From: Streptomyces californicus
GTDB taxonomy: Bacteria; Actinomycetota; Actinomycetes; Streptomycetales; Streptomycetaceae
Length of the DNA stretch: 64,000 nucleotides
Assembly (NCBI RefSeq): GCF_000717645.1
Contig: NZ_JNZZ01000024.1
Coordinates: 32,758-96,757 of the forward strand
Reading direction: 5' to 3'
Below are positions 1 to 64,000 of the stretch, piece by piece. The position numbers and the translations under genes were made by a program. Under the pieces are notes generated by a model, which did not search any database, was not told the origin of the DNA, and saw only the letters and a list, made by a program, of their open reading frames with translations. How positions within the stretch are numbered: the stretch's first letter is position 1; the number at the start of each line of letters is the position of its first letter.

Positions 1-728
1 TCAGAACTCAGGAACTCCTCCGACGCTTTCTGCCCCCCGCGCCAGCGCGCGTGCTCGACGTGGGTGGGGGGACCGGGATTCATGCTGAATGGCTAGTGAA
101 GGATGGTTACGAGGTTTGTCTGGTAGACCCCGTGCCCCGTCACGTTGAGGCGGCGTCGGCGGTGTGCCCGGCGGTGGTCGGTGACGCGCGCGACTTGCCT
201 GAGCCGGACGACACCTTTGACGTCGTGCAGCTCCTCGGGCCGCTGTACCACCTGCCCGACCCCGCTGATCGGCAGCGGGCGCTCGCGGAGGCCTCCCGCG
301 TGGCAAAGCCCGGTGGGCTGGTCGCCGCCGCCGCGATCAATCGCTATGCGTCGCTCTTCGAGCACGTGACGTACGCCCACCTGCACACCGAGCGGATTCA
401 CAACTCCGTCTCCAAGATTCTGGAGACGGCGGTCTACGACGGATCGCGGGGGTTCACCCTGTCGTACTTCCACCGGGCGGAAGAGCTGGTGACGGAGCTG
501 GGTGCCTCGGGGCTGGAGAACGTGCGGGTTTTCGGCATCGAGGGCCCGGCCTGGTCGCTAGTGAAGGCGGCAGAGCAGCAGCCGGGCGAAGGTCCCACGG
601 ATGAGCTGATCGCCTCAGCCATGGACGCGGCCCGCATGGCAGAGCCGTACCCGGAACTGCTCGCCGCCAGCTCGCACCTCTTGGCCGTCGGTACCGTTCC
701 GGTCGGCAGCGCTGGCCGACGGCCCTGA
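1..728 (+). CDS. SAM-dependent methyltransferase, 5' end outside the window
   Basis: Class I SAM-dependent methyltransferase of unknown substrate. The motif I glycine loop (LDVGGGTG) lies at about 52-75. An acidic residue ends strand 2 (VCLVDPVP), motif II-like VGDARDLP and DVVQLLGPLYHL follow, and a helical C-terminal half completes a small-molecule methyltransferase fold. The open frame continues upstream of the GTG at 51 to the window edge and encodes RTQELLRRFLPPAPARV, which is normal lead-in to motif I. The true start is therefore outside the window and GTG 51 is not it. It ends 162 bp before rlmN, with no visible functional link to it. Confidence 0.85.
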   Translation, partial: RTQELLRRFLPPAPARVLDVGGGTGIHAEWLVKDGYEVCLVDPVPRHVEAASAVCPAVVGDARDLPEPDDTFDVVQLLGPLYHLPDPADRQRALAEASRVAKPGGLVAAAAINRYASLFEHVTYAHLHTERIHNSVSKILETAVYDGSRGFTLSYFHRAEELVTELGASGLENVRVFGIEGPAWSLVKAAEQQPGEGPTDELIASAMDAARMAEPYPELLAASSHLLAVGTVPVGSAGRRP

Positions 729-890
729 CCTGCGGACGGGGTCAAGGGGCCGGGCCGTCTGTGGGCCGTCGAGGGGCGGCCAACGACGACCCGCAACCAT
801 CATCAACGACCGGCACCGGCCTGCCCGGGTCGCCGCTGAGCTGGGCGATGACCCGGGGCACCTCGGCGTGTCTGCCACACTGGATGAACC

Positions 891-1997
891 ATGCCTAAGC
901 CCGGAGAACTCACTTTCGTCGCGCCCCGCGGAGCCAAGAAGCCCCCGCGCCACCTCGCCGACCTCACGCCCGCCGAGCGCAAGGAAGCGGTGGCCGCGGC
1001 CGGTGAGAAGCCGTTCCGCGCGCAGCAGCTCTCGCAGCACTACTTCTCGCGGTACACCCACGACCCCGCCCAGTGGACCAACGTCCCGGCCGGGTCGCGC
1101 GAGAAGCTGGCCGAGGCGCTGTTCCCCGAGCTGATGTCGGTGGTCCGGCACATCAGCTGCGACGACGACACCACCCGTAAGACCCTGTGGAAGCTGCACG
1201 ACGGGACGCTCGTCGAGTCCGTCCTGATGCGCTACCCGGACCGCGTCACCATGTGCATCTCCTCGCAGGCCGGCTGCGGCATGAACTGCCCGTTCTGCGC
1301 CACCGGCCAGGCCGGCCTCGACCGCAACCTGTCGACCGCCGAGATCGTGCACCAGATCGTCGACGGCATGCGCGCCCTGCGTGACGGTGAGGTCCCCGGC
1401 GGGCCCGCGCGGCTGTCCAACATCGTTTTCATGGGCATGGGCGAGCCGCTCGCCAACTACAACCGGGTGGTCGGCGCGATCCGCCGGCTCACCGACCCGG
1501 AGCCGGACGGCCTCGGCCTCTCGCAGCGCGGGATCACCGTCTCCACCGTGGGCCTGGTCCCGGCCATGCTGCGCTTCGCCGACGAGGGCTTCAAGTGCCG
1601 CCTCGCCGTCTCGCTGCACGCCCCGGACGACGAGCTGCGCGACACCCTGGTCCCCGTCAACACCCGGTGGAAGGTCCGCGAGGTCCTCGACGCCGCCTGG
1701 GAGTACGCGGAGAAGTCCGGCCGCCGGATCTCCATCGAGTACGCCCTGATCCGGGACATCAACGACCAGGCGTGGCGCGGCGACCTCCTCGGCCGGCTGC
1801 TCAAGGGCAAGCGGGTCCACGTCAACCTGATCCCGCTGAACCCCACGCCCGGCTCCAAGTGGACCGCCTCGCGGCCCGAGGACGAGAAGGCGTTCGTCGA
1901 GGCCATCGCGGCCCACGGCGTGCCCGTCACGGTCCGGGACACCCGAGGCCAGGAGATCGACGGGGCCTGCGGGCAGCTCGCCGCCTCCGAGCGGTAG
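891..1997 (+). CDS. rlmN: RlmN, dual-specificity 23S rRNA/tRNA adenine-C2 methyltransferase
   Basis: Radical-SAM enzyme that methylates C2 of A2503 in 23S rRNA (and A37 of some tRNAs in the E. coli enzyme). The protein has 368 residues, the family's usual length. The Cx3Cx2C cluster ligands are C129, C133 and C136 in [13 protein letters not shown]. The two mechanistic cysteines are also present: C122 (TMCISSQ) and C360 (GACGQL near the C-terminus). The [12 protein letters not shown]-binding segment and the NLIPLNP segment are intact. The ATG at 891 begins MPKPGELTF, and no nearby upstream start fits better. The gene stands alone, followed by the TPP riboswitch of the next operon. Confidence 0.96.
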
Positions 1998-2138
1998 GGG
2001 GCGGCGTCGCGCGCGCCGGCGCGATCTCCCGTCCGCGTGCCGCTGGCCCCCGGCCCGTACGGGCTCCGGCCGAGGGGCTGGAGCCCTTCTGATCGGCCGG
2101 AAATCGCCCGTGTAGCCTGGGCGGCAGTCAACTTCATA

Positions 2139-2243
2139 TTCCGACAGGGGAGCGCCACAGCGCTGAGAGTGCGGCACCAAGGACAGGTTGGCCGCAGACC
2201 CTCTGAACCTCGCCCGGGTCATTCCGGGTAGGAAGTTCGGACC
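2139..2243 (+). promoter_or_regulatory. TPP riboswitch (THI element) controlling thiBPQ
   Basis: The 5' part carries GGGGAGC (2147-2153) followed by the invariant core GCTGAGAGTGCGGC (2162-2175). The 3' part carries GACCCTCTGAACCTCG (2197-2212) and a GGGTCATTCCGGGTAGGAAG tail (2216-2235). TTCCGAC near 2140 and GTTCGGA near 2235 can close P1. This order and spacing are those of the TPP riboswitch. It lies about 90 bp before the start of the thiamine-binding lipoprotein gene, so TPP is expected to switch the importer off. Confidence 0.95.
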
Positions 2244-2307
2244 TTACTCAAGCTGTTGCGCCCTGCCCGCTTCCGGTTCGCCGGTCAGCGGGCGGGGCCG
2301 CGTCTCT

Positions 2308-2327
2308 TCCTGGTCACCTCCAGGAGG
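2308..2327 (+). promoter_or_regulatory. Hairpin over the thiB ribosome binding site
   Basis: TCCTGG (2308-2313) can pair with CCAGGA (2320-2325). The right arm overlaps the Shine-Dalgarno AGGAGG (2322-2327), which sits 6 nt before the ATG. A CCTCC at 2317-2321 is also complementary to GGAGG. I infer that this is part of the riboswitch expression platform acting on translation initiation. No U-tract terminator is visible between the aptamer and the ATG. Confidence 0.5.
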
Positions 2328-2333
2328 AATCAC

Positions 2334-3431
2334 ATGAACACCACCACGAAGTACGCGGCGACCGCGCTCGCCGCGGCGCTCGGCGTCACCGTGCTCGCCG
2401 GCTGCGGCAGCGACGACGGCTCCGCGGGCTCCGGGGCGTCCAAGGGCAGCGGCTCCAAGACCGTGACCCTGGTCAGCCACGACTCCTTCAACGTCTCCAA
2501 GGACGTGCTGGAGGCGTTCACGAAGGAGACCGGCTACACGGTCAAGACCCTCAAGAGCGGCGACGCCGGGGCCGCACTCAACCAGGAGATCCTGACCAAG
2601 GGCTCCCCGCGCGGCGACGTCTTCTTCGGCGTCGACAACACGCTGCTCTCCCGCGCCCTCGACAACGGTCTGTTCACCCCGTACGAGGCGAAGGGCCTGG
2701 ACCGGGTCGCGAAGGACACGCAGCAGGACGAGAAGCACCGTGTCACCCCCGTCGACACCGGCGACATCTGCGTCAACTACGACAAGAAGTACTTCGCCGA
2801 CAAGAAGCTCGCGCCGCCGAAGACCTTCGCGGACCTGCTGAAGCCCGCGTACAAGAACCTCCTCGTCACCGAGAACGCGGCCAGTTCCTCGCCCGGTCTC
2901 GGCTTCCTCCTCGGCACCGTCGCCGCCGAGGGCGAGGACGGCTACGAGGCGTACTGGAAGAAGCTCAAGGCCAACGGCGTCAAGGTCGTCGACGGCTGGG
3001 AGCAGGCGTACAACGAGGAGTTCTCCGGTTCCGCAGGCGGCAAGAAGGCCAAGGCCGACCGTCCGCTCGTCGTCTCCTACGCCTCCAGCCCGCCCGTCGA
3101 GGTGCTCTACGCCGACCCGCAGCCGAAGGAGGCCCCCACCGGGGTCGCCACCGGCACCTGCTTCCGGCAGACCGAGTACGCCGGCCTGCTGACCGGGGCG
3201 AAGAACGAGGCGGGCGGTAAGGCGCTGCTGGACTTCCTGATCAGCAAGACCTTCCAGGAGGACATGCCGCTGACCATGTTCGTCAACCCGGTCGTCGAGG
3301 ACGCCGAGCTGCCGGAGCTGTTCACGAAGCACGGAGAGAAGGTCGACACGCCTCCCACCGTCGCGCCCGAGAAGATCTCCGCCAACCGTGAGCAGTGGAT
3401 CCAGTCGTGGCAGTCGCTGGTCCTGAAGTAG
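2334..3431 (+). CDS. thiB: Thiamine ABC transporter substrate-binding lipoprotein
   Basis: Extracytoplasmic thiamine/TPP-binding component of an ABC importer, 365 residues. Lys-6 begins a signal peptide ending in the lipobox LAGC, with acylated Cys at residue 24. A low-complexity Ser/Gly linker leads into a type 2 periplasmic-binding fold with VTLVSHDSFNVS, typical of TbpA/ThiB, FFGVDNTLLSRA and VDTGDICVNYDKKYF. I chose ATG 2334 because AGGAGG lies 6 nt upstream and the signal peptide starts there; the open frame extends upstream to 2256 but that part looks noncoding. The TPP riboswitch upstream and permease/ATPase genes downstream fix the substrate as thiamine-related. The gene overlaps the permease gene. 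Confidence 0.93.
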   Translation: MNTTTKYAATALAAALGVTVLAGCGSDDGSAGSGASKGSGSKTVTLVSHDSFNVSKDVLEAFTKETGYTVKTLKSGDAGAALNQEILTKGSPRGDVFFGVDNTLLSRALDNGLFTPYEAKGLDRVAKDTQQDEKHRVTPVDTGDICVNYDKKYFADKKLAPPKTFADLLKPAYKNLLVTENAASSSPGLGFLLGTVAAEGEDGYEAYWKKLKANGVKVVDGWEQAYNEEFSGSAGGKKAKADRPLVVSYASSPPVEVLYADPQPKEAPTGVATGTCFRQTEYAGLLTGAKNEAGGKALLDFLISKTFQEDMPLTMFVNPVVEDAELPELFTKHGEKVDTPPTVAPEKISANREQWIQSWQSLVLK

Positions 3432-5128
3432 AGCCCGGGAAGCGGCCCGCCCGCCCCGCGCCGCCCGCGCGCGGGGCCGGGCGGCGCGGGGCGGCCCTGC
3501 GGCTCGGTCTGATGGCCGTGCCCGTCGCCTTCTTCGCGCTGTTCTTCGCCTACCCCGTGACGGCGATCGTCGGCCGCGGGTTCAGAACGGACGACGGCTG
3601 GCGGTTCGGGCGGATCGGCGAGGTGCTGGGCCGCCCGGACATCCTCGACGTCCTCTGGTTCACCACCTGGCAGGCGCTCGCCTCGACCGCGCTCACCCTG
3701 CTGATCGCGCTGCCCGGCGCGTACGTCTTCGCCCGCTTCGCCTTCCCCGGCAAACAGGTGCTGCGGGCCGTCGTGACCGTGCCGTTCGTGCTGCCGACCG
3801 TCGTCGTCGGCACCGCGTTCCTGGCCGTACTGGGGCGCGGCGGGCTCCTCGACGAGCTGTGGGGCGTCCGCCTCGACACCACCGTCTGGGCGATCCTGCT
3901 GGCCCACGTCTTCTTCAACTACGCCGTGGTGGTCCGTACGGTCGGCGGCCTCTGGTCCCAGCTCGACCCGCGCCAGGAGGAGGCCGCACGGGTGCTGGGG
4001 GCCGGAAGGTTCGCCGCCTTCCGCCGGGTGACGCTGCCCGCGCTCGTCCCGGCCGTCGCCGCCGCCGCGCTGATGGTCTTCCTCTTCACCTTCACCTCCT
4101 TCGGCGTCGTGCAGATCCTCGGCGGACCGGCGTACTCCACCCTGGAGGTGGAGGTCTACCGGCAGACCGCCCAACTGCTGGACCTGCCGACCGCCGCCGT
4201 GCTGACCCTGGTGCAGTTCACCGCCGTCGGCGCGATCCTCGCCGTGCACGCCGTGACCGTACGCCGCCGGGAACGGGCGCTGAAGCTGGTCGACCCGGCG
4301 CAGACCTCCCGCCCGCCGCGCGGAGCCGGACAGTGGGCGCTGCTCGGCGGGGTCCTGCTCACCGCACTGCTGCTGATCCTGCTGCCCCTCGGCGTGCTGG
4401 TGGAGCGGTCTCTCGACGGGCCCGGGGGGTACGGCTTCGGCTACTACCGGGCCCTCCAGTCGGCCGGGTCCGGCGCCACCTCCACCTTCCTGGTGCCGCC
4501 GCTGGAGGCCGTGGGCAACTCCCTGCGGTACGCGCTCGTCGCGACGCTCATCGCCCTCGTCGTCGGCGGACTCGCGGCGGCGGCCCTGACCCGGCGGGCC
4601 GGGCGGCTGGTCCGGGGCTTCGACGCGCTGCTGATGCTGCCGCTCGGGGTCTCCGCCGTGACCGTGGGCTTCGGCTTCCTGATCACCCTGGACAAGCCGC
4701 CGTTCGACCTGCGGACCTCCTGGATCCTGGTCCCGCTGGCGCAGGCGCTGGTCGGCGTCCCCTTCGTCGTACGGACCATGCTGCCGGTGCTCCGCGCGGT
4801 CGACGAACGGCTGCGGGAGGCCGCGGCCGTGCTCGGGGCCTCCCCGCTGCGGGCCTGGCGGGAGGTCGATCTGCCGCTGGTACGGCGGGCGGTGCTCGTC
4901 GCGGCGGGCTTCGCCTTCGCCGTGTCGCTCGGGGAGTTCGGCGCGACGGTCTTCATCGCCCGGCCCGACACCCCGACCCTGCCGGTCGCCGTGGCCCGGC
5001 TGCTCGGCCGGTCCGGGGAGCTCAACTACGGGCAGGCGATGGCCCTGAGCACGATCCTCATGCTGGTGTGCGCGGTGTCGCTGCTGCTCCTGGAGCGCAT
5101 CCGCACCGACCGATCAGGGGAGTTCTGA
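3395..5128 (+). CDS. thiP: Thiamine ABC transporter permease (fused two-domain)
   Basis: Integral membrane subunit of the thiamine importer, about 577 residues with roughly 12 predicted membrane segments. It is a tandem fusion of two BPD_transp_1 domains. Each half carries a cytoplasmic EAA loop that docks the ATPase: EEAARVLGAGRFAAFRRVTL in the first and REAAAVLGASPLRAWREVDL in the second. The start is uncertain. GTG 3395 and GTG 3407 overlap the 3' end of thiB, and ATG 3512 is also in frame. None has a strong Shine-Dalgarno, so translation may depend on coupling to thiB. The stop is 5 bp before the ATPase start. Confidence 0.9.
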   Translation: MDPVVAVAGPEVEPGKRPARPAPPARGAGRRGAALRLGLMAVPVAFFALFFAYPVTAIVGRGFRTDDGWRFGRIGEVLGRPDILDVLWFTTWQALASTALTLLIALPGAYVFARFAFPGKQVLRAVVTVPFVLPTVVVGTAFLAVLGRGGLLDELWGVRLDTTVWAILLAHVFFNYAVVVRTVGGLWSQLDPRQEEAARVLGAGRFAAFRRVTLPALVPAVAAAALMVFLFTFTSFGVVQILGGPAYSTLEVEVYRQTAQLLDLPTAAVLTLVQFTAVGAILAVHAVTVRRRERALKLVDPAQTSRPPRGAGQWALLGGVLLTALLLILLPLGVLVERSLDGPGGYGFGYYRALQSAGSGATSTFLVPPLEAVGNSLRYALVATLIALVVGGLAAAALTRRAGRLVRGFDALLMLPLGVSAVTVGFGFLITLDKPPFDLRTSWILVPLAQALVGVPFVVRTMLPVLRAVDERLREAAAVLGASPLRAWREVDLPLVRRAVLVAAGFAFAVSLGEFGATVFIARPDTPTLPVAVARLLGRSGELNYGQAMALSTILMLVCAVSLLLLERIRTDRSGEF

Positions 5129-5133
5129 ACGAG

Positions 5134-6162
5134 ATGCTGAGTCTGCGGGAAGCCACCGTGCGGTTCGGGAAGCGGACGGCGCTGGACGCGGTGGACCTGG
5201 AGGTCGCCGACCACCGGATCGTCTGCCTGCTCGGCCCCAGCGGCAGCGGGAAGTCCACCCTGCTGAGGGCCGTCGCCGGGCTCCAGCCGATGGACGGCGG
5301 CCGGGTGCTGCTGGACGGCCGGGACCAGGCGGGCGTCCCGGTGCACCGGCGCGGCCTCGGCCTGATGTTCCAGGACCACCAGCTCTTCCCGCACCGGGAC
5401 GTCGGCGCCAACATCGCCTTCGGGCTGCGGATGCACGGCGCCGGACGGGCCGAGACGGACGCCCGGGTCCGCGAACTGCTGGAGCTGGTCGGGCTGCCCG
5501 GGGCCGAACGCCGCGCGGTCGCCGCGCTCTCCGGCGGTGAGCAGCAGCGCGTCGCCCTGGCCCGCGCCCTCGCCCCGCGCCCGAAGCTGCTGATGCTGGA
5601 CGAACCGCTCGGGCAGCTCGACCGGAGCCTGCGCGAACGGATCGTCGTCGAACTGCGCACGCTCTTCCGGGAGCTGGGCACCACCGTGCTGGCCGTCACC
5701 CACGACCAGGGCGAGGCCTTCGCGCTCGCCGACCGGGTGGTCGTGATGCGGGACGGCGGGATCGCGCAGGAGGGCAGCCCGCTGGAGGTCTGGCAGCGGC
5801 CGGCCTCGGCGTTCGTCGCCCGGTTCCTCGGCTTCGACAACGTCACCGCGGCGACCGTGACCGGGCCGGCTGCCGCCACCGCCTGGGGGAAGGTCCCGGT
5901 GCCCGAGGGGTCCCCGCAGGGCGAGGCCGACCTGCTGGTCCGGCCCGCCGGCGTCCTGATCGGCGCGCCGGAGGAGGGGCTGCGCTGCACGGTCGGCGCC
6001 CGCACCTTCCGGGGCAACCACGTGACCGTACGGCTGCTGCCCGAGAACGCGCCGGTCCTGGAGGCCGACTGCGCCCTGCGGGACACCCCGGACGAGGGCG
6101 CGGTCGTCGGCGTCCGCTTCGACGCGGCGGAGACGGTGGTGCTGCCGGGCGAGAGCCGCTGA
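5134..6162 (+). CDS. thiQ: Thiamine ABC transporter ATP-binding protein
   Basis: Cytoplasmic ATPase that powers thiamine import, 342 residues. Walker A is GPSGSGKST at residues 34-42. The Q-loop lies in LMFQDHQLFPHRDV, the signature LSGGEQQR starts at about 132, Walker B is LLMLDEP at 152-158, and the H-loop is AVTHDQGEAFALADR. The final ~100 residues form a TOBE-like regulatory domain. ATG 5134 follows the permease stop by 5 bp with AGGGGAG just upstream. The frame is open far upstream, but that part is antisense-quality GC-rich sequence inside the permease gene. It is the last gene of the TPP-controlled operon. Confidence 0.94.
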   Translation: MLSLREATVRFGKRTALDAVDLEVADHRIVCLLGPSGSGKSTLLRAVAGLQPMDGGRVLLDGRDQAGVPVHRRGLGLMFQDHQLFPHRDVGANIAFGLRMHGAGRAETDARVRELLELVGLPGAERRAVAALSGGEQQRVALARALAPRPKLLMLDEPLGQLDRSLRERIVVELRTLFRELGTTVLAVTHDQGEAFALADRVVVMRDGGIAQEGSPLEVWQRPASAFVARFLGFDNVTAATVTGPAAATAWGKVPVPEGSPQGEADLLVRPAGVLIGAPEEGLRCTVGARTFRGNHVTVRLLPENAPVLEADCALRDTPDEGAVVGVRFDAAETVVLPGESR

Positions 6163-6295
6163 GGAGGTGCGCCCGGGGGAGGGCATCCCGCCGGACGCGC
6201 AGCAGCCTCGACGGGACGGCCGGACGCCTACCGCCCTGTCGGCCCCCGGGCTTTCCCCTGCCCGGCGGGACCCCGGCCGCGCAGCCGCCACTACC

Positions 6296-6428
6296 GGGGA
6301 CGGCCGGGCCGACAAGGTAGGTCCGGACGCGCATTGCCCGGTGGGGACGGCCGAGCCGACAAGGCGGGTCCGGACGCAGCCGCCCGGTGGGAACGGCCCG
6401 ACCGACCGGGCGTGCCCGGACGGACGAG
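6296..6428. repeat. Imperfect ~46-bp tandem repeat, about 2.8 copies
   Basis: Units beginning GGGGACGGCCGGGCCGAC (6296), GGGGACGGCCGAGCCGAC (6343) and GGGAACGGCCCGACCGAC (6389) follow one another at a 46-47 bp period. Each contains GTCCGGACGC or GCCCGGACG in its second half. They fill the 340-bp gap between thiQ and the convergent permease gene, in which I see no credible ORF. The repeat lies just upstream of a strong terminator hairpin. Confidence 0.7.
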
Positions 6429-6456
6429 CCCGTGGCCTGCGGCGGGCCCGGACAGC

Positions 6457-6501
6457 CGGAAGGGGCTCCCGGCGGGCGTCGTGCCCCGGGAGCCCCTTCC
6501 G
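6457..6501. terminator. Bidirectional terminator between thiQ and the ABC permease gene
   Basis: A perfect 16-bp inverted repeat (arms 6457-6472 and 6486-6501, left arm CGGAAGGGGCTCCCGG) has a 13-nt loop. It lies between two convergent genes, 4 bp beyond the stop of the minus-strand permease. There is no long T-tract, as is usual for Streptomyces terminators. Confidence 0.8.
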
Positions 6502-6504
6502 CGT

Positions 6505-7665
6505 TCACTTCGTCAGCGGTACCGCCGCCACCTGCGCGATCACCCAGGTCAGCGGTGCGAACAGGGCCAGCAGCGCGGCCGCCCGCAGCATCGTCGCCCG
6601 GCGCAGGGTGGCCGCCGGGGCGCCCATCCGGAGCAGCACCTCGACGGTGTGGGCGCGGGCGTGCTTGGCCTCCAGCGCCGAGGTCAGGAGGGTCGCCGTC
6701 GTACAGCCGATGACCAGCACCGCCCCGAGCGCGGTGAGCGGACCGTACGGGCGGTCGTCACCGCCGTACAGCGCGGACGCGGCGATCGCCGCCGACACCA
6801 CCGCGCAGACGACCCCGAGCGGGCGGCCGATCCGGCGTGCCTCGTCCATCAGGACCCGGCCCGCCAGCAGCCGTACGGCCCCGGGGCGCACCGCCTGGAG
6901 CACCCGCCCGCACAGGTACGTCAGGCTCGGGCCCGCCATCGCCAGGCCGACCGCGGTCAGCGTCCACCCGATCAGGACCGCCACCGGGGTGGAGTCGTAC
7001 CGCCCGGGCAGCGGGAAGGCGTTGCCGCCCGTCCCGCGCGAGGCGATCGCCTCCACCGCCAGTCCGGCGGCGACCAGGGCCACGCCCCAGGGGAGGCCGG
7101 CCGGTGCGGGGGCGGGCTCCGGCAGCTCCTCGGAGCCGAAGGCGGCCCGCGCCGGGTCCGGCCGCGACCGCAGCGCCAGCGCCCCGGCCACCGACGCGGT
7201 CACCGGCACGACCGCCAGCAGCAGCAGCGCGGCGGCCAACGGCAGCGGGGTGCCCGCGCCCAGGAACTCCGCCGCGCCGCCGTCGAACGGCATCCCGGTC
7301 AGATCGCCGCGCAGATGCAGGAAGAAGAGCAGCGCCACCACCGAGCCGAGCGTGGTGGAGACGGCCGTGGAGACCGCGGCCAGCGCCGAGAGCCGTACCG
7401 GCCCCATGCCCAGCGCGGAGAGGCCCGGCCGCGGCCGGGTGCTCGGGTCGGCGCGGGCCACCGCCACGGCGAACTGCACGGTGGCGGCCAGCGGGACGAA
7501 GCACCACAGCAGCCGGAGCACCGAACCGGCGGAGGCGGGGTGCGCCACGGCGTACCCGAGGGCGCACAGGAGGAGGAACCCGACGCCGGCCGAGGCGGCG
7601 GCCACCAGCAGCCGCCGGACCAGGACGAGGGGATGCGAACCGCGGGCTAGACGGAGAGCGAGCAC
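6505..7665 (-). CDS. ABC transporter permease, FtsX-like (substrate unknown)
   Basis: Membrane protein of 386 residues with about eight hydrophobic segments, including VRRLLVAAASAGVGFLLLC near the N-terminus and LLALFAPLTWVIAQVAAV near the end. The central loops are Ala/Pro-rich. I recognise no substrate-determining motif. Organisation and partner suggest a MacB/FtsX-type exporter or a peptide-sensing ABC system. GTG 7665 starts inside the 3' end of the ATPase gene (19-bp overlap), consistent with translational coupling. The frame is open further upstream but there overlaps the ATPase gene completely. Confidence 0.75.
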   Translation of the reverse strand: MLALRLARGSHPLVLVRRLLVAAASAGVGFLLLCALGYAVAHPASAGSVLRLLWCFVPLAATVQFAVAVARADPSTRPRPGLSALGMGPVRLSALAAVSTAVSTTLGSVVALLFFLHLRGDLTGMPFDGGAAEFLGAGTPLPLAAALLLLAVVPVTASVAGALALRSRPDPARAAFGSEELPEPAPAPAGLPWGVALVAAGLAVEAIASRGTGGNAFPLPGRYDSTPVAVLIGWTLTAVGLAMAGPSLTYLCGRVLQAVRPGAVRLLAGRVLMDEARRIGRPLGVVCAVVSAAIAASALYGGDDRPYGPLTALGAVLVIGCTTATLLTSALEAKHARAHTVEVLLRMGAPAATLRRATMLRAAALLALFAPLTWVIAQVAAVPLTK

Positions 7666-8384
7666 GCCGCGCGGCCCTCCGCTTCCGGTTTCGTGGGCAC
7701 GGTGACGGTGGCGACGCAGCGCCCGTCCAGCATGGGGATCCTGCGGTCGGCGAGTGCGGCGACCTCCGGATCGAGCGTGGCCAGTACGACGGTGATGCCG
7801 TGCGAGCGGGCCGCCGCGGTCAGGGTGCGCAGCAGTTGGGCGCGGTCCGTGCGGTGCAGGGTCGCGGTGGGTTCGTCCGCGAAGACCACCGTCGGCGATC
7901 CGCACAGGGCGCGGGCCACGGAGATCCGCTGGCGCTGCGCCTGGAGCAGGGCGTACGGCCGTTTCTTGGCGTACGCGGCGATGTCCAGGCGTTCCATCCA
8001 CTCGGCGGACGCCTTCCGGGCCGCCCGGTGCGAGACGCCGCGCAGCAGCAGGGGCAGTGCCACGTTCTCCCGGACGGTCAGCTCGGGGACCAGCTCCGGG
8101 TCCGACCCGATCCAGCCGAAGCGCTCGCGGCGCAGCCGCTCGCGGACCCGGGGGGCCATGGTGTGGACGGGCACGCTGTTGAACCAGACCTCGCCCTCCT
8201 GGGGCACCAGGCGGCCCGAGAGGCAGTGCAGCAGCGTCGTCTTCCCGCTGCCGCGCGGTCCGGTCACGGCGAGGATCTCGGCGTCCCGGACGCCGATCGA
8301 GACACCGCCGAGACCGGGCGATCCGTTGTGGGAGTGGTGCAGGGAGCGCGCCCAGATCACATCGTTGTCCGGCGGGGCCACCAT
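7647..8384 (-). CDS. ABC transporter ATP-binding protein with degenerate signature motif
   Basis: ATPase subunit of 245 residues paired with the downstream permease. Walker A is GPRGSGKTT and Walker B is VVFADEPTATL. The region normally reading LSGGQ is ALLQAQRQRISVARAL, so the C-loop serine and both glycines are missing. This would weaken hydrolysis or make the ATPase regulatory. The D-loop (ATLHRTDR) is also atypical, and no clear H-loop histidine follows VVLATLDPE. I chose ATG 8384 because GAGGT precedes it by 7 nt; an in-frame GTG at 8393 is possible. A perfect 20-bp palindrome lies upstream. Confidence 0.85.
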   Translation of the reverse strand: MVAPPDNDVIWARSLHHSHNGSPGLGGVSIGVRDAEILAVTGPRGSGKTTLLHCLSGRLVPQEGEVWFNSVPVHTMAPRVRERLRRERFGWIGSDPELVPELTVRENVALPLLLRGVSHRAARKASAEWMERLDIAAYAKKRPYALLQAQRQRISVARALCGSPTVVFADEPTATLHRTDRAQLLRTLTAAARSHGITVVLATLDPEVAALADRRIPMLDGRCVATVTVPTKPEAEGRAACSLSV

Positions 8385-8415
8385 GGCGTACACCTCGGTT
8401 CAGGTCAGATTTCCC

Positions 8416-8435
8416 GTTCCCCCGTACGGGGGAAC
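8416..8435. promoter_or_regulatory. Perfect 20-bp palindrome upstream of the ABC operon
   Basis: GTTCCCCCGTACGGGGGAAC is fully symmetrical. It is centred about 42 bp upstream of the ATPase ATG (minus strand), where an operator would sit. I do not recognise the regulator. A role as a simple terminator is unlikely because no gene ends nearby. Confidence 0.55.
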
Positions 8436-8499
8436 GAAGACGCGGCCGATCGGTCACTGGGCACCGTAGATAGTCGGACCGGTGCGGGTGAACGGCGCG

Positions 8500-8545
8500 C
8501 GGCCCGGACACCCCCCTTCTCACTCGAAGGGGCGTATCCGGGCCG
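8500..8545 (-). terminator. Terminator of the aminotransferase gene
   Basis: CGGCCCGGA (8500-8508) pairs with TCCGGGCCG (8537-8545), and inner CCCCTT (8513-8518) pairs with AAGGGG (8527-8532). Together they form a long two-part hairpin downstream of the stop of the minus-strand aminotransferase gene. Confidence 0.65.
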
Positions 8546-8600
8546 TGTGGACCGATGAAATGACCGCTGGGCGGCTATCGGCCTGGGGACCTGGTGGCGG

Positions 8601-9962
8601 TCAGAGCTTGGACCACGCCTCCGTCAGGACGTTCCGCAGGATGCCCTCGATCTCGTCGAACGTGGACTGGTCGGAGATCAGCGGCGGCGCGAGCTGGACG
8701 ACCGGGTCGCCGCGGTCGTCGGCCCGGCAGTACAGGCCGTTGTCGTACAGCGCCTTGGAGAGGAAGCCGTACAGAACGCGCTCGGTCTCCTCCTCGGTGA
8801 ACGTCTCCTTGGTGGCCTTGTCCTTCACGAGCTCGATGCCGTAGAAGTACCCGTTGCCGCGGACGTCGCCGACGATCGGCAGGTCGTGGAGCTTCTGCAG
8901 CGTGGTGTAGAAGGCGTTCTCGTTGTCGAGGACGTGCTGGTTGAGGTTCTCGCGCTCGAAGATGTCGAGGTTGGCGAGACCCACCGCCGCGGAGACCGGG
9001 TGGCCGCCGAAGGTGTAGCCGTGCAGGAAGGTGTTGTCGCCCTTGTAGAACGGCTCGGCGATCCGGTCCGAGACGATGCAGGCGCCGATCGGGGAGTAGC
9101 CCGAGGTCATGCCCTTCGCGCAGGTGATCATGTCCGGCACGTAGCCGAACTTGTCGCAGGCGAAGATCGTGCCGAGGCGGCCGAAGGCGCAGATGACCTC
9201 GTCGGAGACGAGCAGCACGTCGTACTGGTCGCAGATCTCGCGGACCCGCTGGAAGTAGCCGGGCGGCGGCGGGAAGCAGCCGCCCGCGTTCTGCACGGGC
9301 TCCAGGAAGACGGCCGCGACGGTCTCGGGGCCCTCGAAGAGGATCTGCTGCTCGATCTGGTCGGCGGCCCAGCGGCCGAACGCCTCCGGGTCGTCGCCGA
9401 AGAGCGGGGCGCGGTAGATGTTGGTGTTCGGCACCTTGTGCGCGCCGGGGACCAGCGGCTCGAAGGGGGCCTTCAGCGCCGGGAGACCGGTGATGGACAG
9501 GGCGCCCTGCGGGGTGCCGTGGTAGGCGACCGCACGCGAGATGACCTTGTACTTGGTCGGCTGGCCCTTGAGCTTGAAGTACTGCTTGGCCAGCTTCCAC
9601 GCGGTCTCGACGGCCTCGCCGCCACCGGTGGTGAAGAAGACCTTGTTCAGGTCGCCCGGGGCGTAGTCGGCGAGCCGCTCGGCCAGCTCGACGGCCTTCG
9701 GGTGGGCGTAGGACCACACCGGGAAGAAGCCCAGCTCCTGGCCCTGCTTGTACGCCGTCTCGGCGAGCTCGTGACGACCGTGACCGGCGTTGACCACGAA
9801 CAGGCCGGAGAGGCCGTCCAGGTAGCGCTTGCCCTTGTCGTCGAAGATGTACGTTCCCTCGCCACGCACGATGGTGGGAACGGGCGCGTTCTCGTAGTCC
9901 GACATGCGGGTGAAGTGCATCCACAGGTGGTCGTACGCGGTTCGGCTGAGGTCCTTGCTCAC
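8601..9962 (-). CDS. Class III aminotransferase, probable polyamine (putrescine)-pyruvate type
   Basis: PLP-dependent class III (omega) aminotransferase, 453 residues. Expected to move an amino group from a diamine or its derivative to a keto acid. The PLP lysine is K283 in TCAKGMTSGYSPIG. The cofactor aspartate lies in LLVSDEVICAFGR, and FTTGGGEAVETAWKLAKQYF plus AVAYHGTPQGALS are the phosphate-binding regions. These features resemble SpuC-type putrescine or omega-amino acid transaminases more than GabT. GTG 9962 lies 2 bp after the stop of the Lrp-like regulator gene, with GTGGGGA as ribosome binding site, so the two form one transcription unit. Its neighbours (aldehyde dehydrogenase, PotD-like protein) support polyamine catabolism. 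The exact substrate is inferred. Confidence 0.9.
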   Translation of the reverse strand: MSKDLSRTAYDHLWMHFTRMSDYENAPVPTIVRGEGTYIFDDKGKRYLDGLSGLFVVNAGHGRHELAETAYKQGQELGFFPVWSYAHPKAVELAERLADYAPGDLNKVFFTTGGGEAVETAWKLAKQYFKLKGQPTKYKVISRAVAYHGTPQGALSITGLPALKAPFEPLVPGAHKVPNTNIYRAPLFGDDPEAFGRWAADQIEQQILFEGPETVAAVFLEPVQNAGGCFPPPPGYFQRVREICDQYDVLLVSDEVICAFGRLGTIFACDKFGYVPDMITCAKGMTSGYSPIGACIVSDRIAEPFYKGDNTFLHGYTFGGHPVSAAVGLANLDIFERENLNQHVLDNENAFYTTLQKLHDLPIVGDVRGNGYFYGIELVKDKATKETFTEEETERVLYGFLSKALYDNGLYCRADDRGDPVVQLAPPLISDQSTFDEIEGILRNVLTEAWSKL

Positions 9963-9964
9963 GG

Positions 9965-10456
9965 CTATCGGGTTCCCCACATATAGGTCTGCTTCTTGAG
10001 CTTGAGGTAAACAAAGCTCTCGGTGGAGCGCACGCCGGGAAGGGTCCGGATGCGTTTGTTGATCATCTCCAGCAGGTGGTCGTCGTCCTCGCAGACGATC
10101 TCCACCATGAGGTCGAAGGAGCCCGCGGTCATCACCACGTACTCGCATTCGGCCATGGCCGACAGGGCTTCGGCCACCGGATCGAGGTCGCCCTCGACAT
10201 TGATGCCGACCATCGCCTGGCGCCGGAATCCCACGGTGAGCGGGTCCGTGACGGCGACGATCTGCATCACGCCCTGGTCGAGCAGCTTCTGGACGCGCTG
10301 GCGCACCGCCGCTTCGGAGAGGCCGACGGCCTTGCCGATCGCGGCGTACGGGCGCCGTCCGTCCTCCTGGAGCTGCTCGATGATCGCGAGGGAGACGGCA
10401 TCGACCGCCGGCGGCGATCCGTTCCCGGTCCTGGAGTCTGCGCTGCGACTGGCCAC
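9965..10456 (-). CDS. Lrp/AsnC-family transcriptional regulator
   Basis: About 163 residues. An N-terminal winged HTH has IIEQLQEDGRRPYAAIGKAV and LSEAAVRQRVQKLLDQGV, the canonical AsnC recognition helix. It is followed by a RAM/AsnC ligand-binding domain (VGINVEGDLDPVAEAL, MTAGSFDLMVEIVCEDDDHL). It is cotranscribed with the class III aminotransferase and divergent from an aldehyde dehydrogenase gene. It is therefore the likely local regulator of both, acting from the 176-bp intergenic region. Two GTG starts are possible (10456 or 10471); a GGTGGAGG run lies between them and favours the shorter form. Confidence 0.9.
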   Translation of the reverse strand: MASRSADSRTGNGSPPAVDAVSLAIIEQLQEDGRRPYAAIGKAVGLSEAAVRQRVQKLLDQGVMQIVAVTDPLTVGFRRQAMVGINVEGDLDPVAEALSAMAECEYVVMTAGSFDLMVEIVCEDDDHLLEMINKRIRTLPGVRSTESFVYLKLKKQTYMWGTR

Positions 10457-10632
10457 ACCTCCACCATGCACCGCCCTCGTCTGTCTCGCAACCCCAGATC
10501 GATGAAATTCGTTGTCTGAGTGCTCTCATCTGACTGAATCCGAAGTTGGCGGCGGTTGGGTATGTCGAAAGCGTCACCGCAGCGATTAGGGTGGATGTCT
10601 CACCCATCGGACAGCCGACAGGAGGGGTGGTT

Positions 10633-12072
10633 GTGACCACCGAGGTGCGCCGTCTGCGCAACTACATCAACGGAGAGTTCCGGGACGCCGCGGACGGGCG
10701 GACCATCGATGTGGTCAACCCGGTGACGGAAGAGGTCTACGCGACCTCCCCGCTCTCCGGCCAGGCCGACGTCGATGCCGCCATGGAGGCCGCCGCCGCG
10801 GCCTTCCCCGCCTGGCGCGACACCACGCCCGCCGAGCGCCAGAAGGCCCTGCTGAAGATCGCGGACGCCTTCGAGGAGCGGGCCGAGGACCTGATCGCCG
10901 CCGAGTCGGAGAACACCGGCAAGCCGATCGGGCTGACCCGCAGCGAGGAGATCCCGCCCGCGGTCGACCAGATCCGCTTCTTCGCGGGGGCCGCGCGCCT
11001 CCTGGAGGGCCGCTCGGCCGGCGAGTACATGGAGGGCCTGACCTCCATCGTCCGCCGCGAGCCGGTCGGCGTGTGCGCCCAGGTCGCGCCGTGGAACTAC
11101 CCGCTCATGATGGCCGTGTGGAAGTTCGCCCCGGCCCTCGCCGCGGGCAACACCGTCGTCATCAAGCCCTCCGACACCACCCCGGCGTCGACCGTGCTGA
11201 TGGCCGAGATCATGGGCCAGATCCTCCCCAAGGGCGTCTTCAACGTCCTGTGCGGCGACCGGGACACCGGCCGCGCCATGGTGGAGCACCCGACCCCGGC
11301 GATGGCCTCCATCACCGGTTCGGTACGGGCCGGCATGCAGGTCGCCGAGTCCGCCTCCAAGGACGTCAAGCGCGTCCACCTGGAGCTCGGCGGCAAGGCG
11401 CCCGTCGTGGTCTTCGAGGACGCCGACATCGCCAAGACGGTGGCGGGCGTCTCCGAGGCCGGCTTCTTCAACGCGGGCCAGGACTGTACGGCCGCCACCC
11501 GCGTGCTGGTCCACGAGTCGATCCACGACGAGTTCGTCACCGCGCTCGCCAAGGCCGCCGCCGACACGAAGACCGGGCAGCCGGACGACGAGGACGTGGC
11601 GTACGGCCCGCTCAACAACGTCAACCAGCTGAAGCAGGTCAGCGGCTTCATCGACCGCCTCCCCGCCCACGCCAAGGTCGAGGCAGGCGGCCACCGGGTC
11701 GGCGACAAGGGCTACTTCTACGCCCCGACCGTCGTCTCCGGCCTGAAGCAGGACGACGAGATCATCCAGAACGAGGTCTTCGGCCCCGTCATCACCGTCC
11801 AGTCCTTCAGCGACGAGAAGCAGGCCGTCGAGTACGCCAACGGCGTCGACTACGCGCTCGCCTCCTCGGTCTGGACGCAGAACCACTCCCGCGCCATGCG
11901 CATGTCCAAGAGCCTCGACTTCGGCTGCGTGTGGATCAACACCCACATCCCGCTGGTCGCCGAGATGCCGCACGGCGGGTTCAAGAAGTCCGGCTACGGC
12001 AAGGACCTCTCCGCGTACGGCTTCGAGGACTACACGCGCATCAAGCACGTCATGACGTCCATCGAGGACTGA
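10633..12072 (+). CDS. Aldehyde dehydrogenase, gamma-aminobutyraldehyde type
   Basis: NAD(P)-dependent aldehyde dehydrogenase of 479 residues, likely oxidising 4-aminobutanal (or its gamma-glutamyl form) to GABA. The catalytic Cys is C285 in GQDCTAATR, the general base is E251 in LELGGKAP, and the PWNYPLMMA/FAPALAAGN cofactor segment is intact. The GQDCTAATR and MPHGGFKKSGYGKDLSAYG motifs are those of the gamma-aminobutyraldehyde/betaine aldehyde group. GTG 10633 follows CAGGAGGGG. It is divergent from the Lrp gene, ends in a strong hairpin at 12091, and is followed by a PotD-like gene. A paralogue (24152-25666) shows the same arrangement. Confidence 0.92.
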   Translation: MTTEVRRLRNYINGEFRDAADGRTIDVVNPVTEEVYATSPLSGQADVDAAMEAAAAAFPAWRDTTPAERQKALLKIADAFEERAEDLIAAESENTGKPIGLTRSEEIPPAVDQIRFFAGAARLLEGRSAGEYMEGLTSIVRREPVGVCAQVAPWNYPLMMAVWKFAPALAAGNTVVIKPSDTTPASTVLMAEIMGQILPKGVFNVLCGDRDTGRAMVEHPTPAMASITGSVRAGMQVAESASKDVKRVHLELGGKAPVVVFEDADIAKTVAGVSEAGFFNAGQDCTAATRVLVHESIHDEFVTALAKAAADTKTGQPDDEDVAYGPLNNVNQLKQVSGFIDRLPAHAKVEAGGHRVGDKGYFYAPTVVSGLKQDDEIIQNEVFGPVITVQSFSDEKQAVEYANGVDYALASSVWTQNHSRAMRMSKSLDFGCVWINTHIPLVAEMPHGGFKKSGYGKDLSAYGFEDYTRIKHVMTSIED

Positions 12073-12090
12073 TCCGCGGATCGTCGCGAC

Positions 12091-12124
12091 CGTACGGCCC
12101 CGGGCTCCGGCCCGGGGCCGTACG
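12091..12124 (+). terminator. Terminator of the first aldehyde dehydrogenase gene
   Basis: A perfect 15-bp stem (CGTACGGCCCCGGGC at 12091-12105, complement at 12110-12124) has a TCCG tetraloop. It lies 19 bp after the dehydrogenase stop. It suggests the following PotD-like gene needs its own promoter or read-through. Confidence 0.8.
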
Positions 12125-12238
12125 CGTGCCGCTGGACAAGGTGTGCGGGGCCGCCCCCGCCCGCTGGACGCTTGGTCCATTGTCCGCGCGCCCGCCGACC
12201 GGCATTCTGCGCGGGTGCGAGCGATCAGGAAGAACCCC

Positions 12239-13402
12239 ATGTCCCGCCGTTCCCTGCTGCGCGCCCTCGGGGCGGGAGCGGCCGGCGCCGCGCTGGCCGG
12301 CTGCGGGGTGCCCGCGGCCTTCGTCGAGCCGGGGGAGCGGGCCGGACGCGACAGCTCCGCCACCGACCACACGCTCCATTTCGCCAACTGGCCGCTCTAC
12401 ATCGACACCGATGACGACGACGAGTCGAAGCGGCCCACGCTGGACGCCTTCTCGCGGCGGACCGGGATCTCCGTCACGTACACCGAGGAGATCAACGACA
12501 ACGACGAGTTCTTCGGCAAGATCAGCCCCGCGCTGATGAACCGCCAGCAGACCGGCCGGGACCTGATCGTCATCAGCGACTGGATGGCCGCCCGCTTCGT
12601 CCGGCTCGGCTGGGTCCAGGAGATGGACCGGGCGAAACAGCCCAACGTCGCCAAGTACCTCGACCCCCAACTGCGCACCCCCGCTTTCGACGAGGGGCGG
12701 CTGCACAGCGTCCCCTGGCAGTCGGGCATCACCGGCATCGCGTACAACCGCAAGAAGCTCGGCCGCGAGATCCGGTCCACGGGCGAGCTGTGGGCGGACG
12801 ACCTGCGCGGCCGGGTCACCCTGCTCTCCGGGCTCGACGAGTCGTTCGCGCTGCTGATGCAGGGCGACGGCGTGGACATCACGCGCTGGACGGCCGACGA
12901 CTTCCACACGATGTGCGAACAGGTCGAGAAGCGCGTCCGCTCCAAGCACATCCGCCGCTTCACCGGCAACGACTACATCAAGGACCTCGCCACCGGCGAC
13001 GTGCTCGCCTGCCAGGCGTACTCCGGCGACGTCATCCAGCTCCAGGCCGACAACCCCGACATCGAGTTCGTCGTCCCCGAGGAGGGCGCCGAACTGTGGG
13101 CCGAGTCGCTGATGATCCCCAACCTCGCCCGCCACAAGCGCAACGCGGAACGGCTGATCGACCACTACTACGACCCCGAGGTCGCCGCCGAGCTCGCCGC
13201 CTGGGTCAACTACGTCTGCCCGGTCCCCGCCGCCCGTGACGTCCTGGCCTCCTCGAAGGACGAGGAGACGGCCGCGCTCGCCGAGGATCCCCTGATCTTC
13301 CCCGACGACGCGATGCGCGAACGGCTCGCCATCGCCCGGGACATCACCTCCGAGGAGCGGATGGACTTCGCCAAGAAGTGGAACGGGATCGTCGGCTTGT
13401 GA
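12239..13402 (+). CDS. Orphan PotD-like polyamine-binding Tat lipoprotein
   Basis: Extracytoplasmic solute-binding protein of 387 residues. The N-terminus has a twin-arginine motif (SRRSLLR) and ends in lipobox LAGC, so export as a Tat lipoprotein is expected. The mature part has the PotD fold: GKISPALMNRQQTGRDLIVISDWMA... pattern, IRRFTGNDY, SGDVIQLQADNPDIE and YVCPVPAA. No permease or ATPase gene is adjacent. It is clearly paralogous to the protein at 25740-26987. The N-terminal binding loop reads NWPLY instead of the NWTEY of classical PotD, so specificity may differ. AGGAAG lies 5 nt before ATG 12239; an in-frame GTG at 12215 is less likely. Confidence 0.9.
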   Translation: MSRRSLLRALGAGAAGAALAGCGVPAAFVEPGERAGRDSSATDHTLHFANWPLYIDTDDDDESKRPTLDAFSRRTGISVTYTEEINDNDEFFGKISPALMNRQQTGRDLIVISDWMAARFVRLGWVQEMDRAKQPNVAKYLDPQLRTPAFDEGRLHSVPWQSGITGIAYNRKKLGREIRSTGELWADDLRGRVTLLSGLDESFALLMQGDGVDITRWTADDFHTMCEQVEKRVRSKHIRRFTGNDYIKDLATGDVLACQAYSGDVIQLQADNPDIEFVVPEEGAELWAESLMIPNLARHKRNAERLIDHYYDPEVAAELAAWVNYVCPVPAARDVLASSKDEETAALAEDPLIFPDDAMRERLAIARDITSEERMDFAKKWNGIVGL

Positions 13403-13455
13403 AGCGCCCGCAGGCGGCCGTGAAGGGGCCGTGAACCCGGGCGTACGCTGCGGAC

Positions 13456-13998
13456 ATGAGCGAGAGACACGCCCTCACCCGGCGTATACGCAGGTGGCTC
13501 GTCCTCTTCATCGTCTGTCTGGTGCTGAGCGGGCTCACGGCCTTCCCGCTCGTCACCGAACTCCGCTGGACCGAGGACCTGCTGGCCTCCTCCGCCTCCC
13601 CGGTCCCCGAGCACTTCCCGGGCCTGATGGAGTGGATCACCCGGGTCCGCGAAGGGCTCGACACCATCGACCGCGAGCAGCCCTTCATGCTGTACGGCAC
13701 CGACTGGCTGGCCTTCGCCCACCTCGTCATCGCGGTCGCCTTCTACGGCCCCTACCGCGACCCGGTCCGCAACATCTGGGTCATCGAGTTCGGCATGATC
13801 GCCTGCGCCGGGATCATCCCGCTCGCCCTGATCTGCGGCCCGATCCGCTCCATCCCGTTCTGGTGGAGCGTCATCGACATGTCGTTCGGGGTCTTCGGCG
13901 TCATCCCGCTGCTGATCGTCCGCCGCATGATCAAGCGGCTGGAAGGGCTGGAGCGGACGGCCGCCGCGAATCCGGCGGGCGTACCGGCGAGCGCCTGA
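13456..13998 (+). CDS. Conserved integral membrane protein of unknown function
   Basis: 180 residues with four predicted membrane helices: LVLFIVCLVLSGLTAFPLV, WLAFAHLVIAVAFYG, a pair in FGMIACAGIIPLALICG, and DMSFGVFGVIPLLIV. An extracytoplasmic loop (ELRWTEDLLASSASP to TIDREQPFMLYG) separates helices 1 and 2. I recognise no enzymatic motif. It sits between the PotD-like gene and a convergent methyltransferase gene. Confidence 0.8.
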   Translation: MSERHALTRRIRRWLVLFIVCLVLSGLTAFPLVTELRWTEDLLASSASPVPEHFPGLMEWITRVREGLDTIDREQPFMLYGTDWLAFAHLVIAVAFYGPYRDPVRNIWVIEFGMIACAGIIPLALICGPIRSIPFWWSVIDMSFGVFGVIPLLIVRRMIKRLEGLERTAAANPAGVPASA

Positions 13999-14082
13999 AC
14001 CCGCCTCCAGGCGAACGTCCGACGGTCGTTCCGGCGGGGGTTCGGCCACCGCGCCGCACGTCATGAGACCGGCGTACGGCGA

Positions 14083-14109
14083 CGGCCGGCGCGCACGGCA
14101 CGCCGGCCG
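14083..14109. terminator. Convergent terminator hairpin
   Basis: CGGCCGGCG (14083-14091) and CGCCGGCCG (14101-14109) form a 9-bp stem with a 9-nt loop. It lies between the plus-strand membrane protein gene and the minus-strand DUF574 gene. Confidence 0.6.
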
Positions 14110-14118
14110 CGAGGCGTA

Positions 14119-14916
14119 TCAGGGCTTCCGGGCCACCACGCCGAACTGGGCTACCGCCGGCTCCCGCTCGTTCGTGCGCCAGCGGGAGCAGGAGACGATC
14201 CCCGGCTCCAGGATCTCCAGGCCGTCCAGGAACGAGGCGAACTCCTCGCGGCTGCGCGCGGTGATCGGCGGGGTGGCGTTCTCGTTCCAGAAGCGCATCG
14301 CCGCCGCGTTGCCCTCGCCGCCCAGCTCCAGCGTCGGGTGGGTCAGCACCAGATGGCTGCCCGACGGCACGGCCGCCATCAGCGTCCGTACGACGGAGCG
14401 GGCCTCGTCGGTGTCCAGGACGAAGTTCAGGATGCCGAGCATCATCACCGCGACCGGCCGGCCCAGGTCCAGGGTGGGTTCGGCGGCGCGCAGGATCTGG
14501 TCCGGGCGGCGCGCGTCCGCGTCGACGTACTCGGTCGCGCCCTCCAGCGAACTGGTCAGCAGCGCGCGGGCGTGCGCCAGCACGATCGGGTCGTTGTCCA
14601 CGTACACGATGCGCGCGTGCGGCGCGGTGTGCTGGGCGATCTCATGGGTGTTGTTCACGGTCGGCAGCCCCGTGCCGATGTCGAGGAACTGGTCGACGCC
14701 CACGTCACCGGCCAGGTGGCGCACCACCCGGCCGAGGAACGCCCGGTCCGCGCGGGCCACTTCGCCGATGCTCGGGTACATCCCGGTCACCTGGTCGCCC
14801 ACCGCCCGGTCCACCGGGTAGTTGTCCTTGCCGCCCAGCCAGTAGTTCCACACACGGGCGTTGTGCGCGACGTCGGAGCGTATCCGGTCGGAGGCTGTCT
14901 GCGGGCGGGGGTCCAT
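14119..14916 (-). CDS. SAM-dependent methyltransferase, DUF574/SAV2177 family
   Basis: 265 residues, the usual size for this actinomycete-specific family. The N-terminal signature HNARVWNYWLGGKDNYPVDR is diagnostic. The class I SAM site follows: FLDIGTGLPTVNNTHEIA (motif I), IVYVDNDPIVLAHARALL (acidic end of strand 2) and PVAVMMLGILNFV. Streptomycetes carry many paralogues, mostly of unknown substrate. The gene is minus-strand and monocistronic, with no functional clue from its neighbours. Confidence 0.9.
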   Translation of the reverse strand: MDPRPQTASDRIRSDVAHNARVWNYWLGGKDNYPVDRAVGDQVTGMYPSIGEVARADRAFLGRVVRHLAGDVGVDQFLDIGTGLPTVNNTHEIAQHTAPHARIVYVDNDPIVLAHARALLTSSLEGATEYVDADARRPDQILRAAEPTLDLGRPVAVMMLGILNFVLDTDEARSVVRTLMAAVPSGSHLVLTHPTLELGGEGNAAAMRFWNENATPPITARSREEFASFLDGLEILEPGIVSCSRWRTNEREPAVAQFGVVARKP

Positions 14917-15012
14917 GACGTCCGGCTCCTCGATGACGAAAGGGGCCCGCGAGCCGTGCCGGGCGGTACGGCGGTGGCGGCGGGCGGTGCGGGCCCCATC
15001 ATGCCGGACCGA

Positions 15013-15738
15013 TCAAGAGGCCCCGCGACCGGGCGAGTTGGGGAGGATCCGGCGGAGTACGTCGATCCGGTTGGTGGTGATCGAGTCGACGCCGCGCTCG
15101 ATCAGCTTGCGCATGGTGCGCTTCGTGTCGGCCGTCCACACGGAGACGAGCAGCCCGTCGCGGTGTGCCCGGTCCGTCAGCTCCCGGCTCACCAGGCCGA
15201 AGCGGTAGTTCAGCCAGCGCGGCTTCACCGCGGCCAGCAGCTCCGGGCGCGGCGGGGCCAGGGTGGTCCAGGTCAGGGCGATCTCGGCGGACGGGTCGGC
15301 GGCGCGCACCCGCAGCATCGCGTCCGCGCTCGCGCAGTAGTACGCCCGCTCGCCCGCCCCGCACTCCCGGACCGTCCCGACGATCTTCTTCACCGAGGCG
15401 TCCGTGGAGCCGGGCAGATCCACCATCACCCGGTGCGCCCCGGCCGCGAGGAGCGCCTCGCGCAGGGTGGGCACCCCGCCGCCCGTCAGCTCGGTCAGCT
15501 CCGCGTGGTCGATCCGGTCCAGCCGCCGGTCGTGGCCCCACAGCCGCTCCAGCGTCGCGTCGTGCAGCAGCACGGGCACCCCGTCGCGGGTCACCCGTAC
15601 GTCGATCTCGACCGCGTCCGCCCCCCGTTCGAGGGCGGAGCGGATCGAGGGCAGCGTGTTCTCGCGGACGCGGTACGGGTCGCCGCGGTGGGCCACGGCG
15701 GTGACGCGGGGGACGCGGATCAGGGTGTGGTCGGCCAT
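15013..15738 (-). CDS. Glycerophosphodiester phosphodiesterase
   Basis: 241-residue GDPD that hydrolyses glycerophosphodiesters to sn-glycerol-3-phosphate and an alcohol. The catalytic motif is intact: AHRGDPYRVRENTLPSI (HRG with ENT) and EIDVRVTRDGVPVLLHDATLERL (metal-binding ExD and the second His). The barrel ends with VSVWTADTKRTMRKLIERGVDSITTNRID. There is no signal peptide, so it is likely cytoplasmic. It lies 22 bp downstream of the deaminase gene on the same strand and may be cotranscribed with it. Confidence 0.93.
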   Translation of the reverse strand: MADHTLIRVPRVTAVAHRGDPYRVRENTLPSIRSALERGADAVEIDVRVTRDGVPVLLHDATLERLWGHDRRLDRIDHAELTELTGGGVPTLREALLAAGAHRVMVDLPGSTDASVKKIVGTVRECGAGERAYYCASADAMLRVRAADPSAEIALTWTTLAPPRPELLAAVKPRWLNYRFGLVSRELTDRAHRDGLLVSVWTADTKRTMRKLIERGVDSITTNRIDVLRRILPNSPGRGAS

Positions 15739-15760
15739 GGGGCCATTGTCGACGACCGGG

Positions 15761-16795
15761 TCAGCGGCCGGGCGCCCGGAGCCAGTTCGTCGTGTACGTG
15801 TCGATCTCCTCGGCCAGCTTCCGCTTGCCCGCCGGGTCGAGGAACGACGCCTCCACGGCGTTCTTCGCGAGGTCCGCGATACCGCGCTCGTCCAGCTCCA
15901 GCAGCCGGGCGGCCACCGCGTACTCGTTGTTGAGGTCGGTGCCGAACATCGGCGGGTCGTCGCTGTTGACCGTGACCAGCACCCCGGCCTCGACCATCTC
16001 GCGGATCGGGTGCTGCTCGATGTCGGCGACCGCGCGGGTGGCGATGTTCGAGGTCGGGCAGACCTCCAGGGCGATCCGGTGCTCGGCCAGGTGCTCCAGC
16101 AGCTTCGGGTCCCGCACGGAGCTGGTGCCGTGGCCGATCCGCTCGGCGCGCAGCGCGGTCAGCGCGTCCCAGACCGTCTGCGGTCCGGTGGTCTCGCCGG
16201 CGTGCGGCACCGAGTGCAGGCCCGCGGCGATGGCCCGGTCGAAGTAGGGCTTGAACTGCGGGCGGTCGACCCCGATCTCGGGGCCGCCGAGCCCGAAGGA
16301 GACCAGCCCCTCGGGCCGGTGCTCCACCGCGAGCCGCACGGTCTCCTCCGCCGACCGCAGCCCGGCCTCGCCCGGGATGTCGAAGCACCAGCGCAGCACG
16401 ACGCCCAGCTCCGCCTCGGCGGCCTTCCGCGCGTCCTCGATCGCCTCCATGAACCCGGCCTCGGGGATGCCCCGGCGGGTCGAGCTGTACGGGGTCACGG
16501 TCAGCTCCGCGTACCGGATGTTCTGCCGGGCCATGTCCCGCGCCACCTCGAAGGTGAGCAGCCGGACGTCCTCGGGGGTGCGGACCAGGTCCACCACCGA
16601 GAGGTAGACCTCGATGAAGTGCGCGAAGTCGGTGAAGGTGAAGTAGTCGGCCAGGGCCTCCGGATCCGTGGGGACCTCGGAGTCCGGGTGGCGCGCGGCC
16701 AGCTCCGCGACGATCCGGGGCGAGGCGGACCCGACGTGGTGGACGTGCAGCTCGGCCTTGGGCAGCCCGGCGATGAAGGGGTGCGGGTCGGTCAT
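15761..16795 (-). CDS. Adenosine deaminase family; probable 6-aminodeoxyfutalosine deaminase
   Basis: 344-residue metal-dependent amidohydrolase. Zinc ligands are H17 and H19 (ELHVHHVGSASP), with HAGE and VNSDDPPMF supplying the further catalytic residues. By general similarity it would be called adenosine deaminase. The segment after the first zinc ligands reads HHVGSASP rather than the HLEGS/HLDGS typical of adenosine deaminases. From memory, the Streptomyces orthologue Sav2595 was shown to deaminate 6-aminodeoxyfutalosine in the futalosine route to menaquinone, and this gene occupies the equivalent chromosomal position. The function is therefore inferred from family and position, not shown here. 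ATG 16795 is preceded by GGGAGA. Confidence 0.85.
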   Translation of the reverse strand: MTDPHPFIAGLPKAELHVHHVGSASPRIVAELAARHPDSEVPTDPEALADYFTFTDFAHFIEVYLSVVDLVRTPEDVRLLTFEVARDMARQNIRYAELTVTPYSSTRRGIPEAGFMEAIEDARKAAEAELGVVLRWCFDIPGEAGLRSAEETVRLAVEHRPEGLVSFGLGGPEIGVDRPQFKPYFDRAIAAGLHSVPHAGETTGPQTVWDALTALRAERIGHGTSSVRDPKLLEHLAEHRIALEVCPTSNIATRAVADIEQHPIREMVEAGVLVTVNSDDPPMFGTDLNNEYAVAARLLELDERGIADLAKNAVEASFLDPAGKRKLAEEIDTYTTNWLRAPGR

Positions 16796-16916
16796 CGGAA
16801 ATCTCCCGGTTCGGCGTGACAGCGGCCGGGCGCACCGGCCGTACCGATCATCGCAGGCGGGGTCCGGCGCCGTCAGCCCTGGCCGTAGCATGACGGGACC
16901 ACGATGGGGGAGGCCC

Positions 16917-17666
16917 ATGTCAGACAGCACACAGCAGCCCGGGGGCGGGCCCGCGCCGCGCGACCCGTGGGCGCCGCCCGACAGCGGGGTGGACCTGGGC
17001 AAGCAGGGGGCGCAGACCCCGCCGCCCGCCGGGCACACACCGCCCGCGGTCCACGACCAGCCGACCGTGACGTCGATGCCGAGCGCGGGGCCGGCCGGCG
17101 GCACCGGACCGATACCCCAGGCCGGACCCGGAGCCTTCGGGCCGGCGCCCTCGGACGTACCGCCGCCGCCGGTCGGCCCGAACGGCCCCGGCTACGCGGG
17201 CCAGCCGCCGATAGGCGCCGGCCACGCGGGACCGCCGCCGGCCGCGCACTACGGCTACCCGGCCCCGCCCGCGCAGCCGTACGGCGGCTACCCGGGCTAC
17301 GGCGCCTACGGCGTCGGTCCGGCCGGTTGGGCCCCCGCGCCCAACAACGGCCTCGGCACCGCCGCGATGGTGATCGGCATCGTCTCGGTGGTCGGATTCT
17401 GCCTCTACGGCCTCAACATCGTCCTCGGCATCCTGGCGCTGATCTTCGGCATCATCGGCCTCGGCCGGGCCAAGCGCGGCGAGGCCACCAACCGGGGAAT
17501 GGCGCTGGCCGGGGTCATCCTCGGTGCGATCGGCATCGTCGTCGGGGCGACGATCCTCGGCCTGATCATCTGGGCCGCCACCAGCGCGGACCGTGACTCG
17601 GACTACGACAGCGACCCCTACGACGACCCGTTCGCGACGTCGCTGGTCGTCGAGGACCGCGGTTAG
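16917..17666 (+). CDS. DUF4190 membrane protein with Pro/Gly-rich N-terminus
   Basis: 249 residues. Residues 1-~140 are a disordered Pro/Gly/Ala-rich region ending in YGGYPGYGAYGVGPAGWAP repeats. Two membrane helices with the DUF4190 pattern follow: GTAAMVIGIVSVVGFC...LGILALIFGIIGLGRAK and GMALAGVILGAIGIVVG. A short acidic tail (DRDSDYDSDPYDDP) ends the protein. GGGGGAGG lies 6 nt before ATG 16917. Function is unknown. A strong terminator follows. Confidence 0.88.
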   Translation: MSDSTQQPGGGPAPRDPWAPPDSGVDLGKQGAQTPPPAGHTPPAVHDQPTVTSMPSAGPAGGTGPIPQAGPGAFGPAPSDVPPPPVGPNGPGYAGQPPIGAGHAGPPPAAHYGYPAPPAQPYGGYPGYGAYGVGPAGWAPAPNNGLGTAAMVIGIVSVVGFCLYGLNIVLGILALIFGIIGLGRAKRGEATNRGMALAGVILGAIGIVVGATILGLIIWAATSADRDSDYDSDPYDDPFATSLVVEDRG

Positions 17667-17706
17667 AGGACGGCACGCCCGCAGACCGGGCACCATTCCC
17701 GCACCT

Positions 17707-17749
17707 GCCTCCGGGCGGTGGAGACGCCGAGTCTCCACCGCCCGGAGGC
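17707..17749 (+). terminator. Terminator of the DUF4190 gene
   Basis: A perfect stem of 18-19 bp (arms 17707-17725 and 17731-17749; inner sequence GGCGGTGGAGAC) has a GCCGA loop, 40 bp after the stop. Confidence 0.82.
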
Positions 17750-17770
17750 GTGTGGGGGCCGCTCGTCTCC

Positions 17771-17845
17771 GCGCGTCGCGGTCGTCCCCGCATGCGTCGC
17801 CGTCGTCCCCGCGGGCGTCTCGCTCGCGTCCCCGCGCGTCGCGGG
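17771..17845. repeat. Short degenerate tandem repeat (~21 bp, three copies)
   Basis: GCGCGTCGCGGTCGTCCCCG, ATGCGTCGCCGTCGTCCCCG and a 23-bp variant ending TCGCGTCCCCGC follow one another. This is the only structure I see in the 326-bp gap between the DUF4190 and DUF4267 genes apart from the terminator. No ORF there looks real. Confidence 0.55.
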
Positions 17846-17992
17846 CGGACCGGAACGCTCCGCTCCACCGCCCTGCCGGGCGTCCGCGCGGATGCTCTCG
17901 GAGGGCGAAGGGGTGTCGGACGGCGGCCGAGGGGGAACCCGTGTTCCGCCGAGTTCGGGCGAGTCGAGTTCGGGTGATCCGAGGAGGATGCT

Positions 17993-18409
17993 GTGGAAGC
18001 CGGTCTGGTGCGATGGGTGGGCGCGGCCACCGCTGCCTACGGTGTGGGTGTCCTGGTGCGGCCGGCCCTGATGGCCCGCCCGTGCGGCCTGGACGGTGAG
18101 GACGGGTCCGTCCCGGCCCCCGCCGACCTGCTGATCCGGGTCCTGGGCGTCCGGGACGCCGCGATCGGCGTCACCATGCTGGTCGCGAAGGACCGTTCCG
18201 TCCGACGAGCGGCGACGGCGTGCCGCGTCGTGGCCGACCTCGGCGACGCGGTGCTCTTCGGTACGCGGCTGCCCGATCCGGCCGCCCGCCGCAAGGCCGC
18301 GGCGGTCGCGGGAGGCTGGGGCGCGCTGTGCGCGGTGGCTGGGCTGGTCTCGGACGGAGTCGGGGGCAGCGGCGGGGCCGGACGCCGGCGGTGCCGCCGG
18401 TCCGGTTGA
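17993..18409 (+). CDS. DUF4267-like small membrane protein
   Basis: 138 residues with three or four short hydrophobic segments (WVGAATAAYGVGVLV, LLIRVLGVRDAAIGVTMLV, AAAVAGGWGALCAVAGLV). The conserved R-x-L-G-x-R-D pattern is that of DUF4267 proteins. GAGGAGG at 17981-17987 sits 5 nt before GTG 17993, which fixes the start. The C-terminal tail is Gly/Arg-rich. Function is unknown. Confidence 0.75.
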   Translation: MEAGLVRWVGAATAAYGVGVLVRPALMARPCGLDGEDGSVPAPADLLIRVLGVRDAAIGVTMLVAKDRSVRRAATACRVVADLGDAVLFGTRLPDPAARRKAAAVAGGWGALCAVAGLVSDGVGGSGGAGRRRCRRSG

Positions 18410-18486
18410 GACCACGGTCCGCGCTTCCGCCGGGCGGCGCCCTCTCCGACGTCATTGGTCTGTACCTGTCGGGGCAGAAGAGGGAC

Positions 18487-18693
18487 ATGAGCGACGACAC
18501 GATCACCATCAAGGTCGAGCTGCACGGCGGGCCGCTCGACGGCCGTACCGTCCCCGTCTCCCTCACCGACGAAGACCCCTGGATCGCCCTCCCCAACGAC
18601 GGCTGCGCCTATCCCGGCGGCAGGAGCCTCTACGCCCCCGACACGGCCGGTCGTTGGGTGTGGCAGGACGACCAGCCGGCCGACGCCTCCTGA
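18487..18693 (+). CDS. Small conserved hypothetical protein (GGPLDG type)
   Basis: 68 residues. The pattern VELHGGPLDGRTVPV, acidic/aromatic DPWIALPNDGCAYPGG and terminal GRWVWQDD resembles small beta-rich proteins of actinomycetes and their phages. Function is unknown. Codon use is G/C-rich at third positions like true genes. AGAGGGAC precedes ATG 18487. It ends 6 bp before the left end of the MITE. Confidence 0.65.
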   Translation: MSDDTITIKVELHGGPLDGRTVPVSLTDEDPWIALPNDGCAYPGGRSLYAPDTAGRWVWQDDQPADAS

Positions 18694-18699
18694 CCGCTC

Positions 18700-18874
18700 G
18701 GGCGTGTGTCGAAAGTAGCGCCGTCCGCCCGAAGGGCGGGCCCCGCGGCGTCTGGTGCGTGCGATCGCAAGGCGGAGGGTCGTCCTCGTACTGGGCGTAC
18801 GTGGGCGATCCCGACAACGCGGCGAGCGTGCGTGCCAGGCGTCGCGGGGCAGGCGGGACTTTCGACACACGCCC
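18700..18874. mobile_element. MITE-like element, 175 bp, with perfect 17-bp terminal inverted repeats
   Basis: The left end GGGCGTGTGTCGAAAGT (18700-18716) is the exact reverse complement of the right end (18858-18874). The flanks read CTC on the left and TAG on the right, so a CTAG-like or TA target duplication is possible but eroded. The interior has no ORF of transposase size and contains GTCCGCCCGAAGGGCGG-type short inverted repeats. It lies between a small conserved gene and the minus-strand stress cluster. From memory, similar sequences recur in other Streptomyces chromosomes. Confidence 0.85.
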
Positions 18875-18904
18875 TAGGGCGTCCGGACGATGCCGCCGAG
18901 GCGC

Positions 18905-19486
18905 TCACCTGGCGCGCGGGGTCGCGCGGGGCCGGCTGCTGACGCGCGTACGGGTGACCAGCCGGACCGGTCGCAGGGCGCTCTCGGCCGCGGCCGTCAC
19001 CGAGCCGAGCCGCGCCAGGACCGCCCTCGGCGCGGTCCCGGGCTCGGTCCACACCCGAAGGGCCAGGTGCGCCCGTCCCCGGCGAGCGGTGATCCGGCAG
19101 TGCGCCCGTACGATCCCGTCGATGTGGAGGGAGTCCTCCCGTACCGCCTCCTCCAGGGCGGTCAGCCGCACATCTGTCCGGGGCGCTCCCAGCGGAGTCG
19201 TCGGGAAAGGGCGACGCAGCGGTGTGCGGGTCACGAACCAGCGCAGGCACAGCACGGTCACGAGAGTCCCCGTGCCGATCACCGCCGGAAGCCACCACGC
19301 GGCCTCCCTCAGCGAACCCAGGGTGGCCCAGTCCACCAAGACGCCGTCGGCGTCGGGCCTCGGCCACCAGGCCGGCGCCCGGCCGTCGACCGCGCGCGCC
19401 GCGCCGAGCAGCCAGAGCCCGCCGAGCAGCAGCGCCCCGCCGAGCAGGGCGATCAGTGTCCGGTCCACGACGGTCCGCCGCTTCAT
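18905..19486 (-). CDS. amaP: AmaP-like alkaline-shock membrane anchor protein
   Basis: 193 residues. Two membrane helices are visible (TLIALLGGALLLGGLWLLGA and WWLPAVIGTGTLVTVLCLRWF). A C-terminal cytoplasmic Asp23-like half follows (VRLTALEEAVREDSLHIDGIVRAHC, LALRVWTEPGTAPRAVLARL). This is the layout of AmaP, which anchors Asp23 proteins to the membrane. ATG 19486 overlaps the stop of the preceding gene as ATGA, so the two are translationally coupled. The gene ends 31 bp from the MITE. Confidence 0.8.
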   Translation of the reverse strand: MKRRTVVDRTLIALLGGALLLGGLWLLGAARAVDGRAPAWWPRPDADGVLVDWATLGSLREAAWWLPAVIGTGTLVTVLCLRWFVTRTPLRRPFPTTPLGAPRTDVRLTALEEAVREDSLHIDGIVRAHCRITARRGRAHLALRVWTEPGTAPRAVLARLGSVTAAAESALRPVRLVTRTRVSSRPRATPRAR

Positions 19487-20439
19487 CGGGTCTCCTTCCG
19501 GCCGTGTTCCGCTCCGGCCGGCGCGTCGGCGGCTGGGGCGTTCACCAGGTTCTCGTCGGGCACGGGGTCCCACGTACGGGCCGTCCGCACCCGGAGAGCG
19601 CAGCGCAGCGGCCGGTCCAACCGGCAGTCGTCGACCGCCCCGAGCACCGCGGCACGGGCCTCCTCGCGGGCGGCGGCACGGTCGCCGAAGGCGAGCACGG
19701 CACGGACGCGGACCCGCCGACGGCCCACCCGGACCCGGACGGTGTCCACGCCGGAGACGTCGAGGACGCGATCACGCACCAGGGAGGCGACGGCGCTCCG
19801 GTCCACGGCGACCGTCCGCCGGGAGGGGAACCCCGCGACGACGTAGCGGCTCCGCATCCCCGGGGTGCCGGCGAGGAGGAGCAGCCACAGCCCGGCCACC
19901 ACCGCGGCGATCGCGCCGACCGTCACCGGCAGGGCATCGGCGCGCGTGGCCGAGAGCCGGTCCACGACGTCGCTCCGCCATCCCGCCGGAGCGTGCCCGA
20001 AGGCGTGGACGGCGACGACATCGGCGGTCAGGAGGGCGGCCGGCACGGCTCCGAGCAGGGCGATCACCGCCGCGGGGGAGCTCCGCGGCGACCACCAGCG
20101 ACGAGGGGCGCCGCCCTCCTCGTCCGGCGGCGGGGCGACCGCCGAGTCCTCGCTCCGGCGCAGCCGTACGACACCGAGGCGGGTCACCCGCACGGTGAGC
20201 CCCGTCAACTCGCCGGTGCGGGACGCCACGTGCCGTTGCACGGCCCTGGCCCGGTGGCCGAGTTCGCCGGGCCAGGGGAGGGCGAGCCGCACCGAGACGT
20301 CCGCGCGCCTTCCCCGCACCGTGGCCGCGCCGCGCACCGCGCCGACCGCGCCGCCCTTCTCGGTGGCGGCCTGTTGCGCGATCCTCGCCACCGCCCGCGC
20401 GGAGATCGTCGTGGTGCCCCGGCGGCCGGCCGGGATCAC
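19483..20439 (-). CDS. DUF6286-type Asp23-related membrane protein
   Basis: 318 residues. The N-terminal Asp23-like part starts TTTISARAVARIAQQAA and includes VSVRLALPWPGELGHRARAV. Two hydrophobic helices (SSPAAVIALLGAVPAALL and VTVGAIAAVVAGLWLLLL) surround a short loop. The C-terminal region (RSAVASLVRDRVLDVSGVDT) is a second Asp23-like unit. GTG 20439 overlaps the upstream stop as GTGA, which defines the start despite a frame open further upstream. It is a probable partner of AmaP and Asp23 in an envelope-stress complex. Confidence 0.78.
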   Translation of the reverse strand: MIPAGRRGTTTISARAVARIAQQAATEKGGAVGAVRGAATVRGRRADVSVRLALPWPGELGHRARAVQRHVASRTGELTGLTVRVTRLGVVRLRRSEDSAVAPPPDEEGGAPRRWWSPRSSPAAVIALLGAVPAALLTADVVAVHAFGHAPAGWRSDVVDRLSATRADALPVTVGAIAAVVAGLWLLLLAGTPGMRSRYVVAGFPSRRTVAVDRSAVASLVRDRVLDVSGVDTVRVRVGRRRVRVRAVLAFGDRAAAREEARAAVLGAVDDCRLDRPLRCALRVRTARTWDPVPDENLVNAPAADAPAGAEHGRKETR

Positions 20440-20618
20440 CGGCGCCCCCGTTCGACCAGGTCGCGCAGTCGGTCGATCCCGTCGCGCTCGGCCCAGCCGC
20501 CCAGGAACAGGCCCACCGCCCCGAGCGCGCCCACGAGCAGGAACGCCGCGAACCCGCCGAAGTAGGCGGCGAACCCGAGCGCCATCCCTGCCGACAAGCC
20601 CACGAACCGGCCGTCCAT
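20436..20618 (-). CDS. Small hydrophobic protein of the Asp23/AmaP operon
   Basis: 60 residues, mostly one long or two short membrane helices (GMALGFAAYFGGFAAFLLVGALGAVGL in pieces), with a charged C-terminus ERDGIDRLRDLVERGRR. GAAGGGAGG precedes ATG 20618. Its stop overlaps the next start (GTGA). It resembles the small DUF2273-type membrane proteins that accompany Asp23/AmaP in Gram-positives. That link rests on position and size. Confidence 0.75.
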   Translation of the reverse strand: MDGRFVGLSAGMALGFAAYFGGFAAFLLVGALGAVGLFLGGWAERDGIDRLRDLVERGRR

Positions 20619-20738
20619 CGGCAGCCTCCCTTCTGTACGAGGGAAGCGCGGCGCGCATCCCTCCGTGGTCGTCCCATGGCATTCGATGCCGCGCCCGGCC
20701 CGGACGGGGGTCACGGGCCGGGCGCGGCGGTCAAGGGG

Positions 20739-21248
20739 TCACGCGACGCGGCTGTGGTCGGTGTCCGAGCCGTCGGCCTCGTCGTCGGGAAGGCGGACGT
20801 CGTCGATCGCGATGTTCACCTCCACGACCTCCAGCCCGGTGATCCGCTCCACGGCGGAGATCACGTTCTCGCGCACGTCGGAGGCCAGTTCCGTGATCGA
20901 CACCCCGTACTCCACGACGAGTTCCAGGTCGATGGCGGTCTGGCGCTCGCCGACCTCGACCTTCACCCCCCGGCCCATGTTGGGCCGGCCGCCGGGGACC
21001 CGGTCGCGGACCGCTCCGAGGGTCCGGGACAGGCCACCGCCCATGTCGTGCACGCCCGGGATCTCACGGGCCGCCATACCGGCGATCTTGACGACGACCA
21101 CATCCGCGATGGAGGTCCGTCCCCGGTCCGCGGCGGGAGCCTGCGCGCCGGTCACCCCGGCCGACAGGCTCGTCCCGTTCGGCTTGTCGAAGCGCGCCGG
21201 GCCGCCGGTCGTCACGTTGTCGATGGTGGTCTTCGTGTCCGTAGCCAC
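20739..21248 (-). CDS. Asp23/Gls24 family envelope stress protein
   Basis: 169 residues. A flexible N-terminus of about 45 residues is followed by a complete Asp23 domain: TSIADVVVVKIAGMAAREIPGV, VKVEVGERQTAIDLELVVEYG and VRENVISAVERITGLEVVEVNI. A short acidic tail ends the protein. The start is GTG 21248 after GAAGGAGCA. It is the first gene of the minus-strand stress operon and is divergent from the ECF sigma gene. Confidence 0.93.
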   Translation of the reverse strand: MATDTKTTIDNVTTGGPARFDKPNGTSLSAGVTGAQAPAADRGRTSIADVVVVKIAGMAAREIPGVHDMGGGLSRTLGAVRDRVPGGRPNMGRGVKVEVGERQTAIDLELVVEYGVSITELASDVRENVISAVERITGLEVVEVNIAIDDVRLPDDEADGSDTDHSRVA

Positions 21249-21556
21249 AGAGTGCTCCTTCGAGGTCGTCAGCGCTGCCGTGCATCGCTGGGCCGGTGGT
21301 CGTTCATCAGGTTCGACAACGCGCCCAGGAGTCTGTGACGCACGAATTCCCCCGAATCCGCGGATGACCGCGCCGACGGCCCCGGAACAGGTGTGCGGAA
21401 CGGGAGATTTCGCGGGTACGCGTCACAGCGCGCCGCCCCCGGTGTCATAACCGGCGGGGCGGTCGCGGAGCCGTACCCCTCCACCGCCCCGCCCGGGCGG
21501 AACGGTGGAGCCCACCACGAACTGCGGGCATGAGCACCGCGAGGAGGAGCGACCAC
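21249..21556. promoter_or_regulatory. Divergent intergenic region of the stress cluster
   Basis: 308 bp separate asp23 (minus) and the ECF sigma gene (plus), with no credible ORF. Two GGAAC boxes (21384-21388 and 21397-21401) resemble ECF -35 elements, and CGTC at 21421-21424 could be a -10, but the 19-nt spacing is longer than usual. TCCACCG (21480-21486) and CGGTGGA (21503-21509) form a stem around CCGCCCGGGCGG in the presumed sigma 5' UTR. Confidence 0.4.
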
Positions 21557-22144
21557 GTGACGGGGAGTCCCGCGCGATCCGAGCCGCCCGACGACGAGGC
21601 CCTGCGGGTCGACGACGTCCTGATGACCGAGCGGGCGGCGGAGGGCGACGAGGACGCCTTCGCGGTTCTGGTCCGCCGTCACGCCCCGGCGCTGCTGCGG
21701 CTGGCCGCCCGTCTCCTGGGCAACCGCACCGAGGCCGAGGACGCCGTTCAGGACGCGTTCGTCAGCGCCTGGCGGCGGTTGCCCGAGTTCCGGGGCGGGT
21801 CCTCCTTCGCCACCTGGATGTACCGCATCGTCACCAACCGCTGCCTGAACGTCCTGCGGGCCCGGCGCCCCCAGGCGCCGCTGAACGACCTCCCCGACCT
21901 GCCCGCCCCCGCCCATGTCACCGCCCCCGACCGCATCACCGAGGGCCGCGCCGCACTCCACGACCTGCGGGAGGCGCTCGCCACGCTCTCACCCGAGCAA
22001 CGCACCTGCTGGACTCTGCGCACACTGGACGGCAGAAGCTATGCCTTCATCGCGAAGACCGTCGGCATCAGCGAACAGGCCGTACGCGCACGTGTCTTCA
22101 GAGCCCGCCGCCGACTGACCCACACCCTGGGGGCCTGGCAATGA
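21557..22144 (+). CDS. ECF-type RNA polymerase sigma factor
   Basis: 195 residues. The sigma-2 region (AFAVLVRRHAPALLRLAARLLGN, EAEDAVQDAFVSAWRRLPEFRG, FATWMYRIVTNRCLNVLRARR) and sigma-4 HTH (LREALATLSPEQRTCWTL, YAFIAKTVGISEQAVRARVFRARR) are complete. There is no sigma-3 domain. I chose GTG 21557 because GAGGAGGAG ends 8 nt before it; ATG 21530 is in frame but lacks a ribosome binding site. The stop overlaps the next start as ATGA, so the downstream protein is made in coupled amounts, as for sigma/anti-sigma pairs. Confidence 0.93.
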   Translation: MTGSPARSEPPDDEALRVDDVLMTERAAEGDEDAFAVLVRRHAPALLRLAARLLGNRTEAEDAVQDAFVSAWRRLPEFRGGSSFATWMYRIVTNRCLNVLRARRPQAPLNDLPDLPAPAHVTAPDRITEGRAALHDLREALATLSPEQRTCWTLRTLDGRSYAFIAKTVGISEQAVRARVFRARRRLTHTLGAWQ

Positions 22145-22743
22145 ACAACCGCCCACCCGAAACCCGTACCGACCCCGACGACGAGACGCTGCCCTGCGGC
22201 CGACTGCTCTCCCGGGTCTGGGCCGACTGGGAGGACGCGGTCCACGACGACCACACCGCGCAGTGCGCCCACTGCCGGCCGGCCGTCGCCGACCTGGAAC
22301 GGCTGGAGTCCCGGGTACGGGCCCTCGACGCCGAACCCGCCCAGACGTCCTTCGACGCCGCATCCGTCGTCGACCGGGTGATGGACACGGTCCGCCTGGA
22401 GCTGCGCCCCGGCCGGCCGCTGCCGCTCGGCGACGCGGCGGAAGACCTGCGGATCATGGAGAACGCCGCCGCCCGCGTCCTGCGCCGCGCGGCCGAGGAG
22501 GTGCCCGGAGTCAGGGCCGGCTCCTGCCGCCTCACCCCGGGCGCCACCACCGTGGAGGTCGCCCTGTCCGTGCGGGCACCGCTGACCACACCCGATGTGC
22601 GGGCCGTGGCGCAGGAGGTCCGCCGCCGGGTCCACGAGGCGGCGGACCGGCGCCTCGGACTCCGCCTCGGCGCGATCGACGTACGCGTCACCGACCTCGT
22701 GGCCGAAGCGGCACCGCACCGAGAAGAGGAGTCCTCCGGATGA
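22141..22743 (+). CDS. Asp23-like protein with N-terminal Hx3Cx2C zinc anti-sigma motif
   Basis: 200 residues. The N-terminal ~60 residues read LLSRVWADWEDAVHDDH followed by a motif of H38, C42 and C45 (HTAQCAHC). This Hx3Cx2C pattern is that of zinc-associated anti-sigma domains. From about residue 75 the protein is Asp23-like: ASVVDRVMDTVRLELRPG, NAAARVLRRAAEEVPGVRAG, TVEVALSVRAPLTTPDVRAV, RVHEAADRRLGLRLGAIDV. There is no membrane helix. ATGA coupling to the ECF sigma gene upstream and to the next gene downstream is visible at both ends. I infer an anti-sigma or co-sensor for the adjacent sigma factor. A plain Asp23 annotation would miss the N-terminal motif. Confidence 0.82.
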   Translation: MNNRPPETRTDPDDETLPCGRLLSRVWADWEDAVHDDHTAQCAHCRPAVADLERLESRVRALDAEPAQTSFDAASVVDRVMDTVRLELRPGRPLPLGDAAEDLRIMENAAARVLRRAAEEVPGVRAGSCRLTPGATTVEVALSVRAPLTTPDVRAVAQEVRRRVHEAADRRLGLRLGAIDVRVTDLVAEAAPHREEESSG

Positions 22744-23075
22744 CCTCCCCCGCGACCGACCTGCGCACGGAGCTGGCCCGCGTGGTCGAGGACGTGCCCG
22801 GTGTGGCCTTCCTCGCCCCCGGGATCCGCCGCCGGCTCCGTTCCCTGACGAGCGCGTCCACCCCGGACGGCCCCACCCCAGACATCAGCGGCATCACCGT
22901 CTCCGGACCGCTGCCGGACGGTTCCCGCACGATCGGGATCAGGCTCGTCTGCCGCGCGGACCGCCGGGTCCTCGACACCGCCCGCGCGGTGCGCGAGGCG
23001 GTGGACGCTCACCTCGGCGGCACCTGTGCGGAGAGCCCGGACCGCGTCGTGATCACCGTGACCGGGGCGGTCTGA
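22740..23075 (+). CDS. Small Asp23-related protein, third gene of the sigma operon
   Basis: 111 residues with no signal or membrane segment. LRTELARVVEDVPGVAFLAPG and RTIGIRLVCRADRRVLDTARAVREAVDAHL follow the alpha/beta order of a reduced Asp23 domain. Similarity is weak and the function unknown. ATG 22740 overlaps the preceding stop (ATGA). It completes a coupled trio with the ECF sigma factor and the zinc-motif Asp23 protein. Confidence 0.75.
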   Translation: MTSPATDLRTELARVVEDVPGVAFLAPGIRRRLRSLTSASTPDGPTPDISGITVSGPLPDGSRTIGIRLVCRADRRVLDTARAVREAVDAHLGGTCAESPDRVVITVTGAV

Positions 23076-23380
23076 ACCTCCGGGCGGGGGGTTGTCGATG
23101 CGCGGCCTCCCGGTGCGGAGCGGCCCCGCCGTACGTTCCGGCTCCCCGCGCCCGCACCGGGGCGCGGCGCGGTCCGGCCCCGTGACAGGGCCGGGCGCCC
23201 GCCGTGCTGTGACAGGCCCGGGCACCCACCGTGCCGCAGCAGGGCCGGGTGCCCACCGCCCGTAACGGCCCGCCGCCCCGTAACGGCCCAGGCGCCCACC
23301 GTCCATAACGGCCCAGGTGCCGGCCACCCCGTAGCGGCCCGCCGCCCGTGACAGCCCGGACGCCCGCCGCCCGGCCGCAC
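23076..23380. repeat. Degenerate GC-rich repeats between two convergent genes
   Basis: From about 23160 to 23375 a loose repeat of 28-38 bp recurs, built on CGTAACGGCCCAGGCGCCCACC-like segments (for example GTAACGGCCCGCCGCCCC, TAACGGCCCAGGCGCCCACC, TAACGGCCCAGGTGCCGGCC, GTAGCGGCCCGCCGCCCG). I see no convincing ORF on either strand of this 305-bp gap. It probably contains termination structures for the convergent genes. Confidence 0.5.
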
Positions 23381-23941
23381 TCACCCCGTCGAGCCGTCCG
23401 ACCGCAGCCTCTCCCGCGCCTCCATCAGGGCGAAGCCCAGCAGATTCAGCCCCCGCCACTCCCGCGGCCGCTCCACCCGCTCGTCGTCCGCCGCGAGCCC
23501 GACGCCCCAGATCCGGTCCAGCGGAGACGCCTCCACCAGCACCCGGTCCCCGGTGGACAGCAGGAAGCCGGCCAGCTCCGGGTCCTGCCCGAACTTGTGC
23601 AGGCTGCCCTCCACCACCAGGGCGAACCGCTCCCGTGCCCACACGTCCTCGTCGAAGCCGCGCACCAGCCGCCCCGCCTTCTTCGCCGCCGCCGGGCTCG
23701 TCGCCGACAAGGCCGCCCGCTCCGCCTCCGGATCGCCGAAGAGCCGCGCCTTGGCGGCCATCATCCAGTGCTCGGCGCTCGCATACGCCACTCCGTCCAC
23801 GGTGAACGGCGACGGCCACCACTGGCTCAGACAGCTCGCCCCGATCCGGCCGTCCGGGCGCGGGCGGTGCCCCCAGAACGGCAGATACTTCACCCGCCTG
23901 CCCCGCGCCACGTCCGCCAGAAGCCCATCGATCGGTCCCAT
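23381..23941 (-). CDS. NADAR (YbiA/RibX-like) family protein
   Basis: 186 residues. Diagnostic NADAR features are YLPFWGHRP, CLSQWWPSPFTVDGVAYASAEHWMMAAKARLFGD, KFGQDPELAGFLLSTGDRVLVEASPLDRIWGVGL and RGLNLLGFALMEARERL. The family includes N-glycosidases that process ADP-ribose-related or riboflavin intermediates. Partners in toxin and defence systems also use the fold, but here it is a stand-alone housekeeping-type gene. ATG 23941 (MGPIDGLL) matches the usual family start; an in-frame ATG at 23959 is possible. Neither has a strong ribosome binding site. Confidence 0.9.
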   Translation of the reverse strand: MGPIDGLLADVARGRRVKYLPFWGHRPRPDGRIGASCLSQWWPSPFTVDGVAYASAEHWMMAAKARLFGDPEAERAALSATSPAAAKKAGRLVRGFDEDVWARERFALVVEGSLHKFGQDPELAGFLLSTGDRVLVEASPLDRIWGVGLAADDERVERPREWRGLNLLGFALMEARERLRSDGSTG

Positions 23942-24014
23942 GACATGTGAGTGTGGCATCCGCCACTGACACTCCGTACGGGGATTTCCGCAACCACACG
24001 ACACATGGTCGACA

Positions 24015-24081
24015 GATTCCGTCGCGTAACCAAAAGGCAACAACGGAATCACTTGTTGGCCGCGAACCCCTCTGTCAGGAT
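24015..24081 (+). promoter_or_regulatory. Promoter and candidate GlnR-type operator upstream of the second aldehyde dehydrogenase
   Basis: The -35 TTGTTG (24053-24058), 17-bp spacer and -10 CAGGAT (24076-24081) fit the Streptomyces housekeeping consensus. Just upstream, GATTCCGT (24015-24022) and ACGGAATC (24043-24050) form an inverted repeat with 20-bp separation. Within it GTAAC-N6-GCAAC matches one half of the GlnR box (GTnAC-N6-GnAAC). Promoter confidence is fair. The GlnR assignment is inference. Confidence 0.6.
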
Positions 24082-24151
24082 CGGCACTCAATTCAGGAAG
24101 AAGCTACGCCGCCCCCGCCGCACAGCGGGCACCGCGGCTCAGGAGAGCGTC

Positions 24152-25666
24152 ATGAGCAACGGCTTCCAGGTTCAGGAACGCTTCGCGGACGGTGCCCAGT
24201 ACATCGGCGGCAAGCTGCTGCCCGGCACGTCCGGCCACCACCACACCATCGTCGACCCGGCGACCGGCGGGAGCGTGCTCCGCTACGAACTGGCCGGCAC
24301 CGACGACGTGGACGCGGCCGTCGCGGCCGCCCGCGCCGCCTTCCCCGGCTGGTCCGGCGCGACACCAGGCGAGCGCTCCGACCTGATGCACCGCTTCGCC
24401 GCCGTCCTCGCCGAACAGGCCGACGACTTCGCGTACGCCGAATCGCTCCAGTGCGGCAAGCCGGTCAAGCTCTCCACCGAGTTCGACGTCCCCGGCACCG
24501 TCGACAACGCGGCGTTCTTCGCGGGCGCGGCCCGCCACCTGGAGGGCAAGGCCGCCGCCGAGTACGACGGCGACCACACCTCCTACGTACGCCGCGAGGC
24601 GATCGGCGTCGTCGGCTCCATCGCCCCCTGGAACTACCCGCTCCAGATGGCCGCCTGGAAGATCCTTCCGGCCGTCGCCGCGGGCAACACCATCGTCCTC
24701 AAGCCCGCCGAGCTGACCCCGCTCACCTCGCTGATGTTCGCGCAGGCGGCCACCGAGGCCGGTATCCCCGACGGCGTCATCAACATCGTCACCGGTGCGG
24801 GCAAGGACGCCGGCGAACACCTCGTCGGCCACCCCGACGTGGTGATGACCTCCTTCACCGGCTCCACCGCCGTCGGCAAGCGGGTCGCGGAGATCGCCAC
24901 CGCCACCGTCAAGCGCCTCCACCTGGAGCTCGGCGGCAAGGCCCCCTTCGTGGTCTTCGACGACGCCGACCTGGAGGCCGCCGTGCACGGCGCGGTCGCC
25001 GGCTCCCTCATCAACACCGGCCAGGACTGCACCGCCGCCACCCGCGCCTACGTCCAGCGCCCCCTCTACGACGCCTTCGTCCGCGACGTCGCCGCGCTCA
25101 TGGAGACCGTCCGGATCGGCGACCCGTTCGACGCCGCCACCGACCTCGGCCCCCTCATCAGCCACGCCCAGCGCGACCGCGTCGCCGCCTTCGTCGAGCG
25201 GGCCCGCGGCTACGCCCGGATCGTCACCGGCGGCGAGGCGCCCGGCGGCGACCTCGCGGACGGCGCGTACTACCGGCCGACCCTCATCGCGGACGCCGCC
25301 CAGGACAGCGAGGTCGTCCAGTCGGAGATCTTCGGCCCGGTCCTGGTCGTGCTGCCCTTCGACACCGACGACGAGGGCATCGCGCTCGCCAACGACACCC
25401 CCTACGGACTGGCCGCCTCCGCCTGGACCCGCGACCTGTACCGCGCGAACCGCGCCACCCGCGAGATCCAGGCGGGCTGCGTATGGGTCAACGACCACAT
25501 CCCGATCCTCTCCGAGATGCCGCACGGCGGATACAAGGCCAGCGGTTTCGGCAAGGACATGTCGGCGTACTCCTTCGAGGAGTACACGCAGGTCAAGCAC
25601 GTCATGTACGACAACACGGCGGTCGCCCGCAAGGACTGGCACCGCACGATCTTCGGGGACCGATAG
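24152..25666 (+). CDS. Aldehyde dehydrogenase, gamma-aminobutyraldehyde type (second copy)
   Basis: 504 residues. Catalytic C293 lies in GQDCTAATR and base E259 in LELGGKAP. The APWNYPLQMAAWKILPAVAAGN and MPHGGYKASGFGKDMSAYSFEEYTQ segments are intact. Close in motif to the enzyme at 10633-12072, and like it followed at once by a PotD-like gene. It is probably the aldehyde-oxidising step after the PuuB-like oxidase encoded downstream. ATG 24152 follows AGGAGA. The 5' UTR contains the promoter and putative operator described separately. It starts an operon-like run with potD, potA, potB, potC and the FAD oxidase gene. Confidence 0.93.
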   Translation: MSNGFQVQERFADGAQYIGGKLLPGTSGHHHTIVDPATGGSVLRYELAGTDDVDAAVAAARAAFPGWSGATPGERSDLMHRFAAVLAEQADDFAYAESLQCGKPVKLSTEFDVPGTVDNAAFFAGAARHLEGKAAAEYDGDHTSYVRREAIGVVGSIAPWNYPLQMAAWKILPAVAAGNTIVLKPAELTPLTSLMFAQAATEAGIPDGVINIVTGAGKDAGEHLVGHPDVVMTSFTGSTAVGKRVAEIATATVKRLHLELGGKAPFVVFDDADLEAAVHGAVAGSLINTGQDCTAATRAYVQRPLYDAFVRDVAALMETVRIGDPFDAATDLGPLISHAQRDRVAAFVERARGYARIVTGGEAPGGDLADGAYYRPTLIADAAQDSEVVQSEIFGPVLVVLPFDTDDEGIALANDTPYGLAASAWTRDLYRANRATREIQAGCVWVNDHIPILSEMPHGGYKASGFGKDMSAYSFEEYTQVKHVMYDNTAVARKDWHRTIFGDR

Positions 25667-25739
25667 CAGCTGCCGCACGATCGGGGCCCGCCCGCGACGG
25701 CGGGCCCCGGCGGCCTCCCACCCGAAAGGGCCACAGCGT

Positions 25740-26987
25740 ATGGAACGTCATGAGACCGAGCGCCTCACCTCCGTCCAACTGGCGGCGATGAGGCGATCGT
25801 TGAGCAACGGCAGGGGCGCCCTCACCCGCCGTTCGCTGCTGCGCGCCTCCGGTATGGGCGCACTCGCCCTGGGCGGGATATCCACCCTCGGCGCGTGCGG
25901 CATCCCGCCCGCCGGACGCACCGAGGGCAGCGCCGCCTCCGACGACCACTCGGCGAAGGAGAAGGAGGTGCACTTCTCCAACTGGACCGAGTACATGGAC
26001 GTCTCCGAGGACGAGAAGAGCCGCCCCACCCTCCAGGCGTTCACCGAGCGCACCGGGATCAAGGTCAAGTACACCGAGGACATCAACGACAACGTCGAGT
26101 TCTTCGGGAAGATCAAACCGCAGCTCGCCGCCGGCCAGAACACCGGACGCGACCTCATCTGCGTCACCGACTGGCTCGCCGCCCGCATCATCCGCCTCGG
26201 CTGGGCCCAGAAGCTCGACCACGCGAACCTCCCGCACGCCTTCGCGAACGTCTCCGCCCAGTTCCGCACCCCCGACTGGGACCCGGGCCGCGCCTACTCC
26301 TTCCCCTGGACCGGCATACCGGCCGTCATCGCGTACAACAAGAAGGCGACCGGCGGCCGCAAGGTCGACTCCGTCACCCAGCTGCTCGACGACCCCAAGC
26401 TCAAGGGCCGCGTCTCCTTCCTCTCGGAGATGCGCGACACCGTCGGCATGACCCTCCTCGACCAGGGCAAGGACCCGGGGAAGTTCAGCGACGCCGACTT
26501 CGACGGCGCGATCGGCCGCCTCCAGAAGGCCGTCGACAAGAAGCAGATCCGCCGCTTCACCGGCAACGACTACACCGCCGACCTCAGCAAGGGCGACATC
26601 GCCGCCTGCGTCGCCTGGGCCGGGGACATCATCCAGCTCCAGGCCGACAACCCGGACATCGAGTACGCCATCCCGGCCGCCGGCTACATCACCTCCAGCG
26701 ACAACCTCCTGGTCCCCGCCCAGGCCCGGCACAAGACCAACGCCGAGAAGTTCATCGACTACTACTACGAGCCGCCGGTCGCCGCCCAGCTCGCCGCGTA
26801 CATCAACTACGTCTGCCCGGTCGACGGCGTACGCGAGGAACTGGCCGAGATCGACGAGTCGATGGCCTCCAACACGCTGATCCTCCCCGACAAGGAGATG
26901 GCGGCGAAGTCCCGCTCCTTCCGCTCCCTGAGCACGAAGGAAGAGACGGCGTACGAGGAGAAGTTCGCCAAGCTCATCGGCGCCTGA
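25740..26987 (+). CDS. potD: Spermidine/putrescine-binding Tat lipoprotein
   Basis: 415 residues. The N-terminal extension is followed by a twin-arginine signal (LTRRSLLRASG) and a lipobox (LGAC), so it should be a Tat-exported lipoprotein. The mature domain has HFSNWTEYMD, where the NWTEY loop is the classical PotD polyamine-contact segment. It also has NTGRDLICVTDWLAAR, IRRFTGNDYTADLSKGDIAACVAWAGDIIQLQADNPDIE and INYVCPVDG. It delivers polyamines to the PotABC complex encoded immediately downstream. There is a 75-bp gap after the dehydrogenase gene and none of terminator type before potA. Confidence 0.93.
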   Translation: MERHETERLTSVQLAAMRRSLSNGRGALTRRSLLRASGMGALALGGISTLGACGIPPAGRTEGSAASDDHSAKEKEVHFSNWTEYMDVSEDEKSRPTLQAFTERTGIKVKYTEDINDNVEFFGKIKPQLAAGQNTGRDLICVTDWLAARIIRLGWAQKLDHANLPHAFANVSAQFRTPDWDPGRAYSFPWTGIPAVIAYNKKATGGRKVDSVTQLLDDPKLKGRVSFLSEMRDTVGMTLLDQGKDPGKFSDADFDGAIGRLQKAVDKKQIRRFTGNDYTADLSKGDIAACVAWAGDIIQLQADNPDIEYAIPAAGYITSSDNLLVPAQARHKTNAEKFIDYYYEPPVAAQLAAYINYVCPVDGVREELAEIDESMASNTLILPDKEMAAKSRSFRSLSTKEETAYEEKFAKLIGA

Positions 26988-27062
26988 CCCGGCCCGGCGC
27001 GCCCCCCGGCCGGGGCCGCCCCTCCCCGTAACTCCCCCCCGAACACACTGGGACCGCGACCC

Positions 27063-28214
27063 ATGACACAGCAGCAGACCGCGGGCGGCGATGTCCGCCT
27101 CACCGGGATCAGCAAGACCTACGGCTCCTTCACCGCCGTGCACCCGCTCGACCTGACCGTGCCGCAGGGCTCCTTCTTCGCCCTGCTCGGCGCGTCCGGC
27201 TGCGGCAAGACCACCACCCTGCGGATGATCGCCGGGCTGGAGGAGGCCACCACCGGCACGGTCTCCCTCGGCGACCGGGACATCACCGACCTGCCCCCGT
27301 ACAAACGGCCCGTCAACACCGTCTTCCAGAGCTACGCGCTCTTCCCGCACCTCGACATCAGCGAGAACATCGCCTTCGGGCTGCGGCGCCGCGGCATCAA
27401 GTCGGTGAAGAAGCAGGTCGACGACATGCTGGAGCTGGTCCAGCTCGGCGACTTCGCCCGCCGCAAGCCCCACCAGCTCTCCGGCGGCCAGCAGCAGCGC
27501 GTCGCCGTCGCCCGCGCGCTCATCAACCACCCGCAGGTCCTGCTGCTCGACGAACCCCTCGGCGCGCTCGACCTCAAGCTGCGCCGCCAGATGCAGCTGG
27601 AGCTCAAGCGCATCCAGACCGAGGTCGGCATCACCTTCGTGCACGTCACCCACGACCAGGAGGAGGCCATGACCATGGCCGACACCGTCGCGGTGATGAA
27701 CGGCGGCCGTGTCGAACAGCTCGGCGCCCCCGCCGACCTCTACGAGAACCCGCGCACCACCTTCGTCGCCAACTTCCTCGGCACCTCCAACCTCATCGAG
27801 GGGGACGTCGTCTCCACCGGCGACGAGCTGACGGTGGCCGCGGGCGGCGGCAGGCTCACCCTGCCCCGCGAGCGATGTTCGGGCCCCACCGCGGCCGGCG
27901 GCCGGCTCCTCCTCGGCATCCGGCCCGAGAAGATATCCCTGGCCCACGCGGACGAGGCCGACACCGTCGCCGCCGGCCGCAACCGCGTCACCGGCCGCAT
28001 CACCGACTCCAGCTTCATCGGCGTCTCGACGCAGTACGTCGTCGAGAGCCCGGCCGGCAAGGCCCTCCAGGTCTACGAGCAGAACGTCGAACGCGACACG
28101 CGCCTGGTGCCCGGAGCCGAGGTCGTCCTGCACTGGAACCCGGCCCACACCTTCGGGCTCGACGCCGCCCAGGACATCGACGCGGGCGCGACCAGCGTGG
28201 AGGACGGGGAATGA
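27063..28214 (+). CDS. potA: Polyamine ABC transporter ATP-binding protein
   Basis: 383 residues. Walker A is GASGCGKTT (43-51), the Q-loop is FQSYALFPHLDI, the signature LSGGQQQR is at 139-146, Walker B is VLLLDEPLGALD, and the H-loop is VTHDQEEAMTMAD. The C-terminal ~130 residues form a TOBE_2 domain (LLLGIRPEKISLAHADEAD). It energises putrescine/spermidine import with the two permeases. The stop overlaps the potB start (ATGA). Confidence 0.95.
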   Translation: MTQQQTAGGDVRLTGISKTYGSFTAVHPLDLTVPQGSFFALLGASGCGKTTTLRMIAGLEEATTGTVSLGDRDITDLPPYKRPVNTVFQSYALFPHLDISENIAFGLRRRGIKSVKKQVDDMLELVQLGDFARRKPHQLSGGQQQRVAVARALINHPQVLLLDEPLGALDLKLRRQMQLELKRIQTEVGITFVHVTHDQEEAMTMADTVAVMNGGRVEQLGAPADLYENPRTTFVANFLGTSNLIEGDVVSTGDELTVAAGGGRLTLPRERCSGPTAAGGRLLLGIRPEKISLAHADEADTVAAGRNRVTGRITDSSFIGVSTQYVVESPAGKALQVYEQNVERDTRLVPGAEVVLHWNPAHTFGLDAAQDIDAGATSVEDGE

Positions 28215-29140
28215 GCGCCACCGAGGCGCCGCCCGCGCCCGCCGAACCCCAGGAGCCGGTGCTCCGCAAGCCCTCCACCCGCAAACGGCTCGTCCCCTAC
28301 TGGCTGCTGCTCCCCGGCATCCTCTGGCTGCTCGTCTTCTTCGCCCTGCCACTCGTCTACCAGGCGTCCACCTCCGTCCAGACCGGCTCCCTGGAGCAGG
28401 GCTTCGAGGTGACCTGGCACTTCCAGACGTACGTGGACGCGCTGCGCGAGTACTACCCGCAGTTCATCCGGTCCCTGCTCTACGCGGGCACCGCCACGAT
28501 CCTGTGCCTGCTGCTGGGCTACCCGCTCGCCTACCTCATCGCCTTCAAGGCGGGCCGCTGGCGCAACCTGGTGCTCGTGCTGGTCATCGCCCCGTTCTTC
28601 ACCAGTTTCCTCATCCGTACGCTGGCGTGGAAGACGATCCTCGCCGACGGCGGCGCGGTCGTGGACCTGCTCAACACCCTGCACGTCCTGGACGTCACGA
28701 GCTGGCTCGGCTGGACCGAGTCGGGCCGGGTCCTCGCCACCCCGATGGCGGTCGTCTGCGGTCTCACGTACAACTTCCTGCCGTTCATGATCCTGCCGCT
28801 CTACACCTCGCTGGAACGGATCGACGGCCGGCTGCACGAGGCGGCGGGCGACCTCTACGCCACCCCCGCCACCACCTTCCGCAAGGTGACGTTCCCGCTC
28901 TCCATGCCCGGCGTCGTCTCCGGCACCCTGCTGACCTTCATCCCGGCCAGCGGCGACTACGTCAACGCCGAACTGCTCGGCTCCACCGACACCAAGATGG
29001 TCGGCTCCGTCATCCAGAGCCAGTTCCTGCGGGTCCTGGACTACCCGACGGCCGCCGCGCTCTCGTTCATCCTCATGGCGATCGTCCTGCTGGCGGTCAC
29101 CGTCTACATCCGCCGCTCCGGGACGGAGGACCTGGTCTGA
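28211..29140 (+). CDS. potB: Polyamine ABC transporter permease
   Basis: 309 residues with six membrane helices. The EAA loop is HEAAGDLYATPATTFRKVTFPLSM, which couples to PotA. A Pro-rich N-terminal tail precedes the first helix (LVPYWLLLPGILWLLVFFALPLVY). ATG 28211 overlaps the potA stop by 4 nt and its own stop overlaps the potC ATG by 1 nt, so the subunits are coupled. Confidence 0.95.
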   Translation: MSATEAPPAPAEPQEPVLRKPSTRKRLVPYWLLLPGILWLLVFFALPLVYQASTSVQTGSLEQGFEVTWHFQTYVDALREYYPQFIRSLLYAGTATILCLLLGYPLAYLIAFKAGRWRNLVLVLVIAPFFTSFLIRTLAWKTILADGGAVVDLLNTLHVLDVTSWLGWTESGRVLATPMAVVCGLTYNFLPFMILPLYTSLERIDGRLHEAAGDLYATPATTFRKVTFPLSMPGVVSGTLLTFIPASGDYVNAELLGSTDTKMVGSVIQSQFLRVLDYPTAAALSFILMAIVLLAVTVYIRRSGTEDLV

Positions 29141-29943
29141 TGCCCGTACTGCGCTGGATACGCCGGAACCTGGTCGTCATCGCGGGTCTGCTGACCCTCG
29201 CGTACATGATCCTGCCGAACATCGTCGTGATGGTGTTCTCGTTCAACAAGCCCAAGGGCCGCTTCAACTACTCCTGGCAGCAGTTCTCGCTGGAGGCGTG
29301 GAAGGACCCGTGCGGCGTCGCCGACCTGTGCGGCTCGCTCTCCCTCTCGCTCCAGATCGCCTTCTGGGCGACGCTCGGGGCGACCGCGCTCGGCACGATG
29401 ATCGCCTTCGCCCTGGTCCGCTACCGCTTCCGGGCGCGCGGTGCGATCAACTCGCTGATCTTCCTGCCGATGGCCATGCCCGAGGTCGTCATGGCCGCCT
29501 CGCTGCTCACCCTCTTCCTGAACATGGGCGCTCAGCTCGGCTTCTGGACCGTGCTGATCGCGCACATCATGTTCTGCCTCAGCTTCGTGGTGACCGCCGT
29601 CAAGGCGCGCGTCATGTCGATGGACCCGAGACTGGAGGAAGCCGCCCGCGATCTGTACGCGGGCCCCGTGCAGACCTTCGTACGGGTGACCCTTCCCATC
29701 GCCGCCCCCGGCATCGCGGCGGGAGCGCTGCTCGCTTTCGCGCTCTCGTTCGACGATTTCATCATCACGAATTTCAACGCGGGCTCCACCGTCACGTTCC
29801 CCATGTTCGTCTGGGGTTCGGCACAGCGCGGCACGCCCGTGCAGATCAACGTCATCGGCACCGCCATGTTCGTGATTGCGGTACTGATGGTTCTTGTGGG
29901 TCAGCTCATCGCGAGCCGCCGCAAGAGCAACGCTCGAAACTGA
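29140..29943 (+). CDS. potC: Polyamine ABC transporter permease
   Basis: 267 residues, six membrane helices, EAA loop EEAARDLYAGPVQTFVRVTLPIA, and the PotC hallmark SFDDFIITNFNAG. It is the second transmembrane subunit of the polyamine importer. ATG 29140 lies in a TGATG overlap with potB. A 23-bp gap separates it from the FAD oxidase gene. Confidence 0.95.
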   Translation: MPVLRWIRRNLVVIAGLLTLAYMILPNIVVMVFSFNKPKGRFNYSWQQFSLEAWKDPCGVADLCGSLSLSLQIAFWATLGATALGTMIAFALVRYRFRARGAINSLIFLPMAMPEVVMAASLLTLFLNMGAQLGFWTVLIAHIMFCLSFVVTAVKARVMSMDPRLEEAARDLYAGPVQTFVRVTLPIAAPGIAAGALLAFALSFDDFIITNFNAGSTVTFPMFVWGSAQRGTPVQINVIGTAMFVIAVLMVLVGQLIASRRKSNARN

Positions 29944-29966
29944 AATTCCTGAAGGAGTTGGAAACC

Positions 29967-31382
29967 ATGGCCCCAGCTGCCATGCGTACCGCTGCATCAT
30001 CCCTTTCCGGCGTCAAGCCGGTCCCGTTCTGGCTCGACGATCCGGAGCGGCCCGACGCGCTCCCCGCCCTCACCGGCGACGAGCACACCGACCTGCTGGT
30101 CGTCGGCGGGGGCTACAGCGGTCTGTGGACCGCGCTCATCGCCAAGGAGCGCGATCCGGACCGGGACGTCGTCCTCATCGAGGGGCACGAGGTGGGCTGG
30201 GCCGCCTCGGGCCGCAACGGCGGTTTCTGCGCCGCCTCCCTCACCCACGGGCTGGCCAACGGCGTGGAGCGCTGGCCCGACGAGATCGCGAAGCTGGAGG
30301 AGCTGGGGGAGCGGAACCTCGACGCCATCGAGGCCGCCGTCGCCCGCTACGGCATCGACTGCGAGTTCGAGCGCACCGGTGAGATCGACGTCGCCACCGA
30401 GCCCCACCAGCTCCAGGAGCTGCGGGAATGGCACGAGGAGATCGTGAAGCTCGGCATCACGGGCGTGGACTTCCTCGACCGCGACGCGCTGCGGGCCGAG
30501 GTCGACTCGCCCACCTTCCTCGGCGGCCTCTGGGATCGGCGCGGGGTCGCGATGCTGCACCCGGCGAAGCTCGCCTGGGGTCTGAAGCGGGCCTGCCGGG
30601 AGCTGGGCGTACGGATCTACGAGCACACCCGCGGCCTGGAGCTCGCCCGCTCGGGGGAGGGGATGGCGGTCCGCACCCCGTACGGGCGCGTCTTCGCCCG
30701 CCGTGTCGCGCTCGGCACCAACATCTTCCCCTCGCTGGTCAAGCGCGTCCGGCCGTACACCGTGCCGGTCTACGACTACGCGCTGATGACCGAGCCGCTC
30801 ACCCCCGCGCAGCTGGAATCGATCGGCTGGAAGGGGCGCCAGGGGCTCGGTGACAGTGCCAATCAGTTCCATTACTTCCGGCTTTCCGCGGACAACCGGA
30901 TCCTGTGGGGCGGATACGACGCGATCTATCCGTACGGGGGAAAGCTGAACGCCGATCTCGACCAGCGCCCGGAGACGTTCCTGAAACTCGCGGAACAGTT
31001 CTTCACGTGTTTCCCGCAGCTTTCCGGCGTGCGTTTCTCGCATGCCTGGGGAGGGGCGATCGACACCTGTTCGCGGTTCACCGCGTTCTTCGGTACGGCC
31101 CATCAGGGTCGGGTCGCCTATGCCGCCGGATACACCGGCCTCGGCGTCGGCTCCACCCGTTTCGGGGCCGATGTGATGCTCGACCTGCTCTCCGGCGAGG
31201 AGACCGAGCGGACCCGGCTGGAGATGGTCCGCTCCAAGCCGATGCCCTTCCCTCCGGAGCCGTTCGCCTGGGCCGGCATCGAGATCACCCGGCGGTCGCT
31301 GGCCCACGCCGACGACAACGGCGGCCGCCGCAACCTGTGGCTGAAGACCATGGACAAGCTGGGCCTCGGCTTCGACAGCTGA
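29967..31382 (+). CDS. FAD-dependent oxidase, PuuB-like (gamma-glutamylputrescine oxidase type)
   Basis: 471 residues of the DAO/glycine oxidase fold. The FAD-binding motif is LLVVGGGYSGLWTALIAKE (about 41-60), with VVLIEGHEVGWAASGRNGGFCAASL as the second FAD contact, as in PuuB. C-terminal features are FSHAWGGAIDTCSRFTAFFG and AAGYTGLGVGSTRFGADVMLDL. It likely oxidises (gamma-glutamyl)putrescine to the aldehyde with release of ammonia and peroxide. Direct linkage to potABC and an aldehyde dehydrogenase supports this. No glutamyl-polyamine synthetase gene is in the window. GAAGGAG lies 9 nt before ATG 29967, and a terminator follows. Confidence 0.92.
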   Translation: MAPAAMRTAASSLSGVKPVPFWLDDPERPDALPALTGDEHTDLLVVGGGYSGLWTALIAKERDPDRDVVLIEGHEVGWAASGRNGGFCAASLTHGLANGVERWPDEIAKLEELGERNLDAIEAAVARYGIDCEFERTGEIDVATEPHQLQELREWHEEIVKLGITGVDFLDRDALRAEVDSPTFLGGLWDRRGVAMLHPAKLAWGLKRACRELGVRIYEHTRGLELARSGEGMAVRTPYGRVFARRVALGTNIFPSLVKRVRPYTVPVYDYALMTEPLTPAQLESIGWKGRQGLGDSANQFHYFRLSADNRILWGGYDAIYPYGGKLNADLDQRPETFLKLAEQFFTCFPQLSGVRFSHAWGGAIDTCSRFTAFFGTAHQGRVAYAAGYTGLGVGSTRFGADVMLDLLSGEETERTRLEMVRSKPMPFPPEPFAWAGIEITRRSLAHADDNGGRRNLWLKTMDKLGLGFDS

Positions 31383-31407
31383 GCGCGCTCCGACCCCGGC
31401 CCCTCCC

Positions 31408-31443
31408 GGCCGAACCCGGGCTCGCACGAGCCCGGGTTCGGCC
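31408..31443 (+). terminator. Terminator of the polyamine operon
   Basis: A perfect 16-bp stem (GGCCGAACCCGGGCTC at 31408-31423 with 31428-31443) has a GCAC loop followed by TTT. It lies 25 bp after the oxidase stop. Confidence 0.85.
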
Positions 31444-31555
31444 TTTCCCGTGTCCGCCTCCGCGGGTCTGTCCGGGGCCGTCCTCCTCCGGCGGCTCTTC
31501 CGGGCGGTCTTCCCGCCGGGCCTTCCGGGCTTTCCGTGCCCATCTCCGGTGCTCC

Positions 31556-31678
31556 GTGCCCTGCCCTGCCCTGACCTGACCTGCCCTGCCCTGCCCTGCC
31601 CTGCCCTGCCCTGCCCTGACCTGACCTGGCCCGGCCCGGCCCGGCCCGATCCGATCCGATCCGAGCTGACCTGGCCGG
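31556..31678. repeat. Pentanucleotide satellite, (CTGCC)n with drifting unit
   Basis: About 23 phase-locked 5-bp units start at 31561: CTGCC x2, CTGAC x2, CTGCC x7, CTGAC x2, CTGGC, CCGGC x3, CCGAT x3, CCGAG, CTGAC, CTGGC. Blocks of identical variants show local unit-by-unit expansion. It lies in the 521-bp gap between the polyamine operon terminator and the gene at 31904. I see no ORF there. Confidence 0.9.
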
Positions 31679-31857
31679 GCCAGGCCCGGCCCGCCTGTGC
31701 CTGGATCCGACCCTCAGGCGTCCCATCCCGGCCGTTCCCTGTCCGGTCCCGACCCTCCCGTGTCCGGACCCGCCCGAATACTGTGACCCACCTCACTACC
31801 AACAAGTAACCCCGACTCGCGTCATAGTCGGCTCCGAACCCTCTCTCGTACGTAGAC

Positions 31858-31881
31858 GCTCCGGCGGAACCCCGCCGGAGC
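31858..31881 (+). promoter_or_regulatory. 5' UTR hairpin before the hypothetical gene at 31904
   Basis: GCTCCGGCGG (31858-31867) pairs with CCGCCGGAGC (31872-31881) around an AACC loop, about 20 bp before the ribosome binding site GGGAGGCGG. Further upstream is ACTACCAACAAGTAAC (around 31793-31808), which I cannot assign. Confidence 0.4.
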
Positions 31882-31903
31882 CCGCGTTCACGGGAGGCGG
31901 ACC

Positions 31904-32377
31904 ATGACAGGGCCGGAAACGAAAGCCGCGGTCGCGTGGCTCACCTCGGCGGCGACGGACCCCGGCGCGTGCCGGTGGGAATGGGAGCGCGACCCGCGAG
32001 GGATCGTCCTCCTCCCCGCCGGCCGGCGCTGGGACGTCCTGATCCTCCCCGCGGAGCTGGGCTACCCGACGCTCGACGTGCTCACCCGCCTCGTCGACCG
32101 CCCCGGCCCGGTGCTCGCCGACTCCGCCGAGGCGCGCATGGGCTTCTTCGTCCCGCCGGGCACCGCCTCCGGTTGGCTCGGCACCGGCGTCCGGGGCTGC
32201 GGCCGCGGCACCTGGATCGTCGTCCCGTACCCGGGGCGCGCCACCGGCGGGGTGCGCTGGCTGATTCCGCCGGACGGCTCGGGGACGCTCACCGACCTCG
32301 CGCTGCTGGAACGTGCGATGCACGAGGCGGCGGGCGCGGCGGCCCAGGAAGCCCGGGTGCGGCGGCCGAAGCGCTGA
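31904..32377 (+). CDS. Conserved hypothetical protein
   Basis: 157 residues, soluble, no signal. WEWERDPRGIVLLPAGRRWDVLILP, GPVLADSAEARMGFFVPPG and RGTWIVVPYPGRATGGVRWLIPP suggest a compact alpha/beta domain. It resembles the N-terminal part of actinomycete proteins labelled bifunctional DNA primase/polymerase-like, but the polymerase motifs are absent and I would not assign that activity. GGGAGGCGG precedes ATG 31904. The gene is monocistronic. Confidence 0.75.
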   Translation: MTGPETKAAVAWLTSAATDPGACRWEWERDPRGIVLLPAGRRWDVLILPAELGYPTLDVLTRLVDRPGPVLADSAEARMGFFVPPGTASGWLGTGVRGCGRGTWIVVPYPGRATGGVRWLIPPDGSGTLTDLALLERAMHEAAGAAAQEARVRRPKR

Positions 32378-32390
32378 GCGGGCTGCCAGA

Positions 32391-32423
32391 GGTCTTGACA
32401 ACCTCATTGGTCTGGACCATGTT
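32391..32423 (+). promoter_or_regulatory. Chitinase promoter with DasR (dre) operator and direct repeats
   Basis: The -35 TTGACA (32395-32400) and a -10 region near 32418-32423 are separated by 17 bp. The spacer contains TGGTCTGGACCA (32408-32419), a near-perfect dre element (consensus ACTGGTCTAGACCACT). GGTCTTGAC (32391-32399) and GGTCTGGAC (32409-32417) are direct repeats 18 bp apart, like those described for other Streptomyces chitinase promoters. Repression by DasR relieved by GlcN-6-P is expected from the known system. Confidence 0.85.
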
Positions 32424-32467
32424 GTGCGCACGCCACACCCCGAATTTCCCCCCGCGCGGAGGCTGTT

Positions 32468-34294
32468 GTGGAACGCACCGGACCAACCGTCAGACTGTCC
32501 CGACTTCTGGCCGCCTGCTCGGCCGGCCTGATCGCCGCCGGGGCCTTGGTCGCCACGGCCCCGGCGGCCGGCGCCGCCGACACGGACCTGGCACGCAACG
32601 GCGGCTTCGAGGCGGGCCTGGACGGCTGGAGCTGCGCCAACGGCAGCGGGGCGGCGGTCACCACGCCCAAGCGCACCGGAACCTCCGCACTCCGGGCCAC
32701 CCCGGCCGGCAGCGACCACGCCAAGTGCGCCCAGAGCGTCACCGTGAAGCCAAACTCCACGTACACGCTGAGCGCCTGGGTGCAGGGCAGCTACGTCTAC
32801 CTCGGCGCGTCCGGCACCGGCACCACCGACGTCTCCACCTGGACCCAGTCGCCCGGAGCGTGGAAGCAGCTCACCACCACGTTCACGACCGGCCCGTCCA
32901 CCACCTCCGTCAGCGTCTACACCCACGGCTGGTACGGCACCCCGGCCTACTACGCCGACGACGTCACCCTCATCGGCCCCGGCGGCGACCCCGTGGTGAT
33001 CCCGGCCGTTCCCGCCGGCCTCAAGCAGACCGCGACCACGTCCACCTCCGTCGCGCTCTCCTGGAACGCCGTCTCCGGAGCGAGCGGCTACCACGTCTAC
33101 CGGGGCGGCACGAAGGTCGCCACGGTCACCGGCCCCTCCGCCACCGTGACCGGCCTGACGCCCTCGACCGCGTACAGTTTCCAGGTCACCGCCTCCAACG
33201 CGGCCGGCGAGTCCGCGAAGTCGGCGGCGCTCGGCGTGACCACCGCCGCGGGCGGCGGGGGCGGCGGAGGCGCCGAGCTTCCGGCCCGGGCGCTCGTCGG
33301 CTACCTGCACTCCAGCTTCGCCAACGGCTCCGGCTACACGCGGATGGCGGACGTGCCCGCCTCCTGGGACGTCATCAACCTCGCCTTCGGCGAACCCACC
33401 TCCGTCACCTCCGGCGACATCCGCTTCTCGCTCTGCCCGGTCGCCGAGTGCCCGAACGTGGAGTCCGAGGCCGAGTTCAAGGCCGCGATCAAGGCCAAGC
33501 AGGCCGCGGGCAAGAAGGTGCTGATCTCGATCGGCGGCCAGAACGGCCAGGTCCAGCTCAACTCCACCGCCGCCCGCGACGCCTTCGTCACCTCGGTCTC
33601 GAAGATCATCGACACCTACGGCCTCGACGGCCTCGACATCGACTTCGAGGGCCACTCCCTCTCGCTGAACAAGGGCGACACCGACTTCCGCAACCCGACC
33701 TCGCCGGTCATCGTCAACCTGATCTCCGCGGTGAAGACCCTCAAGGCCAAGTACGGCTCCGACTTCGTCCTCACGATGGCCCCGGAAACCTTCTTCGTCC
33801 AGCTCGGCTACCAGTTCTACGGCTCGGGCCCCTGGGGCGGCCAGGACCCGCGCGCCGGGGCGTACCTCCCGGTGATCCACGCACTGCGCGACGACCTCAC
33901 CCTGCTGCACGTCCAGGACTACAACTCCGGCCCGATCATGGGGCTCGACAACCAGTACCACTCGATGGGCGGCGCGGACTTCCACATCGCGATGACCGAC
34001 ATGCTCCTCGCCGGCTTCCCGGTGGCGGGCGACACCACCAAGGTCTTCCCGGGCCTGCGCCCCGACCAGGTCGCCATCGGTCTCCCCGCCTCCACCCAGG
34101 CGGGCAACGGCCACACCGCCCCGGCCGAGGTCAACAAGGCGCTCGACTGCCTGACCAAGAAGACGAACTGCGGCTCCTACCAGACCCGCGGCACGTGGTC
34201 GGACCTGCGCGGCCTGATGACCTGGTCCATCAACTGGGACCGCTTCAACAACTGGGAGTTCTCGAAGAACTTCGACGCCTACTTCGGCAACTGA
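32468..34294 (+). CDS. Secreted family 18 chitinase, CBM-FnIII-GH18
   Basis: 608 residues. A Sec signal peptide (residues 1 to about 36, ending APAAGAA) precedes an N-terminal carbohydrate-binding beta-sandwich (about 37-172: LARNGGFEAGLDGW, SYTLSAWV-like strands, YYADDVTLIG). A fibronectin III domain (about 178-262) and a Gly linker lead into a GH18 catalytic barrel (about 272-608). The catalytic DxxDxDxE is D387-G-L-D-I-D-F-E394, with E394 as acid/base. KKVLISIGGQNGQ and LTMAPETFF are further GH18 landmarks. It hydrolyses chitin outside the cell. From memory, S. coelicolor chiB occupies this locus. GTG 32468 follows GGAGG. Confidence 0.95.
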   Translation: MERTGPTVRLSRLLAACSAGLIAAGALVATAPAAGAADTDLARNGGFEAGLDGWSCANGSGAAVTTPKRTGTSALRATPAGSDHAKCAQSVTVKPNSTYTLSAWVQGSYVYLGASGTGTTDVSTWTQSPGAWKQLTTTFTTGPSTTSVSVYTHGWYGTPAYYADDVTLIGPGGDPVVIPAVPAGLKQTATTSTSVALSWNAVSGASGYHVYRGGTKVATVTGPSATVTGLTPSTAYSFQVTASNAAGESAKSAALGVTTAAGGGGGGGAELPARALVGYLHSSFANGSGYTRMADVPASWDVINLAFGEPTSVTSGDIRFSLCPVAECPNVESEAEFKAAIKAKQAAGKKVLISIGGQNGQVQLNSTAARDAFVTSVSKIIDTYGLDGLDIDFEGHSLSLNKGDTDFRNPTSPVIVNLISAVKTLKAKYGSDFVLTMAPETFFVQLGYQFYGSGPWGGQDPRAGAYLPVIHALRDDLTLLHVQDYNSGPIMGLDNQYHSMGGADFHIAMTDMLLAGFPVAGDTTKVFPGLRPDQVAIGLPASTQAGNGHTAPAEVNKALDCLTKKTNCGSYQTRGTWSDLRGLMTWSINWDRFNNWEFSKNFDAYFGN

Positions 34295-35093
34295 CCCACC
34301 CCAGGGGCGCCAGCACCAACGGCCCCAGGCACCAACTGGCCAGCACGTCCAGCGGCCAGTGGTAGCCGTGCAGCACCAGACCGATGCCCGTCGCCGTGGT
34401 CAGCAGGATCGCGGCGACGGGCGTCATCCACGTCCGGGGCCAGGAGGCGCCGCGCAGCCACGCCGGGCGGGGGAGCGCCAGCAGCACCAGGGCCGAGGCC
34501 CCGTACGCCACCGCGGCCGTCGCCGTATGACCCGACGGGTAGTAGTTGACCGCCTCGGTCAGCGGCCCCTGCCGGGCGGTCGCCACCTTCAGCGGGATCA
34601 CCAGCGCGGGCACCGCGGCCATGGTCAGGGCCGCGCACACGGCGAGCCCCAGGGCGCGGCGCCACAGGGCGTACCCGAGCACGCAGACCAGCACGGGCAG
34701 CGCCACCGGCATTCCGCCGAGATCGGAGAAGAGCTGGGTGAGGGCGGCGGGCCCGCGCCCGAACAGCCGAGCGCCCACCCGTTCGTCCAGTCGCAGGAGC
34801 GGGCCCTCGACGGCGACCTGCCAGGTGATCAGCGCGAAGAGGACCGCGAGGAGACCGAGGACGCCGGAGACGAAGGGGGCCGGCCACCCGGGAACAGGGG
34901 GGGTTGTTCCGGGATGGCCGGCGGGATCGGTTCGCCGCGCGCCCCGGGGGGTGTGGGGCGGGCGGCCGTCCGATCGGTGAGGAGTCCCGGAGCCGTCGGC
35001 TCCGGCATGCGCGAACGCACGCCCCGGGCGGTGCTGGGGAAGCCCCGGCCCGGAGTCGGCCGAGGTTTCCCGCGGCCGAGGTGTTTCTCTCAT
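34245..35093 (-). CDS. PAP2-family membrane phosphatase
   Basis: 282 residues. After a Pro/Arg-rich N-terminal region come about six membrane helices with the three PAP2 motifs: KVATARQGP (variant of KxxxxxxRP), YYPSGHTATAAV (PSGH) and GIGLVLHGYHWPLDVLAS (HxxxD). It likely dephosphorylates lipid phosphates or undecaprenyl pyrophosphate at the outer membrane face. Its last codons overlap the 3' end of the convergent chitinase gene by 50 bp, so the Ser/Arg-rich tail may be dispensable. The start is uncertain: ATG 35093 is chosen without a clear ribosome binding site. Confidence 0.8.
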   Translation of the reverse strand: MRETPRPRETSADSGPGLPQHRPGRAFAHAGADGSGTPHRSDGRPPHTPRGARRTDPAGHPGTTPPVPGWPAPFVSGVLGLLAVLFALITWQVAVEGPLLRLDERVGARLFGRGPAALTQLFSDLGGMPVALPVLVCVLGYALWRRALGLAVCAALTMAAVPALVIPLKVATARQGPLTEAVNYYPSGHTATAAVAYGASALVLLALPRPAWLRGASWPRTWMTPVAAILLTTATGIGLVLHGYHWPLDVLASWCLGPLVLAPLGWVSCRSRRRSSSRTPSC

Positions 35094-35241
35094 CTGCAGA
35101 AACCGTACGGCAGTCGGGGGGCCGCCGACAGTCGCCACCGCCACCCGCCATCGGCCCCGCACACGTTCTTCACACGCCTCACCCGGATGCCGGACGGAAG
35201 GGGCGGAAGGCCGCCCTCCGCCCGTTCCCGGGTTCGAGGCA

Positions 35242-36582
35242 TCAGAGCGTGCCGAACGCCTGCTCGATCAGGTCCAGGCCCTCGTTCAGCAGGTCCTCGC
35301 CGATCACCAGCGGCGGCAGGAAGCGCAGGACGTTGCCGTACGTGCCGCAGGTGAGGACGAGCAGCCCCTCGGCGTGGCACGCCTTCGCGAGCGCGCCCGC
35401 GGCCTCCGGGTTCGGCTCCTTCGTGCCGGACTTCACCAGCTCGATCGCGATCATCGCGCCGCGCCCGCGGATGTCGCCGATGATGTCGCCGTTCGGGAGC
35501 TTCGCCCGCATCTCGGCGAGGCGGCCCTTCATGACCTCCTCGATGCGCTTGGCCTTCCCGTTCAGGTCGAGCTCGCGCATCGTCTCGATGGCCCCGAGGG
35601 CACCGGCGCAGGCGACCGGGTTGCCCCCGTACGTACCGCCCAGGCCGCCCGCGTGCGCGGAGTCCATGATCTCGGCGCGGCCGGTGACGGCGGAGAGCGG
35701 CAGGCCGCCCGCGATGCCCTTGGCGGTGGTGATCAGGTCGGGGACGATGCCCTCGTCCTCGCAGGCGAACCACTGGCCGGTGCGGCAGAAGCCGGACTGG
35801 ATCTCGTCCGCGACGAACACGATGCCGTTGTCCTTGGCGAACTGCGCGATCGCCGGGAGGAAGCCCTTGGCGGGCTCGATGAAGCCGCCCTCGCCGAGCA
35901 CCGGCTCGATGATGATCGCGGCGACGTTCTCCGCGCCGATCTGCTTGGTGATCTCGTCGATGGCCTGCGCGGACGCCTCGGCGCCGGCGTTCTCCGCACC
36001 GGTCGGCCAGCGGTAGCCGTAGGCGACCGGAACGCGGTAGACCTCGGGGGCGAACGGGCCGAAGCCCTGCTTGTACGGCATGTTCTTCGCCGTCATGCCC
36101 ATGGTGAGGTTGGTGCGGCCGTGGTAGCCGTGGTCGAAGACGACGACGGCGGTGCGCTTGGTGTGGGCGCGGGCGATCTTCACCGCGTTCTCGACGGCCT
36201 CGGCGCCCGAGTTGAACAGCGCGGACTTCTTCGCGTGGTCGCCCGGCGTCAGCTCGGCGAGCTGCTCGCAGACCTCGACGTACCCCTCGTACGGCGTGAC
36301 CATGAAACAGGTGTGGGTGAAGTCCGCGAGCTGCGCGGAGGCCCGCCGCACGACGGCCTCGGCGGACGCGCCCACGGAGGTCACGGCGATCCCGGACCCG
36401 AAGTCGATCAGGCGGTTGCCGTCCACGTCCTCGATGATCCCGCCGCCCGCACGGGCGGTGAACACCGGCAGCGTGGAGCCCACACCTGCGGCGACGGCCG
36501 CGGTGCGCCGGGCCTGCAGCTCGACGGACTTCGGCCCGGGGATGGCGGTGACGACGCGGCGCTCCTGCGGGATTGCGGTCAT
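35242..36582 (-). CDS. gabT: 4-aminobutyrate aminotransferase
   Basis: 446 residues, class III aminotransferase. The PLP lysine is K288 (TTAKGIAGGLPL). The cofactor aspartate lies in VFVADEIQSGFCRTG, the phosphate-binding loop in FNSGAEAVENAVKIAR, and DHGYHGRTNLTMGMT and GGTYGGNPVACAGAL are typical of GabT. It converts GABA and 2-oxoglutarate to succinate semialdehyde and glutamate, the endpoint of the putrescine route encoded upstream in the window. It is monocistronic on the minus strand; no succinate semialdehyde dehydrogenase is adjacent, though the enzyme at 43287-44732 could serve. Confidence 0.95.
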   Translation of the reverse strand: MTAIPQERRVVTAIPGPKSVELQARRTAAVAAGVGSTLPVFTARAGGGIIEDVDGNRLIDFGSGIAVTSVGASAEAVVRRASAQLADFTHTCFMVTPYEGYVEVCEQLAELTPGDHAKKSALFNSGAEAVENAVKIARAHTKRTAVVVFDHGYHGRTNLTMGMTAKNMPYKQGFGPFAPEVYRVPVAYGYRWPTGAENAGAEASAQAIDEITKQIGAENVAAIIIEPVLGEGGFIEPAKGFLPAIAQFAKDNGIVFVADEIQSGFCRTGQWFACEDEGIVPDLITTAKGIAGGLPLSAVTGRAEIMDSAHAGGLGGTYGGNPVACAGALGAIETMRELDLNGKAKRIEEVMKGRLAEMRAKLPNGDIIGDIRGRGAMIAIELVKSGTKEPNPEAAGALAKACHAEGLLVLTCGTYGNVLRFLPPLVIGEDLLNEGLDLIEQAFGTL

Positions 36583-36814
36583 GAGGGGCTCCTGGGGGTG
36601 TTTCGGACGCTCTTCTTTTCTGCAGGCTAGGGGTGGGGGAGGGGTGCGGGCATGCTCCGATCGGGAGTGGTGGGGGGTGTGTCCTTGTCCTTGACGGACA
36701 GATGGCCGGATGAGGTGGTCCGGGTACCGGGAACGACCATGAGGCGGCGGACCTGAGTACTAGATTGAGCGCTGCACCGAAATACCGCCTCGGAACTTCA
36801 GGGGAGCAGTGGCG

Positions 36815-39211
36815 ATGGGCACCGAGGGCACGTACGACTCGCGGCGTGAGCAGGGCGGGCAGGGCGCGGGCGACACCGGTGCACGCCGACTCGGCCACCC
36901 TCATGGGAGCGGCGCCGAGAGCACCCGAGTGCCCAGGCCTGCCTCGTCCCCGCCTCCCATGCCTCCGATGCCGCCCCGGGCTCCTGCGGTCGGCTTCGAC
37001 GTACGGCACTGGCTCCGGGCCCACCGTGCCGAGGCCGAGCCGGGGCTCTGGCGGTACGGTCACCGGCCCCGGGTGGTGGCGGACACCGACGAGGTTCCCA
37101 CGCGTGCCCTCGTCGTGGGCGCGCTCGTATCCATCGTGTGCGGCGTACTCGTGTGGGCGATCTGGCGCACCGACTACATCGTGGTGCAGCGGCTTCCGTT
37201 GAAGCTGTTCACCCCTTCCGAATGGTGGCGCGGCGAACCCGGCCAGTCGGCGCGGACGGCCAGCGCCGTGTACAACAGCCTCTTCGCGGCCCTGTTGATC
37301 TACTTCTGCGGGCGGCTCGGCAACTGGCCGGTGCTGTACCGGAGGCTGGTCACCGACCGTCCCCAGCCGGCCAGGGCGCTCGCCGCCGCGCTCGCGGGGC
37401 TGCTGGTGGTGTGGATCGTTCTGGGTACGAGCCTGCTCCCGTTCTTCTACGCCGTCCTCCACGCACTGGTGCCGGTGTCCGTGTTTCGAGGCGATCCGGA
37501 GACGGCGGCTGTGATGGGGATGGCCGTCTACGTTCTGATCGGGGCGGCTCTGCTGTGGCCTTTCGCCCGGACGGGCGGGTGGTTGGAACTCTTCCGGAAG
37601 GCCGGCCCCGTCGCCGCCTCTCCGGAAGTCGATCCCACGCCGGGTGAGGACCCTGCGGACTGGCCCCGCCTGCGGGCAGCGGGGCAGCCCGGGGCGGCTG
37701 ACCGGCTGGCAGCCGAAACGGCAGGCGGACGCGTGAGCGATGTCGACTGCGTCAGGATCGGCCACGCCTGGTCGAAGGTGGAGGGCGGTTCGCTGTCCCC
37801 CGGCGTCTTCATCGACGGTGTCATGAAGAAGGGCGCGGCGGCGTGCCTGCACCCCTCGGGTGACCGAGACCTCCCGGTTCGCACCGCCACCCACGACCTG
37901 CTGACCGCACAGGTACGCGTGGGCGCCTATGCGGAACATCCGCGCAACCCCTCCAACCGGAGGGGTGCCGGTGCGGCACTCGACCCCACGGTCCTCGGCA
38001 CCTCGCTCCTGGCCGTCGGCCCCCACGGCTCCGACCGCACCCGGCGTCTGGTGCGTCCGGTGGTGGAGTCACTCTCGCTCCAGGCGCTGACCGGAAGCGC
38101 GGCCGTGGTCGTGGTGTCCGGCGAGGGCGCCGAACTGGGGCCCGAGAATTCCTATGACGTCGTGGTGAAGATCGGCTGTCCCGACTCGGTGTACGACCTC
38201 GACCTGTACGGAGGAATCACCGACCCGGACGAGGCCGCGATGCTTCTGTCGGAGGCGTTCACCGGTGACCTGCCGGACGTGGACAGCCGTCGCGCCGCTG
38301 TAACACTGGGACAGTTGATCGGGCCCTTCAACGCCGTCCACAGCCGCTTCCCCTCGCTGCCCGAACTTCGCGAACTCCTCGACGGTGGCAGTCGGGCGTT
38401 GGAGGGGCTCCGGGATGAACTGCACCCGGAGCAACACCGTTCCTACCTGCGGGAAGTCGACGCACGCGAGCGTCAGCTCGGAACGCCGGGAGACCTCAGC
38501 GGAGTGCTCGCGGACCGGATCGCCTTTCTCGACAGGCCCGTTTTCGACGCGTTCTTCGACACCCGCGGCCGGTCACGGCCTTTCTCCCTGCGAGCTCTGG
38601 AGCACCCGGTCCGGGTGCGTATCGTGCTGCCGGAGCGGAGCCATCCTGAAGCGTCGCGCATCCTCACCCGGCTGGTCTTCGCACAGTTCCTCTCCAGCGT
38701 CGCCGCGCGTCGCGACGCGTCTCTGTTCGCCGCGCTCGTACTCGACGACGCCGCGAGCGCGTTGACCACGGAATCCGTTCGGTCGGTGCAGCGGCTGCGG
38801 CAGCTGAACGCCGGCGCCGTGCTCGCGGTGCGGTCCCTGGACGATGTGGGGCCCCATCTCCACGCCGCGCTTCTCGGGGCGGTCGGCTGCCGGATGACGT
38901 TCCCCGGCATCACCACCTGGGAAGGCAAGCGGTTCGCCGAGGCGTGGGGGAAGGAGTGGGTCGAGACCCGCGAGGTCGCCCAGCACACCGTCTTCGCCGA
39001 CCAGCCGTTCACCCGCGCCCTGCACGCCCTGCGGAAGCTCGTCACCGGCAAGGCGGTGACCACGGACGCGGTGACGGTACGGCAGGTGGAGCGGGAGCGG
39101 TGGTCCGCCTCGGAGCTGGCCTACAGCGTCCCGGCCGGGCATGCCGTCCTGTCCCTCACCACCGTTCAGGGCGAACACGCCCCCCCGCTCCTCGTCCACC
39201 TCGACGGCTGA
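36815..39211 (+). CDS. Membrane protein with degenerate P-loop (ATP/GTP-binding-protein annotation likely)
   Basis: 798 residues. A disordered N-terminal ~60 residues (Pro-rich, PPPMPPMPPRAPA) is followed by four membrane helices at about 98-245 (ALVVGALVSIVCGVLVWAIW; NSLFAALLIYFCG; ALAAALAGLLVVWIVLGTS; MAVYVLIGAALLWPF) and a large cytoplasmic domain. The topology is that of VirD4/TraD or FtsK-like pumps. The Walker A position reads GPHGSDRT (402-409), with lysine replaced by R408 and G by D407. A Walker B-like AALVLDDAAS has D644/D645. ATP hydrolysis is therefore doubtful. ATG 36815 has GGGGAG 8 nt upstream; GTG 36809 is too close. Function unknown. Confidence 0.8.
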   Translation: MGTEGTYDSRREQGGQGAGDTGARRLGHPHGSGAESTRVPRPASSPPPMPPMPPRAPAVGFDVRHWLRAHRAEAEPGLWRYGHRPRVVADTDEVPTRALVVGALVSIVCGVLVWAIWRTDYIVVQRLPLKLFTPSEWWRGEPGQSARTASAVYNSLFAALLIYFCGRLGNWPVLYRRLVTDRPQPARALAAALAGLLVVWIVLGTSLLPFFYAVLHALVPVSVFRGDPETAAVMGMAVYVLIGAALLWPFARTGGWLELFRKAGPVAASPEVDPTPGEDPADWPRLRAAGQPGAADRLAAETAGGRVSDVDCVRIGHAWSKVEGGSLSPGVFIDGVMKKGAAACLHPSGDRDLPVRTATHDLLTAQVRVGAYAEHPRNPSNRRGAGAALDPTVLGTSLLAVGPHGSDRTRRLVRPVVESLSLQALTGSAAVVVVSGEGAELGPENSYDVVVKIGCPDSVYDLDLYGGITDPDEAAMLLSEAFTGDLPDVDSRRAAVTLGQLIGPFNAVHSRFPSLPELRELLDGGSRALEGLRDELHPEQHRSYLREVDARERQLGTPGDLSGVLADRIAFLDRPVFDAFFDTRGRSRPFSLRALEHPVRVRIVLPERSHPEASRILTRLVFAQFLSSVAARRDASLFAALVLDDAASALTTESVRSVQRLRQLNAGAVLAVRSLDDVGPHLHAALLGAVGCRMTFPGITTWEGKRFAEAWGKEWVETREVAQHTVFADQPFTRALHALRKLVTGKAVTTDAVTVRQVERERWSASELAYSVPAGHAVLSLTTVQGEHAPPLLVHLDG

Positions 39212-39330
39212 GCGGGGCGGGGCGACGGGCAGCGAGGCGGGAGCCGGCGGCGGGCCCGGCGGCGGCAGGGCGGAGGGCGCGCCACCCGCTGCGGCCGAGA
39301 GTGACAGGCCAGGGCACCGGCGCCGCCGAC

Positions 39331-39455
39331 GGGCTCGGAAGCGCCCGGTCCCATGCCCGGGCTCGGCAGCGCCCGGCCCCATGCCGGAGCCGGAGGCCCC
39401 ACGCCGCAGCCGGAAGCGCCCGGCCCCACGCCCCGGCCGGAAGTGACCGGTCCCG
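39331..39455. repeat. Degenerate 28-bp tandem repeat, about 4.5 copies
   Basis: Units begin GGGCTCGGAAGCGCCCGGTC (39331), GGGCTCGGCAGCGCCCGGCC (39359), a 20-bp deleted copy (39387), CAGCCGGAAGCGCCCGGCCC (39407) and a diverged last copy. Each complete unit ends CCCATGCC or CCCACGCC. It occupies the 424-bp gap before the PucR gene, which has no credible ORF. The rest of the gap is plain GC-rich sequence. Confidence 0.75.
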
Positions 39456-39635
39456 CGGCGGGTGTGGTTCCGGGCACTCTGCCGTCCTGGCAGAATCGGA
39501 GACGGCCGTTCATACGCGACGGCGCAAACGGCACCACCGATCCGCTCGGCGATCCGGCCCGCGACCGCGCAGGAGGGCCCGCCGGACGGACCACGGGCGC
39601 CGTGCCTCGTCCCCGACCCCGAGGGTTCCCCGCCC

Positions 39636-41210
39636 ATGCCCCCCACGCTCGCCTCGCTCGTCCAGCACCCGGCGCTCAAGCTCGTCGTCCGGGCGGGCGC
39701 GGACCGGCTCGGTACGCCCGTGCGGTGGGCCCACGCCAGCGAGCTGGCCGACCCCGTCCCGTACATGGACGGCGGCGAACTCCTCCTCGTGACCGCCACC
39801 AACCTCGACGCCGAGAACCCCGAGGCCATGCGGCGCTACGTGCGGCGGCTGGCCGGGGCCGGGGTCGCCGGGGTGGGGTTCGCGGTCGGGGTGAACTACG
39901 AGGACGTCCCGGAGGCGCTCGTCGCCGCCGCCGAGGAAGCGGGCCTCCCGCTGCTCGAAGTGCCCCGCCGCACCCCGTTCCTCGCCATCAGCAAGGCCGT
40001 CTCCGCCGCCATCGCCGCCGACCAGTACCGCGCGGTCACCGCCGGCTTCGAGGCCCAGCGCGAGCTGACGAAGGCCGCGCTCGCCGGGGACGGGCCGACC
40101 GGCCTCCTCACCCGGCTCGCCGCGCACGTCAACGGCTGGGCCGCCCTGTACGACTCCTCCGGAGCGGTGCTCGCCGCCGCCCCCGAGTGGGCCGCGCGCC
40201 GCGCCGCCGGGCTCACCCCCGACGTCGAACGCCTCCGGGGCCGCGCCGCCCCCTCCAGCATCGTCGTCGGCGACCAGGACGACCGCGTCGAGCTCCAGTC
40301 GCTCGGCACCGGCAGACGGACCCGCGGCGCGCTGGCCGTCGGCACCGGAGCCGCGCTGGGCACCGCCGAGCGGTACGCGGTCAACTCCGCCGTCGCCCTC
40401 CTCACCCTCACCACCGCACGCTCCCGCGCCCTCCACGGCGCCGAGCAGCGCCTGGGCGCCGCCGTCCTGCGCATGCTGCTCGCCGGTCAGCCCGACCACG
40501 CCCGCGCCGTCGCCGGAGACCTCTACGGCGACCTGCTCGACGCCCCGTTCCGGCTCCTCATCGCCGAGGCCGCCGCACCCAGCGGGGCCGAGGCGCTCAC
40601 CGAGACGATGGAGGCCGCCGCCGCCCGCACCGGCGAGGCGCTGCTCCTCGTCCCGGAGGCCGAGCGGGTCCTCGTACTGGCCGCCGACGGGGGCGCCGCC
40701 GTCGCCGCCTGCGCAGCCTATGCCGCGGCCCAGGACGACCGCGGCCCGCGTGAGGGCGGCGCCGCCGACGGCGACGTCGTGGTGGGGCTCTCCGCCCCCT
40801 CCGGCCCGATCGCCGTCTCCGCCGCGTACAAACAGGCCGAACAGGCCCTCTCCGTCGCCCGCCGCCGCGGCAGGGCACTGGTCGAGCACGAGGAGCTGGC
40901 GACCGGATCGGTGCTGCCGCTGCTCGCCGACGACGCGGTGCGCGCCTTCGCCGACGGCCTGCTCCGCGCGCTCCACGAGCACGACGCCAAGGGCCGCGGC
41001 GACCTCGTGGCCTCCCTGCGCGCCTGGCTCTCCCGCCACGGCCAGTGGGACGCCGCGGCCGCCGACCTCGGCGTGCACCGGCACACCCTGCGCTACCGGA
41101 TGCGCCGGGTGGAGGAGATCCTGGGCCGCTCACTGGACGACCCGGACGTCCGCATGGAGCTGTGGCTCGCCCTGAAGACGACCGAGGCGGCGATCTCCGC
41201 CGAGGAGTGA
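39636..41210 (+). CDS. PucR-family transcriptional regulator
   Basis: 524 residues. The N-terminal PucR domain (LASLVQHPALKLVVRAGADRL, ELLLVTATNL, LPLLEVPRRTPFLAISKAV) is followed by a GGDEF-like central region (DVVVGLSAPSGPIAVSAAYKQAEQALSVARR). A C-terminal HTH_30 ends the protein (WLSRHGQWDAAAADLGVHRHTLRYRMRRVEEILGRSL). Family members control purine, GABA and polyamine catabolism. It could therefore regulate gabT (3 kb upstream, opposite strand) or the downstream dehydrogenase, but this is inferred. ATG 39636 is taken from the domain start; the ribosome binding site is weak. Confidence 0.92.
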   Translation: MPPTLASLVQHPALKLVVRAGADRLGTPVRWAHASELADPVPYMDGGELLLVTATNLDAENPEAMRRYVRRLAGAGVAGVGFAVGVNYEDVPEALVAAAEEAGLPLLEVPRRTPFLAISKAVSAAIAADQYRAVTAGFEAQRELTKAALAGDGPTGLLTRLAAHVNGWAALYDSSGAVLAAAPEWAARRAAGLTPDVERLRGRAAPSSIVVGDQDDRVELQSLGTGRRTRGALAVGTGAALGTAERYAVNSAVALLTLTTARSRALHGAEQRLGAAVLRMLLAGQPDHARAVAGDLYGDLLDAPFRLLIAEAAAPSGAEALTETMEAAAARTGEALLLVPEAERVLVLAADGGAAVAACAAYAAAQDDRGPREGGAADGDVVVGLSAPSGPIAVSAAYKQAEQALSVARRRGRALVEHEELATGSVLPLLADDAVRAFADGLLRALHEHDAKGRGDLVASLRAWLSRHGQWDAAAADLGVHRHTLRYRMRRVEEILGRSLDDPDVRMELWLALKTTEAAISAEE

Positions 41211-41234
41211 ACGGCAGGGGCGCCCCGCCTCGTA

Positions 41235-41263
41235 TTGCATCGGTCGGTACAGAACTCTAGAGT
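41235..41263 (+). promoter_or_regulatory. Promoter giving a leaderless tetR mRNA
   Basis: TTGCAT (41235-41240), 17-bp spacer, then TAGAGT (41258-41263). A start site about 7 bp downstream falls on the tetR ATG (41270), and there is no Shine-Dalgarno before that ATG. The overlap with a GAACTCTAGAGTCC partial palindrome could be an autoregulatory operator. Confidence 0.6.
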
Positions 41264-41269
41264 CCCCTC

Positions 41270-41866
41270 ATGGCCCGACCGCGACAGTTCGACGAGGAAC
41301 GGGCCCTGGACGCCGCCATGCGCACGTTCTGGGAGTACGGCTACGAGGCCGCCTCCACCCAGGACCTGTGCGACGCGACGGGGCTGGGGCGCAGCAGCAT
41401 CTACAACACCTTCCGCAGCAAGCGCGAGCTGTTCGCCCGGTCGCTCGCGCGCTATCTGGACACCATGGCCGACGCCCAGGAGGCCGTGCTCGACGACGTG
41501 TCGCGCCCGCCGGGGGAGCGGGTGCGCGCCCTGCTCGACAAGATCGTGGCGGATGAGTTCGACCACCGCCCCGACGGGCGCAGCCTGGGCTGCCTGGCGG
41601 TCAACTCCACGGTCGAGCTGGCGGCCCGCGAACCGGAGGTCGCCCGGCTCCTGGACCGGGACGCCGCCCGTCGGCTGAGGAGCCTTTCCGGCGTCATCGC
41701 CGCAGGTCTGCGCGACGGCTCCATCACGTCCGGGCGGGGTCCGGACGCTCTCGCCCGATACGTCAACGCGGTGATCGGCGGCATGCGGATCGCCGCCCAG
41801 GGCGGGGCCGACCGGGCCGCCGTGCAGACCGTCGCGGACACCGCGCTGGACGCCCTGATCCGCTGA
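41270..41866 (+). CDS. TetR-family transcriptional repressor
   Basis: 198 residues. The N-terminal HTH (RALDAAMRTFWEYGYEAASTQDLCDATGLGRSSIYNTFRSKRELF in outline) is followed by a TetR_C domain typical of the AcrR/YcdC-like group (LGCLAVNSTVELAAREPEVARLL). It lies 108 bp upstream of an MFS exporter gene on the same strand, so it is the likely local repressor of that exporter. The mRNA appears leaderless (see promoter). Confidence 0.92.
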   Translation: MARPRQFDEERALDAAMRTFWEYGYEAASTQDLCDATGLGRSSIYNTFRSKRELFARSLARYLDTMADAQEAVLDDVSRPPGERVRALLDKIVADEFDHRPDGRSLGCLAVNSTVELAAREPEVARLLDRDAARRLRSLSGVIAAGLRDGSITSGRGPDALARYVNAVIGGMRIAAQGGADRAAVQTVADTALDALIR

Positions 41867-41974
41867 GGGCCGCTCGCGTCCCGTCCGGCCGCCCTTTCGG
41901 TACGGGGCGGGCCGCCGCATGCCGAAATTTTGAACTGTTCGATCCAAAACAACACTCCCAGGGGGGAACTCACC

Positions 41975-43198
41975 GTGCCGCGTGCTGTCCACGTCCTGGC
42001 CTTCGGCATCTTCGCCATGGTCACCAGTGAATTCGTCGTCGCCGGGCTGATGCCGCAGATGGCCGCGGGGCTGGGCGTCACCGTCCCGCAGGTCGGCTAC
42101 CTGATCACCGTCTTCGCCCTCTCCATGGCGTTCGGCGGCCCGCCGCTCACCGTGGCCCTGCTCCGGCTGCCGCCCAAGACCGCGCTCATGACGCTCTTCC
42201 CGCTCTTTCTGGCCGGCAACGTGCTCGCCGCCACCGCGTCCGACTACCCGGCCATGGTCGTCGCCCGGGTGATCACCGGCGTCGCCTCGCAGGCGTTCTT
42301 CGGCGTCGCGATCTCGCTCGGCTCCCAGCTCACCCGCCCCGAGCGTCGCGGCCGGGCCGTGGCAGTCCTCCTCAACGGCCTGATGCTCGGCACGCTGCTC
42401 GGGCTGCCCCTGGCCACGCTGACCGGGGAGCGGTACGGCTGGCGTGCCGCGTTCTGGGCCATCTCCGCGCTGACGGTGGCCGCCGCCCTGTGCACCGCCG
42501 CCGGCGTACGCCGGGCGGACCGGCCGGAGGGCAGCGGCACCCTCCGCTCCGAGCTGACGGCCTTCCGCGCTCCCCGGCTCTGGCTCACCCTGCTGACCAG
42601 CACCATGGTCATCGGCGCGACCTTCTCCGCCTTCAGCTACCTCAACCCGATCCTCACCGAGGTCACCGGCTTCTCGCCGGGCGCCGTCCCCCTGCTGCTC
42701 CTCGCGTACGGCGCCGCCACGGTCGTCGGCAACACCGTCGTCGGCCGGCTCGCCGACCGGCACACCCTTCCCGTGCTGCTCGGCGGCCTGACCCTGAACG
42801 CGGTGTTCCTCGCCGGGTTCGCCCTGCTGGCCGGCGTGGAGACCGGGGCGGTGCTCTGCATGCTGGGCGTCGGCCTCGTCGGGGTCACCATGAACCCGGC
42901 CCTGGTCACCCGGGTCCAGCGGGTCGGCAACGCCCGGCCCCTCGTCAACACCGTGCACACTTCGTTCATCACCCTCGGGGTCGTCCTCGGCTCCGCGCTG
43001 GGCGGTCTGGGCCTCGACCGGTTCGGCCCCCGGGCCCCGCTCTGGCTGGGCGCGGCGCTCGCGGTGGCCGGCCTGCTCACCCTCGTACCGGACCTGCTCC
43101 GGCGCGGGAGGAACCCCGGAACGGCCGGGCCCGGTGCTCCTTCGGCCAAATCGGAGCAGGCGGCCCCCGTTCCGCTCCACGCCGGACAAACGACGTGA
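41975..43198 (+). CDS. MFS exporter (DHA1/Cmx-like)
   Basis: 407 residues with 12 membrane helices. It has DHA1 motif A-like LNGLMLGTLLGLPLATL, RVITGVASQAFFGVA and the RYGWRAAFWAISAL motif of drug-efflux members such as Cmx, AraJ or NepI-like proteins. It is expected to export a small hydrophobic compound or a metabolite by proton antiport. GTG 41975 follows AGGGGGGA by 8 nt. GAACTGTTC (around 41932), a short palindrome 40 bp upstream, could bind the adjacent TetR. Confidence 0.9.
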   Translation: MPRAVHVLAFGIFAMVTSEFVVAGLMPQMAAGLGVTVPQVGYLITVFALSMAFGGPPLTVALLRLPPKTALMTLFPLFLAGNVLAATASDYPAMVVARVITGVASQAFFGVAISLGSQLTRPERRGRAVAVLLNGLMLGTLLGLPLATLTGERYGWRAAFWAISALTVAAALCTAAGVRRADRPEGSGTLRSELTAFRAPRLWLTLLTSTMVIGATFSAFSYLNPILTEVTGFSPGAVPLLLLAYGAATVVGNTVVGRLADRHTLPVLLGGLTLNAVFLAGFALLAGVETGAVLCMLGVGLVGVTMNPALVTRVQRVGNARPLVNTVHTSFITLGVVLGSALGGLGLDRFGPRAPLWLGAALAVAGLLTLVPDLLRRGRNPGTAGPGAPSAKSEQAAPVPLHAGQTT

Positions 43199-43286
43199 GC
43201 GCTTCGCCGCCCTACCGTGGGACGACAGCGGAAGCCCGCCGGGCGCCCGCCACCTCCGTCACGACCTCCGAAGGGCCGGAACCTCC

Positions 43287-44732
43287 ATGACTTCGCCCCA
43301 CGCCTTCTGGGTGGCCGGCCGCCGGGCCACCGGTGCCGACAGCTTCGACGTCACCAACCCGTACGACGGACGCCTCGTCGGCACCGTCAGCGTGCCGACC
43401 GACGCCCAGGTCGAGGAGGCCGTCGCCGCCGCCCACGCCGTACGCGACGAGTTCGCCGCCACCCCGGCGCACGTCCGGGCCGCCGCGCTCGACCACGTCG
43501 TACGCCGGCTGGGGGAGCGCACCGAGGAGATCGCGCAGCTCATCTCGGCGGAGAACGGCAAGCCGATCAAGTGGGCCCGCGGCGAGGTCGGCCGGGCCGT
43601 GTCCGTGTTCCGGTTCGCCGCCGAGGAGGCCCGCCGCTTCAACGGCGGCGAGGCCCAGCGGCTCGACACCGACCCCGGCGGCACCGGCCGCCTCGGGCTG
43701 ACCCGGCGCTTCCCGCGCGGGGCCGTCCTCGGCATCGCACCCTTCAACTTCCCGCTGAACCTCAGCGCCCACAAGGTCGCCCCGGCCATCGCCGTCGGCG
43801 CCCCGATCATCCTCAAGCCGGCCCCCGCCACGCCCATCTCCTCGCTCATCCTGGGCGAGCTGCTGGCCGAGACCGACCTCCCGGCCGGCTCCTGGTCCGT
43901 CCTGACCGTCCCGAACGACAAGATGCCCGCCCTGGTCCAGGACGAGCGCCTGCCGGTCATCTCCTTCACCGGCTCCGGCCCGGTCGGCTACGCGATCATG
44001 GAGTCGGTGCCCCGCAAGCACTGCACGCTGGAGCTCGGCGGCAACGGCGCCGCGGTCGTCCTCGGCGACTACGCCTCCGACGAGGACCTCGACTGGGCGG
44101 CCACCCGGATCGCCACCTTCTCCAACTACCAGGGCGGCCAGTCCTGCATCTCGGTGCAGCGCGTCATCGCCGACGCCTCGGTCTACGACCGGCTCGTCCC
44201 GAAGGTCGTCGCCGCCGTCGAGGACCTGGTCACCGGCGACCCGGCCGACGCCGCCACGGATGTCGGCCCCCTGGTCAGCGAGGACGCCGCCCAGCGCGTC
44301 GAGTCCTGGGTCGACGAGGCCGTCCAGGGCGGCGCGGAGCTGCTCACCGGCGGCAAGCGCGACGGCGCCACCTACGCCCCGACCGTCCTCGCGGGCCTCC
44401 CCGACGACGTCACGCTCTCGTGCGAAGAGGTCTTCGGCCCGGTCATGTCCCTCCAGAAGGTCGACGGGGAGGCCGAGGCGTTCGCCGCGGTCAACTCCTC
44501 CAAGTACGGCCTCCAGGCGGGCGTCTTCACCCACGACCTGCAGACCGCCTTCCGCGCCCACCGCGCCCTGGAGGTCGGCGGCGTGATCATCGGCGACGTC
44601 CCCTCGTACCGCGCCGACCAGATGCCGTACGGCGGTGCCAAGCAGTCCGGCGTCGGCCGCGAGGGCGTCCGCTACGCCATGGACGACTACACCTACGAGC
44701 GCGTCCTGGTCCTCACGGGCCTCGCCCTGTAA
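43287..44732 (+). CDS. Aldehyde dehydrogenase family protein (third copy, distinct subfamily)
   Basis: 481 residues. Catalytic C287 lies in QGGQSCISVQR, and the base is in CTLELGGNGAAVVL. APFNFPLNLSAHKVAPAIAVG replaces the PWNYP of the other two copies. The QSC-ISVQR active site resembles non-phosphorylating glyceraldehyde-3-phosphate or lactaldehyde/succinate semialdehyde-type enzymes, so it is not a recent duplicate of the other dehydrogenases. It might act downstream of GabT; the substrate is unproven. ATG 43287 has only weak ribosome-binding sequence. It ends at a convergent terminator. Confidence 0.9.
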   Translation: MTSPHAFWVAGRRATGADSFDVTNPYDGRLVGTVSVPTDAQVEEAVAAAHAVRDEFAATPAHVRAAALDHVVRRLGERTEEIAQLISAENGKPIKWARGEVGRAVSVFRFAAEEARRFNGGEAQRLDTDPGGTGRLGLTRRFPRGAVLGIAPFNFPLNLSAHKVAPAIAVGAPIILKPAPATPISSLILGELLAETDLPAGSWSVLTVPNDKMPALVQDERLPVISFTGSGPVGYAIMESVPRKHCTLELGGNGAAVVLGDYASDEDLDWAATRIATFSNYQGGQSCISVQRVIADASVYDRLVPKVVAAVEDLVTGDPADAATDVGPLVSEDAAQRVESWVDEAVQGGAELLTGGKRDGATYAPTVLAGLPDDVTLSCEEVFGPVMSLQKVDGEAEAFAAVNSSKYGLQAGVFTHDLQTAFRAHRALEVGGVIIGDVPSYRADQMPYGGAKQSGVGREGVRYAMDDYTYERVLVLTGLAL

Positions 44733-44797
44733 CACCCCACCGACGTCCCCCGACCGCGCCCCCGCCTGGACAGCGGGTGCGGCCGGGGGAACGAGAA

Positions 44798-44838
44798 CGG
44801 ACGGCCCGAACCCACTGTGCGGGGGTTCGGGCCGTCCG
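44798..44838. terminator. Bidirectional terminator after the third aldehyde dehydrogenase
   Basis: CGGACGGCCCGAACCC (44798-44813) pairs perfectly with 44823-44838 around a 9-nt loop. It lies between convergent genes. Confidence 0.82.
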
Positions 44839-44911
44839 CCTGCCCTGGCGTCCCCGGGCGGCGGAACCGCCCCGCACACCGCGAGCGACCCGGCCGGCGC
44901 CGCCGTTCGGA

Positions 44912-45211
44912 TCAGACGGCGCGGACCAGGGCCAGCACTCCGGCCACCAGGAAGCCGCAGCCGAACGCGGCCACGAACCCTCCCCAGATCCGGACGGTCC
45001 GCACATGCCCGGGAGCCTTCCGGAGGAAGTCCATCTGCGGGTGCTCGATGCCCCACCGGGTGTACCGCCGCCGCAGGGCCCACGCGCTGTCGTGCGCCGG
45101 ATTCATCAGCGTCTCCACGACCCACCGCGCCGCGCCCCGGCGGTCCGTCGCCAGGACCAGCCCGCCCAGGACCGCTCCCGCACCCAGCAGCAGCGGTATC
45201 ACGATGTGCAC
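44912..45211 (-). CDS. Small membrane protein of unknown function
   Basis: 99 residues with two membrane helices at the ends (HIVIPLLLGAGAVLGGLVLA and VRIWGGFVAAFGCGFLVAGVLALV). A charged central part contains RRYTRWGIEHPQMDFLRKAPG. GGGGGGAAG lies before GTG 45211. No family is recognised. Confidence 0.7.
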   Translation of the reverse strand: MHIVIPLLLGAGAVLGGLVLATDRRGAARWVVETLMNPAHDSAWALRRRYTRWGIEHPQMDFLRKAPGHVRTVRIWGGFVAAFGCGFLVAGVLALVRAV

Positions 45212-45357
45212 CCGGCTTCCCCCCCACGTGTCTCGCCTGCACTCTACGTATCCGTCTCCGGGGAGGCGGCCCTCCCCTCCCCGGGCCGCCCAAGGCGCGT
45301 CGACCGGGCGTCCACGCAGCGGACGCGGACCGCCCGCCCCGCCCGCCGCAGGGCAGG

Positions 45358-46608
45358 ATGAGCACCGTGACCGTCATCGACATCCCCGGCTCCAAGTCCG
45401 TCACCGCCCGCGCGCTCTTCCTGGCGGCGGCCGCCGAAGGCACCACCACCCTGCTGCGTCCGCTGCGCTCGGACGACACCGAGGGCTTCGCCGAAGGGCT
45501 GAGGACCCTCGGGTACGAGGTCGCCCAGGAGGCCGACCGCTGGCACATCGCGGGCCGCCCGGCCGGCCCGGCCGCCGCCGACGCCGAGGTCTACTGCCGC
45601 GACGGCGCCACCACCGCCCGCTTCCTGCCCACCCTCGTCGCGGCCGCCGCCTCCGGCACGTACCGCTTCGACGCCTCCGCCCAGATGCGCCGCCGCCCGC
45701 TCGCCCCGCTCACCCGCGCCCTCACCGCCCTCGGCGTCGACCTGCGCCACGAGGAGGCCGAGGGGCACCACCCGCTCACCGTGCGCGCCGCGGGCGTCGA
45801 GGGCGGTGAACTCACCCTGGACGCGGGGGAGTCGTCCCAGTACCTCACCGCGCTCCTGATGCTCGGACCGCTCACCGCGAAGGGGCTGCGCATCGAGGTC
45901 ACCGAACTGGTCTCCGCGCCGTACGTCGAGATCACCCTCGCGATGATGCGCGGCTTCGGCGTGGAGGTGCTGCGCGAGGGGAACACCTTCACCGTCCCTC
46001 CCGGCGGCTACCGGGCCACCGCCTACCCCGTCGAGCCCGACGCCTCCACCGCGAGCTACTTCTTCGCCGCGGCCGCCCTCACCGGCCACGAGGTCACCGT
46101 CCCCGGCCTCGGCATCGGCGCGCTCCAGGGCGACCTGCGCTTCGTCGACGTCCTGCGGGAGATGGGCGCCGAGGTGAGCGTCGGCGCCGACGCCACCACC
46201 GTCCGCTCCACCGGCCGGCTGCGCGGCATCACCGTCAACATGCGCGACATCTCCGACACCATGCCGACCCTCGCCGCCATCGCCCCGTACGCGGAGGGGC
46301 CCGTCGTCATCGAGGACGTCGCCAACACCCGCGTCAAGGAGTGCGACCGGCTGGAGGCGTGCGCGGCGAACCTGCGCGCCATGGGCGTCACCGTGCACAC
46401 CGGGCCCGACCGGATCGAGATCCACCCCGGTACCCCGAAACCCACCGAGATCGCCACCCACGGCGACCACCGCATCGTCATGTCCTTCGCCGTCGCCGGG
46501 CTGCGCACCCCCGGTCTCACGTACGACGATCCCGGCTGCGTACGCAAGACGTTCCCGCGGTTCCACGAGGTCTTCGCGGACTTCGCATACGGCCTCGCGG
46601 CGCGCTGA
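45358..46608 (+). CDS. aroA: EPSP synthase family protein (3-phosphoshikimate 1-carboxyvinyltransferase-like)
   Basis: 416 residues, two-domain EPSP synthase fold. The N-terminal [18 protein letters not shown] with [15 protein letters not shown] and the [13 protein letters not shown] segment match Aro[38 protein letters not shown] and [16 protein letters not shown] are C-terminal AroA motifs. Some normally invariant positions differ: the [13 protein letters not shown] loop replaces the usual GDERMRxRP. Streptomycetes usually have a main aroA elsewhere and can carry paralogues tied to secondary metabolism. This copy stands next to MEP-pathway genes and may be such a paralogue. ATG 45358 has AGGGCAGG directly upstream. 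Confidence 0.87.
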
Positions 46609-46670
46609 ACGCCATCGCGGGCGCGGCCCACCGGGACGCGCTGTCCCCGTACACAGCGGGAGCGGCAACA

Positions 46671-47933
46671 ATGGGGGTCATGAGCGACAGCCCCGCCCCC
46701 CTCGCCGATCCGCATCTCGTCTTCGACGCCGCGGACGGCCGCCGGGATCTGGTGATCCTCGGCTCCACCGGGTCCATCGGCACCCAGGCCATCGACCTGG
46801 TCCTGCGCAACCCCGACCGCTTCCGGGTCACGGCGCTCTCGGCCGCCGGCGGCCGGGTCGCCCTCCTCGCCGAGCAGGCCCGCCGGCTCGGGGTCACCAC
46901 GGTGGCCGTCGCCGCCGAGGACGCGGTCCCCGCCCTGCGCACCGCGCTGCGCGACCAGTACGGGGCCGGGGAGCCGCTCCCCGAGATCCTGGCCGGCCCC
47001 GACGCGGCCACCGCCCTCGCCGCGAGCGACTGCCACACCGTGCTCAACGGCATCACCGGCTCCATCGGGCTCGCCCCGACCCTCGCCGCGCTGAAGGCCG
47101 GCCGCACGCTCGCCCTCGCCAACAAGGAGTCGCTGATCGTCGGCGGCCCCCTGGTGAAGGCGCTCGCCGCCCCCGGGCAGATCATCCCGGTCGACTCCGA
47201 GCACGCCGCGCTCTTCCAGGCGCTCGCCGCGGGCACCCGCGCCGACGTCCGCAAGCTCGTCGTCACCGCCTCCGGCGGACCCTTCCGCGGCCGTACGCGC
47301 GAGGAGCTGGCCGACGTCACCCGCGAGCAGGCGCTCGCCCACCCGACCTGGGCGATGGGCCCGGTCATCACGATCAACTCCGCGACCCTGGTCAACAAGG
47401 GTCTCGAGGTCATCGAGGCACACCTCCTCTACGACATCCCGTTCGACCGGATCGAGGTCGTCGTCCACCCGCAGTCCTACGTCCACTCGATGGTGGAGTT
47501 CAGCGACGGCTCCACGCTCGCCCAGGCCACCCCGCCGGACATGCGCGGCCCCATCGCGATCGGCCTCGGCTGGCCCGAGCGGGTCCCGGACGCGGCCCCC
47601 GCCTTCGACTGGACGACGGCCTCCACCTGGGAGTTCTTCCCCCTGGACACCGACGCCTTCCCCTCCGTCGGCCTCGCCCGCCATGTCGGCGGACTCGGCG
47701 GCACGGCCCCGGCGGTGTTCAACGCCGCGAACGAGGAGTGCGTCGACGCGTTCCTCGCCGGACAGCTGCCGTTCAACGGAATCATGGATACGGTCACCGC
47801 TGTGGTGTCCGAACACGGCACCCCCGCCCCGGGAACCTCGCTCAGCGTCGCGGACGTCCTCGAAGCGGAAACCTGGGCCCGCGCACGGGCCCGGGAACTC
47901 TCGGCGAAAGCGACAGCGGAGGCGCGCGCATGA
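46671..47933 (+). CDS. dxr: 1-deoxy-D-xylulose-5-phosphate reductoisomerase
   Basis: 420 residues. It converts DXP to 2-C-methyl-D-erythritol 4-phosphate with NADPH, the committed MEP isoprenoid step. The NADPH site is [38 protein letters not shown] (metal and substrate ligands) and [30 protein letters not shown] are intact, followed by the C-terminal helical domain. Two in-frame ATGs exist; 46671 has GGGAG 8 nt upstream, 46680 does not. The stop overlaps the rseP start (ATGA). Confidence 0.96.
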
Positions 47934-49240
47934 GTCTGACCTCGATCCTGCTGACGGTCCTGGGGATCGCCGTCTTCGTCGTGGGCCTGCTCTTCTCCAT
48001 CGCCTGGCACGAGCTGGGCCACCTCTCCACGGCCAAGATGTTCGGCATCCGGGTCCCGCAGTACATGGTCGGCTTCGGCCCGACGATCTGGTCGAAGAAG
48101 AAGGGCGACACCGAGTACGGCATCAAGGCCATCCCGGCCGGCGGCTACATCCGCATGATCGGGATGTTCCCGCCCGGCCCCGACGGCCGCCTCGAAGCCC
48201 GCTCCACCTCACCGTGGCGCGGCATGATCGAGGACGCCCGCTCCGCCGCCTACGAGGAGCTGGAGCCGGGCGACGAGAAGCGCCTCTTCTACACGCGCAA
48301 GCCGTGGAAGCGCGTCATCGTCATGTTCGCCGGGCCCTTCATGAACCTGGTCCTCGCGGTCGCCATCTTCATGGGCGTCGCGATGACCTTCGGCTTCCAG
48401 ACCCAGACCACCGAGGTCGGCGGCGTCCAGCAGTGCGTGATCGCGCAGAGCGAGAAGCGCGACACCTGCGAGAGCGGCGACCCCGTCTCGCCCGCCAAGG
48501 CCGCCGGGCTCCAGGAGGGCGACCGGATCGTCGCCTTCGACGGCACGAAGGTCGACGACTGGGCGACGCTCTCGGACCGCATCCGCGAGACCATCGGTCC
48601 CGCCACCATCGTCGTCGAGCGCGGCGGCGAGGAGGTCACGCTCAACGCGGTCCTGCGGGAGAACGCCGTCGCCAAGAAGGACGGCAGGGGCGAGGTCGTC
48701 CCGGACCAGTTCGTCAGGGCCGGCTACCTCGGCTTCGCCGCGCAGACCGAGATCGTGCCGCTCTCCTTCGGCGACTCCGTCGTCCGCATGGGCGACATGA
48801 TCAGGAACGGCGTCGACTCGATCATCGCCCTGCCGTCCAAGATCCCGGCCCTCTGGGACGCGGCCTTCAGCGACGGCGAACGCGCCGACGACTCGCCGGT
48901 CGGCGTGGTCGGCGCGGCCCGCATCGGCGGCGAGGTGATGAACCTCGACATCCCGGCCCAGAACCAGGTCGCGATGATGCTGTTCCTGCTCGCCGGCTTC
49001 AACCTCTCGCTGTTCCTGTTCAACATGCTCCCGCTGCTCCCGCTCGACGGCGGGCACATCGCGGGCGCGCTCTGGGAATCGCTGCGGCGCAATCTGGCCA
49101 AGGTCTTCCGCCGCCCCGACCCGGGACCGTTCGACGTGGCCCGGCTGATGCCGGTCGCCTACGTGGTCGCCGGGCTCTTCATCTGCTTCACACTGCTGGT
49201 CCTGGTGGCCGACATCGTGAACCCCGTCAAGATCACCTGA
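47930..49240 (+). CDS. rseP: Site-2 intramembrane metalloprotease (RseP/YluC-like)
   Basis: 436 residues. The zinc site HELGH is at 27-31 in the first helix and the third ligand region [11 protein letters not shown] near 365-375. A PDZ domain lies at about 165-250 ([18 protein letters not shown]). About four membrane segments place the active site within the bilayer. Such proteases cleave anti-sigma factors or signal peptide remnants. An attractive but untested link is to the ECF/anti-sigma pair at 21.5 kb, although that anti-sigma candidate has no membrane helix. It is coupled to dxr by ATGA. Confidence 0.94.
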
Positions 49241-49272
49241 CGGCCCTTCCGCCCCGGGCGCCCCACGGGTGA

Positions 49273-49301
49273 CGGCCGGACACACACACCGTGTCCGGCC
49301 G
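49273..49301 (+). terminator. Hairpin between rseP and ispG
   Basis: CGGCCGGACAC (49273-49283) pairs with GTGTCCGGCCG (49291-49301), loop 7 nt, 32 bp after the rseP stop. It probably separates dxr-rseP from ispG transcription. Confidence 0.65.
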
Positions 49302-49420
49302 CTCACCAAGGGGTGGACATGTCGACACGGTGCGTCCGTCCCGCCGCCGGTGCCGTAACCTCGAAGGCCGGAGCCCGCCGATCTCGGGACCTCGATCCAC
49401 ACCTTGGGGATGCACAGCGC

Positions 49421-50578
<1,158 letters not shown>

Positions 50579-50595
50579 CCCGCGTCTCTCCGCAC

Positions 50596-50638
50596 CGCCT
50601 TCGCCCCGCCGGGCTCCGTGCCCGGCGGGGCGAAGGCG
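50596..50638 (+). terminator. Terminator of ispG
   Basis: A perfect 19-bp stem (50596-50614 with 50620-50638; inner GCCCCGCCGGGC) has a TCCGT loop, 17 bp after the ispG stop. Confidence 0.85.
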
Positions 50639-50839
50639 TCTCCGCGGCCCGTACGCACCTCCCGCCTCCCGCCTCCCGCCGCCCCGCCCCGCGCCGGCGG
50701 GGCGGCGGCATGCCCGGACGCCCCGGCCCGGCCGTGCTCCGAGGACGCCCGCGGAAGCCGGTCCCCGGACTCCGGCGGCGTTCGAGAGCCTTCTCGGTTA
50801 CAGTGCGGAAATCAGCAGACCGCATGGTGAGGCCCCCTC

Positions 50840-51685
50840 GTGTTGACGCAGACCACCACCCGGGTCCTCGAACCCAGCGACCTCGGCGCCGCGCTCGCCA
50901 TTCTGGAGAGCGAGCCCGTGGCCAACGCCTTCGTGACGTCCCGCGTGCAGGTCGCGGGGCTCGATCCCTGGCGCCTCGGCGGCGAGATGTGGGGCTGGTA
51001 CGCCGACGGCATGCTCCGCTCCCTGTGCTACTCCGGCGCCAACCTCGTCCCCATCTGCGCCGGACCCGAAGCCGTCCGCGCCTTCGCCGACCGCGCCCGC
51101 CGCGCCGGCCGCCGCTGCTCCTCCATCGTCGGCCCCGCCGAACCCACCACCCAGCTGTGGCGGCTCCTCGAACCCTCCTGGGGCCCCGCCCGCGAGGTCC
51201 GCGCCAACCAGCCCCTCATGGTCACCGAGAGCCTCTCCGCCGACGTCACGCCCGACCCGCTCGTCCGCCGCATCCGCAAGGACGAGATGGAGGTCCTGAT
51301 GCCGGCCTGCGTGGCGATGTTCACCGAGGAGGTCGGCATCTCCCCGCTCGCCGGCGACGGCGGACTCCTCTACCAGGCCCGCGTCGCCGAACTCATCGGC
51401 ACCGGCCGCTCCTTCGCCCGCATCGACGACGGCAAGGTCGTCTTCAAGGCCGAGATCGGCGCGGCCACCCCCCAGGCATGCCAGATCCAGGGCGTCTGGG
51501 TCGCCCCCGAACATCGCGGCAAGGGCCTCTCCGAGACGGGCATGGCCGCCGTCCTGCGCTACGCCCTCGCGGACGTCGCCCCCGTGGTCAGCCTGTACGT
51601 GAACGACTACAACACCCCCGCCCGCAAGGCGTACCGGCGGGTCGGCTTCCGCGAGGTCGGCGCGTTCATGAGCGTCCTGTTCTGA
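50840..51685 (+). CDS. GNAT N-acetyltransferase with N-terminal DUF4081
   Basis: 281 residues. The N-terminal half (LEPSDLGAALAILESEPVANAFVTSRVQ, GAREVRANQPL-type segment) is a degenerate DUF4081 domain. The C-terminal half is a GNAT domain with the acetyl-CoA loop QGVWVAPEHRGKGLSETGMAAVL and the VSLYVNDYNTPARKAYRRVGFREVG strand-helix. Substrate is unknown. GTG 50840 follows GTGAGG; TTG 50843 is possible. It lies between ispG and proS, an arrangement I recall as common in Streptomyces. Confidence 0.88.
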   Translation: MLTQTTTRVLEPSDLGAALAILESEPVANAFVTSRVQVAGLDPWRLGGEMWGWYADGMLRSLCYSGANLVPICAGPEAVRAFADRARRAGRRCSSIVGPAEPTTQLWRLLEPSWGPAREVRANQPLMVTESLSADVTPDPLVRRIRKDEMEVLMPACVAMFTEEVGISPLAGDGGLLYQARVAELIGTGRSFARIDDGKVVFKAEIGAATPQACQIQGVWVAPEHRGKGLSETGMAAVLRYALADVAPVVSLYVNDYNTPARKAYRRVGFREVGAFMSVLF

Positions 51686-51790
51686 TCCGCTCCCGCCGCG
51701 CGGGGACATGGCCGGATCTGACCCACCGCGCCCGCACGCGCCCGCGACCCGCGGTTTCCGGACGGGTGTCCGGCGGAACAGGGCCGGGGC

Positions 51791-51845
51791 CGCGACCCCC
51801 GGTACGGCACTCCGCGACCCCCGGTACGGCACTCCGCGGCCCCCC
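51791..51845. repeat. 22-bp perfect tandem duplication
   Basis: CGCGACCCCCGGTACGGCAC plus TC occurs twice without change (51791-51812 and 51813-51834) and is followed by a third partial copy (CGCGGCCCCCC). It lies between the two GNAT genes, upstream of the second. Confidence 0.85.
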
Positions 51846-51904
51846 GGCGTCCCGGGAAGCGACGCACGGGTCGCCGTACCCCGTCCGCCCAGTAGGGTTC
51901 CGGC

Positions 51905-52465
51905 ATGGCAGCCCCCGGAGAAGGCCCCGCACACCCCCACGCCCGGATCGGCCCCGTCGACCTGGCCGCGCGCGTCGACGAAGCCCTGCACGTCCAGGCG
52001 GCCGCCTTCGGACTCGGCCAGGACGAGATCGCCGTACGCCGCCACATCGTCCTCAGGCACCTGGAGCACCCCGAGGCCCGCGCCCTCGGCGCGCTCGCCC
52101 CCGACGGGCGGCTCCTCGGCTTCGTCTACGGGCTGCCCAACGACCGAGTCCAGTGGTGGTCCACCGTCGTCGAGCCCTATCTGCGGGCCACCGGCTCCGA
52201 GGGCTGGCTCGACGACTCCTTCGTCATCACCGAACTCCACGTCCACCCCGACCACCAGCAGCGCGGCCTCGGACGCACCCTCATCACCGCCATCACCGAC
52301 GCCGTCGACCAGCCCCGCTCGATCCTCTCCGCGATCGACAAGGACAGCCCGGCCCGCGCCCTGTACCGCTCCCTCGGCTACCGCGACCTCGCCCGCCAGG
52401 TCGTCTTCCCGAGCGCCTCGCAGCCGTACGCGGTCATGGGCGCGCCCCTCCCGCTGCTGCGGTAG
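51905..52465 (+). CDS. GNAT-family N-acetyltransferase
   Basis: 186 residues. GNAT fold with VITELHVHPDHQQRGLGRTLITAI (acetyl-CoA pyrophosphate loop QQRGLGRT) and SPARALYRSLGYRDLARQVVFP. The N-terminal half has ALGALAPDGRLLGFVYGLPND. Substrate unknown. ATG 51905 has only weak ribosome-binding sequence (AGTAGGGTTCCGGC). It lies 74 bp before proS. Confidence 0.9.
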   Translation: MAAPGEGPAHPHARIGPVDLAARVDEALHVQAAAFGLGQDEIAVRRHIVLRHLEHPEARALGALAPDGRLLGFVYGLPNDRVQWWSTVVEPYLRATGSEGWLDDSFVITELHVHPDHQQRGLGRTLITAITDAVDQPRSILSAIDKDSPARALYRSLGYRDLARQVVFPSASQPYAVMGAPLPLLR

Positions 52466-52539
52466 GGGTTATGGATTACCGCCCGCCCGCGCCGCCCGGT
52501 TAACCTCGGGCTCACCACTTTCGCGAGCAGGAGTTCACC

Positions 52540-54243
52540 ATGGCCCAGGTCCAGCGCATGTCCCGATTGATGATCAAGACACTGCGCGACGACCCGGCGG
52601 ACGCCGAGACGCTCAGCCACAAGCTGCTGGTCCGCGCCGGGTACGTGCGCCGCAACGCGGCCGGCATCTGGTCCTGGCTGCCGCTCGGCAAGAAGGTCCT
52701 GGACAACATCTCGAACGTGGTCCGCGAGGAGATGGACGCCATCGGCGCCCAGGAGGTGCTGCTCCCCGCCCTGCTGCCCAAGGAGCCCTACGAGGCGTCC
52801 GGCCGCTGGGAGGAGTACGGCGACCTGCTCTTCCGCCTCAAGGACCGCAAGGGCGGCGACTACCTCCTCGGCCCGACCCACGAGGAGATCTTCACCCAGA
52901 CCGTCAAGGACCAGTGCACGTCCTACAAGGACCTGCCGGTGATGCTCTACCAGATCCAGACGAAGTACCGCGACGAGGCCCGCCCCCGCTCCGGCGTCCT
53001 GCGCGGCCGCGAGTTCCACATGAAGGACTCGTACAGCTTCGACACCACCGACGAGGGCCTCGCGCACTCCTACGCCCTGCACCGCGCCGCCTACATCAAG
53101 ATCTTCGAGCGGCTCGGCCTGGACCACCGCGTCGTCTCCGCCGTCTCCGGCGCGATGGGCGGCTCCGCCTCCGAGGAGTTCCTGGCCCCCGCCGCCGCCG
53201 GTGAGGACACCTTCGCGGACTGCCCGAACTGCGACTACGCCGCCAACACCGAGGCCGTGACCTTCGAGCTCACCCCGGTCGACGGCTCGGCGCACGGCGC
53301 GGTCGAGGAGCTGGACACCCCCGACACCCCGACCATCGAGACGCTCGCCGCGCACCTGGGCGTCCCCGCCTCCGCCACCCTGAAGAACCTGCTGGTCAAG
53401 GTGGACGGCGAGATCGTCGCCGTCGGCGTACCCGGCCACCGCGAGGTCGACCTCGGCAAGCTGGGCGAGCACCTGGCGCCCGCCGTGGTCGAGCTGGTCA
53501 CCGCCGAGGACTTCGTCGGCCGCGACGACCTCGTACGCGGCTACGTCGGCCCCCAGGGACTGGAGAAGGTTCGCTACCTCGCCGACCCCCGCGTCGCCCC
53601 CGGCACCTCCTGGATCACCGGCGCCAACAAGGAGGGCAAGCACGCGGCGAGCGTCGTCGCCGGCCGCGACTTCGAGGTCGACCAGTACCTGGACGTCGTC
53701 GTCGTCGAGGAGGGCGACCCCTGCCCGAAGTGCGGCACCGGCCTCGTCCTGGACCGCGCGATCGAGATCGGCCACATCTTCCAGCTCGGCCGCAAGTACG
53801 CCGACACCTTCCAGCTCGACGTCCTCGGCCAGCAGGGCAAGCCCGTCCGCGTCACGATGGGCTCGTACGGCATCGGCGTCTCCCGCGCCGTGGCCGCCCT
53901 CACCGAGCAGACCGCCGACGACAAGGGCCTGTGCTGGCCCCGCGAGGTCGCCCCGGCCGACGTCCACGTCGTCGCCGCCGGCAAGGCCCTCCAGACCGAG
54001 CTGGCCCTGGACGTCGCGGAGAAGCTCAACGCGGCGGGCCTGCGCGTCCTGGTCGACGACCGTCCCGGCGTCTCGCCCGGCGTGAAGTTCACCGACTCCG
54101 AGCTGATCGGCGTGCCCAAGATCCTGGTGGCGGGCCGCCGCTCCGCCGACGGCGTCCTGGAGCTCAAGGACCGCCGCACCGGCGAGCGCGAGGAGCTGAC
54201 CGTCGACGAGGCGATCGCCCGCCTGACGGCCGACCTGGCCTGA
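52540..54243 (+). CDS. proS: Prolyl-tRNA synthetase (bacterial type, with editing domain)
   Basis: 567 residues, class II synthetase. The catalytic core has [25 protein letters not shown] (motif 1 region), the [25 protein letters not shown] motif 2 and [13 protein letters not shown] motif 3. The insertion (INS) editing domain spans about 230-390 ([24 protein letters not shown]), and the C-terminal anticodon-binding domain starts near ADVHVVAAG. It charges tRNA-Pro and clears mischarged Ala. CAGGAG lies before ATG 52540. A very stable terminator follows. Confidence 0.97.
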
Positions 54244-54260
54244 TCACGCACACCGCCCAT

Positions 54261-54299
54261 GAGGAGGGCCCCCACGCACGGTGCGCGGGGGCCCTCCTC
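54261..54299 (+). terminator. Terminator of proS
   Basis: GAGGAGGGCCCCC (54261-54273) pairs with 54287-54299, extended inward by CGCAC (54275-54279) and GTGCG (54281-54285). The stem is nearly continuous at 18 bp. Confidence 0.88.
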
Positions 54300-54379
54300 G
54301 TACGGTCACCGGTCGGGGTGTGTCCGGCGGATCAGGATCGGGCAGACGGCGCGACCGGTCGAGGTCCGCCGGACACGCC

Positions 54380-55363
54380 CTACAGCCAGCCCGCGAACTC
54401 CAGGTTGACCTCGCCCATCTGCCGCCGCCCCTCGGCCAGCGCCCGGGTGCCCGACTCGACCGCCCGGAACAGCGTCCAGCCGTGCAGCCGCGCTTGGTCC
54501 ACCTCCAGCGACTCCGCCAGCTTCTTCACCCGGCGCCGGGCCGTCACAGGGCCGCCCGAGGCGGCGATCAGATCCTCCGCACGGTCCCGCACCAGCCGCG
54601 CCAGATCGTAGGCGCGCTCGCCCACCAGAGGCTCCGGACCCACCGTCAGCCACGGCGCGCGCTCCCCGGACAGCACCTTGCTCTGCCGGAAGTTGCCGTG
54701 CAGCAGCAGGAGTTCGGACGCGCCCTCGACCAGCTCCGCACGGGCCGCGAGCGCCGCCTCCACCAGCGGCGCCAGCTCCGGATCGGCCTCGGCGGCCGCC
54801 CGCATCCCGGTGCTCTGGCGCGCGGTCCGCTCGGCCACCGTCTCGAAGCCGTGCCCGGCGGGCGGCTCCACCCACAGCCGCCGCACCGTCCCCGCCGCCT
54901 CCAGCAGGGCCTTCGCCTCCGGCAGCGAGCGCAGCGACACCTCGTGGTGCAGCCGCTCCAGCAGCAGCCCCCCGGCGGCGTCCACCGCACCCGGTTCCGA
55001 CGCACCCGGCCCGGACGCATCCGGCCGCGACGCACCCGCCCCCGACGCACCCGCCTCCGAGGCGTCCAGCGTCCGCACCGCGCCCCAGCCGTTCCAGTGC
55101 TCCAGCGCCGCCCGCTCCAGATCGGGCCGGGCGGCGGGCGGGGCGATCTTCAGCGCCGCAGGGGTCCCGTCCGCCCGCCGCACCAGCACCACCAGGGAGC
55201 TGCGCCCGCCCGGAGCGGCCACCCGCTCCGCGGTCAGGCCGTCCCCGGCGGTGAGCGCCCGCTCGGTCAGCCCGGGGAGCCCGGCCAGCCAGTCGGCCGC
55301 CGCGGCGTCCCCGTACATCTCACCGAGTGCGCGCTCCAGGCGCCGCGGCGGTTCGCAACCCAT
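54380..55363 (-). CDS. APH-fold protein lacking catalytic residues (predicted pseudokinase)
   Basis: 327 residues of the aminoglycoside/hydroxyurea phosphotransferase family (APH(6)-like). The fold is recognisable: SSLVVLVRRADGTPAALKI (ATP lysine in ALKI), LLLERL, LLLLHGNFRQSKVLSG and PLVGERAYDLARLVRDRAED. The catalytic loop normally reads HGDxHxxN; here it is H222-G-N224-FRQSK, so the catalytic Asp is Asn and the loop Asn is Lys. The metal-binding Asp of the IDP motif is G242 in TVGPEPL. I therefore predict no phosphotransfer. A Ser/Gly/Ala/Pro pentapeptide stretch at about residues 100-125 comes from five 15-bp DNA repeats (54987-55061). It lies 30 bp after the ferritin-like gene. Confidence 0.85.
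   Translation of the reverse strand: MGCEPPRRLERALGEMYGDAAAADWLAGLPGLTERALTAGDGLTAERVAAPGGRSSLVVLVRRADGTPAALKIAPPAARPDLERAALEHWNGWGAVRTLDASEAGASGAGASRPDASGPGASEPGAVDAAGGLLLERLHHEVSLRSLPEAKALLEAAGTVRRLWVEPPAGHGFETVAERTARQSTGMRAAAEADPELAPLVEAALAARAELVEGASELLLLHGNFRQSKVLSGERAPWLTVGPEPLVGERAYDLARLVRDRAEDLIAASGGPVTARRRVKKLAESLEVDQARLHGWTLFRAVESGTRALAEGRRQMGEVNLEFAGWL
54987..55061. repeat. Five in-frame 15-bp repeats inside the pseudokinase gene
   Basis: GCACCCGGTTCCGAC, GCACCCGGCCCGGAC, GCATCCGGCCGCGAC, GCACCCGCCCCCGAC and GCACCCGCCTCCGAG are contiguous. On the minus strand they encode pentapeptides such as SEAGA, SGAGA, SRPDA, SGPGA and SEPGA, forming a linker in the kinase N-lobe. Confidence 0.9.
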
Positions 55364-55393
55364 ACGTCGTGTGTTCCCTTTCGGTTCCTCGGA

Positions 55394-55912
55394 TCAGCGC
55401 GACCCGTCCGCGCCCGCCGCCTCCACCGGGCCCGTCGCTGCCGGATCCGCACCGGCGGCCCGCTCGGCGAGCCCCGGAAAGGCTACGTTGCGCCCGCGCC
55501 ACCGGGCCGACCGCACCGCGGCCTCCCGCAACGCGCCGGCGGCCTCCTCGCGGCGCGCCCCCTCGCAGGCCCGTACGAGATCGGCGTACGCGCCCGCGAT
55601 CCGGTCCTCCAGCTCCGCTGCCAGCCGCTCGGCCGACGCGGCGTCCGCGACCGGGAACGGCAGGCCGTACGCGGCGTCCGACGCCACCGGCCGGCCGCCC
55701 AGGTCCCGGGCGGCGCGCGCCAGCGCGTCCCGCCGCGCCCGGTGCGCGTCGTACGCCGCGCGGGCCTCGGCGCGCCGCTTCCCGTCGAGGCGGCCGCCGA
55801 GCACTCCGTACCCGTACACCGCCGCGTGCTCGGCGGCCAGCGCCGACTGGACGGCGGTCAGCTCGGGGGAGCCGGCGTCCTCCTCGGACGGCCGGACGGA
55901 ACGGGTCCTCAT
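55394..55912 (-). CDS. Ferritin-like DUF4439 protein
   Basis: 172 residues, mostly helical. ALAAEHAAVYGYGVLGGRLDG (E and H in the first helix), AAYDAHRARRDALARAARDLGG, LAAELEDRIAGAYADLVRACEG and RSARWRGRNVAFPGL match DUF4439, a four-helix ferritin-like domain. Metal binding is suggested by the E/H residues but unproven. ATG 55912 overlaps the stop of the lipoprotein gene (ATGA). The pair is conserved as a unit in my recollection of Streptomyces genomes. It lies upstream of the pseudokinase gene on the same strand. Confidence 0.85.
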   Translation of the reverse strand: MRTRSVRPSEEDAGSPELTAVQSALAAEHAAVYGYGVLGGRLDGKRRAEARAAYDAHRARRDALARAARDLGGRPVASDAAYGLPFPVADAASAERLAAELEDRIAGAYADLVRACEGARREEAAGALREAAVRSARWRGRNVAFPGLAERAAGADPAATGPVEAAGADGSR

Positions 55913-56478
55913 GCGGGTGTCTCCTCGGCCAGTCCGGTCAGCAGGTACGCGTGCGCCGCGGCGGCCGCCGCCACCGAGGCCAGCAGCCGGGCCAGCTCGG
56001 GGCCGGCCTCCAGCAGGGCCTCGGCGTGCGCGTCGGCCCGGCGGCGCTCGGCCGTCGCCAGCTCCTTCAGCGCGGCCTTCGGGGCGGCCGCCACCGGACC
56101 GGGGGCGGGGGACGGGGCGTCCTTCGCGGGCGCGCCGCCGTCCGTCCCGCCCTTCTTCGGGGCGTCCTTCGCGCGGGGCGGCGCCAGCGCCTTCCCGTGC
56201 TCGGCCACGGCCGCCCGCAGGGGCGCCAGCCCGGCCGCCGTCGCCGGATGCACCTCGGCCACCCGGTCGTACCGGGCGAGCAGGAGGGCGCCGTCGCGGA
56301 CCGCCGTCTCCCGGAGCGTCCGCTCGGTCTTCTCCGCCGCGGCCCGTGCGCCGGAGTGCGCGGGCCCGCCGCCCCCGGTCTCCTCGCCGCCGCCCCCGCA
56401 GCCGGTCAGCACCGCGCCCAGGGCGAGGGCTCCCGTCGCGGTGAGCGCCCCCCTGCGCGTCGTCCCCGTGCGCCGCAC
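55909..56478 (-). CDS. Tat-exported lipoprotein of unknown function
   Basis: 189 residues. The signal has a twin-arginine pair (TTRRGAL) and lipobox LTGC. The mature part is Ala-rich and helical, with a Lys/Pro/Ala-rich linker (KDAPKKGGTDGGAPAKDAPS). The helices (AEKTERTLRETAVRDGALLLARYD, LATAERRRADAHAEALLEAGPELARLLASVAAAAAAHAYLL) suggest a ferritin-like or four-helix bundle akin to its coupled neighbour. GTG 56478 follows GAAGGAGAA. It is divergent from rimP. Confidence 0.82.
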   Translation of the reverse strand: MRRTGTTRRGALTATGALALGAVLTGCGGGGEETGGGGPAHSGARAAAEKTERTLRETAVRDGALLLARYDRVAEVHPATAAGLAPLRAAVAEHGKALAPPRAKDAPKKGGTDGGAPAKDAPSPAPGPVAAAPKAALKELATAERRRADAHAEALLEAGPELARLLASVAAAAAAHAYLLTGLAEETPA

Positions 56479-56653
56479 GTTTCTCCTTCGGGCCTCGACC
56501 GGTCCTGACCGGATCTGTCCTGATGTGATCACCGCACGTGAGCGTACCCGGGCCCGGCGGGAGGCGGACGGCAACACCCCTGGCGACCGGATACCCTTTG
56601 ACCTGACGCACGACGTTCCCCACAACAGCACACGCGGCCGAGGAGTCACCCGG

Positions 56654-57157
56654 ATGAGCACCACCCAGAGCGAGAGGCTGCGCGGGCTGCTGGAACCGCT
56701 CGTCAGCGCGCAGCAGCTGGACCTCGAGGAGATCGAGGTGACCCGGGCCGGCCGCCGGGGGGTGCTGCGGATCGTCGTGGACTCCGACGAGGGCGTGGAG
56801 CTGGACGCCTGCGCGGAGCTGAGCCGCTCGATCTCCCAGAAGCTGGACGAGACCGACGCGATGGGCGAGGGCGAGTACGTCCTCGAAGTCAGCTCCCCGG
56901 GCGCGGACCGCCCGCTGACCGAGCACCGCCACTACGTACGCGCCACCGGCCGGCTGGCCAGGTTCCACCTGTCCGGCGACGGCTCCGGTGAGCTGGTCGC
57001 CCGCATCCTCGCCGTGGACGAGGACGGGCTCGACCTCGAAGTGCCCGGCGTCAAGGGCCGCAAGCCCACCGCCCGCCGCCTCGCCTTCGACGAGATCGCC
57101 AGGGCGCGCGTGGAGATCGAATTCAACCGCAAGGACAAGAAGGAAGAGGAGGCGTAG
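56654..57157 (+). CDS. rimP: Ribosome maturation factor RimP
   Basis: 167 residues. 30S subunit assembly factor. The N-terminal domain has [46 protein letters not shown] in outline. [28 protein letters not shown] is the diagnostic signature, and the C-terminal SH3-like domain ends in a Lys/Glu-rich tail. GAGGAG lies 8 nt before ATG 56654. It is the first gene of the conserved rimP-nusA-ylxR-infB run, 2 bp before nusA. Confidence 0.95.
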
Positions 57158-57159
57158 CC

Positions 57160-58200
57160 GTGGACATCGATGTGAAGCTTCTGAAGGGCTTGGCGCAGGA
57201 CAAGGAGATCCCCTTCGACGTGCTCGTCGGGGCGATCGAGTCGGCCCTCCTCATCGCGTACCACCGCACCGACGGCAGCCACCGCCGGGCGCGCGTGAAG
57301 ATCGACGAGACCGGCCACGTCACGGTGTGGGCCAAGGAGGACCCCGCCGACCTCGAAGAGGGCCAGGAGCCCGAGGAGTTCGACGACACCCCCTCCGGTT
57401 TCGGCCGCATCGCCGCGACCACCGCCAAGCAGGTCATCCTGCAGCGGCTGCGCGACGCCGAGGACGACAAGACCTTCGGGGAGTACGCGGGCCACGAGGG
57501 CGACGTCGTCACCGGCGTCGTCCAGCAGGGCAAGGACCCCAAGAACGTCCTGGTCGACATCGGCAAGCTGGAAGCCATCCTTCCGGTCCAGGAGCAGGTC
57601 CCGGGCGAGGAGTACACCCACGGCCTGCGGCTGCGCACGTACGTCGTCCGGGTCGCCAAGGGCGTCCGCGGACCGTCCGTGACCCTCTCGCGCACCCACC
57701 CGACCCTGGTGAAGAAGCTCTTCGCGCTGGAGGTCCCGGAGATCGCGGACGGCTCGGTGGTCATCGAGGCCATCGCCCGCGAGGCCGGCCACCGCACCAA
57801 GATCGCCGTACGCTCCACCCGCGCCGGTCTGAACCCCAAGGGCGCCTGCATCGGCCCGATGGGCAGCCGGGTGCGCAACGTCATGGCCGAGCTGCACGGC
57901 GAGAAGATCGACATCGTGGACTGGTCCGACGACCCGGCCGAGATGGTCGCCAACGCCCTCTCGCCCGCCCGGGTGAGCAAGGTGGAGATCGTCGACCTCG
58001 GCGCCCGCTCCGCCCGGGTCACCGTGCCGGACTACCAGCTGTCGCTGGCCATCGGCAAGGAGGGGCAGAACGCCCGCCTCGCCGCCCGGCTCACCGGCTG
58101 GCGCATCGACATCCGGCCGGACACCGAGACGGACGAGGAGCGGGAGAACGCCGACCGCGAGCGGGCCGAGCGGGCCCGGGAGCGCTCGGAAAGGCGTTGA
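57160..58200 (+). CDS. nusA: Transcription termination/antitermination factor NusA
   Basis: 346 residues, the short actinobacterial form without C-terminal acidic repeats. The N-terminal RNAP-binding domain is followed by an S1 domain ([29 protein letters not shown]), then KH1 and KH2 ([63 protein letters not shown]). The C-terminus is a charged Arg/Glu helix. GTG 57160 follows GAGGAGG and lies 2 bp after the rimP stop. Confidence 0.97.
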
Positions 58201-58313
58201 CCCGGAGCGGTCCCAGGGAATAGATCTGGAACGCACGCCGCTGAGATCACGACAACATCCGTTCGATTTTTGCCCCAAAGCGGTGAGGTCGGTACGGGGA
58301 GGTAGACTTAAAC

Positions 58314-58601
58314 GTGTCTGGCCGGACGCAAGCCCGCGCTTGCCCCGAGCGCACCTGTGTGGGGTGCCGGGAGCGAGCGGCCAAGAGCGAGCTGCTGCGC
58401 ATCGTGGTGGACGAGGGCGTCTGCGCCCCTGATCCACGCGGTACGCTGCCCGGCCGGGGTGCTTACGTGCACCCCGTCTCTGTCTGTCTCGACCTGGCGG
58501 TCCGCCGCCGGGCGTTCCCCCGGGCCTTCAAGGCCGAGGGGCCGTTCGACACCGCGGCGCTGACGCGGTTCGTGGAGCGGGCGACACCGCAGGAAACGTA
58601 A
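58314..58601 (+). CDS. ylxR: YlxR family nucleic-acid-binding protein
   Basis: 95 residues, DUF448. PERTCVGCRERAAKSELLRIVVD with RGAYVHPVSVCLDLAVRRRAFPRAF is the canonical YlxR pattern. Two N-terminal cysteines (CVGC) are present. Basic and nucleic-acid-binding; reported elsewhere as a nucleoid-associated regulator. GGGGAGG precedes GTG 58314 by 9-10 nt. It lies between nusA and infB as in most Gram-positives. Confidence 0.94.
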   Translation: MSGRTQARACPERTCVGCRERAAKSELLRIVVDEGVCAPDPRGTLPGRGAYVHPVSVCLDLAVRRRAFPRAFKAEGPFDTAALTRFVERATPQET

Positions 58602-58667
58602 GAAATGAACGGCACGGGACCCCGTGCGGTCAGGTACCTCGCGAGTTGGAAGTAGGTCGAGATTGCG

Positions 58668-58710
58668 ATGAGCACTCGATGAGTACGCGATGAGTACGCC
58701 CATGAAGTAG
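58668..58710 (+). CDS. Three overlapping micro-ORFs in the infB leader
   Basis: Three 11-bp repeats (CGATGAGCACT, CGATGAGTACG, CGATGAGTACG, from 58666) create a chain of tiny reading frames. The first is ATG AGC ACT CGA TGA (58668-58682). The second is ATG AGT ACG CGA TGA (58679-58693). The third is ATG AGT ACG CCC ATG AAG TAG (58690-58710). Peptides would be MSTR, MSTR and MSTPMK. Each stop overlaps the next start as ATGA. A weak ribosome binding site (GTAGGT) lies 10 nt before the first ATG. The chain ends 38 bp before the infB start. Translation is inferred, not shown. Confidence 0.6.
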
Positions 58711-58714
58711 CGAC

Positions 58715-58764
58715 GGTCCGGCGGTAACCCGGACCTAAAAGGAGCGAAGTGGCTAAGGTCCGGG
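58715..58764 (+). promoter_or_regulatory. Predicted two-state RNA switch over the infB start
   Basis: Arm A GGTCCGG (58715-58721) pairs with B CCGGACC (58729-58735), leaving the infB Shine-Dalgarno free. Alternatively CCCGGACC (58728-58735) pairs perfectly over 8 bp with arm C GGTCCGGG (58757-58764, inside infB codons 3-6). The second hairpin closes a 21-nt loop containing AGGAG (58740-58744) and GTG (58749). The two hairpins share arm B and cannot coexist. A ribosome ending translation at the micro-ORF stop (58708-58710) would cover arm A. Confidence 0.6.
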
Positions 58765-61700
58765 TATACGAACTCGCCAAGGAGTTCGGCGTGGAGAGCA
58801 AGGTCGTCATGGCCAAGCTCCAAGAACTCGGTGAATTCGTCCGTTCGGCGTCCTCGACGATCGAGGCGCCGGTTGTACGCAAGTTGACCGACGCACTGCA
58901 GGGGCCCGGCGGCAACGCCGGCAAGCCCGCTGCCAAGCCTGGCGCGCCCCGCAAGGCGACGCCCGCGAAGCCCTCGGCGCCCTCTCCGGCCGCCGCGGCA
59001 CGTCCCGCTGCCCCGAAGCCCGGCGCCCCGGCCCCCAAGCCGGCCGCCGCCGAGGCACCGAGCAGCACCCCGGCGGCGCCCGCGCCGTCGGCGGGCCCCC
59101 GTCCGGGCCCGAAGCCTGCCCCGAAGGCCCCGGTCACCCCGGTCCCGGCCGCCGAGTTCTCGGCCCCGGCACCGGAGCGTCCGGCCGCCCCGCAGCCGCA
59201 GGCCCCCCGTCCCGCCGGTGCCACCCCCGGCCCCCGTCCCACCCCGGCCCGTCCGGCTCAGGGCGGCGGCCAGCGCGACGGTGGCCAGCGCGACGGCGGT
59301 CGCGGTGGCGAGCGTGGCGGCGACCGCCCCGCGCGTCCCGCCGGCCAGGGCGCCCCGCGCCCCGGCGGCGCCCGTCCGGCCGGTCCCCGTCCGGGCAACA
59401 ACCCCTTCACCTCCGGCGGTTCCACCGGCATGGCGCGCCCCTCGGCACCCCGTCCCGGCGGCGCCCCGCGCCCCGGTGGCGGCCAGGAGCGCCCCGGCGC
59501 CCCGCGCCCGCAGGGCGGCCCCGGCGGCGCCCCGCGCCCCCAGGGCGGTCAGGGTCAGGGCGGCGCCCGTCCGACCCCGGGCGGCATGCCCCGTCCGCAG
59601 GCCCCGCGTCCCGGCGGCGGCCCCGCCGGTAACCGCCCGAACCCGGGCATGATGCCGCAGCGTCCCGCTGCCGGCCCGCGCCCCGGCCCTGGTGGCCGTG
59701 GTCCCGGCGGTGGCGGTCGTCCCGGCGGCGCCGGTGGCGGTCGTCCCGGTGGCGGCGGCTTCGCCGGTCGTCCCGGTGGCGGTGGCGGCGGCTTCGCCGG
59801 CCGTCCGGCCGGTCCCGGTGGTGGCGGCGGCGGTGCCGGTCGTCCCGGTGGTGGCGGCGGCGGCTTCGGCGGTCGTCCCGGCTTCGGTGGCCGTCCCGGC
59901 GGTCCCGGTGGCCGCGGTGGCACGCAGGGCGCCTTCGGCCGTCCCGGCGGTCCCGCGCGTCGTGGCCGCAAGTCGAAGCGGCAGAGGCGCCAGGAGTACG
60001 AGGCCATGCAGGCCCCGTCGGTCGGCGGCGTCATGCTGCCCCGCGGAAACGGACAGTCCGTCCGCCTGTCGCGCGGCGCCTCGCTCACCGACTTCGCGGA
60101 GAAGATCAACGCCAACCCGGCGTCGCTCGTCGCCGTGATGATGAACCTCGGCGAGATGGTCACGGCCACCCAGTCCGTCTCCGACGACACGCTGCGTCTC
60201 CTCGCCGAGGAGATGAACTACGTGCTGGAGATCGTCAGCCCGGAGGAGGAGGACCGCGAGCTGCTCGAGTCCTTCGACATCGAGTTCGGCGAGGACGAGG
60301 GCGGCGAAGAGGCCCTGGTCTCCCGTCCGCCGGTCGTGACCGTCATGGGTCACGTCGACCACGGTAAGACCCGCCTCCTCGACGCGATCCGCAAGACCAA
60401 CGTGGTCGCGGGCGAGGCCGGTGGCATCACCCAGCACATCGGTGCCTACCAGGTCACGACGGACGTCAACGACGAAGAGCGCAAGATCACCTTCATCGAC
60501 ACCCCGGGTCACGAGGCGTTCACCGCCATGCGTGCCCGTGGTGCGAAGTCGACCGACATCGCGATCCTCGTGGTGGCGGCCAACGACGGTGTGATGCCCC
60601 AGACGATCGAGGCGCTGAACCACGCCAAGGCGGCCGAGGTGCCGATCGTGGTCGCGGTCAACAAGATCGACGTCGAGGGCGCCGACCCGACCAAGGTGCG
60701 CGGTCAGCTCACCGAGTTCGGTCTGGTGGCCGAGGAGTACGGCGGCGACACCATGTTCGTCGACATCTCCGCCAAGCAGGGCCTCAACATCGAGGCGCTC
60801 CTGGAGGCCGTCGTCCTCACCGCCGACGCCTCGCTCGACCTGCGGGCCAACCCCGACCAGGACGCGCAGGGCATCGCCATCGAGTCCCACCTCGACCGTG
60901 GTCGCGGTGCCGTCTCGACGGTCCTGGTTCAGCGCGGAACGCTGCGCATCGGCGACACGATGGTCGTGGGCGACGCCTACGGCCGGGTGCGCGCCATGCT
61001 CGACGACACCGGTCAGAACGTGCAGGAAGCGGGTCCCTCGACCCCCGTCCTGGTGCTCGGTCTCACCAACGTCCCGGGTGCCGGCGACAACTTCCTGGTC
61101 GTCGACGAGGACCGTACGGCCCGTCAGATCGCCGAGAAGCGCGCCGCCCGTGAGCGCAACGCCAACTTCGCCCGCAAGGGCGTCCGGTTCTCCCTGGAGA
61201 ACCTGGACGAGGCGCTCAAGGCCGGTCTGGTCCAGGAACTCAACCTCATCATCAAGGGCGACGCGTCCGGTTCGGTGGAGGCTCTCGAGTCCTCGCTGCT
61301 CCAGCTCGACGTCGGCGAAGAGGTCGACATCCGGATCCTGCACCGCGGTGTGGGTGCGGTCACCGAGTCGGACATCAACCTGGCGACGGGTTCCGACGCC
61401 ATCGTGATCGGCTTCAACGTGCGCGCCGCGGGGCGTGCCGAGCAGATGGCCGAGCGCGAGGGCGTGGACGTCCGGTACTACTCGGTCATCTACCAGGCGA
61501 TCGAAGAGATCGAAGCGGCCCTCAAGGGCATGCTCAAGCCGGAGTACGAAGAGGTCGAGCTCGGCACGGCGGAGATCCGCGAGATCTTCCGCTCGTCCAA
61601 GCTGGGCAACATCGCCGGTGTGCTGGTCCGCTCCGGCGAGGTCAAGCGCAACACCAAGGCGCGCCTGCTGCGCGATGGCAAGGTCATCGCGGAGAACCTC

Positions 61701-61847
61701 ACCATCTCCGGTCTGCGCCGCTTCAAGGACGACGTCACCGAGATCCGCGAAGGCTTCGAGGGCGGTATCAACCTCGGAAACTTCAACGACATCAAGATCG
61801 ACGACGTCATCGCGACGTACGAGATGCGCGAGAAGCCGCGAGGCTGA
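58749..61847 (+). CDS. infB: Translation initiation factor IF-2
   Basis: 1032 residues. An N-terminal IF2N domain ([28 protein letters not shown]) is followed by a long Pro/Ala/Gly/Arg-rich disordered region (about 55-410, with GGRPGG-type repeats at about 330-400) and a second IF2N-like domain ([24 protein letters not shown]). The G domain has G1 GHVDHGKT at 534-541, [17 protein letters not shown] and later EF-Tu-like domains plus the C-terminal initiator-tRNA-binding domain ([29 protein letters not shown]). It brings fMet-tRNA to the 30S subunit. GTG 58749 follows AAAAGGAG by 4-5 nt. The leader holds the micro-ORFs and switch described separately. Confidence 0.97.
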
Positions 61848-61890
61848 TCCACCTCGGATCCGCGAGGATCCGCAGGGAAGTCGGAAGGGT

Positions 61891-61965
61891 GCCGGGAGTC
61901 CGCTCCCGGCCCCCTCCACCACGGTCGGAGCCGGTCGACGGGTCGTATTTCCGTCGATCGGCTCC
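61891..61965 (+). terminator. Two consecutive hairpins after infB
   Basis: GCCGGGAG (61891-61898) pairs with CTCCCGGC (61903-61910). A 15-bp arm starting GGAGCCGGTCGACGG (61927-61941) pairs with 61951-61965 with one mismatch. They lie in the 198-bp infB-ylxP gap and probably attenuate read-through. Confidence 0.6.
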
Positions 61966-62045
61966 GGCCGTTCCGGTACGGTTCTGGTGTCCCCGGCAAG
62001 CTCTGGCGGGGCACGAACCCGAACCGGCGGGACATCCGGACACAC

Positions 62046-62339
62046 ATGTATGTGGGGACCCTGTCCTTCGATCTGCTCCTCGGCGACGTACGGTCGTTGA
62101 AGGAGAAGCGTTCCGTCGTCCGCCCGATCGTCGCCGAGCTCCAGCGGAAATTCGCGGTGAGTGCGGCCGAGACCGGCGGGCAGAATCTCCACCGCAGGGC
62201 CGAGATCGGCCTTGCCGTGGTCTCCGGTGACACCGGACACCTCACGGACGTGCTCGACCGCTGCGAGCGGCTGGTCGCGGCCCGCCCCGAGGTGGAGCTG
62301 CTGTCGGTGAGACGGCGGCTGCACAGTGAAGAAGACTGA
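62046..62339 (+). CDS. ylxP: YlxP family protein (DUF503)
   Basis: 97 residues. MYVGTLSFDLLLGDVRSLKEKRSVVRPIVAELQRKF in outline and VSAAETGGQNLHRRAEIGLAVVSGD are diagnostic of DUF503. It is a small ferredoxin-like fold protein commonly beside rbfA, with a suspected role in ribosome biogenesis. ATG 62046 is fixed by family length. The ribosome binding site is not obvious. Confidence 0.92.
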   Translation: MYVGTLSFDLLLGDVRSLKEKRSVVRPIVAELQRKFAVSAAETGGQNLHRRAEIGLAVVSGDTGHLTDVLDRCERLVAARPEVELLSVRRRLHSEED

Positions 62340-62392
62340 CACGTGACGAAGACTGACAGTCGAGCGAAACCAGAAGGAAGAGTGACGGACCG

Positions 62393-62866
62393 GTGACCGA
62401 CAACGCGCGGGCCCGCAAGCTGGCCGATCGCATCCAGGTCGTGGTCGCGGAGACCCTGGACCGGCGAATCAAGGATCCGCGGCTGGGCTTCGTGACGATC
62501 ACGGACGCCCGGGTCACGGGTGACCTGCGGGAGGCCACGGTCTTCTACACGGTCTACGGCGACGACGAGGAGCGCGCCGCCTCCGCCGCGGCGCTGGAGA
62601 GCGCCAAGGGCGTCCTCCGCTCCGAGGTCGGACGGCAGACCGGGGTCCGGTTCACGCCGACCCTGGCCTTCGTGCCGGACGCCCTCCCGGACAACGCCCG
62701 CACCATCGAGGACCTCCTCGACAAGGCGCGGGCCAAGGACGCGGAGGTGCGCGAGGTGTCCACGGGCGCCACGTACGCCGGCGAGGCCGACCCGTACCGC
62801 AAGCCCGAGGACGAGGACGAGTCCGACGGCCCCGCCGAGAAGAACGAGGGCCCGACCTCCGCATGA
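62393..62866 (+). CDS. rbfA: 30S ribosome-binding factor RbfA
   Basis: 157 residues. KH-type 16S processing and cold-adaptation factor. [49 protein letters not shown] in outline matches the family, with [30 protein letters not shown] following. An acidic tail ([16 protein letters not shown]) ends the protein. GTG 62393 follows GGAAGAGTGACGG. Its stop overlaps truB by 4 nt (ATGA). Confidence 0.95.
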
Positions 62867-63762
62867 CCGAGCAGACCACCACGCCGGACGGCCTTGTCAT
62901 CGTCGACAAGCCGTCCGGCTTCACTTCGCACGACGTCGTCGCCAAGATGCGCGGCATCGCCCGCACGCGACGCGTCGGCCACGCCGGCACGCTGGACCCG
63001 ATGGCGACCGGGGTCCTCGTGCTCGGCGTCCAGCGGGCCACGAAGCTCCTGGGCCACCTCGCCCTGACCGAGAAGGAGTACCTCGGTACGATCCGGCTCG
63101 GCCAGGACACCGTCACCGACGACGCCGAGGGCGAGATCACCTCGTCCGCCGACGCCTCCGGCGTGACCCGGGAGGGCATCGACGCCGGGGTGGCCGCGCT
63201 GACCGGCGCGATCATGCAGGTCCCGTCCAAGGTCAGCGCCATCAAGATCGACGGCAAGCGGTCCTACGCCCGGGTGCGCGGCGGCGAGGAGTTCGAGATC
63301 CCGGCCCGCCCGGTGACCGTCTCCTCCTTCCGGGTCTACGACGTCCGCGAGGCCGTCGCCGAGGACGGCACCCCCGTGCTCGACCTGGTCGTCTCCGTCG
63401 TCTGCTCCTCGGGGACGTACATCCGGGCCCTCGCCCGCGACCTCGGCGCCGGACTGGGCGTCGGCGGCCACCTGACCGCGCTGCGCCGCACCCGGGTCGG
63501 CCCGTACGGCCTCGACGCGGCCCGGACGCTCGACCAGCACCAGGAGGAGCTGACCGTCATGCCGGTCGCCGAGGCGGCGGACGCGGCCTTCCCCCGCTGG
63601 GACGTGGACGAGAAGCGCGCCAAGCTGCTCCTGAACGGCGTACGGCTGGACATGCCCGCGTACCCGCCGGGGCCGGTCGCGGTCTACGGGCCGGACGGGG
63701 CGTTCCTCGTGCTCGTCGAGGAGGAGAAGGGCAAGGCCAAGAGCCTCGCCGTCTTCGCCTGA
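62863..63762 (+). CDS. truB: tRNA pseudouridine(55) synthase TruB
   Basis: 299 residues. It isomerises U55 in the tRNA T-loop. The catalytic aspartate is D45 in [27 protein letters not shown] [39 protein letters not shown] and [16 protein letters not shown] are intact, and the C-terminus carries the actinobacterial PUA-like extension. ATG 62863 overlaps rbfA. Confidence 0.97.
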
Positions 63763-64000
63763 GCAGCGGGCCGGCCCGGCGGCCCCCGAGCGCGGGCGGG
63801 GCCGCCCGAGCGCGGGCGCCCTGCGGACCCGGGCCGGGGTGTCTCGACACCTCCGCCCGGTCCGGGTGTCCATGGGGCCCGGTAGGGCCCGGCAGTCTGC
63901 GACGCCCACCCGACCACGGGCGCCTGCGGACTCGCCACGGGCCCGGGCGCCTGCGACGCCCCTCCGGCCCCCGGCCCCGCAGCCCCCGGCCCCGTAGCCC
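63763..64000. other. GC-rich intergenic end of window
   Basis: 238 bp after truB. Short degenerate repeats of GGGCGCCTGCGGACTC / GGGCGCCTGCGACGCC type occur around 63917-63965, and CCCGAGCGCGGGCGG recurs near 63785-63815. I see no convincing coding start on either strand. Confidence 0.4.

Follow-up and report, generated by a model that had tools for sequence, protein, structure and literature searches.

The RF2 gene, prfB, is autoregulated by frameshifting. A translation factor senses its own activity there, a TGA is involved, and the stop lies in frame within the gene, whereas the infB gene examined here has leader ORFs. In the eukaryotic GCN4 and ATF4 systems, several short upstream ORFs let reinitiation read initiation capacity; these systems depend on scanning, have neither an overlap chain nor competing hairpins, and have a transcription factor as their target. 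In erm-type translational attenuation, a ribosome on the leader ORF selects between hairpins that free or hide the start site. Only a single ORF with a drug-induced stall is present in erm, and stalling opens the gene.

The IF3 gene, infC, is autoregulated through a non-canonical start codon, ATT in E. coli, a control that the available text of PMC5472188 ascribes to Streptomyces with ATC. Both are translation factor genes that use, or in infB would use, the product's own step as the sensor. However, the infC start codon is itself the sensor, whereas infB has an ordinary GTG start and its candidate sensor is an upstream ORF chain with an RNA switch. An actinobacterial leader ORF with competing hairpins is found in the whiB7/wblC attenuator, but it is one ORF and acts through a transcription terminator (PMC10727445 and PMC7157823, in the parts available). 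The rimP-leader regulates rimP-nusA-infB operons, and thus the same operon, but through a terminator at the operon head, before rimP, rather than internally; the available text of PMC2965389 does not mention ORFs and cites a paper of 1985 whose title names autoregulation of the E. coli nusA-infB operon. Post-transcriptional control of E. coli infB has been reported, but in an enteric under cold stress, and chained ORFs are not mentioned in the accessible part of that report (PMC6511841).

A search of the accessible literature found neither a description of a chain or switch in an infB leader nor an account of how the IF2 level is set in Actinomycetes. Insofar as its main text is available, a paper on Actinobacteria leader genes in general does not contain infB (PMC4833913), and the available part of PMC8079986 covers eight leader peptides of S. 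lividans, each of them tied to amino acids, and infB is absent from it. The initial annotation had called for an Rfam search for an existing motif; Rfam 15 gave nothing at gathering score across 58100-59100, the four matches up to E 10 all being sub-threshold (a hairpin match reached 17 bits against 33). The chain and hairpin upstream of infB look like an undescribed ribosome-operated control of IF2.

Results

The window, meaning the whole 64-kb stretch of Streptomyces californicus DNA that was analysed, has the Streptomyces-type order nusA-rnpM-infB. In the ORF list these are an ORF at 57160-58200, a 95-codon rnpM/ylxR-like ORF at 58314-58601, and infB, encoding IF2, at 58749-61847 on the forward strand. 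The first two we take to be nusA and rnpM of this operon; the identity of infB is backed by relatives, the best among the matches listed being from Streptomyces, with 96% in the best segment. The gap of 147 nt between rnpM and infB houses the leader. The infB Shine-Dalgarno (SD), AGGAG, lies at 58740-58744 on the forward strand and the GTG start at 58749-58751. With each infB start assigned automatically to the nearest start codon 5′ of a conserved motif, GTG was the start in 221/221 leaders from the class Actinomycetes versus 14/35 in other classes of the phylum.

Sequences resembling promoters lie further upstream. At 58290-58314, GGTAGACTT followed by GTG right before rnpM resembles a -10 box with a leaderless start, and it is present in 53 of the 65 Streptomycetaceae loci tested. 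Between nusA and rnpM (58217-58245), GGGAAT followed 16-20 nt on by GYT loosely resembles a SigR promoter; 24 of the 65 Streptomycetaceae loci matched. In the available texts, the SigR regulon of Streptomyces includes infB (PMC5472188) and a WhiB7 binding peak lies upstream of infB in M. abscessus (PMC10727445). SigR control and the WhiB7 peak point to further inputs on infB.

Three micro-ORFs linked by ATGA had been proposed in the leader, and they are present at exactly those coordinates on the forward strand. Micro-ORF 1 (58668-58682) and micro-ORF 2 (58679-58693) each encode MSTR in four codons, and micro-ORF 3 (58690-58710) encodes MSTPMK in six; the starts of the second and third overlap the preceding stop through ATGA, and the last stop falls just before the first arm of the RNA switch. 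Chains of at least three ORFs occur in a single other place in the window on either strand, and 5 of 6,374 window tiles reach three chained ORFs. Across the 7.78-Mb genome the repeat pattern ATGAGYRCNCGATGAG is unique to the leader (two overlapping matches). A looser triple-ATGA pattern had three matches, the leader's two and one elsewhere in which an initial spacing of 12 disrupts the frame link, and a reversed control had one. The micro-ORF chain upstream of infB is not due to chance. The other chain in the window, at 36702-36756, reads MAG, MRWSGYRERP and MRRRT, and we take it to be a chance occurrence.

A block 5′ of micro-ORF 1 (58633-58667, forward strand) is nearly invariant in Streptomycetaceae, with most columns at 90% or above among 81 unique aligned leaders, and has a weak SD-like AGGT inside. 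Of 210 class leaders, 110 have a GRAAGYRGGT-like motif 5′ of their first ATG. The chain may also have a fourth link, a GTG-started ORF at 58624-58671 (VRSGTSRVGSRSRLR and a stop) that overlaps micro-ORF 1 through ATGA; by a rough pattern, its GTG is kept in 42/81 Streptomycetaceae leaders. Two other Streptomycetaceae leaders (L168 and L170) have the 11-nt repeat in a fourth copy.

Conservation of the ATGA chain in related leaders had been set as a test that could refute the proposal. We located infB starts with the first 50 residues of infB and collected leaders from a subset of the matches, partly hand-picked for diversity. The sample comprised 221 class leaders, every collected class locus having been parsed; the tool's labels place them in 40 families, the window's own family supplies 85, and five f36 loci are included. 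A chain was defined as three or more ORFs, none longer than 16 codons, joined by stop/start overlap inside 150 nt. It is kept in 220/221 class leaders (210/211 unique), and in some of these chains one member is a GTG-started ORF present by chance. An earlier subset, limited to 140 nt, had a chain in 172/173 leaders, or 161/173 with ATG starts only. By comparison, three chained ORFs arose in 37 of 7,800 mononucleotide shuffles of 156 unique leaders. Outside the class, where 35 of 40 loci were parsed, one of the 35 readable leaders had a chain (L290, with GTG starts only). Of 80 named loci, about half had a readable infB start; among the named loci of the class, 17 of the 20 with a readable leader showed the chain.

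The exceptions are few. In the sole miss among the 221 (L333), two ORFs are chained and a third stops 2 nt short of the pair. A three-ORF chain is also lacking in L011 and L030, where a single longer ORF precedes the hairpin region, and in L020, which has two overlapping ORFs. In two f11 leaders (L328 and L329) the chain is kept, but the last stop lies ~20 nt from infB, too close for the A:B hairpin described below; a ribosome at this stop could mask the SD directly. Stop positions were set by hand for L216, L236, L242 and L330, and also for L191 in the unpaired-probability predictions.

What is conserved is the overlap rather than the peptide. The chain persists despite altered peptides, spacings and start codons and despite length changes of whole codons. 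ORF lengths are 4-4-6 codons in 79/173 leaders and 4-5-6 in 25/173, and the 210 unique leaders encode 130 different peptide triples. In the set of 173, the junctions are ATGA (329), TGATG (7), GTGA (6) and TAATG (3). A Mycolicibacterium leader (L005) encodes MSTP, VKFR and MTMRHS, linked by one GTGA and one ATGA, and f36 leaders such as L309 likewise combine GTGA and ATGA links with different peptides. Outside Streptomycetaceae the DNA diverges, and frame and overlap persist. When consecutive ATGA distances of up to 40 nt were counted with no frame required, 345 of 421 were 2 mod 3; of the remainder, 61 were 0 mod 3, among them 52 at a spacing of 12, which fits the in-frame ATG of Streptomyces ORF 3, and 15 were 1 mod 3. 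Counting each distance once per family gave 2 mod 3 in 77/93. This frame preference is the best evidence in this analysis that the micro-ORFs are translated.

Downstream of the chain, two mutually exclusive hairpins that share 58728-58735, one of them enclosing the infB SD and GTG, were confirmed where the initial annotation had placed them. Three arms on the forward strand, identified by folding and covariation, make up these hairpins. Arm A (GGTCCGG, 58715-58721) pairs with arm B (CCCGGACC, 58728-58735), and B pairs alternatively with arm C (GGTCCGGG, 58757-58764), which lies within infB codons 3-6. The SD and GTG both lie between B and C, with the SD inside the B:C loop. In the window, arm A begins 4 nt past the last micro-ORF stop. 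When the stretch from the last stop to the SD was folded with C left out, A started -3 to +6 nt from the last stop in 148/148 unique regions, so that an ORF ends beside a switch arm throughout, as in a ribosome-operated translational attenuator. B ended 13-18 nt before infB in 141 of these 148.

That pairing should be conserved in related leaders was likewise a point on which the proposal could have failed; A:B covaries strongly and B:C less strongly but above controls, and on this point, as on the chain, the result went the proposal's way. RNAalifold on a MAFFT alignment of 49 sequences gave no consensus structure (0.0), because loop lengths vary among leaders. Arms were then anchored on each leader's own A:B fold, which biases the A:B counts towards pairing, so B:C is the more independent test. 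Among 49 leaders less than 82% identical, 321/392 A:B cells were paired, with 73 double changes (column-shuffle means 251.7 and 21.9), and 302/392 C:B cells, with 20 double changes (278.2 and 7.2); none of 2000 shuffles reached any of these values. The third base of the infB Arg codon and its partner in B read G-C in 22 of these leaders, C-G in 7, T-A in 2, G-T in 2 and A-T in 1, and were unpaired in 15. Mutually exclusive pairing is thus found by covariation, the two f11 leaders excepted.

Whole-arm swaps among 49 groups (one leader per family or named group, with f11 absent, four rows not exactly on the stop codon and the mis-anchored L011 left in) reached the observed A:B values in 0/2000 trials. 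For B:C they did so in 1/2000 for cells, 1/2000 for pair types and 25/2000 for double changes. In these groups the Arg third base was unpaired in 18, of which 11 were C-C. Sliding the register lowered the scores for both A:B and B:C. The best 8-nt B:C register had 8/8 pairs in 115 of 148 unique regions versus 1.9% of shuffled B arms. Fifty leaders with a non-standard C paired 6.92 of 8 positions with their own C versus 6.70 with the standard C. Mycobacteriaceae-like leaders have a weaker B:C register, and their C is predicted to pair with another part of the hairpin. In these sequence comparisons, B:C is the less well supported of the two pairings.

In the window, A:B has 7 bp plus one inner pair and a predicted energy of -14.7 kcal/mol. 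B:C has 10 bp with its flanks, and the fold of 58721-58785 containing it is predicted at -26.2 kcal/mol; a predicted fold of 58711-58785 favours B:C over A:B. Compared with dinucleotide shuffles, z was -2.75 for the A:B stretch and -3.31 for the B:C stretch. The longer stretch 58620-58800 (181 nt) was unremarkable (z = -1.55, with 13/200 shuffles as good), and the weight of the evidence is therefore comparative. By eye, no T run of the kind expected of a transcription attenuator follows A:B or B:C in the window sequence.

Access to the infB start was predicted for 176 leaders, the short L328, L329 and L330 having been dropped, with a ribosome on the last stop modelled by removing the 10 nt after it. 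Enforcing A:B gave folds that averaged 2.7 kcal/mol above the free optimum and came within 0.5 of it in 56/176 leaders. The predicted unpaired probability of codons 3-6 fell from 0.49 with A:B enforced to 0.16 with the ribosome on the last stop, compared with 0.47 to 0.36 in shuffled leaders. These codons closed by more than 0.2 in 134/176 leaders and opened in 2 (48 and 3, respectively, when shuffled). In the ribosome state, predicted SD access dropped slightly (0.72 to 0.62) and predicted GTG access rose (0.37 to 0.53). Closure would thus have to bury the first codons and loop the SD. In most cases B:C is the more stable fold, so an open state would have to be kinetic, with A:B forming first and then persisting, a course that the order of transcription would allow.

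Discussion

We lean towards the view that 58668-58764 acts in cis as a translational switch of infB that ribosomes operate. A ribosome would initiate at micro-ORF 1 and reach micro-ORFs 2 and 3 by termination-reinitiation at the ATGA junctions. On terminating at 58708-58710 it would cover arm A, which lies within its reach. B, deprived of A, would pair with C, a pairing supported by covariation, so that the SD and GTG are looped, codons 3-6 are buried and infB is shut. If the chain were incomplete while RNA polymerase moved from B to C, A:B would form first and be kinetically trapped, and infB would be translated. The sign of the switch follows from which arm the ribosome covers, and negative feedback on IF2 is the most likely outcome. 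That a ribosome on the last stop would shut infB had already been proposed, and the geometry lends this sign partial support, with A in reach of a terminating ribosome in 148/148 regions. B:C is the more stable hairpin, the fold with A:B enforced being worse than the free fold by 2.7 kcal/mol on average over 176 leaders, so the companion idea that an empty chain leaves infB open needs co-transcriptional kinetics.

We infer that initiation capacity, or IF2 itself, is what is sensed, because of the linked starts and because of a review on coupling, the available text of which reports stronger translational coupling on IF2 overexpression and weaker coupling on IF3 overexpression, adds caveats about pleiotropy, and refers to in vitro experiments that needed IF3 (PMC12548453). 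As the last stop is reached only through linked (re)initiation events, completion of the chain should climb more steeply, as initiation capacity grows, than does the initiation of infB itself. We therefore suggest, tentatively and at somewhat less than even confidence, a bacterial counterpart of GCN4-type control, in which three linked start-stop-restart events would together sense, with amplification, the (re)initiation that depends on IF2 and fMet-tRNA, and their completion would flip an RNA switch and so shut the IF2 gene, class-wide.

The identical switch, with the same sign, might instead sense slow elongation or stalling, as with ribosome-targeting drugs, or termination by RF2 at both TGA junctions; ribosomes short of the last stop would not disturb A:B, and infB would stay on. 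In ATGA and GTGA links each junction stop is a TGA (335/345 junctions), and infB appears to be under stress inputs, given the WhiB7 peak (PMC10727445, available text) and the SigR regulon (PMC5472188, likewise). Yet TGA is dictated by the overlap geometry itself, and four-codon ORFs of varying peptide leave little space for stalling peptides, so we regard this reading as unlikely. Slightly less likely still is a chain that activates infB by collecting ribosomes that reinitiate there or unfold its start. Reinitiation after leader ORFs has been proposed for Actinobacteria (PMC4833913, available text), and the short distance and lack of a hairpin in the two f11 leaders would suit it. However, outside f11 most last stops lie 37-66 nt from infB, covering A favours B:C and buries codons 3-6, and activation gives no reason for keeping the B:C pairing.

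In an amino-acid attenuator, particular micro-ORF codons would sense charged tRNA. In favour, the second residue is most often Ser (155, 177 and 153 of 210 in ORFs 1-3), and in ORFs 1 and 2 the codon before the stop is most often CGA (310/420). Against this, there are those 130 peptide triples, the Mycobacteriaceae-like and f36 leaders differ in most codons, single-codon runs are absent, and the 210 unique leaders have no conserved run of regulatory codons such as an amino-acid-sensing leader peptide would carry; of all the readings, we give this one the least credence. A protein-bound or purely structural leader, or a DNA element, with the ORFs as incidental repeats, would account for a repeat block that is nearly invariant DNA in Streptomycetaceae. 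Against it, frame and overlap are retained where the DNA has diverged beyond that family, and no Rfam family reached its gathering score; this, too, is highly improbable.

Should the feedback switch that we favour be true, infB would stand beside infC and prfB among the translation factor genes that sense the step of translation they serve. A review calls the mechanism of termination-reinitiation, including 30S or 70S scanning and the role of IF2, unsettled (PMC12548453, available text). The infB leader would then offer a natural reporter for termination-reinitiation that makes clear predictions for every overlap. Such self-sensing would sit in a class that includes antibiotic producers.
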